This document shows positions 1-42,027 of a stretch of DNA of 42,027 bases, in pieces (the first letter of the stretch is position 1; every line of letters begins with the position of its first letter). This stretch comes from a virus, in the IMG/VR virus record IMGVR_UViG_3300037329_000043, positions 1-42,027 of that record, one strand, 5' to 3'. The position numbers and the translations under genes are program-made. The notes beneath the pieces are model-generated. The model made no database searches. It saw only the letters and a program-made list of their open reading frames with translations, and was not told where the DNA came from.

Positions 1-2
1 AA

Positions 3-791
3 ATAAAACTCGTTATACCTGCTTATCAGGGGTATATCGTTATTGACAGCATAGATGAATCACAGGGTGTAAAAACAATTGACATTCTGGATTTACCGAT
101 TGGAAAAAATGACACGTACACACTTTCTACTGATGTGTCAAGTAGTTCTTTTTCGGGGACTCTACAATTTGGTCTTGTCAAGTCTGTTAAAGGATATTAC
201 AGCGGAACCAAAGGCCAGTTATCCTCTAACATGTATCTTCAAGATAGTTTCTTTTATCAGAATTATTCTTACGCTATTAGAACACAACAAGATTTCTTGG
301 CATATGCAGACATCGTAAAACAAGTCTTGCATCCAGCGGGTTTTTTGTTGTTTGGTCAGTTGAGTTATCTCAGTGTTATTGAACTAATCTTGCAATATCA
401 AGATGACATTGAAATTCCTAACACAGTTCAGACTATTTTACCTAAATACGGATTAGGTGGTAATTATAACTTTATAAATAGGTTTAAGGACAAAGCTTCA
501 ATTAGATTATATAGACAACCTTTCTTTGATGCATTGGATCAGGATTATTTGAACGGTGAAGCCGGTTACGACCTTGAATCAAAATTTTTAGCAGACCGCA
601 TTTCTGGTTATGAATATCCCAACAAGAAAGGTTGGATGAGTAAATCAAATGCGGCTGATTACTTTCTTTACGTGCCTCAAGAATACACAGAAGAAACAGA
701 GAGTGGTATACAATACTTTGAAACTGGTTATGTTTCAGAAAGAACTCCACAACAATTAATTGTTAACTTTACCACAATCATTGTTTCTTAA
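3..791 (+). CDS. virion/baseplate structural protein, C-terminal part
   Basis: The reading frame is open from the left edge of the window, so the 5' end is missing; the GTG at 135 is only an internal valine. The visible 262 residues include a stretch with Tyr-Ser-Tyr-Ala-Ile, then a Lys-Gln-Val-Leu-His-Pro-Ala-Gly-Phe segment. I associate this pattern with C-terminal domains of large baseplate or tail structural proteins of marine T4-like phages. Its place just before the fibre genes and gp8 fits a baseplate-wedge role (gp6/gp7/gp10 region), but the exact T4 counterpart cannot be fixed from this fragment. It ends 17 nt before the fibre gene and is probably co-transcribed with it. Confidence 0.6.
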   Translation: MKLVIPAYQGYIVIDSIDESQGVKTIDILDLPIGKNDTYTLSTDVSSSSFSGTLQFGLVKSVKGYYSGTKGQLSSNMYLQDSFFYQNYSYAIRTQQDFLAYADIVKQVLHPAGFLLFGQLSYLSVIELILQYQDDIEIPNTVQTILPKYGLGGNYNFINRFKDKASIRLYRQPFFDALDQDYLNGEAGYDLESKFLADRISGYEYPNKKGWMSKSNAADYFLYVPQEYTEETESGIQYFETGYVSERTPQQLIVNFTTIIVS

Positions 792-808
792 TTAAAATAG
801 GATAAAAA

Positions 809-2350
809 ATGCAGTTTAAAACATTCTTTGCACAAGATGAACTTGGTAATACAGTCGCAGCAACAGCTACTTTGTATGAACAAGGAACAATTACAGAGGC
901 ATCCATATTCAATATTAATGGAGTCTCTATAAATAACCCTACTTTATCCAGCGCAGGCGGAAAATTCGGCTTTGCTGCCGCTGATGGCTTTTATGATCTT
1001 TCTATTGTTGCAGGGGCAAGAAGCTATTCTTCTGTTATTGAGTTTTTAGATGTTAAAGATGCTATTTTAGAAGTAAGTGCTCTTGCCGTATCAGATCACG
1101 TTGCCCTGCCTGACCCACACACTCAGTACGAACCTAGACTAAGTGCCAATATGGTTTGGGATAGTGTAAGTGATGACTATAGCCGTGATAGATTTACATC
1201 AGGCATTACCCCGATCCATGAGGCTATGCACCGTTGTGTTGTGCGTGATGATAAGACTATTGCGTATTACCTTGATTCAAACGACAGCAACTTAAAAGCA
1301 GATGGTTCGCCTTCTGACTTAACAGGTGCTGATGGTCAGGTAATGGTTGAAATACGTAAATTCTATGTACGTATTTCTAAACTGTTGAACGGTAAGTATA
1401 AGCGAGAGATTAGCGAAGTTCACCAATCAGGATTTGTTGTGCATCCAGTTTTTGCTATTGGCGGAACATTGCAGTATGACCAGTCTGTAGGCATGTGGCA
1501 TTACGTCGGCAATACAAACGAAAAGTCTGTTACTTATGTTGGTGCTTATCAAGCCAGTGTGTACAGTACAAGTGGTGCCACACATATTAACGGCTTAAAC
1601 CTAGATAACAATGACAGTCGTGTAGACACTGCGACAGATACTCTTGCAAGTGTGTCGGGCAAGTACCCTATGGTCGGTTTAACACGAGACCAGCTTCGTA
1701 CTCTTGCGAGTAACAAAGGTGAAGGTTGGAGCCAATGGGCTTTCTGGCAGTTGCAAGCCGTGAAGCTACTGTTCTTTATTGAGTACGGTACGTTCAATGG
1801 CCAAGCTGCTTTGACAGATGGCAACGTGTCTGTCAGTGATTACCCTGAAAGTTCTAGTAACCAAACTGATTCTCCACACAGTATTGCAGGTAAATCGGAT
1901 TCTATTGGTAATGGCTCCGGTGGTGTAAACAGTTCAACACGTGACACAGCTTGGCTATCTTATCGAGGCATTGAAAACCTATGGGGCAACGGTTGGCAAT
2001 TGTGTGACGGTTGGAATATAAATGACGATCAGTATTATGTTTGCCGCGATCCTGCCTTGTTTGGCGACGACACAGTTACAAATTACGCAGCGATAGGCGT
2101 ACCTACGCCTGCAACAAACGGGTACATTCGTGACGTTCAGCATGAAACTTTGGGTGATGTACCCGCTGACGTAAGTGGGGATTCAAGTACGGCGTTTGCA
2201 GATTATCAATACAGAAATCCTGAATGGCGTGTAATGCGTGTGGGTGGGAGTGCGGACTATGGTGCGGGTGCCGGTCCCTCGGGTGTCTACGCGAGGGGTT
2301 CGTCGGAGTATCGGGATCGCTACGTAGCCGGTCGGCTTGCTATTACATAA
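809..2350 (+). CDS. tail fibre / receptor-binding protein with C-type-lectin-like tip
   Basis: This 513-residue protein has a short N-terminal domain (about residues 1-95), a His-Thr-Gln-Tyr linker of the kind seen in fibres (about 100-112), and a long distal part. Around residues 380-405 there is a Ser-Tyr-Arg-Gly-Ile-Glu-Asn segment followed by a Trp-rich stretch. The C-terminus reads Arg-Val-Gly-Gly-Ser, Gly/Ala-rich residues, then Gly-Arg-Leu-Ala. That architecture matches phage-tip domains of the C-type-lectin/formylglycine-enzyme fold, including known targets of diversity-generating retroelements. The last 100 nt are strikingly poor in A and rich in G+C compared with the rest of the gene. 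A purine-rich RBS (AGGA) precedes the ATG. Receptor binding is inferred from fold and position. Confidence 0.7.
   Translation: MQFKTFFAQDELGNTVAATATLYEQGTITEASIFNINGVSINNPTLSSAGGKFGFAAADGFYDLSIVAGARSYSSVIEFLDVKDAILEVSALAVSDHVALPDPHTQYEPRLSANMVWDSVSDDYSRDRFTSGITPIHEAMHRCVVRDDKTIAYYLDSNDSNLKADGSPSDLTGADGQVMVEIRKFYVRISKLLNGKYKREISEVHQSGFVVHPVFAIGGTLQYDQSVGMWHYVGNTNEKSVTYVGAYQASVYSTSGATHINGLNLDNNDSRVDTATDTLASVSGKYPMVGLTRDQLRTLASNKGEGWSQWAFWQLQAVKLLFFIEYGTFNGQAALTDGNVSVSDYPESSSNQTDSPHSIAGKSDSIGNGSGGVNSSTRDTAWLSYRGIENLWGNGWQLCDGWNINDDQYYVCRDPALFGDDTVTNYAAIGVPTPATNGYIRDVQHETLGDVPADVSGDSSTAFADYQYRNPEWRVMRVGGSADYGAGAGPSGVYARGSSEYRDRYVAGRLAIT
2239..2341 (+). other. candidate DGR variable region at the 3' end of the fibre gene
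   Basis: Only 10 of the 102 bases at 2239-2340 are A on the coding strand, against roughly a third in neighbouring DNA. Many codons at the tip positions are of the NNY type (GAC, TAT, GGT, GTC, TAC, GAT, CGC), which is what adenine-directed mutagenesis of AAY codons would leave. The encoded residues run from Gly-Gly-Ser to Gly-Arg-Leu-Ala, the expected frame of a lectin-fold variable tip. No reverse transcriptase or template repeat was recognised in this window, so a diversifying role is inference. Confidence 0.45.
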
Positions 2351-2356
2351 GTAATA
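2341..2356 (+). repeat. 6-bp inverted repeat with 4-nt loop across the fibre stop codon
   Basis: TATTAC and GTAATA flank the loop ATAA, which contains the stop codon, immediately after the candidate variable region. In the Bordetella phage retroelement a small hairpin just downstream of the variable region helps target mutagenic homing. The resemblance is suggestive only, because short AT-rich palindromes arise easily by chance. Confidence 0.3.
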
Positions 2357-2409
2357 TTAATCATTAGATGTTAAAAGCTGATGACAACTAGGAAGAGAGA
2401 TATTGATCA

Positions 2410-2736
2410 ATGCGTAAATCAACTACAGAGTCACCTACACAGTTAAACATTTATGAGGTTTTGGGAGGTAATCTTCGCATACACTTTGAAGAAGAAGCTG
2501 TAAATACTGAAGCAACTGAAAACTTTGATGCAAGTGTCAGTTATAAATACGTGACCGCTTACACAAGAAAAGCAGCAAGTCGTGCTGAAATTGTAGAAGC
2601 TGTTATGCGGTGCTTTTATCCTTCTTACGGTGCCGAGATAGCTGACATTCAAAATGGTGAGAGTGGAAAAGAGGCTCATCAGACTCGACGTATTCAAGCC
2701 AAAGAGCTTGCAGACGGTTGGTTACTACAGGTATGA
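2410..2736 (+). CDS. small conserved phage protein next to the tail fibre
   Basis: This 108-residue protein has no confident family assignment. Its C-terminal half (about residues 50-105) has the pattern Ala-Ser-Arg-Ala-Glu-Ile-Val-Glu-Ala, then an acidic segment, and ends Lys-Glu-Leu-Ala-Asp-Gly-Trp. I have an impression of similar small proteins beside fibre genes in marine phages. It is mostly helical in appearance, with no signal peptide or membrane segment. A strong purine-rich RBS (AGGAAGAGAG) lies before the ATG, 59 nt after the fibre stop. Position suggests a fibre chaperone or accessory protein. It does not resemble the Avd accessory protein of diversity-generating retroelements. Confidence 0.55.
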   Translation: MRKSTTESPTQLNIYEVLGGNLRIHFEEEAVNTEATENFDASVSYKYVTAYTRKAASRAEIVEAVMRCFYPSYGAEIADIQNGESGKEAHQTRRIQAKELADGWLLQV

Positions 2737-2838
2737 ATAACCTGATCGTAATCGCCAAGCAACGGTAATAAGCGGTGCATACGCAAGAAATTAAAGATGC
2801 TTATGATGCCACTTAACATAACTTAAAGTAAACCTCGT

Positions 2839-2846
2839 TATAAATA
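2839..2846 (+). promoter_or_regulatory. T4-type late promoter octamer TATAAATA
   Basis: Perfect TATAAATA, 33 nt before the ATG of the second fibre gene at 2880. T4 late promoters consist mainly of this octamer and are read by gp55, which is encoded in this window. The unit it serves probably continues through the small partner gene and the PagL-like gene, since the next promoter lies after them. Confidence 0.8.
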
Positions 2847-2879
2847 AGTGTATACGAATACAAATAATAGAGAGTATAT

Positions 2880-4130
2880 ATGTCAACACCATCAAATATC
2901 ACATTAAGAACAGATATTGGGCGACCTCTCGTTTATGAAGAGCTTGATATTAACTTTGAAGAACTGAAATTTGTTATTGTTGAGTCAAACGCTCATATTG
3001 CATCAAGTGCGGCTCACGAAGCTTCTGCTATTGTGTATTCTAATACTAATCTAAGCGCATCTAATGTTGAAGAAGCTCTTGATGCTTTGGGTGTCAAGAA
3101 TAACCTTAGTGGTACATCTGATCCAACAGTTAACAACGATATCTCAGATGGTTATGCAGCATTTTCTCGGTGGGTTAATACGGTTACTAAGGAATATTTT
3201 TTGTGTCTTTATTCAGCTAATGGTGCGGCTGTGTGGGTCAAGTCATCACTCACGTTAGACGAATTGGGAACGGCAGCACTTTCAAATATAGGAACTGGTG
3301 CTTCACAAATTAGAACAAACGCAGAAAATGATCAAGTATTTATAGAATCTTCTGTGATATTTGATGCTCTTTCTTCTTCAGATAATGGTGATGGTGCATC
3401 CCTAATATCAATGGAAGATGGAACAACAGTGGAATTTGCTGTTTCGTCAAAAGCTAACCAATCAACAACTTATACAAAAACAGAATCTGACACTCTGCTT
3501 AACGCTAAAGCTGACCAAGCCACAACCTACACCGAAACAGGGGTAGATGACCTGATTGCAACGCGCACAGAAAGTCCCGGCGAGACAGCTATCACAGCCT
3601 CGGCCACCTTCACCAACTCAACCAACAACATCGCACTAACCGACATTGGATCTATCGGCCTTGAGATTGGGGATGTTGTGCAAGTGACAGGCACAGCGAA
3701 CAATAACAAGCTGTTTACGGTTGAGGTTATAACAGACAGTGGAAACGTGATAGTAAATCAGGCACACGCGGGCGGCACGACTAGAAAATCTTTGGTTGAT
3801 GAAACTGTATCGGCAACCGTTACGTTGCTGGCTAAATGGTTTAACGCTTCTGATTCTTTGGGGCGAGGGTGGGTAAGTGTCGTGGGGTCAAGGTCAAGCG
3901 GAGTTACCTATACTAACTTGTCAAACCGAGGACTTTTAATAAGTACATCTGATTTTTCTAGTCCAAACGGTTCGAGCATAGAGGTACTTGTTGATGGCAT
4001 TACTATAGCAAGGAACTCAACTAGCACAGGGCCATCCCAGAGCCAAGGGTCCGCTACTGTGCCTATCGGAAGTAGTTACTCAGCCACATCTATCGACGGA
4101 AATGTTAATAACTGGGCGGAGCTAAGATAA
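2880..4130 (+). CDS. tail fibre-like protein, mosaic
   Basis: This 416-residue protein has an N-terminal part (residues 1-140) containing a Pro-Leu-Val-Tyr-Glu-Glu-Leu-Asp segment and a 'SNVEEALDAL' segment typical of phage fibres. Around residues 198-222 come two copies of a Thr-Tyr-Thr-(Lys/Glu)-Thr-Glu-type motif joined by Lys-Ala-Asp-Gln-Ala, a common trimeric fibre shaft element. From about nucleotide 3490 the G+C content and codon choice change visibly, with many GCC, ACC and GGC codons. The C-terminal half therefore looks acquired from another phage. Its last ~200 residues form Thr/Ser/Gly-rich beta structure. It overlaps the next ATG by one base (TAATG). A late promoter precedes it. 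Confidence 0.7.
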   Translation: MSTPSNITLRTDIGRPLVYEELDINFEELKFVIVESNAHIASSAAHEASAIVYSNTNLSASNVEEALDALGVKNNLSGTSDPTVNNDISDGYAAFSRWVNTVTKEYFLCLYSANGAAVWVKSSLTLDELGTAALSNIGTGASQIRTNAENDQVFIESSVIFDALSSSDNGDGASLISMEDGTTVEFAVSSKANQSTTYTKTESDTLLNAKADQATTYTETGVDDLIATRTESPGETAITASATFTNSTNNIALTDIGSIGLEIGDVVQVTGTANNNKLFTVEVITDSGNVIVNQAHAGGTTRKSLVDETVSATVTLLAKWFNASDSLGRGWVSVVGSRSSGVTYTNLSNRGLLISTSDFSSPNGSSIEVLVDGITIARNSTSTGPSQSQGSATVPIGSSYSATSIDGNVNNWAELR

Positions 4131-4591
4131 TGACAAGCTACTACACAAACGAAAATGGAAAATGGTTTGTTGACCCCATAGTAAAAAACCACATTGGTCT
4201 AAATAAAAAAACCGAAGCAGACTTTAAAGCGTTTTTGGCTGCTAAAAATAAACCAACAACCGAGCAGCTTTTGCATCAACTAACGCAAGCGCGCAAAGAG
4301 CAGGAGCGTCAAGGCGTAACACTGAACAGCATCCGATACGCAGGCGACCTTGGAAACCGTCAAGCTCTGCAAGAAGCAATCGCGTTTATGGATGATTCGG
4401 CCTTGACCGAGTTCCCAAAGTGGAAAGATTCAGACAACAACTTTCATATTGATCATCCTTTATCTGACGTGTTTGACGCATATCGCGCAATAGGGATTCG
4501 CAGAGTTTCTTTGATAGAAGCCGAGGGGAACTATGCTGTGGAGATTGTGGCAGGCACACTAACCGAATTATCAGATGTTGTATGGCCATGA
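4130..4591 (+). CDS. fibre-associated protein, DUF4376-like
   Basis: This 153-residue soluble protein starts within the stop codon of the fibre gene (TAATG), so translation is probably coupled. A Gln-Ala-Arg-Lys-Glu-Gln-Glu-Arg-Gln-Gly segment leads into a domain with 'IRYAGDLGNRQALQEAI' (about residues 64-80). This resembles DUF4376-type proteins found beside tail fibres and in tail-fibre-assembly contexts. Codon usage matches the GC-richer second half of the fibre gene rather than the rest of the phage, so the two probably moved together. A chaperone or assembly role is inferred from position only. Confidence 0.5.
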   Translation: MTSYYTNENGKWFVDPIVKNHIGLNKKTEADFKAFLAAKNKPTTEQLLHQLTQARKEQERQGVTLNSIRYAGDLGNRQALQEAIAFMDDSALTEFPKWKDSDNNFHIDHPLSDVFDAYRAIGIRRVSLIEAEGNYAVEIVAGTLTELSDVVWP

Positions 4592-4624
4592 ACAAAAAAC
4601 TATTAACACAAAAGGATTAAATCT

Positions 4625-5107
4625 ATGAAATTTAACAAAACCGTTTTTGGTGTAGGATTTTTTGTTGTTATTCTCATTTTTGCAGGATATTCAGCGAAGT
4701 CAAATGCCGATTCTATTCACCTTGGACTTGGTAAGACATTTGTTAACTCTTCCCTTGTGATTGGCGAGATTGGGTATGAGAAAAATAACTTTGAAGTTCA
4801 AGCATCTTTAATGGAAGATGGTTCAACTAAAAATGGGCAACAAGACCAGATGCAAATCTATTCTGTATCTTATCTAACCAAACCACAATGGGGACATAAA
4901 GGGATTGAGCCTTATGTTCGGTTGGGTTTGAGTTATAATGATGGAAGTAAACTTGTTGGAAGAACAAACTTTCGGTTGGGTCTTGGTTTAGACTTTAATG
5001 AGGTGCTTCGTTTAGAGTATGTGCATCATAGTTCTGCGGGTATTCACAATCCAAATACAGGCATAGATTATGTTATACTAAATTACACGGTACAAGCGCC
5101 GTGGTGA
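4625..5107 (+). CDS. PagL-like lipid A 3-O-deacylase (outer-membrane barrel)
   Basis: This 160-residue protein has a hydrophobic signal peptide (residues 8-23, likely cut after Asn-Ala at 28), then about eight amphipathic beta strands, and ends in Trp, as outer-membrane barrels often end in an aromatic residue. Residues 134-148 read His-His-Ser-Ser-Ala-Gly-Ile-His-Asn-Pro-Asn-Thr-Gly-Ile-Asp. This matches the PagL active-site block, in which His and Ser act with a downstream acidic residue; here these would be H134, S136 and D148, where the Pseudomonas enzyme has Glu by my alignment from memory. The length is close to mature bacterial PagL. PagL removes the 3-O-acyl chain of lipid A in the outer membrane. 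A phage copy could alter host LPS late in infection (inference). It is well translated (AAAGGA RBS) and lies between the fibre genes and gp8. Confidence 0.7.
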   Translation: MKFNKTVFGVGFFVVILIFAGYSAKSNADSIHLGLGKTFVNSSLVIGEIGYEKNNFEVQASLMEDGSTKNGQQDQMQIYSVSYLTKPQWGHKGIEPYVRLGLSYNDGSKLVGRTNFRLGLGLDFNEVLRLEYVHHSSAGIHNPNTGIDYVILNYTVQAPW

Positions 5108-5122
5108 TTTTATTTAACACGA

Positions 5123-5130
5123 TATAAATA
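5123..5130 (+). promoter_or_regulatory. late promoter octamer before gp8
   Basis: Perfect TATAAATA, 31 nt upstream of the gp8 start, in the gap after the PagL-like gene. Confidence 0.8.
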
Positions 5131-5161
5131 GAGTGATATAGAGAAATTTAAAGGAATCCTT

Positions 5162-6487
5162 ATGCCAGCTATAATCACTAACGATCACAGAATTGTTGCA
5201 TCGGATTATTTTCAGAATGATCTAAGAAGCATACCCACCTATGTTTTTATTGGTGGGACAAGTGAATGGACAGACGAAAATGCACCACCAAGCATTACAG
5301 ATTCTGTTTTAGATAAAGTATTTCTTTACGATGAATTGATTGGTGCAAAAAGAATTCAATCCGCTGACGTGATTTCAGTTCTTCCTAGAATTGACTGGCA
5401 AGACAGTGTTGTGTTTGATGAGTATAGAGATGATGTAAATTTGATTGACGAAAACAATCCAGTCACAACTGAGCCTTATAACTTTTATGTTATTACAGAT
5501 GAGTTTAATGTTTATAAGTGTATTTCTAATAACTACAGAACTGCTTCTACTATAAAACCATCTGGTACAACTATCAACACATTCCAAACACCCGATGGAT
5601 ATTTGTGGAAGTATATGTATACCGTTCGTTCGCCAGATGCGTTTTCTTATATGACTCCAAGCTGGATTCCATGTTATACCCTCTACACAAATGACGGTTC
5701 AAATCAATGGTTGGTTCAGCAATCTTCTGTTGAAGGCACAATTAATAACATTTATGTAACAGATAGTGGTGCAAACTATATCAGTTCTAACCCACCAACT
5801 ATTCAGATAACTGGAAATGGTAGCGGGGCAACAGCTATTGCACAAATTGATGATATAACTGGGCTTATCGAATCTATCACAGTCACTGACGTAGGTTCTG
5901 GTTACACACAAGCCTCTGTGGTGGTTTCCAGCAACGGTGATGGTGTAGGCGCTACCGTTGTACCGGTAGTATCACCAATCAATGGTCACGGCTACGATGC
6001 GAGGTCTGAGCTTGGTTCTATCTACAAGATGATCAGAGTTGTGTTTGAAGGTTCCGAAGGTGGTATCTTACCAACGGGTATCAGCTACAGAAAAGCAGGT
6101 ATTTTATCAGTTCCTAAGCTTGCAAGTGAAACAGGTGTTGTCTTGGCACTGGGTGATGTTTCTTTTTATCAACCAAACGAAACCATTGTTGGGCAAACAT
6201 CAACAGCAGAAGGCACGATAGTTTCTGTTGATCAAAACAAAAATTATGTATACCTTTCTAATGTAACAGGGTCATTTACACAAAACGAAAACGTAGAATC
6301 TCAGACATACAACACAACACAAATATTTGGTGTTTTCTCAGATGAAAGCTTACCTATTACAACCGCTGTCGTTGCAGCCTCAAGTATCAAACTATTATCT
6401 GGTGAAGTTCTTTATGGTTCTACTAGAGAGAAAATTTCTCGGGGATTGAACCAGCAAGAAGAAATTCGTTTCGTTCTGAATTTCTAA
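5162..6487 (+). CDS. 8: baseplate wedge protein gp8
   Basis: This 441-residue protein has the hallmarks of T4 gp8 homologues. A Trp-Thr-Asp-Glu-Asn-Ala-Pro-Pro segment lies near residue 36, a Lys-Arg-Ile segment near 63, and 'FYVITDEFNVYKCISN' near 109-124. These are followed by the Ser-Thr-Ile-Lys-Pro-Ser-Gly-Thr and Asp-Gly-Tyr-Leu-Trp-Lys-Tyr-Met-Tyr blocks. In T4, gp8 dimers sit in each baseplate wedge and bind gp10, gp7 and gp6. The protein is about 100 residues longer than T4 gp8 (334). The extra length includes a beta-rich insertion from about 195 to 270 with Gly-Asn-Gly-Ser-Gly-Ala repeats. It has its own late promoter and an AAGGAA RBS. Confidence 0.85.
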   Translation: MPAIITNDHRIVASDYFQNDLRSIPTYVFIGGTSEWTDENAPPSITDSVLDKVFLYDELIGAKRIQSADVISVLPRIDWQDSVVFDEYRDDVNLIDENNPVTTEPYNFYVITDEFNVYKCISNNYRTASTIKPSGTTINTFQTPDGYLWKYMYTVRSPDAFSYMTPSWIPCYTLYTNDGSNQWLVQQSSVEGTINNIYVTDSGANYISSNPPTIQITGNGSGATAIAQIDDITGLIESITVTDVGSGYTQASVVVSSNGDGVGATVVPVVSPINGHGYDARSELGSIYKMIRVVFEGSEGGILPTGISYRKAGILSVPKLASETGVVLALGDVSFYQPNETIVGQTSTAEGTIVSVDQNKNYVYLSNVTGSFTQNENVESQTYNTTQIFGVFSDESLPITTAVVAASSIKLLSGEVLYGSTREKISRGLNQQEEIRFVLNF

Positions 6488-6514
6488 AATTTGATTTGTA
6501 CTAAGATTCTAAGT

Positions 6515-6522
6515 TATAAATA
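6515..6522 (+). promoter_or_regulatory. late promoter octamer before the 1640-aa structural gene
   Basis: Perfect TATAAATA, 37 nt before the ATG at 6560, in the 72-nt gap after gp8. Confidence 0.8.
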
Positions 6523-6559
6523 CAATATATAAAGAATCATATAATTAGGATAGTTACAA

Positions 6560-9500
6560 ATGACAATAGTAGACAAATCACGTAGTCCGTACTTTGATGA
6601 CTACAATGCCGATAAAGGATTTCAAGAAGTCTTGTTTGTCCCTTCTCGTGCTGTGCAAGTACGCGAGCTTAATCAAATCCAAAGTATGTTCTATGAGCAG
6701 ATCAATCGCTTTGGTGATCACGTCTTTGAAGATGGGTCTGTTGTTATTCCGGGCGAAAGCAACTATGATCTAGAATTAAAGTACGCAAAAACTACAATAG
6801 ACAACTTTGCTAATGTTGTTCAGTTTCTGAGTGGGTCTAACCTCAGTCTCGTTGGCACATCTGGTATTACTGCAAATGTCAAGCTGTTTCGTGAACCTGA
6901 CGGTACAGACCCATCCACATTTTTCCTAGAATATATTCAACCATCCACTGATGGCCTTGAATCTACTTTTGCTGATGCAGAAGTTGTTACTGTTTTTAAT
7001 GGTACAACCGAACTTACAACTGCTATTATTACTGAAACAGGACTCGGTTCAAAGTTTACTATTGATTCTGGTGTGTATTATATCAAAGGTCGATTTGTTC
7101 TTGTTGAGCAACAAACTGTTATTCTTGACAAGTACAGTTCAACACCTTCAAAATCTGTGTGTATAGAATATAATGAGGTGATAGTTACTGAAAATGATGA
7201 TAACTCATTGTTTGATAATGCTCAAGGCACAACCAACTTCACTGCTCCCGGTGCTCACCGTCTAAAAATTGATACAAATCTAGTGGTTGTTGATCTTGCC
7301 GATTTACCAACTATTCCATCCAATTATGTTGAGATATTCCGTGTTGATGCCGGTGATGTTCAAAAAACTTATCGTGGGCCTGATTACAATGTTCTAGGTG
7401 ACGTACTAGCACAAAGAACCTATGAAGAATCTGGCGACTATACTGTAAAATCTTACAAGATTGGTTTTGACACACACAATGAATTATTTGGTTCTGTTGA
7501 TACAACTAAGTTTGGAATTGAGCTTGACCCCGGTATTGCTTATGTTCGTGGTTACAGAGTAGAAACTAATTCAAAAACAAAAATTGTTGCTGATAAAGCC
7601 CGAGATACTGGTGTAATTAACAACAGTTCAATCTCTGGTGGTCTTGGTTATTACGTTGAAGTTGAAAATCTTTCTGCTCTTCCTAGCATAACTGCGTTGC
7701 AATCTGTAAACTTTAAAGATTCGGGTGGTAGTATTATCGGTACTGCTAGAATTCGATTTATCTCAGAAACCACTTCTGGTGTGTTTAGATTGTATTTGTT
7801 TAACGTTAAAAACGTTTCTGGACTTCGTACTACCTCATTTGTTTCAAGCGCAACTGTTATTGATTCTACAGACACAGTGACATTCACTTCTGATATTATT
7901 GACGCGGTTATTAAAGAAGCTTCTTTTAATAGCTTAGTATTTCCTATGAATGTTGAGTTTGTAAAAACTTTAAACGTAAATTCTGGGTTTTCTGATACGA
8001 GTTATGCATCTGTTAAGCAGTTGACCAATACAACTGATACATCTGGTCAAGTAACTTTCAGCGCAAATTCAAATGAAATTTTTGTTTCTCAAGATTCTCG
8101 TTATGCGATTGGTTATTACACGGATACTAACGAATCTTTTGATGTGGCAAGCAATGTCACTTTAAGCGGCACACCAACAGGATCAGTTATCACTATTTCT
8201 TTGGGTGTTGGTAATGCTTCACGCGCTATTCGTGTAAACCTACAAGTTGCTAAACAGGAAGTTATTCAAAAAATTAAAAGCAAGCAAACAATTTCTATTA
8301 CAGGAAGTTTGACTTCTGGTGTGTTGCCGCTTGGAAAAGCTGATGCTTATAATATTGTTTCTGTTGTAGATAACGAATCAAACAACATTACTAGCTTATT
8401 TACTTTAAGTAATAATAAAACACAATCATTTTATGATATATCTACAATTTCTACTTCATCTACTGTATCTGAGCCTATTACTGTAACTTTTGATTTCTTT
8501 TCACATGGTTCTGGTGATTACTTTGGTCCTGATTCTTACGTAGATATTGATTATGAAGATATTCAAACAGAAAATGGAACTCGGTTGTCTGACGTTCTTG
8601 ATTTTAGACCCCGCATTAATGATGCAGGGACTGGATTTACTGGTACTGGTTCTTCTGTTGGTAATATCCCTACGCCATTCACTATTATCAGAGCAGACCT
8701 TGAACATTACCTCAAACGTATTGACAAAGTATATTTAAACGCGAGTGGTTTGTTTGGTGTTAAGAGAGGTATTCCCTCTATTGATCCTAGTTCGCCATCA
8801 GACCCTTCTGAGGCCATGATTCTATACACCATATACATTCCACCATATACTTTTAATATATCTGATGTACAGGCTGAGAAAGTCAACAATCGCCGTTATA
8901 CCATGAGTGATATCGGTGATATTGAAACACGTCTTTCTAACGTTGAATATTATGTTAGTCTTACACTTTTAGAACAAGAAGCAGACGCAACACAAGTTGC
9001 TGATCCAGTAACTGGTGCAAATAGATTTAAAAACGGATTTTTGACTGATCGGTTTATTGATCATGGTGTTGCTGATTTTTCATGGGAAGGCTATCACGTA
9101 GCTATTTCTGATGAAGATGGAGAGCTTCGTCCTGAATTTTCTTTGAACGCAATTGACTTACAGTATGTAAGTTCAGAATCCAGCAATGTTGTTATCAATA
9201 GTGACATTATCACTTTACCATTTGATCATGTTTCTTATGTAAGACAGAATCAAAGTTCAGAGACTATGAACGTTAACCCATATGCTATCTATAGGTGGAC
9301 AGGTACTCTAAAACTAACCCCGTCTATGGATTCTTGGATTGATACACATTACAAATCCCCAGAAGTAACTTATCGAATATTTAACAATGGTCAACTTACC
9401 CAGTCGTGGAAGTCGTGGCAGCTAAACTGGACAGGTGCTTCAACAACACAAAACAGAGATTTTAGTAGAAATTCTGCTCCACACAGTGTTTGGCAAGACC

Positions 9501-11482
9501 CAAATGCTATTGGTGAGGGTGTGTGGAATAGAGGACTTTTAAGAAGAACTACAGACACCTTTAGAACTACCACAACCAATAGAACTAATATTGACATAGT
9601 AAATGATCGGGTTCTTGATACGTCCGTTGTTCCGTTTATGCGTAGCATTGATATTGATTTAACTGGTAAAGGCAACAGACCCAATTCTATCATGTACTTC
9701 TTTTTTGATGAAACAAGTATTGACTCTTACGTTAAGCCAGATGGTGGAAATTTTGGTGATCCTGTGTTTGCTGATGTGAACGGCGCATTTAACGCTATTT
9801 TCAGAATTCCTAACAACGATGAACAAAGTTTTAGAACTGGCGAGAAAACAATTATTGCTACTGATGAAGTAAACAATCAACAACAGTTGTCTACTTCTTA
9901 CGCTCAATCATTGTTTACAGCAACAGGTACGCGCCAAATTAGAAGACAAACTATTACAGCCACACGATCTATTACATCTAATACAAGATTAACTAGGCGT
10001 GTATGGAGTGACCCATTGGCTCAATCTTTCTTAGTTGAAAGAAATGGTGGTATGTTTGTTACTAAAATTAACACTTTCTTTAGTACAAAGGATGATAATG
10101 TTCCTGTAGCTGTTCAAATTCGTGAAATGGAAAATGGTTTTCCAACACAGAGACTGGTTCCCGGTGGTGAAAAGCTTTTGCTTCCATCCGAAGTGACTAC
10201 TACAAATGATGCAACGACACCAACTACTTTTGAATTCGATCATCCTGTATATCTTGAAGACGGAAATGAGTATTGCTTTGTGTTGATGTCAAATTCTAAT
10301 GCTTATAACGCTTACATTGGGCGTATGGGCAAACAAGATTTACAAACTAATCAATTTATTGTTAGACAACCTTATGCTGGTGTTCTTTTTAAGTCTCAGA
10401 ATAACTCAACTTGGACAGAAGACCAACAGGCTGACTTACAATTTGAAATTTTTGTTGCTAAATTTGATACCAGCGTGACCGGTATTGTTGTAACAGAAAA
10501 TAAAGACCTTGATATGATTAGACTTTCGGGTAATCCTATAGCTACAGAAATTGGTTCTAGTGATGTTATAATTTATCGGGAAAATCACAACTATGTACAG
10601 GGTACTAATCTTAGCATTTCAGGTTCAACAGGTGCAAACAACATTACAGCTACTGAAATAAATGATTCACACACCGTTGTTGAAGTTATTGATCCTAACA
10701 GAATTAAAATAACACTAACTAGCGTTGCTGATACTAGCGGTGATATTGGTGGTTTGGTTGTTGAAATCTCAGATACTATTCAGGCGTCTTTGATTAATCC
10801 AAATATTCCTGTTATTGACTTGACAGATACTAATGTTGCATTTTTTGCAAAAGGAACTACTGGCAAATCAATCAATGGATCAGAGACTCCATATGCTGTT
10901 CAGTCACTCTACAGTGCTGTTGATAATGAAACTATTAATCAACTTAGTTTCCCATTATTGATAACTAATAGGAATGATGAAGTAGCCAATACAAGCAATC
11001 AAAGAACCTTTAAAATGCTGATGGAGTTAACTTCTACTAATGAAAATGTTTCTCCGGTAATTGACATGAGTGGTGCTACTGTTATTACACCATTTTCACA
11101 AGTTACATACAACCAAACTACAGTAACAGATGGTTCCAATAATTGGGCAAACTATAGGACAAGAGTAAATCCTTTGTCTAGTCCTTCTGATATGTTCAAA
11201 ATATTTCTTGACATCAAAAGTGTTAATTCAGCTAATGTAATTATTTCTGCGAGAGTTTCTAACAGCGAAGAAGAGCTTCAAGATTCTGACTGGGTAGAAA
11301 TTCCAAACACAACAGTTGACACACCATCTGATGGTAACAACTTTTATGAATATCAATTTGAAAAAACAGGGTTTTCAGAATTCTCGTTTTACCAAGTCAT
11401 GATTCAGTTAAAATCTCAAAGTTCGGTATTTTATCCATCATGCAAGCGTCTTCGTGTTATTGCATTGTCTGACTTTTCATAG
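6560..11482 (+). CDS. large virion structural protein, DUF4815-type
   Basis: This 1640-residue protein is the largest in the window. Residues 9-60 carry the DUF4815 signature: a Tyr-Phe-Asp-Asp-Tyr motif, then Leu-Phe-Val-Pro-Ser-Arg-Ala-Val-Gln-Val-Arg-Glu-Leu, then Arg-Phe-Gly-Asp-His-Val-Phe and Gly-Ser. The body is a long series of Thr/Ser/Asn-rich beta domains with no signal peptide or membrane segment. DUF4815 proteins are virion components of T4-like phages of marine bacteria and probably belong to the baseplate periphery or a fibre attachment. The exact T4 equivalent is uncertain; gp10 is a candidate by position. The gene has its own late promoter, and the next gene follows after 5 nt. 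Confidence 0.75.
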   Translation: MTIVDKSRSPYFDDYNADKGFQEVLFVPSRAVQVRELNQIQSMFYEQINRFGDHVFEDGSVVIPGESNYDLELKYAKTTIDNFANVVQFLSGSNLSLVGTSGITANVKLFREPDGTDPSTFFLEYIQPSTDGLESTFADAEVVTVFNGTTELTTAIITETGLGSKFTIDSGVYYIKGRFVLVEQQTVILDKYSSTPSKSVCIEYNEVIVTENDDNSLFDNAQGTTNFTAPGAHRLKIDTNLVVVDLADLPTIPSNYVEIFRVDAGDVQKTYRGPDYNVLGDVLAQRTYEESGDYTVKSYKIGFDTHNELFGSVDTTKFGIELDPGIAYVRGYRVETNSKTKIVADKARDTGVINNSSISGGLGYYVEVENLSALPSITALQSVNFKDSGGSIIGTARIRFISETTSGVFRLYLFNVKNVSGLRTTSFVSSATVIDSTDTVTFTSDIIDAVIKEASFNSLVFPMNVEFVKTLNVNSGFSDTSYASVKQLTNTTDTSGQVTFSANSNEIFVSQDSRYAIGYYTDTNESFDVASNVTLSGTPTGSVITISLGVGNASRAIRVNLQVAKQEVIQKIKSKQTISITGSLTSGVLPLGKADAYNIVSVVDNESNNITSLFTLSNNKTQSFYDISTISTSSTVSEPITVTFDFFSHGSGDYFGPDSYVDIDYEDIQTENGTRLSDVLDFRPRINDAGTGFTGTGSSVGNIPTPFTIIRADLEHYLKRIDKVYLNASGLFGVKRGIPSIDPSSPSDPSEAMILYTIYIPPYTFNISDVQAEKVNNRRYTMSDIGDIETRLSNVEYYVSLTLLEQEADATQVADPVTGANRFKNGFLTDRFIDHGVADFSWEGYHVAISDEDGELRPEFSLNAIDLQYVSSESSNVVINSDIITLPFDHVSYVRQNQSSETMNVNPYAIYRWTGTLKLTPSMDSWIDTHYKSPEVTYRIFNNGQLTQSWKSWQLNWTGASTTQNRDFSRNSAPHSVWQDPNAIGEGVWNRGLLRRTTDTFRTTTTNRTNIDIVNDRVLDTSVVPFMRSIDIDLTGKGNRPNSIMYFFFDETSIDSYVKPDGGNFGDPVFADVNGAFNAIFRIPNNDEQSFRTGEKTIIATDEVNNQQQLSTSYAQSLFTATGTRQIRRQTITATRSITSNTRLTRRVWSDPLAQSFLVERNGGMFVTKINTFFSTKDDNVPVAVQIREMENGFPTQRLVPGGEKLLLPSEVTTTNDATTPTTFEFDHPVYLEDGNEYCFVLMSNSNAYNAYIGRMGKQDLQTNQFIVRQPYAGVLFKSQNNSTWTEDQQADLQFEIFVAKFDTSVTGIVVTENKDLDMIRLSGNPIATEIGSSDVIIYRENHNYVQGTNLSISGSTGANNITATEINDSHTVVEVIDPNRIKITLTSVADTSGDIGGLVVEISDTIQASLINPNIPVIDLTDTNVAFFAKGTTGKSINGSETPYAVQSLYSAVDNETINQLSFPLLITNRNDEVANTSNQRTFKMLMELTSTNENVSPVIDMSGATVITPFSQVTYNQTTVTDGSNNWANYRTRVNPLSSPSDMFKIFLDIKSVNSANVIISARVSNSEEELQDSDWVEIPNTTVDTPSDGNNFYEYQFEKTGFSEFSFYQVMIQLKSQSSVFYPSCKRLRVIALSDFS

Positions 11483-11487
11483 GGGGT

Positions 11488-11697
11488 TTGGCAATGCATA
11501 GAATAGAAGGCAAAGAAAACTTATATAAAGACCCAGATTCAGGGGCTATAATAAACAATGATAAAAATTCTTACGAACTGGCTAAGGCTAACAAAAGAAG
11601 AATTCTTAAAGAAAGAGAAAAACAAAAAAGCCTTGAACAAAGAATTGAGTACCTTGAGTCAATTATCAAAAGGATGGCAGAAAAAAATGGCATTTAA
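11488..11697 (+). CDS. small coiled-coil virion-region protein
   Basis: This 69-residue protein starts Met-Ala-Met-His-Arg-Ile-Glu-Gly-Lys-Glu-Asn-Leu-Tyr and contains 'DPDSGAIINNDKNSYELAK', followed by a highly charged helix (about residues 35-66) with heptad spacing. I believe similar short proteins occur in the structural clusters of other marine T4-like phages, but no function is known to me. An RBS (GGGGG) lies in the 5-nt gap after the preceding stop. The 3' end overlaps the lysozyme start by 11 nt. Confidence 0.65.
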   Translation: MAMHRIEGKENLYKDPDSGAIINNDKNSYELAKANKRRILKEREKQKSLEQRIEYLESIIKRMAEKNGI

Positions 11698-12232
11698 AAG
11701 AGCATTTAATCATATCATTCTAGTTGAAGGCGGTTATTCTGATAACCCTTTTGACTCGGGTGGAAAAACAAAGTATGGAGTTACTGAACAATTGGCACGA
11801 AGGTATGGGTATGATGGTCTTATGAAACACATGTCTTTAAGTAAAGCTGAACAAATCTACAAAACACACTTTTGGGATAAGCTGATGCTTAATGATGTGT
11901 CTGTGATCTCATACGACATCGCCCACGAGATGTTTGACACTGGTGTAAACATGGGTAGGGCTAGAGCAGGAAACTTCTTACAGAGGTCTTTAAACGTACT
12001 AAACAACAAACAATCTATCACTCCTGATATTGTGGTTGATGGGTTTGTTGGAAGAGGTACATTAAAAAGCTTAAAAGATGTTTTTTCTTCTCGTGGTGAT
12101 GAAGTTCTTTATAAAATGCTTAACTCTCTACAAGGTGCTTTTTACATAGAGCTTGCAGAACGAAGAGAAAAAGACGAAACTTTTGTTTATGGTTGGTTTA
12201 AGAATCGCGTAAGCTTTTATAGAAATTCTTAA
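11687..12232 (+). CDS. GH108-type lysozyme (peptidoglycan hydrolase)
   Basis: The ATG at 11687 is chosen because the protein from this point aligns with the GH108 family from its first residues; the longer frame from 11558 would only add sequence overlapping the previous gene. Of its 181 residues, 14-34 read Glu-Gly-Gly-Tyr, Asn-Pro-Phe-Asp, Gly-Gly-Lys-Thr-Lys-Tyr-Gly-Val-Thr, the GH108 signature with Glu14 as the expected catalytic acid. A C-terminal half with Val-Asp-Gly-Phe-Val-Gly-Arg-Gly-Thr (about 119-127) fits the peptidoglycan-binding domain paired with this family. There is no signal peptide. Placement among baseplate genes allows either a virion-associated role, like gp5 lysozyme of T4, or an endolysin; the sequence does not decide. 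Confidence 0.85.
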   Translation: MAFKRAFNHIILVEGGYSDNPFDSGGKTKYGVTEQLARRYGYDGLMKHMSLSKAEQIYKTHFWDKLMLNDVSVISYDIAHEMFDTGVNMGRARAGNFLQRSLNVLNNKQSITPDIVVDGFVGRGTLKSLKDVFSSRGDEVLYKMLNSLQGAFYIELAERREKDETFVYGWFKNRVSFYRNS

Positions 12233-12257
12233 TAAAATAGCTTTAACTTTAGTAATA

Positions 12258-12265
12258 TATAAATA
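12258..12265 (+). promoter_or_regulatory. late promoter octamer after the lysozyme gene
   Basis: Perfect TATAAATA, 38 nt before the ATG at 12304. It heads the imported module and may also serve gp13. Confidence 0.8.
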
Positions 12266-12303
12266 GTAAATAAAAGAATTGAACATAAAGAGCGCCTATA
12301 ACA

Positions 12304-12642
12304 ATGAATAAAATGGAAAGAGATTTAAGTCAAATTAATTATTATGGATATGCTAATACTAAAATAAGATTTATTTATAAAGAAACTATTACAGATAGCA
12401 CTTCAGATGCTCTGATGATTCCAAAAGAAAACATTGATGCAGTGGTTTCTGTTAGTCCCGGTACTTCAGCAACAGTGCAATTTACAATTAGTTCATTTGA
12501 TAACGTTAAAAATGGTAATGCAATCTGGATAGACTGGGACAATGGCGAAATAACAGAGGTAACAGCAAGCACAATTACAGGCAATATTACTGCACTTCGT
12601 TTAATTAGTGTTGGAGAATCTACTTGGGAAGTAGCTAAATGA
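12304..12642 (+). CDS. hypothetical structural-module protein
   Basis: This 112-residue protein was not recognised. It is rich in Ile, Thr and Ser, looks beta-stranded, and lacks a signal peptide and membrane segments. It lies directly after a late promoter. Its stop codon overlaps the start of the LamG-like gene by ATGA, so the two are probably translated together. Its base composition is AT-rich like the phage backbone, unlike the next two genes; it may be the native anchor to which the imported genes are attached (inference). Confidence 0.55.
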   Translation: MNKMERDLSQINYYGYANTKIRFIYKETITDSTSDALMIPKENIDAVVSVSPGTSATVQFTISSFDNVKNGNAIWIDWDNGEITEVTASTITGNITALRLISVGESTWEVAK

Positions 12643-13418
12643 GTGTGTTTGGATTGGTTACTGGGCGTGTATCAAAAAGACCACTAGGGTTTGTGTGGAA
12701 TAATGGCAGGCTTGGGCGGGGTGCTTTGGGTGCTTTGCAGGCTTTAATAGACTCTCTATTCGGCGCAGGCGAACAAGGCGCAGTCTACGTACCCATGCCT
12801 ATCGTGCTCGGCGCACAGGCACTGTTTCAAGACTCCGCAGGCACAGTGCCTGTGACTGCGGATGGTGATCCTGTTGGGCGGATGCTAGATCAATCAGGCA
12901 ACGGAAATCACGCAACGCAAAGTGTTAGCGGGCGTAGGCCGGTATACCGGACGGATGGAGTTTTGCATCGGCTTGCGTTTGACCTTGTAGGTGATGAGAT
13001 ATTAATACCAGTTAATACATTTGGTATTTTTGATTACTTTATGGCTTATGAGCCTCTAGGTAACGATTTTATTATAACTTACGTTTCGGGTATAGGAACC
13101 GGTTGGGTTGGTATCGGTCAATCTGGAAGCGTAAGTAGTGCTCTTAGCGAGCCAAGCGTTGGAGTTCAGAACTCAATTAGATTTGATGAAGTATTATCAG
13201 CCGCAACCACTCGCGGCGGTCAATACTCGCTTGGTCAAGATGCTAGTCGAGTGCTGGTAAACTACGACAGGGATAGATCTAATACTGTTGCCATAGGGCT
13301 GTACTCTCAATCCGCACCCATTATAGGCGATATGTATGGGTATGTTTTAAGGAGCGGAACAATGAATGCTCAACAGCGAACTGATTTAGATAATTATTAT
13401 AAGATAATAACACCATGA
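12639..13418 (+). CDS. LamG/concanavalin-like phage surface protein
   Basis: In this 259-residue protein, residues 54-110 carry a recognisable phage motif: Leu-Phe-Gln-Asp-Ser-Ala-Gly-Thr, then Asp-Gly-Asp-Pro-Val-Gly-Arg-Met-Leu-Asp-Gln-Ser-Gly-Asn-Gly-Asn-His-Ala, then an Arg-Pro-Val-Tyr-Arg-Thr-Asp-Gly segment. This block heads laminin-G/lectin-like domains in tail and fibre proteins of many phages. The remainder is beta-rich and ends in a Gln-Gln-Arg-Thr-Asp-Leu helix typical of the end of such domains. The start overlaps the previous stop (ATGA). The 5' third is much richer in G+C than the backbone. Carbohydrate or receptor binding is inferred. Confidence 0.65.
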   Translation: MSVFGLVTGRVSKRPLGFVWNNGRLGRGALGALQALIDSLFGAGEQGAVYVPMPIVLGAQALFQDSAGTVPVTADGDPVGRMLDQSGNGNHATQSVSGRRPVYRTDGVLHRLAFDLVGDEILIPVNTFGIFDYFMAYEPLGNDFIITYVSGIGTGWVGIGQSGSVSSALSEPSVGVQNSIRFDEVLSAATTRGGQYSLGQDASRVLVNYDRDRSNTVAIGLYSQSAPIIGDMYGYVLRSGTMNAQQRTDLDNYYKIITP

Positions 13419-13816
13419 CGCTGTATTCTCATAAGGCCACAATCGCCGCCCCTATCGCCCGCATTACAGACGCTAACCAACTAGCCCTATGTCTTGGCGA
13501 ATCCAGCGCAGACAACCAAACATTCACCACCGCATCGTACCAAGACGCACAGGGCAATTTTTACGCAGTCTGCTCAACAGTCGCCAAGCCCATCTTTGCA
13601 CAGCTTGCAGGCCAGCCATTACAAGCCCCTGACCACGCACCGGACATGAATCTAACATCAGCTACAAGGGCACAGGCATTGCTACAGATCAACGGCGGCA
13701 CAGCAACGCCGGATGTTATCGCGGTGATACTGGGTGACAGGCTGGAATCGGCACAGGATCACATTGCTGCGTTGGGTTTAATAAAAATACAAAAGAGTAT
13801 TTATAATGATATCTAA
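13415..13816 (+). CDS. hypothetical protein of the imported GC-richer module
   Basis: This 133-residue protein starts inside the stop codon of the LamG-like gene (ATGA) and ends 11 nt inside gp13. It is Ala-rich, has no membrane segment and was not assigned to a family. It contains 'LCLGESSADNQTF' and 'NFYAVCSTVAKPIF'. Codon use is strongly GC-biased until about 13790, then returns to AT-rich codons in the last ten residues, where it merges with the gp13 start. This abrupt switch marks a recombination joint. It probably works with the LamG-like protein. Confidence 0.55.
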   Translation: MTLYSHKATIAAPIARITDANQLALCLGESSADNQTFTTASYQDAQGNFYAVCSTVAKPIFAQLAGQPLQAPDHAPDMNLTSATRAQALLQINGGTATPDVIAVILGDRLESAQDHIAALGLIKIQKSIYNDI

Positions 13817-14543
13817 TAGAAATGATTTTAAACAATACTGTTTGCGAAAGCTTGGTCAACCTGTTATTCGTGTTAATGTTGAAGATTCTCAAGTTGAAGA
13901 TCGTATTGATGATGCGGTTGAACGTTTTCAAGAAGAGCATTACGATGGAACTGAAGAAACTTGGCTTGCTTATAAAATAATACAAGCAGATATTGACAAC
14001 GGATATTTAACTATTTCTGACGACATCTTAACTGTTGTTGAAACAATGAATCTGAACGAAACAAGCTCTACTGGCAACGACATGTTTTCTTATCAGTATC
14101 AATTTGCGATTGATAACATATCACCATTTCAAACTCTTGACATGATAAACTATTTTATGTCTATGACTAATATTAATCAAGTTCATGACATGGTTAATGC
14201 AAGCCCTAGAATTGAACATACTCGGTTTATGAACAAAGTTCAGCTATATAATGGATTTAGTGACTTACCAATAAACAGTGTTATTGGTTTAAGAGTTTTT
14301 AAAATTATTGACCCAGAGCTACATACTAAAATATATAATGATATTTGGTTAAAAAAATATGCGACCGCATTGATAAAAATGCAATGGGGGAACAACATGA
14401 AAAAACATGGTGAGGTTCAATTACTGGGTGGAGTTACTGTCAACGGTCAACAGTTTTATGATGAAGCTATAGCAGAGATTGAAATACTTGATCAAGAGCT
14501 ATTGACAAAATACTCGGAACCTGTTGACTTTTTTGTTGGTTGA
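13806..14543 (+). CDS. 13: neck protein gp13
   Basis: This 245-residue protein opens with the pattern Asn-Arg-Asn-Asp-Phe-Lys-Gln-Tyr-Cys-Leu-Arg-Lys-Leu-Gly-Gln-Pro-Val, then 'VNVEDSQVEDRIDDAVERF'. These are the strongest signatures of T4-like gp13. With gp14 it forms the neck disc that closes the filled head and receives the tail. It is shorter than T4 gp13 (309). The first ATG is used because the conserved region starts immediately after it. It is first in the head-neck-tail cluster in T4 order. Confidence 0.88.
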   Translation: MISNRNDFKQYCLRKLGQPVIRVNVEDSQVEDRIDDAVERFQEEHYDGTEETWLAYKIIQADIDNGYLTISDDILTVVETMNLNETSSTGNDMFSYQYQFAIDNISPFQTLDMINYFMSMTNINQVHDMVNASPRIEHTRFMNKVQLYNGFSDLPINSVIGLRVFKIIDPELHTKIYNDIWLKKYATALIKMQWGNNMKKHGEVQLLGGVTVNGQQFYDEAIAEIEILDQELLTKYSEPVDFFVG

Positions 14544-14560
14544 AATAGGTATTAGTAATT

Positions 14561-14806
14561 ATGTTAAACGATACAGAACAAACAAAACTCGACATAAAAA
14601 AGAGAATATTCAGAAGAAACGCGGCTATTACTTCTTTTATTTTTCTTATATTCATATGTTTATTTTACATGATTGGTAGTTTGTACATGAGCTTAGAACA
14701 ATCAAATATTTTAGAGCAATTTAATGCTATTATTATAACTCAATGTGCTGTATTTGCTTCTATTATACTTGGTCATCTTGGTTTTGATTATCTGGCAAAA
14801 ATATAA
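14561..14806 (+). CDS. small two-TM membrane protein between gp13 and gp14
   Basis: This 81-residue protein has a charged N-terminus (residues 1-20), a hydrophobic helix at about 23-44, a short polar loop, a second helix at about 57-76, and a Lys near the end. No family is recognised. Two-TM proteins of this size include class II holins, and the phage has a lysozyme in the same structural region. However, the place between two neck genes does not prove lysis function. An intrinsic terminator follows, so this gene ends a transcription unit. Confidence 0.65.
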   Translation: MLNDTEQTKLDIKKRIFRRNAAITSFIFLIFICLFYMIGSLYMSLEQSNILEQFNAIIITQCAVFASIILGHLGFDYLAKI

Positions 14807-14835
14807 AAATAAAAATATAATAAAAATAAACTTAT

Positions 14836-14858
14836 GGGCCTCTTTTTGGCCCTTTTTT
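14836..14858 (+). terminator. intrinsic terminator after the two-TM gene
   Basis: GGGCC (14836-14840) and GGCCC (14848-14852) form a 5-bp GC stem around a 7-nt loop, followed directly by TTTTTT. Confidence 0.8.
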
Positions 14859-14866
14859 ATTATGGT

Positions 14867-14874
14867 TATAAATA
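14867..14874 (+). promoter_or_regulatory. late promoter octamer before gp14
   Basis: Perfect TATAAATA just after the terminator and 33 nt before the gp14 start. It probably drives gp14, 15, 16 and 17, whose genes touch or overlap. Confidence 0.8.
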
Positions 14875-14907
14875 GAAGTATAAACACCACAAATATGTGC
14901 TAATAAT

Positions 14908-15543
14908 ATGATTAATCAATACGTCAACAACTATAATGAAACAAGCGAACAAGACTTACAAGATGATCTTGTTGTTGAAGCTATTCAGATGAAAGGTTTA
15001 GATATTAATTACCTTCCTAGAACATTAGTAAATTACGATTATTTGTTGGGCGAAGACCCATCATCTGCTTTCAATAATTCTTATATTATTGAAATGTACC
15101 CTGCTAATGTTGATGGTTTTGGTGGTGGTGGTGACATGATTACTACAATTGGTTTTGAAATCAAAGATACAGCTACATTTATCGTTAGCAAGTCACGATT
15201 TGAAGAAGAACTTTTACCACAAAGCCTTACAAAGCCTATGGTTGGTGATCTTTTATATCTACCCATTACTCGTTCATTTCTTGAAATTAAGCACGTAGAG
15301 GATGAGAGTCCTTTTTACGAGCTTGGAAAACAATACATATGGGAAGTGAAGACAGAAACGTTTGAGTTCTCGTATGAAGACTTTTCCACAGGTGATTCAA
15401 CAATTGATGATCTGATTAACAACGATCTTATGTATTACAATCCTGAAACGGAAACAGAGGATTATGGAAAGAATGATGAGATTCAAACAGAAAGTGATGA
15501 GTTTGTTGATTTTAACCCCGCAGACCCATTTGGAGTTAAGTAA
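14908..15543 (+). CDS. 14: neck protein gp14
   Basis: This 211-residue protein contains the conserved gp14 sequence blocks. They are a Gly-rich Gly-Gly-Gly-Gly-Asp-Met segment (about residues 72-77), 'ATFIVSKSRFEEE', then Pro-Met-Val-Gly-Asp-Leu-Leu-Tyr-Leu-Pro (about 110-119) and 'FYELGKQYIWEVKTETFEFS'. gp14 joins gp13 to form the neck and then docks with gp15 on the tail. It is slightly shorter than T4 gp14 (256). The next gene begins on the base after its stop. Confidence 0.85.
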   Translation: MINQYVNNYNETSEQDLQDDLVVEAIQMKGLDINYLPRTLVNYDYLLGEDPSSAFNNSYIIEMYPANVDGFGGGGDMITTIGFEIKDTATFIVSKSRFEEELLPQSLTKPMVGDLLYLPITRSFLEIKHVEDESPFYELGKQYIWEVKTETFEFSYEDFSTGDSTIDDLINNDLMYYNPETETEDYGKNDEIQTESDEFVDFNPADPFGVK

Positions 15544-16224
15544 ATGGCAGCTTTAGACCAACACTTTTATCACAATTCTATCAGAACTTACACAGCCGCG
15601 TTTGGTACAATATTTAATAGCATATACATTTTAAGAGGTAATGGGAAAAAAATAAAAGTTCCTTTGTCTTATTCATCCAGACAAAAGTTTGATATCAAAC
15701 AGAAGTATGAAGAATCTAGAGCACACATAAAAACTAAATTCCCAAGAATTGGTTTTGTTCTTACTGGTATGAATCGCGACCCACAAAGAATTCAAAACAA
15801 ACACGACTTAATGTATCAACAGATCGACAGAACACAAACAAATACAGTCAACAAACAGCTTAACAGAGTTCCTTACATTTTTAACTATCAGGTTACTGTA
15901 GGAACAAAAAATCTTGATGATATGTTTCAAATAATGGAACAAATTGCGGCTTGGTTTAATCCATCATTGAATATCAATATTACAGAGAATCCAGACTTAG
16001 GTATCGACACATCTCTTAATGTTAAAATGACAGACTCAAATTTAGTAGATGATTATGAGGGGCAAATGGAAGATGAAAAAACACTGATATCTACATTCGA
16101 TTTTGAGGTAGAGGGATTCTTGTACATGCCAACAAGCAATCAAGGCGTCATTCAGAGCATTACTTTAAACTACTATGATCTAAATGATCCAGACACAATT
16201 TTAGAAACGGATATTATACCATGA
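15544..16224 (+). CDS. 15: tail sheath stabiliser and completion protein gp15
   Basis: This 226-residue protein begins with the gp15 pattern Phe-Tyr-His-Asn-Ser-Ile-Arg-Thr-Tyr, then 'AFGTIFNSIYI' and 'KKIKVPLSYSSRQKF'. A Phe-Pro-Arg-Ile-Gly-Phe segment (about residues 67-72) is equivalent to the Leu-Pro-Arg-Met block of T4. gp15 forms the hexamer that caps the finished tail and binds the neck. It starts at the base after the gp14 stop and overlaps gp16 by ATGA. Confidence 0.85.
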   Translation: MAALDQHFYHNSIRTYTAAFGTIFNSIYILRGNGKKIKVPLSYSSRQKFDIKQKYEESRAHIKTKFPRIGFVLTGMNRDPQRIQNKHDLMYQQIDRTQTNTVNKQLNRVPYIFNYQVTVGTKNLDDMFQIMEQIAAWFNPSLNINITENPDLGIDTSLNVKMTDSNLVDDYEGQMEDEKTLISTFDFEVEGFLYMPTSNQGVIQSITLNYYDLNDPDTILETDIIP

Positions 16225-16712
16225 ACAAACGAGATAAAATTAACAAAGATATTGAAAACTTTATTGGTATAGAGCACAATGTTGATTCTCATTTAGATGA
16301 TCTGGATGACGAAACAATGCCTCGGGAAAGTTTTGATTTGGTTGAATATACTCCTGTCATATCCAAAGTGCCTGTAGATCAGCGTGAGAGTGATGTATAC
16401 GATGATTACAACTACACTAGGACGGTTCTTAGGGGTTTGATAGAACGTGGTACAAGCGCATTAGAAGGCTCTCTCATGCTTGCTAAGGAATCAGAACATC
16501 CAAGGGCGTTTGAAGTCTCTAGCACACTGATGAAAAATATTTCAGAGATGAGCAAAGACCTTATGGAGCTACACAAACATCTAGAAAATGGGAAAGGTGG
16601 TGTGGCTACTACTCCTAGTACAGTTAATAACACACAAAACAATTTCTACAACGAGAAACAACCAAAAGGCGTCGATGATCTTTTAGATGATCTAGATGAC
16701 GATGAAAAATAA
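16221..16712 (+). CDS. 16: small terminase subunit gp16
   Basis: This 163-residue protein is almost exactly the T4 gp16 length (164). The central region has 'LRGLIERGTSALEGSLMLA', then Glu-Ser-Glu-His-Pro-Arg-Ala-Phe-Glu-Val, the conserved core that forms the oligomerising coiled coil in T4. Asp-rich stretches lie at both ends (about residues 23-31 and 152-162). gp16 recognises concatemeric DNA and stimulates the gp17 ATPase. Its start overlaps the gp15 stop and gp17 starts 2 nt after its end. Confidence 0.88.
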   Translation: MNKRDKINKDIENFIGIEHNVDSHLDDLDDETMPRESFDLVEYTPVISKVPVDQRESDVYDDYNYTRTVLRGLIERGTSALEGSLMLAKESEHPRAFEVSSTLMKNISEMSKDLMELHKHLENGKGGVATTPSTVNNTQNNFYNEKQPKGVDDLLDDLDDDEK

Positions 16713-16714
16713 TA

Positions 16715-24832: not shown

Positions 24833-25082
24833 AACATTCTTAGATTATGTTTATGATAATATTAATCTAGAAGAAAGTTTAAGTACACAGGAAGAAATAA
24901 AACTTTTTCAATCAGTTCTTAAAGCTCGTGATATAGAAGTTAAGTTTATAGCTTCTTTTAGTAGCAATGAATCTGTTATGAAAGTAAGATCAAAATCAGT
25001 AGATAAGAATAAAGTGTTCAACCTTTACGTTCGTGATATTCAACTAACTAATATTAGTCAATCAATGAATGTAGATTTTTAA
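24825..25082 (+). CDS. small head-cluster protein, possible internal protein
   Basis: This 85-residue protein overlaps the preceding gene by 8 nt (ATGACTAA). It begins Met-Thr-Lys-Thr-Phe-Leu-Asp-Tyr-Val and then Asn-Leu-Glu-Glu-Ser, a loose match to the capsid-targeting pattern with a possible Leu-x-Glu cut. The rest (about residues 30-85) is an alpha/beta stretch with 'SNESVMKVRSKSVDKNK' and is not recognised. It shares a Lys-Ser-(Ile/Val)-(Glu/Asp)-Lys motif with the domain next door, so it could be a diverged relative (weak inference). Confidence 0.55.
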   Translation: MTKTFLDYVYDNINLEESLSTQEEIKLFQSVLKARDIEVKFIASFSSNESVMKVRSKSVDKNKVFNLYVRDIQLTNISQSMNVDF

Positions 25083-25095
25083 AGGATAATAACAA

Positions 25096-25728
25096 ATGAC
25101 AGTCAAACTTTTAATGGAAAATTCTTATGAGGTTGAATCTCTAACCGAACAAACAGAAAACGGAAAAGAGCTTTTTATTCACGGAATATTCGCCCAAGCC
25201 CAAGTAAAAAACGGAAACGGTCGATATTATGAAAAAGATGTTTTGGAACAGGCTGTTTCTAAGTACAACGAAAAATTTGTTTCAAAACGAAGAGCGTTGG
25301 GTGAGTTAAATCATCCTGACAGACCTTTTGCTGATCCAGCCGAAGCAGCTATTTTAATTAGTGAGCTTAAATGGGACGGTAACAACGTAATTGGCAAAGC
25401 TAAAGTTTTGAACACACCAAAGGGCCAAATTATTAAAGGTCTTATGGAAGGTGGTTTTAATATGGGTGTGTCTACTCGTGGTCTTGGTTCTCTTAGTGAA
25501 CGTAATGGAATGAAGTATGTTAACAAAGATTACATGATGACAGCGGTTGATTGCGTTGATCAACCTTCCGGCCCTGACTGTTATGTAAGTCCTCTAGTTG
25601 AGTCTTCGTGGGTTAATAAGAACGGAGTTTGGATTCCTGCCGTAAAAGAAGACGGTATTGTTATTGATGAAAGTCTTTTTTTAGAAAAATTAGAACAATA
25701 CATTCGATTTAGAGTAAAAAATCAATAG
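25096..25728 (+). CDS. 21: prohead core protein protease gp21
   Basis: This 210-residue protein is nearly identical in length to T4 gp21 (212). The herpesvirus-type/U9 serine protease motifs are present. Gly-Glu-Leu-Asn-His73-Pro-Asp supplies the catalytic His and Gly-Val-Ser126-Thr-Arg-Gly the catalytic Ser, with 'VDCVDQPSGPDCYVSP' beyond. The protease cleaves scaffold, core and capsid proteins after (Leu/Ile)-x-Glu during head maturation, then itself. It lies 13 nt after the preceding gene. Confidence 0.92.
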   Translation: MTVKLLMENSYEVESLTEQTENGKELFIHGIFAQAQVKNGNGRYYEKDVLEQAVSKYNEKFVSKRRALGELNHPDRPFADPAEAAILISELKWDGNNVIGKAKVLNTPKGQIIKGLMEGGFNMGVSTRGLGSLSERNGMKYVNKDYMMTAVDCVDQPSGPDCYVSPLVESSWVNKNGVWIPAVKEDGIVIDESLFLEKLEQYIRFRVKNQ

Positions 25729-25745
25729 TTTGAATTAAAATTATT

Positions 25746-25753
25746 ATAAATAG
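25746..25753 (+). promoter_or_regulatory. late promoter octamer before gp22
   Basis: Perfect TATAAATA, 32 nt before the scaffold start. Confidence 0.8.
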
Positions 25754-25785
25754 AAATACAACGATTAAAGAAACGAGGTTTTAAT

Positions 25786-26544
25786 ATGAATGATCATGTA
25801 AAAGCCCTCTTCGAAGGCCAAGAGCTTTCAGAGGATTTCAAACAGAAAGCAAGTGTTATTATAGAATCTATGCTGTCTGAAAAAGAAGCTGAAATTCGGC
25901 AGTCTATTGTTGCCGAACAAACTACTTTGTTTGAATCACAGATTGAAGAAAAAACTACTGAACTTGAGTCATTGTCTGATCAGTATGTAACCGAAGAAGT
26001 TTTGCCTAGTATAAGCAGGTATCTTACAGAAGCTGTAAATGAATGGCAAGAAGAAAATGCTATTGCTATTGAGTCTGGTGTAAAAGTTGAATTGGCTGAA
26101 TCCTTTTTGAAAGGTTTTGTTGGTCTAGCAGAGGCACACAATCTTTCCGTACCAGAAGGGTCAGATAGTATTGTTGAAAAGACTCAAAAAGACCTTGAGC
26201 AAGTTAAAGGAAAGCTAGACAGACTGACTGAAAAAAATCTTGAACTAAAAGAAGCTTTTGATCAACAAAATCGGTCTATTGTTATTTCTCGTGTATGTTC
26301 TGATTTGACTGAAAGCCAAAAAGAAAAATTCACTACCTATTCTGAGTCATTGCAATTTAAGACCCAAGATCAGTTTGAATCTGCTATTTCTCAACTGAAA
26401 GAATCTTATTTTCCTAAGACTGACGGTAAAGTGGTTCAAGAAGACAATAAAGAGAAATCTCTTAAAGATAAGACTCTTACTGAAAAAGATGAAAGTCAAG
26501 AAGAAAGTGCTTGGTTGCAAAGTTTTGTCAGTAGACTTAGTTAG
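25786..26544 (+). CDS. 22: prohead scaffold protein gp22
   Basis: This 252-residue protein is close in length to T4 gp22 (269). It is predominantly helical and acidic, with a long coiled-coil segment (about residues 120-160). Several (Leu/Ile)-x-Glu sites fit gp21 processing, for example Leu-Phe-Glu and Leu-Ser-Glu within the first 17 residues. It forms the core around which gp23 assembles and is degraded on maturation. It sits between protease and capsid genes as in T4, with its own late promoter. Confidence 0.88.
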   Translation: MNDHVKALFEGQELSEDFKQKASVIIESMLSEKEAEIRQSIVAEQTTLFESQIEEKTTELESLSDQYVTEEVLPSISRYLTEAVNEWQEENAIAIESGVKVELAESFLKGFVGLAEAHNLSVPEGSDSIVEKTQKDLEQVKGKLDRLTEKNLELKEAFDQQNRSIVISRVCSDLTESQKEKFTTYSESLQFKTQDQFESAISQLKESYFPKTDGKVVQEDNKEKSLKDKTLTEKDESQEESAWLQSFVSRLS

Positions 26545-26556
26545 AACATAGATTTA

Positions 26557-26564
26557 TATAAATA
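26557..26564 (+). promoter_or_regulatory. late promoter octamer before gp23
   Basis: Perfect TATAAATA, 36 nt before the major capsid start. Confidence 0.8.
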
Positions 26565-26600
26565 CAATTAATAACTTTACAAAGAAGGTAGAAATAAACA

Positions 26601-27881
26601 ATGAGTAAGCTACTTAAAGAAGCTGTAGACTTGGTAATGAATGATGCAAAAGCACCTGCTATTCATGATGATTATCGTCGTCAAGTTACCGAAGCTGTAA
26701 TCGAAAACCAAATTAAATACAATCAGGGTATGAACGAATCTGATACTCCTGCTAACCAAACTAGCGGTGTCGCTAACTTTGATCCTATTTTGATCAAAAT
26801 GGTTCGTCGTTCTATGCCTAAGCTGATGGCTTTTGACTTGGCTGGTGTACAACCGATGACTGGACCTACTGGTTCGATCTTCGCAATGCGAGCCCGTTAT
26901 AGTTCACAGACCGGCACAGAAGCTTTGTTTGATGAAGCTAATACCGCATTCTCTGGCGCAGGAACACAGGCTGGTGATACCTCTGGCTTCGCTGTCGATG
27001 CATTTGGTACTGACGATCCTGAAGTTGCTACTGCTACTGGTACTGGTATGAGTACAGCAAACGCCCAGCTTTTGGGTACAGATAGTGGTGATGCTTGGAA
27101 CGAAATGGCGTTCAGTATCGAACGTACCGACGTAAGCGTAAAAAGTCGTAAATTGAAAGCTCAGTTCTCACGCGAATTGGCTTACGATTTGAAAAATATT
27201 CACAACATGGATGCTGAAACTGAACTTGCAAACATTTTGTCCACAGAAATCACTGCTGAAATTGACCGCGAAATTCTGCGTACAATTAACGTTGCTGCTG
27301 TTCTTGGTGCTCAAAGTGCTGCTGTCCCCGGTTTGTTTAACTTGGCTGCTGACAGTGATGGTCGTTGGTTGGTTGAAAAGTTTAAAGGTCTGTTGTTCCA
27401 AATCGAACTGGAAGCAAACCGAGTATCTATCGAAACCCGTCGTGGTCGCGCAAACCGTATTATTTGTAGCTCCAACGTTGCATCTGCTCTGAACATGGCT
27501 GGTGTACTTGACTACAACAACCCCGGCATTGCTAGTAACATGACTGTTGATCCTACTGCTGGTACATACTCTGGTGTTTTGATGGGTAAGTATCAGGTTT
27601 ATATTGATCCTTATGCTGGTCGTGATTATGTAACTGTCGGTTATAAAGGCGCTAACGCATGGGATGCTGGTATTTTCTACTGCCCATACTTGCCGCTTGA
27701 AATGTATCGCGCAGTCGGTGAAGACAGCTTTGCACCTAAGATCGGTTTTGCGAGTCGCTACGGCATCATTGCGAATCCGTATGAGCATAATGACGCTTCT
27801 GGCGCTCGTGCTGGTAAAGGTCTTGGACAAGGCGAGAACCGTTACTACAGGAAGTTTGCGGTTTCTAATTTGACTGGCTAA
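26601..27881 (+). CDS. 23: major capsid protein gp23
   Basis: This 426-residue protein clearly matches T4 gp23: 'NQTSGVANFDP', then 'MVRRSMPKLMAFDLAGVQPM', Pro-Thr-Gly-Ser-Ile-Phe-Ala-Met-Arg-Ala, 'SRKLKAQFSRELAYDLK', and near the end 'YITVGYKG'-type and Arg-Tyr-Gly-Ile-Ile-Ala-Asn-Pro blocks. It is about 95 residues shorter than T4 gp23 (521), mainly because the N-terminal delta region and an insertion domain are reduced, as in other marine relatives. The gene is richer in G+C and uses codons such as CGT and GGT, typical of a very highly expressed phage gene. A strong terminator follows. Confidence 0.95.
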   Translation: MSKLLKEAVDLVMNDAKAPAIHDDYRRQVTEAVIENQIKYNQGMNESDTPANQTSGVANFDPILIKMVRRSMPKLMAFDLAGVQPMTGPTGSIFAMRARYSSQTGTEALFDEANTAFSGAGTQAGDTSGFAVDAFGTDDPEVATATGTGMSTANAQLLGTDSGDAWNEMAFSIERTDVSVKSRKLKAQFSRELAYDLKNIHNMDAETELANILSTEITAEIDREILRTINVAAVLGAQSAAVPGLFNLAADSDGRWLVEKFKGLLFQIELEANRVSIETRRGRANRIICSSNVASALNMAGVLDYNNPGIASNMTVDPTAGTYSGVLMGKYQVYIDPYAGRDYVTVGYKGANAWDAGIFYCPYLPLEMYRAVGEDSFAPKIGFASRYGIIANPYEHNDASGARAGKGLGQGENRYYRKFAVSNLTG

Positions 27882-27900
27882 TCGCGCAGTTAGAAATAAG

Positions 27901-27931
27901 AAAAAAGGGAACCAATTTGGTTCCCTTTTTT
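27901..27931. terminator. bidirectional terminator between gp23 and the homing endonuclease gene
   Basis: GGGAACCA (27907-27914) pairs with TGGTTCCC (27918-27925), flanked by AAAAAA and TTTTTT. It is a full intrinsic terminator in either direction, shared by the two converging genes. Confidence 0.88.
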
Positions 27932-29736
27932 CATGCCTCGATTTTATATTTTATAGAACCTGCATCGTACATAATTGTGTATCCATGCATGTTCATATTC
28001 TCTTTTTCTGTTAGTTGTTCATCAAACCTTTCTAATACATTTTTTAGTTTATGCTTCATGAAAGCCTTTCTTGAATATCTTTCCAGTCCCTTAAAGTAAT
28101 GATAATTTGGTTCTGTAACTCCAACCATTTCAAATCCATACTTTTCATAAACATTTCCGTGTGAGTAGTCCAAACTTGCGAAGGTTTCTATAATACTCCA
28201 TACATTGTTCCTTTGAAAGTGTGTGAGAAGCTTAGAGAAGCCACCTAGTACGTTCTTTGATGTTGCATAACGCGCTAGGTCATACTGATCAGAAGTCTTG
28301 TCTGTGAGCTTCTTAAAGCTGATACAAGCCACAAGATCACCATTAGAAACCAAACCATAATTAATTTTTGAATCATTGTATCCTTGTACGTGTGTTTCTG
28401 TGTAAAATTCCCTAGCCTCACTTGCAGTTACAGAAACTATTTCACACTTCCGAGCATAAACTTTTTCTTTGGTTGATTTGTTGCACTTTTGAATGATTTT
28501 TTCTTTTATGATTTCTTTGGTTACTGGATTTGCCCACTGATCTTCATACACATGAATCAATAGAATCCCTGCTTCTTTACAAGCCAGCGCCTTTTGTTGA
28601 TGATAAGCCTTATCTTTATGAACATCTGAATGCCAATACACCCCGTTATACTCAATAGCCACGTTATGTTCTGGAATATAGATATCGAGTTCTTTTGGTT
28701 CTAACACAATTCTATTACTTGTTTCATAATTGATTCCAGCTTCATCAAGAATGTTACAAATTTCTTTTTCTGCATTAGAAACCGTTCTTAAAATATTGTC
28801 ATTAACATCTATATCGTGTTCTCTTAAAGCTTGCAGGACTGTTCTGTGTGAACCAATTCCTAATCGCTTTGCAATGATATGCGAGTTACCAACTTCTTTG
28901 TACATTTTTGACAATGATTCTTTATCATACAAAACAGAATTAGCCAGTTCGCTATAATGTGATCTAGCAGAAAAAACATGTCCATACTTTTTTAAGTTGG
29001 CTTCTTTTACTTTTTCTTTTACTTCATCACACATCATCGGGCTATGGACACCGTATCTTTCTGTGTTTGTGGCTTGTGTTCTTGCTAGAATATCAGGGTT
29101 TTGTAGTGGTGATATAACACCCCATTTAGAAATCATTCCAGCTTTAACCTTATCCTTTGCAAACTCAAATGGATTTGCTGATCCATACTTTTCTATGTTG
29201 GATGATTCTCTAGCCGCGATTACCTCTGGATTGGATAAATGGTGTGTATGTCCAGTGCGCTCAAAATATTCTTCCTTGTAAGATTCTTGAAACTCTTTTG
29301 ATGAGATATAACAAGCTGAACCGTACCTTTCCATGTTAGTTTTTCTAATCTTTTCTTTTACAGCATCACTTCCCATATGATGCTTTGATCCATACTTTTT
29401 AAGATTGGTTTCTTCTCTTTTTTTCAGTGTTCCTTTGCTTGTACAAACCTTGCTACAAAAAGCCCTGAAACCATTCTTGTAATAGTGATCAACCTTAACC
29501 CTGTTTGCACCAATAGGAGCAACACACCCACACTGACCACAATATTGAATCTCGGTTATGTCATTCATCACAACAAAGCATCGTGTTGGTGCTTTTACCG
29601 TGTCATAAGAATCATCAAGAAACGTAGTTGCTTCTTTTAGAGCAGAAACAAATTTCAAGTATTTTTCTGTTCTGAGTTCTCGCCCTGTCGGGTATCCGTT
29701 GTCAATAATAAACTTTTTTAGTTCTTGGTGTGGCAT
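27931..29736 (-). CDS. free-standing homing endonuclease, Vsr-like/EDxHD type
   Basis: This 601-residue protein, from N to C, has a Cys4 zinc-binding block (C66, C69, C94, C98). At about residues 111-252 come repeated motifs of the form Asn-x-(Lys/Glu)-(Lys/Arg)-Tyr-Gly (five copies), found in phage homing enzymes as DNA-binding repeats. A helix-turn-helix-like stretch follows (about 273-310). A Vsr-type nuclease core runs from 323 to 400 with Glu323, Glu349-Leu-Asp351, 'VAIEYNGVYWHSD' and Ile-His-Val-Tyr-Glu-Asp-Gln-Trp. A C-terminal acetyltransferase-like part (about 435-575) includes 'LARYATSKNVLGGFSKLL'. Such genes spread by cutting alleles that lack them. It points against its neighbour gp23, has an AAAGGA RBS and its own late promoter, and shares the terminator. 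No frameshift is seen, so it may be active. Confidence 0.82.
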   Translation of the reverse strand: MPHQELKKFIIDNGYPTGRELRTEKYLKFVSALKEATTFLDDSYDTVKAPTRCFVVMNDITEIQYCGQCGCVAPIGANRVKVDHYYKNGFRAFCSKVCTSKGTLKKREETNLKKYGSKHHMGSDAVKEKIRKTNMERYGSACYISSKEFQESYKEEYFERTGHTHHLSNPEVIAARESSNIEKYGSANPFEFAKDKVKAGMISKWGVISPLQNPDILARTQATNTERYGVHSPMMCDEVKEKVKEANLKKYGHVFSARSHYSELANSVLYDKESLSKMYKEVGNSHIIAKRLGIGSHRTVLQALREHDIDVNDNILRTVSNAEKEICNILDEAGINYETSNRIVLEPKELDIYIPEHNVAIEYNGVYWHSDVHKDKAYHQQKALACKEAGILLIHVYEDQWANPVTKEIIKEKIIQKCNKSTKEKVYARKCEIVSVTASEAREFYTETHVQGYNDSKINYGLVSNGDLVACISFKKLTDKTSDQYDLARYATSKNVLGGFSKLLTHFQRNNVWSIIETFASLDYSHGNVYEKYGFEMVGVTEPNYHYFKGLERYSRKAFMKHKLKNVLERFDEQLTEKENMNMHGYTIMYDAGSIKYKIEA

Positions 29737-29757
29737 AATTTTTTCCTTTTGTCTGTC

Positions 29758-29765
29758 TATTTATA
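29758..29765 (-). promoter_or_regulatory. late promoter octamer for the homing endonuclease gene
   Basis: TATAAATA on the minus strand, 21 nt before the start codon at 29736. This selfish gene therefore appears to use the phage's own late transcription signal. Confidence 0.75.
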
Positions 29766-29808
29766 ATCATACCATACCTAGTAGCAAAGTTAATAGTTAT
29801 TTAAGACG

Positions 29809-29829
29809 AAAAAAAGAGGCTTTCGCCCC
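29809..29829 (-). terminator. intrinsic terminator of the leftward operon
   Basis: On the minus strand GGGGC-GAAA-GCCTC (one G-T pair) is followed by seven T. It ends the minus-strand unit whose last gene is at 29837-30025. Confidence 0.75.
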
Positions 29830-29836
29830 TTTCTAT

Positions 29837-30025
29837 TCAAACCCAAATCCACATGATAATATAAATAAACCACACCACTGTTGTAGTAATAAGCACAAAA
29901 CCAATATAAAATCTAGACCAATAATCAATTCTATTTTTAAAAATATGTTGATGAACAGAAACACTAACTAAATTAATTCCTAACAACACAGTCATTGTTA
30001 AACAAAAGCTAAAAAACACTTCCAT
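29837..30025 (-). CDS. small two-TM membrane protein
   Basis: Of its 62 residues, about 3-23 and 40-61 are hydrophobic helices, joined by a short loop with His, Lys and Arg. The gene starts on the base after the stop of its upstream neighbour (TAA-ATG). No family is recognised. It is the last gene before the terminator and probably an early-expressed host-membrane factor driven by the sigma70 promoter at 30579-30607. Confidence 0.6.
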   Translation of the reverse strand: MEVFFSFCLTMTVLLGINLVSVSVHQHIFKNRIDYWSRFYIGFVLITTTVVWFIYIIMWIWV

Positions 30026-30532
30026 TTACGCTCTCCAATAATTTTCAAACTGCTCTTGTTTTTTATCAACTAGGGATTGAATTCTTGCCAGTCTAGCCTC
30101 ACGATTTTCAAGTAGTTTGGCAACTTTAACAATTTCAACTGTATCAGTTACACCAACCAGCCTGATTATGAACTTGGACATAGTTTCACTTTTTAATTTA
30201 TTAACCATTAACCGCGCTTTATCAATCCACGCAGATAATTCATTTTTTTCTAACTCAATTGTCATTTTAGCATTGTACTGAGTCCAGAACTCAATTTCAT
30301 CCATACGTTTCCAGTGAACAGAACTATTATTTTTTGTCTCTTTTTCAATGAGGGTAATTCCATCACTGTCAAAAGAGAAGAAAAAAGTATAAGTATTTCC
30401 GTACACGTTATCACTTACAGCCAACAATTTGTTGGGTGATGCAACGGACAGAATGTACTTGGATTGTGCAACGGATTTGAACTTACCGTTGTTGTTTTTA
30501 GCAAGACTGAAAAGCGACTTAGAAATGCTCAT
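30026..30532 (-). CDS. hypothetical early protein
   Basis: This 168-residue soluble protein was not recognised. The first 80 residues look alpha/beta with Phe-rich strands ('YTFFFSFDSDG'). The last half is helical and charged and ends in a likely coiled coil ('LLENREARLARIQSLVDKKQ', residues 141-160). It is the first gene after a good sigma70 promoter with a hairpin in its leader, so it is probably made early. RBS CAGGAG lies 10 nt before the ATG. Confidence 0.6.
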   Translation of the reverse strand: MSISKSLFSLAKNNNGKFKSVAQSKYILSVASPNKLLAVSDNVYGNTYTFFFSFDSDGITLIEKETKNNSSVHWKRMDEIEFWTQYNAKMTIELEKNELSAWIDKARLMVNKLKSETMSKFIIRLVGVTDTVEIVKVAKLLENREARLARIQSLVDKKQEQFENYWRA

Positions 30533-30548
30533 AAGCTAATCTCCTGAA

Positions 30549-30570
30549 GGTGAGAGGGATTCCCCTCACC
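30549..30570 (-). promoter_or_regulatory. leader hairpin in front of the RBS
   Basis: On the minus-strand transcript GGTGAG and CTCACC (with an inner GGG-CCC and one bulged base) form a strong hairpin between the promoter and the RBS of the 168-residue gene. No U-run follows, so stability or translation control is more likely than termination (inference). Confidence 0.45.
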
Positions 30571-30578
30571 ACAACTAC

Positions 30579-30607
30579 ATGTTACAGGAGTGAATTTTTC
30601 TTGTCAA
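30579..30607 (-). promoter_or_regulatory. sigma70-type promoter
   Basis: TTGACA, 17 bp, TAACAT on the minus strand: a perfect -35 box and a 5/6 -10 box at ideal spacing. It lies just after the stop of the upstream gene, so it gives the last two genes of the leftward operon independent host-polymerase expression. Confidence 0.8.
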
Positions 30608-30610
30608 GAA

Positions 30611-30814
30611 TTAAATTTCACTCAGTAGATAATCCACCGCTTGTGGAAAAGCAATCAGTATCAAAAACAGAACTACGCAAAATACAGCATCAAACTCACA
30701 AAGACGCTCAATTGCTTTTTCCCACTTCTCATAAAACTTCACATCAAACCAAGCAATCACCAATGGAATGTTAATCAATGTGAATGCAGTCAACAGTAAA
30801 CCTATCATTGTCAT
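30611..30814 (-). CDS. small two-TM membrane protein
   Basis: This 67-residue protein has hydrophobic helices at about 3-21 and 43-58 separated by a charged, amphipathic segment (Lys-Phe-Tyr-Glu-Lys-Trp-Glu-Lys). Its start overlaps the stop of the 52-residue gene by one base (TAATG). No family is recognised. It belongs to a group of small membrane proteins downstream of UvsY. Confidence 0.6.
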   Translation of the reverse strand: MTMIGLLLTAFTLINIPLVIAWFDVKFYEKWEKAIERLCEFDAVFCVVLFLILIAFPQAVDYLLSEI

Positions 30815-30972
30815 TAAATAACCCCCGCCAAACTCATAACTTTTTCAACTATCAAATACCATGCCCAAAATGGAATGAATATAGAAATTAGTGTACTAAT
30901 GAATCCTTTAGCAATAACTACTCCTGCTATCCATAACAGTACTAAAATAAGATGACTTGAATGATAATTCAT
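30814..30972 (-). CDS. 52-residue membrane peptide
   Basis: This short frame reads Met-Asn-Tyr-His-Ser-Ser-His, then a hydrophobic helix (residues 8-21), Lys22, a second hydrophobic stretch (23-42) rich in Ile, Phe and Trp, and a short tail. Its stop and the next start share a base (TAATG), and its start lies 2 nt after the previous gene, so it fills the only gap in the operon exactly. That packing is the main evidence that it is real. Function unknown. Confidence 0.6.
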   Translation of the reverse strand: MNYHSSHLILVLLWIAGVVIAKGFISTLISIFIPFWAWYLIVEKVMSLAGVI

Positions 30973-30974
30973 AA

Positions 30975-31151
30975 TTAAATCAACTCTGGTGAAATTTCTG
31001 AATTAGTTATAACAGCTTCACCATAAGGATTGCGATATATAAAATAAAACAAAACGAAACAAGCAATAAATCTATACCTATACGGGCCTTTTCTAATATA
31101 ACTTAACTTTTGATAGGACTGTAAAGCATGTATGTAGTATTTTTTCTTCAT
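30975..31151 (-). CDS. small single-TM protein downstream of uvsY
   Basis: A 58-residue protein results from the ATG at 31151, which has an AGGGG RBS inside the end of uvsY; a TTG at 31172 would be the only longer start. The N-terminus is strongly basic (Lys-Lys-Lys, then Arg-Lys and Arg-Tyr-Arg) and is followed by one hydrophobic helix (about residues 27-39). Not recognised. Confidence 0.55.
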   Translation of the reverse strand: MKKKYYIHALQSYQKLSYIRKGPYRYRFIACFVLFYFIYRNPYGEAVITNSEISPELI

Positions 31152-31155
31152 TTTT

Positions 31156-31629
31156 TTATGCCCCTGCTTCAAAACGTCGGTAGTCGATGACTGATTTTAT
31201 ATGAAATCCTCGATTAGAAATGTCTTTCACAGTCCTTTCAAGGTAATTCACAATTTGTTTTTGTACCTCTAACAGTTCAGAGGCGTAACCCAACCGTTTG
31301 TCGGCTGCAAGATACTTGTCAATATCCCCTTTCAGAATTTTTTCGTTAAAGACTCCAAACTTTGTGTAATATTGATCTGTCTGTTTTCCGTTATAGTATT
31401 TCCATCGTTCAAGGTATACTCTTTTTTGAATCTGTTGATATTTTATAAGAGACATAGACTCATTGGCAAACATTACAGAATATTTTTGATGAAGCTTTGG
31501 CGTTCTTATAGCTTCTCCGTCAATATTAAATTCGTCAATTTCTACATCTTTTCCAGCGAGTTGAACTAACTCTACAAAAGAGTTTTCTGCGTTGTCAATT
31601 AAACTCTCTAAATCAGTATTTTGATCCAT
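31156..31629 (-). CDS. uvsY: recombination mediator UvsY
   Basis: This 157-residue protein compares with 137 in T4. The ends match best: the C-terminus 'SNRGFHIKSVIDYRRFEAG' parallels the T4 end (Ser-Arg-Gly-Phe-Ala-Ile-Lys, then Arg-Ala-Phe-Glu-Ala-Gly). The middle has Arg-Trp-Lys-Tyr-Tyr-Asn-Gly-Lys and Leu-Ala-Ala-Asp-Lys as in T4. The ATG at 31629 is preferred over an upstream GTG because of the AGGTGA sequence 11 nt before it. UvsY loads UvsX recombinase on gp32-covered single strands. It overlaps the tube-like gene by 17 nt. Confidence 0.85.
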   Translation of the reverse strand: MDQNTDLESLIDNAENSFVELVQLAGKDVEIDEFNIDGEAIRTPKLHQKYSVMFANESMSLIKYQQIQKRVYLERWKYYNGKQTDQYYTKFGVFNEKILKGDIDKYLAADKRLGYASELLEVQKQIVNYLERTVKDISNRGFHIKSVIDYRRFEAGA

Positions 31630-32119
31630 ACTCAATTGTTTCACCTGTTGTCACGTTTTCTATTGTATAATGACTGTACACGAAAGTTGCCGAAGATGCA
31701 AGGCTTGTTTCGTCACCCACTATATCGTACTCTATGTCACCAATATCTGTTACGTGAGCGTTGTGATATCGAATTCTGAGCGTTGGTGTGTTGCTTCTAT
31801 CAAGGATAGTAAGTTCTATGTAAGAAAGCAAATCGTTTCCCTGTGAGTCCTTGACGCCGCGAGAGAGCGCAAATATCCACTTGTTAAGTGTAACCCATTG
31901 CGAAAGATTTTCGTCCAACAAGAATCGAAGATTCAAGTCACCAAACTCAATCTTATCACCGGGAAAAGGAATGTTTGAAAAACGCGCTGGCATTTCTGCT
32001 GGTGATAAAGAAACACCCCCCATATTCGTACCCTGAATAGTGTAGGTGATGCTTCTGTCAAAGCCGAGAACAGCAATGAACGAGGTTGATTTTGCTGTGT
32101 TAATAGCTTTCGTTGTCAT
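31613..32119 (-). CDS. tail-tube-like virion protein
   Basis: This 168-residue protein starts 'MTTKAINTAKSTSF'. It has the gp19/gp54-like pattern Pro-Gly-Asp-Lys-Ile-Glu-Phe-Gly-Asp-Leu-Asn-Leu-Arg-Phe-Leu-Leu-Asp-Glu-Asn-Leu (about residues 53-72), then a Trp-rich helix. This fold occurs in tail tube and tube-initiator proteins, so a place at the tube-baseplate junction is plausible. In T4, uvsY neighbours baseplate gene 25; this gene occupies that side but is not gp25-like. Late promoter GATAAATA lies upstream, and an AGGGGA RBS precedes the ATG. Confidence 0.6.
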   Translation of the reverse strand: MTTKAINTAKSTSFIAVLGFDRSITYTIQGTNMGGVSLSPAEMPARFSNIPFPGDKIEFGDLNLRFLLDENLSQWVTLNKWIFALSRGVKDSQGNDLLSYIELTILDRSNTPTLRIRYHNAHVTDIGDIEYDIVGDETSLASSATFVYSHYTIENVTTGETIEYGSKY

Positions 32120-32144
32120 ATTTCTTTCCCCTGTATTTATTGTT

Positions 32145-32152
32145 TATTTATC
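32145..32152 (-). promoter_or_regulatory. variant late promoter GATAAATA
   Basis: Minus-strand GATAAATA, 25 nt before the start of the tube-like gene. A second match, AATAAATA at 32134-32141, lies too close to the RBS to be preferred. Confidence 0.5.
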
Positions 32153-32182
32153 TTATTTTTTACAATGCACAAAGAAATTCAT

Positions 32183-32190
32183 CATAAATA
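32183..32190 (+). promoter_or_regulatory. variant late promoter CATAAATA before the ParB-like gene
   Basis: CATAAATA, the same variant as in front of gp18, but only 17 nt before the start codon. That leaves a very short leader in which the AAGGA RBS would lie near the transcript end. Plausible but weaker than the others. Confidence 0.45.
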
Positions 32191-32207
32191 GTCAAAAGGA
32201 TCAACCT

Positions 32208-32624
32208 ATGAAATCATTTAAAGAATTTATTAAAGAACAGTTTATGATAGCTAGAATTAATATGCCTCAAATTGACGATGTTTCTAAGTTTACAGAATGG
32301 TTAACGGAGACTAAGGGAGTGGGTAGCTATCCTTATATAGATTCAGTTAATTCTTTTAAACCACTTCAAGCAGAAGGGTTTGATGAATACAAGATAAAAA
32401 ATATTTGTATGGGTATGAGAAAAGACCCCGACTCAATACCTAATATGAAACCTATCGTTGTAAGTGAAGACGGATACGTTATTGATGGTCATCATAGATA
32501 TCTTGCCGCTATTAGGGAGCAAGTTAAAATTCCATATATAGTAATAGACACAACCGCTAACAAACTGTTAAAATTGGCTTATGAATATGTCGAAACAAAC
32601 ACAGATTATAATTCAGAAAGTTAA
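32208..32624 (+). CDS. ParB/sulfiredoxin-fold protein with capsid-targeting N-terminus
   Basis: This 138-residue protein is read from the ATG with AAGGA RBS at 32208; the longer frame back to 32046 would run antisense to the tube-like gene. Residues 1-10 (Met-Lys-Ser-Phe-Lys-Glu-Phe-Ile-Lys-Glu) match the T4 capsid-targeting sequence almost position for position. It ends Ile-Lys-Glu10, a gp21 cleavage site. Residues 17-110 form a ParB-like domain: 'RINMPQI', Phe-Lys-Pro-Leu-Gln-Ala-Glu, 'KPIVVSEDGYVIDGHHRYLA' with Asp93-Gly-His95-His96-Arg97. This fold binds nucleotides or DNA and includes nucleases, CTPases and kinases. I infer an internal head protein injected with the genome. It overlaps uvsW by 44 nt. 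Confidence 0.75.
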   Translation: MKSFKEFIKEQFMIARINMPQIDDVSKFTEWLTETKGVGSYPYIDSVNSFKPLQAEGFDEYKIKNICMGMRKDPDSIPNMKPIVVSEDGYVIDGHHRYLAAIREQVKIPYIVIDTTANKLLKLAYEYVETNTDYNSES

Positions 32625-34152
32625 CGAATCTTACGTCAAAATTTCTTGTGTTGAACAATACATGGAAATGGAGATACAAGATAAGTTCAGTTTTGAGGTT
32701 CCGAACGCTAGACATGACCCTCGTGTAAAAGCCGGTAAATGGGATGGATATAAACGCTTATACAACCGCCGCAACAAGACTTTCCCGCTAGGCTTGGTGT
32801 TGGCCCTACTAAGGTTCGTAAAAGGCCAAGGATACTCATACAGCGTCGATCCTGAGCTTATTCCACAAACTGATCTCAGTCGTGAAGATATTGAACATGT
32901 AATGACTACAATTATTGACCCACACAGTAAAGGTCAACCAATTACTCCACACCAACATCAATATGATGCACTAATGCATATGTTTGGAATGGGTCGTAGT
33001 TTATGTTTGTCTTCTACAAGCAGTGGTAAGTCGCTTATTATTTACAGCGCCCTGCGTATGCTGCAACTACTTCCTGAAATGGAAGACAAAAGATTTTTTG
33101 TCGTGGTTCCGTCTGGAAATCTTGTTGAGCAAATGTATAATGATTTTGAAAATTATGCTACGGGCTCTTCTGTTAAATGGAATGTTGGAACACATTGTCA
33201 AAAAATAAACAAAGATTATAAAAAATATATTGATAGACAAATTGTTATCACTACTTGGCAATCTATGTCTAAGCTTCCTGATTATTCATTTGATGATATG
33301 AAAGCTATTTTCGTTGATGAAGTACATGGTGCATCCGCTTCTGTTTTAGGTGGTATAGTAGATAGATCAATAAATTGCCCAATGAAGCATGGTTTGACAG
33401 GTTCGCTTGATGGATTTGAATCAAACGAAATGTTTATACAAGGTTTGTTTGGACCTCGTAAAGTTATTATGACAGCAAGAGAAAGTATTGATAAAGGCGT
33501 TGCAGCACCTATTGATGTTAAAATGCTTTTGTTAAAGTATAGCCAAGAATTTAAAGATGATTTAGCTTCAACTGTATTTACTAAAGAAGATGGAAATAAA
33601 AGAAATCCTAAAGACTGGTATCGCATTGAGAAAGAATTTATCTATTTACTTCCTGAAAGAAAAAAGTTCCTTGTCAATCTGATTCTATCTCTGAAAGGAA
33701 ATACGCTTGTTCTTTTTGACTCAATTGACATATACCAGACTCCTGTATACGAGATGTTGAAAGAAAAGCATGATAATGTGTTTGTTATTAATGGTGAAGT
33801 TAGTAACAAAGAGCGTGATGTTATCAAAGGAAAAATTGAGGCTGGCAAAAGCATAATTACCTGTGCGACTTATGGAACAATGGCTGTAGGTATTTCTATT
33901 AACAAGCTACATAACATGGTTCTTGCTTCTTCCACAAAATCTATGATCAGGATCATTCAGTCTATTGGTCGATTGATGCGACTACACGACACAAAAGAAG
34001 TTGCTACAATTTATGATGTGGTTGATGATCTATCTATGCCTGATAAACGCTATAGTGGATACATGATTCAGCATGGGAAAGCTCGTGTTAAAATTTATTC
34101 CAATGAACAACACCCTGTAAAATTCTATCCTGTTGATATCAAGAAGGGGTAA
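32581..34152 (+). CDS. uvsW: ATP-dependent helicase UvsW
   Basis: This 523-residue protein (T4 UvsW 503) is superfamily 2. The N-terminal domain has 'FEVPNARHDPRVKAGKWDGY', typical of UvsW. Walker A Ser-Ser-Gly-Lys150-Ser, DEVH box 246-249, a Thr-Gly-Ser motif III and 'IQSIGRLMRLH' motif VI follow in order. UvsW branch-migrates and unwinds R-loops and recombination intermediates, and switches T4 from origin- to recombination-dependent replication. The start is within the previous gene without a clear RBS, so coupled translation is likely; a second ATG at 32587 is possible. A weak terminator overlaps its stop codon. Confidence 0.9.
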   Translation: MNMSKQTQIIIQKVNESYVKISCVEQYMEMEIQDKFSFEVPNARHDPRVKAGKWDGYKRLYNRRNKTFPLGLVLALLRFVKGQGYSYSVDPELIPQTDLSREDIEHVMTTIIDPHSKGQPITPHQHQYDALMHMFGMGRSLCLSSTSSGKSLIIYSALRMLQLLPEMEDKRFFVVVPSGNLVEQMYNDFENYATGSSVKWNVGTHCQKINKDYKKYIDRQIVITTWQSMSKLPDYSFDDMKAIFVDEVHGASASVLGGIVDRSINCPMKHGLTGSLDGFESNEMFIQGLFGPRKVIMTARESIDKGVAAPIDVKMLLLKYSQEFKDDLASTVFTKEDGNKRNPKDWYRIEKEFIYLLPERKKFLVNLILSLKGNTLVLFDSIDIYQTPVYEMLKEKHDNVFVINGEVSNKERDVIKGKIEAGKSIITCATYGTMAVGISINKLHNMVLASSTKSMIRIIQSIGRLMRLHDTKEVATIYDVVDDLSMPDKRYSGYMIQHGKARVKIYSNEQHPVKFYPVDIKKG

Positions 34153-34164
34153 TTCCCTTTTTTT
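34144..34164 (+). terminator. intrinsic terminator overlapping the uvsW stop
   Basis: AAGGG, 6-nt loop, CCCTT followed by a run of seven T (34158-34164). The stem is short, but the T-run is good. Confidence 0.55.
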
Positions 34165-34191
34165 GTCACAGAATTTTAATTAAAAAAAGTC

Positions 34192-34220
34192 TTGACAGGC
34201 TATTTTTTATCCGCTAAACT
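34192..34220 (+). promoter_or_regulatory. sigma70-type promoter downstream of uvsW
   Basis: TTGACA, 17 bp, TAAACT: a perfect -35 box and a 4/6 -10 box with ideal spacing, just after the uvsW terminator. It would make a leader of about 370 nt before the RNase H gene. Confidence 0.7.
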
Positions 34221-34308
34221 CTGCCTTAGTTTCACAAGCAAAAGAAGATAAAACCTTTTTTGGCATCGTGAAAAGACACTCGCCAAAAAATAAAATAAAA
34301 GCTTAAAC

Positions 34309-34489
34309 CTCATTTCGCTACGCTCATTACTGTTTATGAAAGTATCTTAACAGGTTTATGAAAATATTTAAAGAAATTTATTATAAGAAAAAAAAAGAAT
34401 ATAAAAGAAAAAAAAGTATATCCTCGTTCGCTACGCTCTCTACTGTTTATAGAAAAACCACAAATCCCCGTTCGCTACGCTCTCTTTAG
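34309..34489 (+). repeat. three copies of a TTCGCTACGCTC repeat in a non-coding region
   Basis: The 440 bases between uvsW and the RNase H gene hold no convincing gene. TTCGCTACGCTC occurs at 34314-34325, 34427-34438 and 34471-34482. The first two copies are followed by a shared ACTGTTTAT, and copies are preceded by a C-rich CCTC or CCCCG. The rest is extremely A-rich. The repeat is GC-rich against this background. Function unknown. Confidence 0.75.
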
Positions 34490-34510
34490 TCATAATAATG
34501 TATAAAATGT

Positions 34511-34539
34511 TTGCAAAACAACCAAAAGTGTATTATAAT
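34511..34539 (+). promoter_or_regulatory. sigma70-type promoter for the RNase H / gp55 unit
   Basis: TTGCAA, 17 bp, TATAAT: a perfect -10 and a 4/6 -35. It lies 53 nt before the RNase H start and probably drives the overlapping RNase H and gp55 genes early in infection. Confidence 0.65.
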
Positions 34540-34592
34540 GTTTCATAATCTGTAAAAAGCCAGAAAACTAGTTTTTACTTAAAGGATTTCAA

Positions 34593-35063
34593 ATGAAAAA
34601 GCAATTAGAAATATGGAGTGACGGAGGAAAACGTAAAGAAATAGCGTCGTGGGCTTTTTGTTTATATTCCCCAGACATTGAAAAAGTTATATATGAAAAA
34701 CGTGGTTGTATTACAGGAACATCCCAACAAGGCGAACTGAGTGCAGGACTATATGCACTAGAGTTTGTTTCTAATAGATTTACAATCAAACAACTTGCAT
34801 CAATGGACATAACTCTGTATAGTGATAGTCAGTACATGGTGAAAGGCTTAAACGAATGGTTGTGGGGATGGAAGAACAAAGGGTGGAAAGGGTCTTCTAT
34901 GAAGATTATAAAGAACGTAGACTACTGGAAAAAACTCGATACACTAAAACTACAGATGCCTTCCGTTAAATTTAAATGGATAAAAGGTCACGCTGGTATT
35001 GAGATGAATGAATACGTAGACAAATTATGCACAAAAGCACTAGAGGATTACCACGCAGTATGA
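34593..35063 (+). CDS. rnhA: ribonuclease HI (type 1)
   Basis: This 156-residue protein is equal in size to bacterial RNase HI. The four catalytic acids are present: Asp10 in Trp-Ser-Asp-Gly-Gly, Glu48 in Gln-Gly-Glu-Leu-Ser-Ala, Asp78 in Tyr-Ser-Asp-Ser-Gln-Tyr, and Asp143 in Asn-Glu-Tyr-Val-Asp, with His133 in the flexible Gly-His-Ala-Gly loop. It degrades RNA in RNA-DNA hybrids, such as primers and R-loops. T4's own rnh is a different, FEN-1-related enzyme, so this is a non-homologous counterpart. Its stop overlaps the gp55 start (ATGA), so the two are co-translated. RBS AAAGGA. Confidence 0.92.
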   Translation: MKKQLEIWSDGGKRKEIASWAFCLYSPDIEKVIYEKRGCITGTSQQGELSAGLYALEFVSNRFTIKQLASMDITLYSDSQYMVKGLNEWLWGWKNKGWKGSSMKIIKNVDYWKKLDTLKLQMPSVKFKWIKGHAGIEMNEYVDKLCTKALEDYHAV

Positions 35064-35800
35064 AAAAAATAACCGAAATCACAGTAAACGATATTGATGA
35101 TCTAAGATTTGAATTAGAGATGGAATCACAAAAAGAAGATAAAAAATCACACTATGTTAATAACAAAGAGCTTTTTCATGAATTTGAAAAATATTATGCG
35201 ATTAAACAAAAATTGATGGAAGAGCATAAAGAAAAAATGCTTGACGACTTCGGTTTTCTTGGTGAAGAAGAGCTTGAACAACACAGTGAAGAAATTCAGG
35301 AAGAATTTAAAAAAGCACTAAAAACATTTACAGCACCACCACTAACAAATGTTATTGGTCAGGCTATTCTAGATATTTCTTATAGAAGGTGTTACAGCCC
35401 TCGGTTTGTAAACTACACACCGAACTGGAAAGAAGAGATGATCAATGACGCGATTGAAACGTGTGTCAAGTATGCACACAATTTTAATCCAGAAAAATAC
35501 AACAATCCATTTGCATACCTCACACAGCTAGTCAATAACGCCAATTTTCAAAGGATCAAAAAAGAACACAAACAGCAATATATTAAACTAAAATTATTCG
35601 ATGACAGCCACGGATTTTCTGGCGAACTTGATGAGAAAAACATCAATGAAGAAGATATTGAAGTTATTGATGAATCCAATGAAATGTACGGGGATAGGCT
35701 AAAATACATCAGCAACTATGAAGACATTCAGGGATTAAACAAAGAGAGACAGAAAAGAAAAAAGAAAGGTAATGGAGATAATATTCTAGACATGGAGTGA
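35060..35800 (+). CDS. 55: late-transcription sigma factor gp55
   Basis: This 246-residue protein is read from the ATG that overlaps the RNase H stop (ATGA); T4 gp55 has 185. The core (about residues 90-190) has the diagnostic pattern 'ILDISYRRCYSPRFVNY', then Lys-Glu-Glu-Met-Ile-Asn-Asp-Ala-Ile, 'NFNPEKYNNPFAYLTQLV' and 'FQRIKKEHKQQYIK', corresponding to sigma region 2. gp55 directs RNA polymerase to the TATAAATA octamer found across this window. The extra length is a charged N-terminus (1-80) and a longer C-terminal tail ending Ile-Leu-Asp-Met-Glu. T4 gp55 contacts the sliding clamp with its extreme C-terminus; whether this end does so cannot be told. Confidence 0.9.
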   Translation: MKKITEITVNDIDDLRFELEMESQKEDKKSHYVNNKELFHEFEKYYAIKQKLMEEHKEKMLDDFGFLGEEELEQHSEEIQEEFKKALKTFTAPPLTNVIGQAILDISYRRCYSPRFVNYTPNWKEEMINDAIETCVKYAHNFNPEKYNNPFAYLTQLVNNANFQRIKKEHKQQYIKLKLFDDSHGFSGELDEKNINEEDIEVIDESNEMYGDRLKYISNYEDIQGLNKERQKRKKKGNGDNILDME

Positions 35801-35807
35801 TAGATTC

Positions 35808-35981
35808 ATGAAATCTGAATCAAAAAACTCAGAATTTGTAGAGATGATAAAACAGTTGCACAGAGACAATTCCCATGATACCGTCATGGGAATTCGTGAG
35901 GATTCTGAGTTCATAGCATTAAAGAAAATTCACGAACGAAACAAAATAATCGACATGATCTTAAAAGAGGTTAAACTATGA
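35808..35981 (+). CDS. 57-residue conserved-context mini-protein
   Basis: This short frame begins 8 nt after the gp55 stop and ends in an ATGA overlap with the next mini-gene. The sequence is helical and charged, with 'DTVMGIREDSEFIALKKI' (about residues 24-41). It is not recognised with certainty. Small genes between late sigma and gene 47 are common in T4 relatives. No membrane segment. Confidence 0.6.
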   Translation: MKSESKNSEFVEMIKQLHRDNSHDTVMGIREDSEFIALKKIHERNKIIDMILKEVKL

Positions 35982-36148
35982 ATTTTAACGTTAATCTAGA
36001 CGACACGAGTGAGTTATCAATTATTGCTGATGCTATGATTAATGAAGCAGTTTCTGGGTATAAAGAAGAAATTGCAGAGTTAAAAGACAAAATAACAGAG
36101 CTTGAAAGTGAGCTTTATGAATCTGACAGTAATCAATGTGAGTGTTGA
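35978..36148 (+). CDS. 56-residue coiled-coil mini-protein
   Basis: It starts within the stop of the previous mini-gene (ATGA). Residues 28-48 form a regular heptad helix (Lys-Glu-Glu-Ile-Ala-Glu-Leu-Lys-Asp-Lys-Ile) that could dimerise. The tail ends Cys-Glu-Cys. The role is unknown; tight packing and codon use support its being a gene. Confidence 0.55.
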   Translation: MNFNVNLDDTSELSIIADAMINEAVSGYKEEIAELKDKITELESELYESDSNQCEC

Positions 36149-36221
36149 TATAGATAATCAAATTAATTTTCCAGAGATTGACATAATATTTCACTTTGAA
36201 AACATGGAGAATATACAATGA
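36117..36221 (+). CDS. possible 34-residue coupling peptide before gp47
   Basis: A short frame starts inside the previous mini-gene and ends in an ATGA overlap with gp47. It could be a real peptide or a leader frame that couples gp47 translation. The RBS is weak. Only the exact overlap supports it. Confidence 0.3.
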   Translation: MNLTVINVSVDIDNQINFPEIDIIFHFENMENIQ

Positions 36222-37309
36222 AGGTCATGTGTTTCACAGATACTCATCTTGGATGTCGTGGTGGTAGTACAATCTTTCGTGACTACTTTGAATGGTATTA
36301 CAGGGAACAATTCTTCCCTTACCTAAAGAAAAACAAAATCACCACACTATTCATGCTTGGTGATTTTTTTGATAATCGAAACCACTTGTCACTGAGTGAT
36401 ATCGCTTTTGTAAATGAAGTGTTTCTGCCTTTGTTAGAGTCTCATGGGTGTATTATGTACATCATTGCAGGAAACCATGATCTGGCATTCAAAAACACCA
36501 ATGCAATCACCTCACTGTCTGTAATGGAGCATAGTAAGCACGTACAGATTCTAAAAGACAAGGTAGAAGAATTTGAGCTTGATGGTAGTCGGTTTGTATT
36601 TGTGCCATGGATCAATGGCAACAACTACGATGAATTCATGAATTCACTTAATAACGTTCAAGACAAAAAAAACACGATCATTCTTAGTCATATGGAATTC
36701 AATAATTTTTTGATGTATAAGAATTCATCTCGGTGTGAATCGGGAATCGACCCAAGTATGTTCAAAGAGTTTAAAGCTGTCTGGTCAGGTCACTTTCATC
36801 ACCCATCAAAAATTGGTAATGTCGAATATTTGGGAGCAATGTTTCATTTGAATTGGCAAGATCACAACGACAAACGCGGGTTCTGGGTGTACGACACAGA
36901 AACAAAAGAAAAAGTTCATATCGAAAATGAGTATAGCCTATTCACTGAAATTCTTTATGAAGATGATCATGGATTGACAGATGATCAGATCAATGAGTAT
37001 TGCAATCACCAGTTTGTAAAAGTTGTGATTAACAAAGAATATGATAAAGTCAAGTTTATGGACTTCTTTTCTAAGGTTAATAATGCTAAGCCGATTGATG
37101 TACAAGTTGAAAATAATTATGCTATACTGAGTGCCAAAGAAATTACGAAAACTGATGCTGCTGAACCAGACGTAAAAGATAAGTCTATTGATACTTACAT
37201 AGACACATACGTTATGAAGACGGTTTCAGAATACAAACGGGCCTCAATTATGAGCAAGTTCAATGATGTAAAGGCCAAAGCATCTGACATGATGGTTAAG
37301 GGTGAATAA
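36218..37309 (+). CDS. 47: recombination nuclease subunit gp47 (Mre11/SbcD-like)
   Basis: In this 363-residue protein (T4 gp47 339) the metallophosphoesterase motifs are complete: Asp8-x-His10, Gly48-Asp49-Phe-Phe-Asp52, Gly85-Asn86-His87-Asp88, His158 in Leu-Ser-His, and Gly191-His192-Phe-His194. With gp46 it resects DNA ends and provides 3' single strands for UvsX recombination and recombination-dependent replication, as Mre11-Rad50 does. GGAG RBS 8 nt before the ATG. One 61-residue gene separates it from gp46. Confidence 0.93.
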   Translation: MKVMCFTDTHLGCRGGSTIFRDYFEWYYREQFFPYLKKNKITTLFMLGDFFDNRNHLSLSDIAFVNEVFLPLLESHGCIMYIIAGNHDLAFKNTNAITSLSVMEHSKHVQILKDKVEEFELDGSRFVFVPWINGNNYDEFMNSLNNVQDKKNTIILSHMEFNNFLMYKNSSRCESGIDPSMFKEFKAVWSGHFHHPSKIGNVEYLGAMFHLNWQDHNDKRGFWVYDTETKEKVHIENEYSLFTEILYEDDHGLTDDQINEYCNHQFVKVVINKEYDKVKFMDFFSKVNNAKPIDVQVENNYAILSAKEITKTDAAEPDVKDKSIDTYIDTYVMKTVSEYKRASIMSKFNDVKAKASDMMVKGE

Positions 37310-37311
37310 TT

Positions 37312-37497
37312 ATGAGTAGGTATGATTATATAAAACCATTAGAGTATTTTGTAATGAAGAGACTTTCTAAAGACTACCGTAAAGATGATGTTGCGGCAGG
37401 GCCATTTTTATCGTTTGATAAAGCAGAAGATTTTAGGTCAAAATATTTTGGACATGATAATAATGACTTTTATTTGAGAGAAGGGAGCGAAGATTAA
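37312..37497 (+). CDS. small protein between gp47 and gp46
   Basis: This 61-residue soluble protein is rich in Asp, Lys, Phe and Tyr and ends Ser-Glu-Asp. It sits 2 nt after gp47 and 3 nt before gp46. T4 also has small genes between 47 and 46 (46.1, 46.2), but similarity cannot be claimed by eye. Its place suggests a modulator of the gp46/47 complex (inference). Confidence 0.6.
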   Translation: MSRYDYIKPLEYFVMKRLSKDYRKDDVAAGPFLSFDKAEDFRSKYFGHDNNDFYLREGSED

Positions 37498-37500
37498 TAT

Positions 37501-39216
37501 ATGATAAATTTTAAGTCTATCAGTTACAAAAATTTCCAGTCAGTAGGTAATGCTGGCATGAAAATTGATCTTGATCGTTCGCCAACTACCTTAATCGGTG
37601 GGCCAAATGGTGCAGGCAAAAGCAATTTGCTTGAAGCTATTAGCTACGCACTATTTGGTAAGCCACTAAAAAAAGTTAAACTTGCTGGACTAATCAACAG
37701 CATAAATCTAAAAAACATGCAAACAGAATGTGTGTTCACAAAATACGGCGATGAATACAAGGTGATTCGTGGTGAAAAGCCAAAGGTGTTTAAGATTTTC
37801 AAGAACGGAGAACTGTTAGATCAGAACGCCGCAAGCAAAGATTATCAAGCTACTCTAGAAAACGTTATAGGAATGGATCACAAGCTATTCACACAGGTTT
37901 GCTTGCTGAACCGTGAACGTTACATACCCTTTATGGATATGGGCGCTGCTGATCGTCGTAAGGTGGTAGAAGACATTCTAGACATCAACATCTTTGGATA
38001 CATGAACAAGATTGTTAAAGGCAATACAGATTCAATCAAGGCTAAAATTTCTGACCTAGATTATGAACGTGGTTTGTCAGTGACTAAACGTGATGGGGTC
38101 GAAAGACTGATTGAGCAGGCTAAAAATAACGTTTCTGATCAAGTTGATGGATTGAATCAGCAAATCAAAGACAATACAAACAAGATCAAATCCATTGAAT
38201 CGAAAGCTTCTGATCTTGAAGACAGTCTTAAAAAGTATGAAGGACTTGATGAGCAATACAAAAAGCTAAAGGATAAGAAGCAAAAGTTTAGTGAGTTTTC
38301 TTATAAGTTCACATCAAAGATGACCGACCTGAAAAAAGAACGGGCTTTCTACGATGACAATGATCAATGCCCTACATGTGCTCAAGATATTAATGAAGAC
38401 TTTAAGAAATCTATCATAACAAAAGTTGATTCTAAGCAGGGAGAAATTACAGAACAAACCACTAAATTGATGGATGAACTGAAAAAGGTTCTGGATAAAA
38501 TAAATGACATATCTGAACAGTTAGAAGAGAAGTCTCAAATTCAATCTTCTATCAATACCAATCAATCAGAAACGAATTTTCTTGATCGTGAAAATACAAA
38601 GCTGTTAAACCAGATCAAGTCAATCAGTGAAAAGAAAGTAGACGAAGGGCTTGATGATCAGTTTTTAGAACTGGATAAAAAAGTCAATGAAATGGATGTT
38701 ACTCTAAACGAGTTAATTCTTGAAATGGAAGAGTATATGGCTATGCGCTCTATGCTTAAAGATGACGGTATCAAAGCGTCTATTGTCGATGACTATGTTG
38801 GGTTTATCAACAAGCGAGTGAATGAATATCTGAATCATATGGGATTTTTCATCAACATTACATTGGATGGTAATTTTGAAGAAACTATCAATAGCGTGAA
38901 TAAGAAAGATTTTACCTATGATAATCTAAGCACTGGTCAGAAAACTCGTGTAAATCTTGCAATCTTGCTGGTGTTGCTCGAAGTATCTGCAATGAAAAAC
39001 AGCGCGGCCACTAACCTAATTTTTATTGATGAGCTACTTGAAAATCTAGACGCAGATGGTGTATCATTGTTTATGAATCTGATCAAAGAGAAAATGAAAC
39101 ATAAAAATGTCTTTGTAGCAACACAAAGGTTTGGAGAGTTTCAGGATCATTTCAGATCAGAACTTTTCTTTAAACTTGGGGAAGATGGTTTTACAGAACT
39201 GGTAAAAAACTCATGA
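37501..39216 (+). CDS. 46: recombination nuclease ATPase subunit gp46 (Rad50/SbcC-like)
   Basis: This 571-residue protein (T4 gp46 560) has Walker A Gly-Gly-Pro-Asn-Gly-Ala-Gly-Lys40-Ser at 33-41. Long coiled coils (about 185-280 and 300-405) flank a zinc-hook motif Cys290-Pro-Thr-Cys293. The ABC signature Leu-Ser-Thr-Gly-Gln lies at 476-480, with Walker B Phe-Ile-Asp510-Glu511. It hinges two subunits through the hook and controls gp47 with ATP. Its stop overlaps the next start (ATGA). Confidence 0.95.
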   Translation: MINFKSISYKNFQSVGNAGMKIDLDRSPTTLIGGPNGAGKSNLLEAISYALFGKPLKKVKLAGLINSINLKNMQTECVFTKYGDEYKVIRGEKPKVFKIFKNGELLDQNAASKDYQATLENVIGMDHKLFTQVCLLNRERYIPFMDMGAADRRKVVEDILDINIFGYMNKIVKGNTDSIKAKISDLDYERGLSVTKRDGVERLIEQAKNNVSDQVDGLNQQIKDNTNKIKSIESKASDLEDSLKKYEGLDEQYKKLKDKKQKFSEFSYKFTSKMTDLKKERAFYDDNDQCPTCAQDINEDFKKSIITKVDSKQGEITEQTTKLMDELKKVLDKINDISEQLEEKSQIQSSINTNQSETNFLDRENTKLLNQIKSISEKKVDEGLDDQFLELDKKVNEMDVTLNELILEMEEYMAMRSMLKDDGIKASIVDDYVGFINKRVNEYLNHMGFFINITLDGNFEETINSVNKKDFTYDNLSTGQKTRVNLAILLVLLEVSAMKNSAATNLIFIDELLENLDADGVSLFMNLIKEKMKHKNVFVATQRFGEFQDHFRSELFFKLGEDGFTELVKNS

Positions 39217-39578
39217 AAGTTATAATTTGTGGGTCAAGAAAATTATTTTTAGAACCAATCGAGGTTGAACAGGCTGTCATCCTCTCTGGCTTTGAAGTAA
39301 CTGAGTTGGTTTGTGGAATGGCCGTAGGTGTTGATCTTTCGGCTTGGAATTGGGCAACTTGGAATAAAATAAAAATATCAGATTTTCCTTACCTTCGCTT
39401 ATATGGAAAATTAGGTGGTCATATGCGTAATCAACAAATGGTTGACTACGCCGATGCATGGATAGGAATAACTCATGATTCTGAGTTGACAAAAGGAACA
39501 AAGGACTGTTATGATAGAGCCAAGAAAAAAATTTTGAAAATGTATCTACACAACATAAATGGGCTAATGGCAATATGA
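39213..39578 (+). CDS. SLOG-superfamily (DUF2493-like) nucleotide-binding protein
   Basis: This 121-residue protein begins Met-Lys-Val-Ile-Ile-Cys-Gly-Ser-Arg, a Rossmann-type start. Val-Cys-Gly-Met-Ala-Val-Gly-Val-Asp lies at about 32-40, a His-Met-Arg-Asn-Gln-Gln-Met block at 71-77, and Thr-Lys-Gly-Thr-Lys-Asp near 94-99. This order matches DUF2493/YspA-like SLOG proteins, thought to bind nucleotide-derived ligands. It is locked by ATGA overlaps to gp46 on one side and RNA ligase on the other. Its substrate is unknown; a role in NAD- or nucleotide-linked repair or counter-defence is only inference. Confidence 0.75.
   Translation: MKVIICGSRKLFLEPIEVEQAVILSGFEVTELVCGMAVGVDLSAWNWATWNKIKISDFPYLRLYGKLGGHMRNQQMVDYADAWIGITHDSELTKGTKDCYDRAKKKILKMYLHNINGLMAI

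Positions 39579-42027: not shown

Follow-up and report, generated by a model that had tools for sequence, protein, structure and literature searches.

A phage clade of PagL-like predicted lipid A deacylases encoded beside tail-fibre and lysis genes

Why a phage should carry a gene for a PagL-like protein, and at what stage of infection its product might act, are questions raised by a 42,027-base virus record from IMG/VR (hereafter the window, meaning this whole stretch of DNA). Of the steps of phage lysis, rupture of the outer membrane is understood least; in a survey of 677 phages, approximately 13% (91) lacked a recognisable spanin, and what serves in its place is an open question (PMC6139136). 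A candidate lipid A-editing enzyme that recurs beside lysis genes would be a concrete factor for outer-membrane rupture, and a phage clade of PagL would also offer a phage-derived tool for altering the lipid A of Gram-negative bacteria.

A PagL-like barrel in a late fibre unit

The gene occupies positions 4625-5107 of the plus strand and encodes, from an ATG start, a 160-residue protein that the initial annotation had described as a secreted PagL-like barrel with active-site residues H134, S136 and D148; coordinates, residues and family all hold. Searched alone as a single sequence against Pfam, the protein matches PF09411 (PagL) with 32.9 bits against a cut-off of 23 (E 8e-8), while PHROGs and NCBIfam yield no informative match, and 30 of the 31 aligned sequences of its clade match the same family (E 0.001). 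Purifying selection is evident from dN/dS ratios of 0.06-0.25 across those pairs within the clade that allow a sensible computation, and of 0.10-0.15 between the window protein and its close relatives; by these scores and ratios, the PagL match exceeds chance. Sequence comparison with the PDB recovers the PagL of Pseudomonas aeruginosa (2ERV) at E 0.042 for the window protein alone and, as the sole match, at E 1.6e-4 for a profile that combines the window protein with six relatives, with both alignments placing HHSSAGIHNPNTGID of the window protein on HYSNAGLKQPNDGIE of 2ERV. The 2ERV partners of H134, S136 and D148 in these alignments are, in PagL numbering, His126, Ser128 and Glu140.

Structure prediction leads to the same protein. 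An AlphaFold2 model built from 31 sequences is an eight-stranded barrel (pLDDT 85) for which Foldseek ranks both chains of 2ERV first (E 1.3e-5, TM 0.57-0.62) and VIA-align places 2ERV at the top by Z (17.6; rmsd 1.9 Å over 124 residues, 18% identity), two units above the runner-up barrel (Z 15.6); with an earlier AlphaFold model from 7 sequences, PagL was not top by Z (14.4). Read from the sequence, the N-terminus resembles a signal peptide (residues 1-28, approximately), being positively charged and hydrophobic and closing in an A-x-A-type cleavage motif, KSNA-DS (cut at the hyphen), after which come the barrel (approximately 30-157), carrying the catalytic set H134, S136, N144 and D148, and a terminal aromatic residue, W160. 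The sequence contains no Cys lipobox and the fold is a barrel, so that the protein does not class as a spanin. In common with P. aeruginosa PagL and PF09411, the window protein thus has an eight-stranded barrel with a His-x-Ser pair near the C-terminus and, shared with the P. aeruginosa enzyme, Asn at His+10, an acidic residue at His+14 and an export signal, here a putative one read from the sequence; it differs in its low overall identity, in having Asp for Glu140 and Ser for the Asn that follows the catalytic Ser, and in being phage-borne within a late fibre or lysis unit, whereas the gene of P. aeruginosa is chromosomal.

The surroundings of the gene are those of a T4-type phage. Upstream, the T4-type late promoter word TATAAATA (2839-2846, plus strand, as are all features of this region) precedes a gene for a tail fibre-like protein of 416 residues (2880-4130; phrog_18834, of unknown function, E 7e-14), whose label as a fibre is inferred from its position and neighbours and whose cluster (c3, 17 ORFs) recurs next to PagL in other phages. 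It is followed by a DUF4376 protein of 153 residues (4130-4591; PF14301, 29.3 bits against a cut-off of 25; cluster c1, 18 ORFs), a gene that adjoins PagL in many phages, and then by PagL itself. Downstream lie a short gap (5108-5161) containing a second copy of the promoter word (5123-5130), a gp8-like baseplate wedge protein (5162-6487; PF09215, 46.4 bits; phrog_438, E 4e-89), a DUF4815 protein of 1640 residues (6560-11482; PF16075, E 2e-68) and an endolysin composed of a GH108 muramidase and a peptidoglycan-binding domain (11558-12232; PF05838, PF09374 and the endolysin family phrog_315). The promoter word occurs 16 times in the window, four times more often than the 3.9 copies expected and a count reached by none of 100 shuffles. 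Because its copies at 2839 and 5123 bracket the fibre-like gene, DUF4376 and PagL, PagL is most simply read as closing a late fibre unit of T4 type, in keeping with the original placement of the gene between fibre genes and gp8 in a late unit. A terminator-like hairpin (5086-5103) overlaps the PagL stop, such hairpins being no commoner than chance.

The gp8, DUF4815 and fibre-like neighbours, the portal, gp23, terminase and sheath genes in the window, and the presence of the PagL gene in 41 further viral contigs rule out a stray host gene. Other T4-type genes in the window encode a neck protein, a tail sheath stabiliser, a prohead protease and a scaffold. Judged by gp23, the nearest phage in isolation is Pseudomonas phage pf16 (70% identity), in whose annotation no block of fibre, DUF4376 and PagL genes stands before gp8. 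Elsewhere in the window, the large terminase subunit (16715-19489, 924 residues) bears an intein-like insert in which Pfam recognises a LAGLIDADG endonuclease domain, and a 601-residue DUF7487 protein is encoded next to gp23 on the opposite strand (27934-29736, minus).

Active-site residues of the phage clade

Across the 31 aligned sequences of the clade, which are as little as 36% identical, ten columns are invariant (S82, G101, L118, G119, H134, S136, S137, N144, G146 and D148). The His-x-Ser pair H134/S136, aligned to that of 2ERV, is among them in 31 of 31 sequences, and together with N144 and D148 it stays fixed while most positions of the protein vary. A profile of the phage clade also finds bacterial PagL proteins, with the catalytic block aligned. 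Given the homology, fold, invariant catalytic set and purifying selection, the window protein is very probably an active PagL-type lipid A deacylase.

The initial annotation had singled out the change from Glu to Asp at the third catalytic position as one worth testing, an emphasis that a bacterial sample does not sustain. PF09411 was sought in 143 genomes from the class of Denitromonas halophila, 36 of which matched, and 23 fetched proteins with a readable motif were compared, the position equivalent to Glu140 being counted as His+14. That position is occupied by Asn in 11 proteins, Asp in nine, Thr in two and Glu in one, such that Asn or Asp accounts for 20 of the 23; in the phage clade, it is always Asp. 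Since Asp is found in 9 of the 23 and Glu in only one, Asp at the Glu140 position is, by this count, ordinary, and its reading as a special catalytic change finds no support in this sample. A sharper mark of the clade than Asp148 is the residue that follows the catalytic Ser: all 23 bacterial proteins have Asn there, whereas each protein of the phage clade has Ser.

Relatives and their recurrent neighbours

Three scans of IMG/VR gave the 41 contigs with PagL relatives. A scan of genome contigs added three more, namely two Denitromonas loci (L084 and L085) and one proteobacterial MAG, an earlier scan of this kind having returned none; approximately 50,700 annotated phage records held no match at E 1 to the window protein or to its relative L041, and no relative of the clade was found on plasmids. 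In the two Denitromonas genomes, PagL lies in prophage-like regions after fibre-like and fibre-assembly-like genes, and in L085 chromosomal genes follow it directly. PagL is itself an established enzyme family; searches of open-licence literature turned up no coherent phage clade of it linked to fibre and lysis genes, and no paper that describes a phage-encoded PagL in its title or the opening of its abstract. Apparent mentions of PagL in two viral papers proved to be names of authors in the reference lists.

Immediate neighbours of PagL were clustered, and representatives of the clusters were identified with Pfam and PHROGs. PagL often closes tail-fibre units, and DUF4376 proteins (45-73% identical) and fibre parts recur beside it in phages whose neighbouring genes are otherwise unrelated. 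Lysis genes are recurrent companions too. Among 31 distinct loci, each with its own PagL sequence and 1 kb or more of DNA downstream, and dereplicated by eye, 16 have a verified lysis gene or a homologue of one that starts at most 1.3 kb downstream of PagL on the same strand (L005, L006, L008, L012, L014, L015, L016, L018, L019, L020, L021, L022, L028, L033, L035 and L086). Since the lysis queries were themselves taken from downstream neighbours, lysis genes of other kinds that lie upstream may have escaped the count, and absence upstream is not an even-handed comparison. In about half of the loci no lysis gene was found nearby (e.g., L023-L026, L029-L032, L084 and L085).

The downstream genes encode holins, spanins and endolysins of several chemistries, the endolysins near PagL being of about five kinds (amidase_2, a second amidase-like type, M15-type, lytic transglycosylase and T4-type lysozyme). 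As these kinds differ between loci, the position of PagL is a recurrent one that does not go with any single lysis gene. L015, which is 138 kb long and related to the window's phage, has gp8, DUF4815, PagL, a small gene here called c2 and an M15-type endolysin in that order, with no fibre gene adjoining PagL. Two-component spanins follow PagL in L006 and L028, and in L033 it is an Rz-type spanin that lies beside PagL, with a lipoprotein-like ORF overlapping the spanin gene. Because spanins coexist with PagL at these three loci, PagL does not replace them, and spanin replacement as a general role is ruled out. PagL would share with phage spanins (Rz/Rz1 and u-spanins) the character of a late, outer-membrane-directed protein encoded beside holin and endolysin, but the window protein is a predicted enzyme barrel, whereas spanins are a lipoprotein or a membrane fusion pair.

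A possible part in lysis or release

In the explanation favoured here, a PagL-type lipid A 3-O-deacylase would be made late, together with the tail fibre, exported across the inner membrane and, with the help of the host's machinery, folded into the outer membrane, where lipid A of the outer leaflet would lose an ester-linked acyl chain through His134-Ser136 with Asp148 and Asn144. The changed shape of the deacylated lipid A may then loosen and curve the outer membrane as infection ends, easing either the opening of the cell by spanins and endolysin or the escape of progeny from membrane debris; a late burst of deacylase would coincide with the action of holin, endolysin and spanins. In Salmonella, active PagL raises outer-membrane vesiculation approximately fourfold, and an H163A/S165A mutant does not (PMC4958258). 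The whole chain, from late expression of an active enzyme to a looser outer leaflet at lysis or release, is given slightly less than an even chance. Superinfection, lysis and adsorption to debris, the three roles proposed at the outset, cannot be told apart from the window alone, and it is the relatives, in which PagL repeatedly heads lysis cassettes, that tip the balance towards lysis or release. Counting against this explanation are the 18% identity to 2ERV, the distance of 6.5 kb, with gp8 and DUF4815 intervening, between PagL and the GH108 endolysin of the window, and the loci, about half, that lack a nearby lysis gene. Moreover, lysis and fibre genes often adjoin, and the place of PagL may hence be just a favoured site for cargo.

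The adjacency of PagL to the fibre end keeps the ideas of receptor and debris alive, and these form the main rival. PagL may modify the receptor or the cell surface, with altered packing of LPS stopping superinfecting phages, or stopping progeny from binding to the infected cell or its debris, and may travel with the fibre end since the fibre would bind LPS. Such a reading would account for the late unit shared with the fibre-like gene and DUF4376, for the recurrence of fibre end and PagL amid unrelated neighbours, seemingly moving as one piece, and for the Denitromonas prophages, where a fibre gene, a fibre-assembly-like gene and PagL follow one another with no lysis gene next. Nevertheless, the acyl chains of lipid A are buried and phages usually bind the core or the O antigen, superinfection exclusion would call for earlier expression, and the repeated lysis-gene neighbours would be left unexplained, as would L015, where an endolysin adjoins PagL and a fibre gene does not; taken jointly, these receptor and surface roles are considered rather unlikely.

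The remaining alternatives concern the protein itself. An active hydrolase with another substrate, for instance outer-leaflet phospholipids, would serve as an outer-membrane phospholipase at lysis, and both the remoteness of the clade from characterised PagL (18% identity) and the Ser that every member has in place of Asn after the catalytic Ser speak for this; yet the barrel and the other active-site residues agree with PagL, and no feature suggests a phospholipid, which makes such a substrate improbable. Small barrels are common in phages, as matches in BFVD attest, and lambda Lom, a surface protein of the Ail/OmpX kind, is likewise a small outer-membrane barrel encoded beside a fibre gene, as are other such phage barrels. 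An inactive barrel of comparable function is nonetheless very improbable for a protein in which H134, S136, N144 and D148 are invariant and most other positions vary, and Lom is not known to have the PagL catalytic set.

If the lysis or release reading is correct, a lipid A deacylase, often accompanied by c2, could constitute an enzymatic fourth lysis element beside holin, endolysin and spanins in many Gram-negative phages, a generalisation offered only tentatively. In 18 distinct loci, by a count made by eye, the gene that comes immediately after PagL is c2, which encodes a protein of 70-90 residues (e.g., L003, 6095-6319; L015, 8497-8733; L016, 8417-8632). Its product, which carries the motif NRINHxRLVWFALTRE..FPWLKNDE, spans the membrane once, near the N-terminus, and has a tail of strong conservation (24 invariant columns in 12 sequences), and it has no informative match in Pfam, PHROGs or NCBIfam. 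Altogether, c2 was found at 44 viral loci, some of them without PagL nearby (e.g., Xanthomonas phage LucasX). The gene is frameshifted in L001 (4726-4949) and L002 (8477-8700), and in the window, where close relatives carry c2 in the gap after PagL, it has been deleted save for its recognisable last bases. PagL is intact in all three, and is thus independent of c2 in the lineage of the window.
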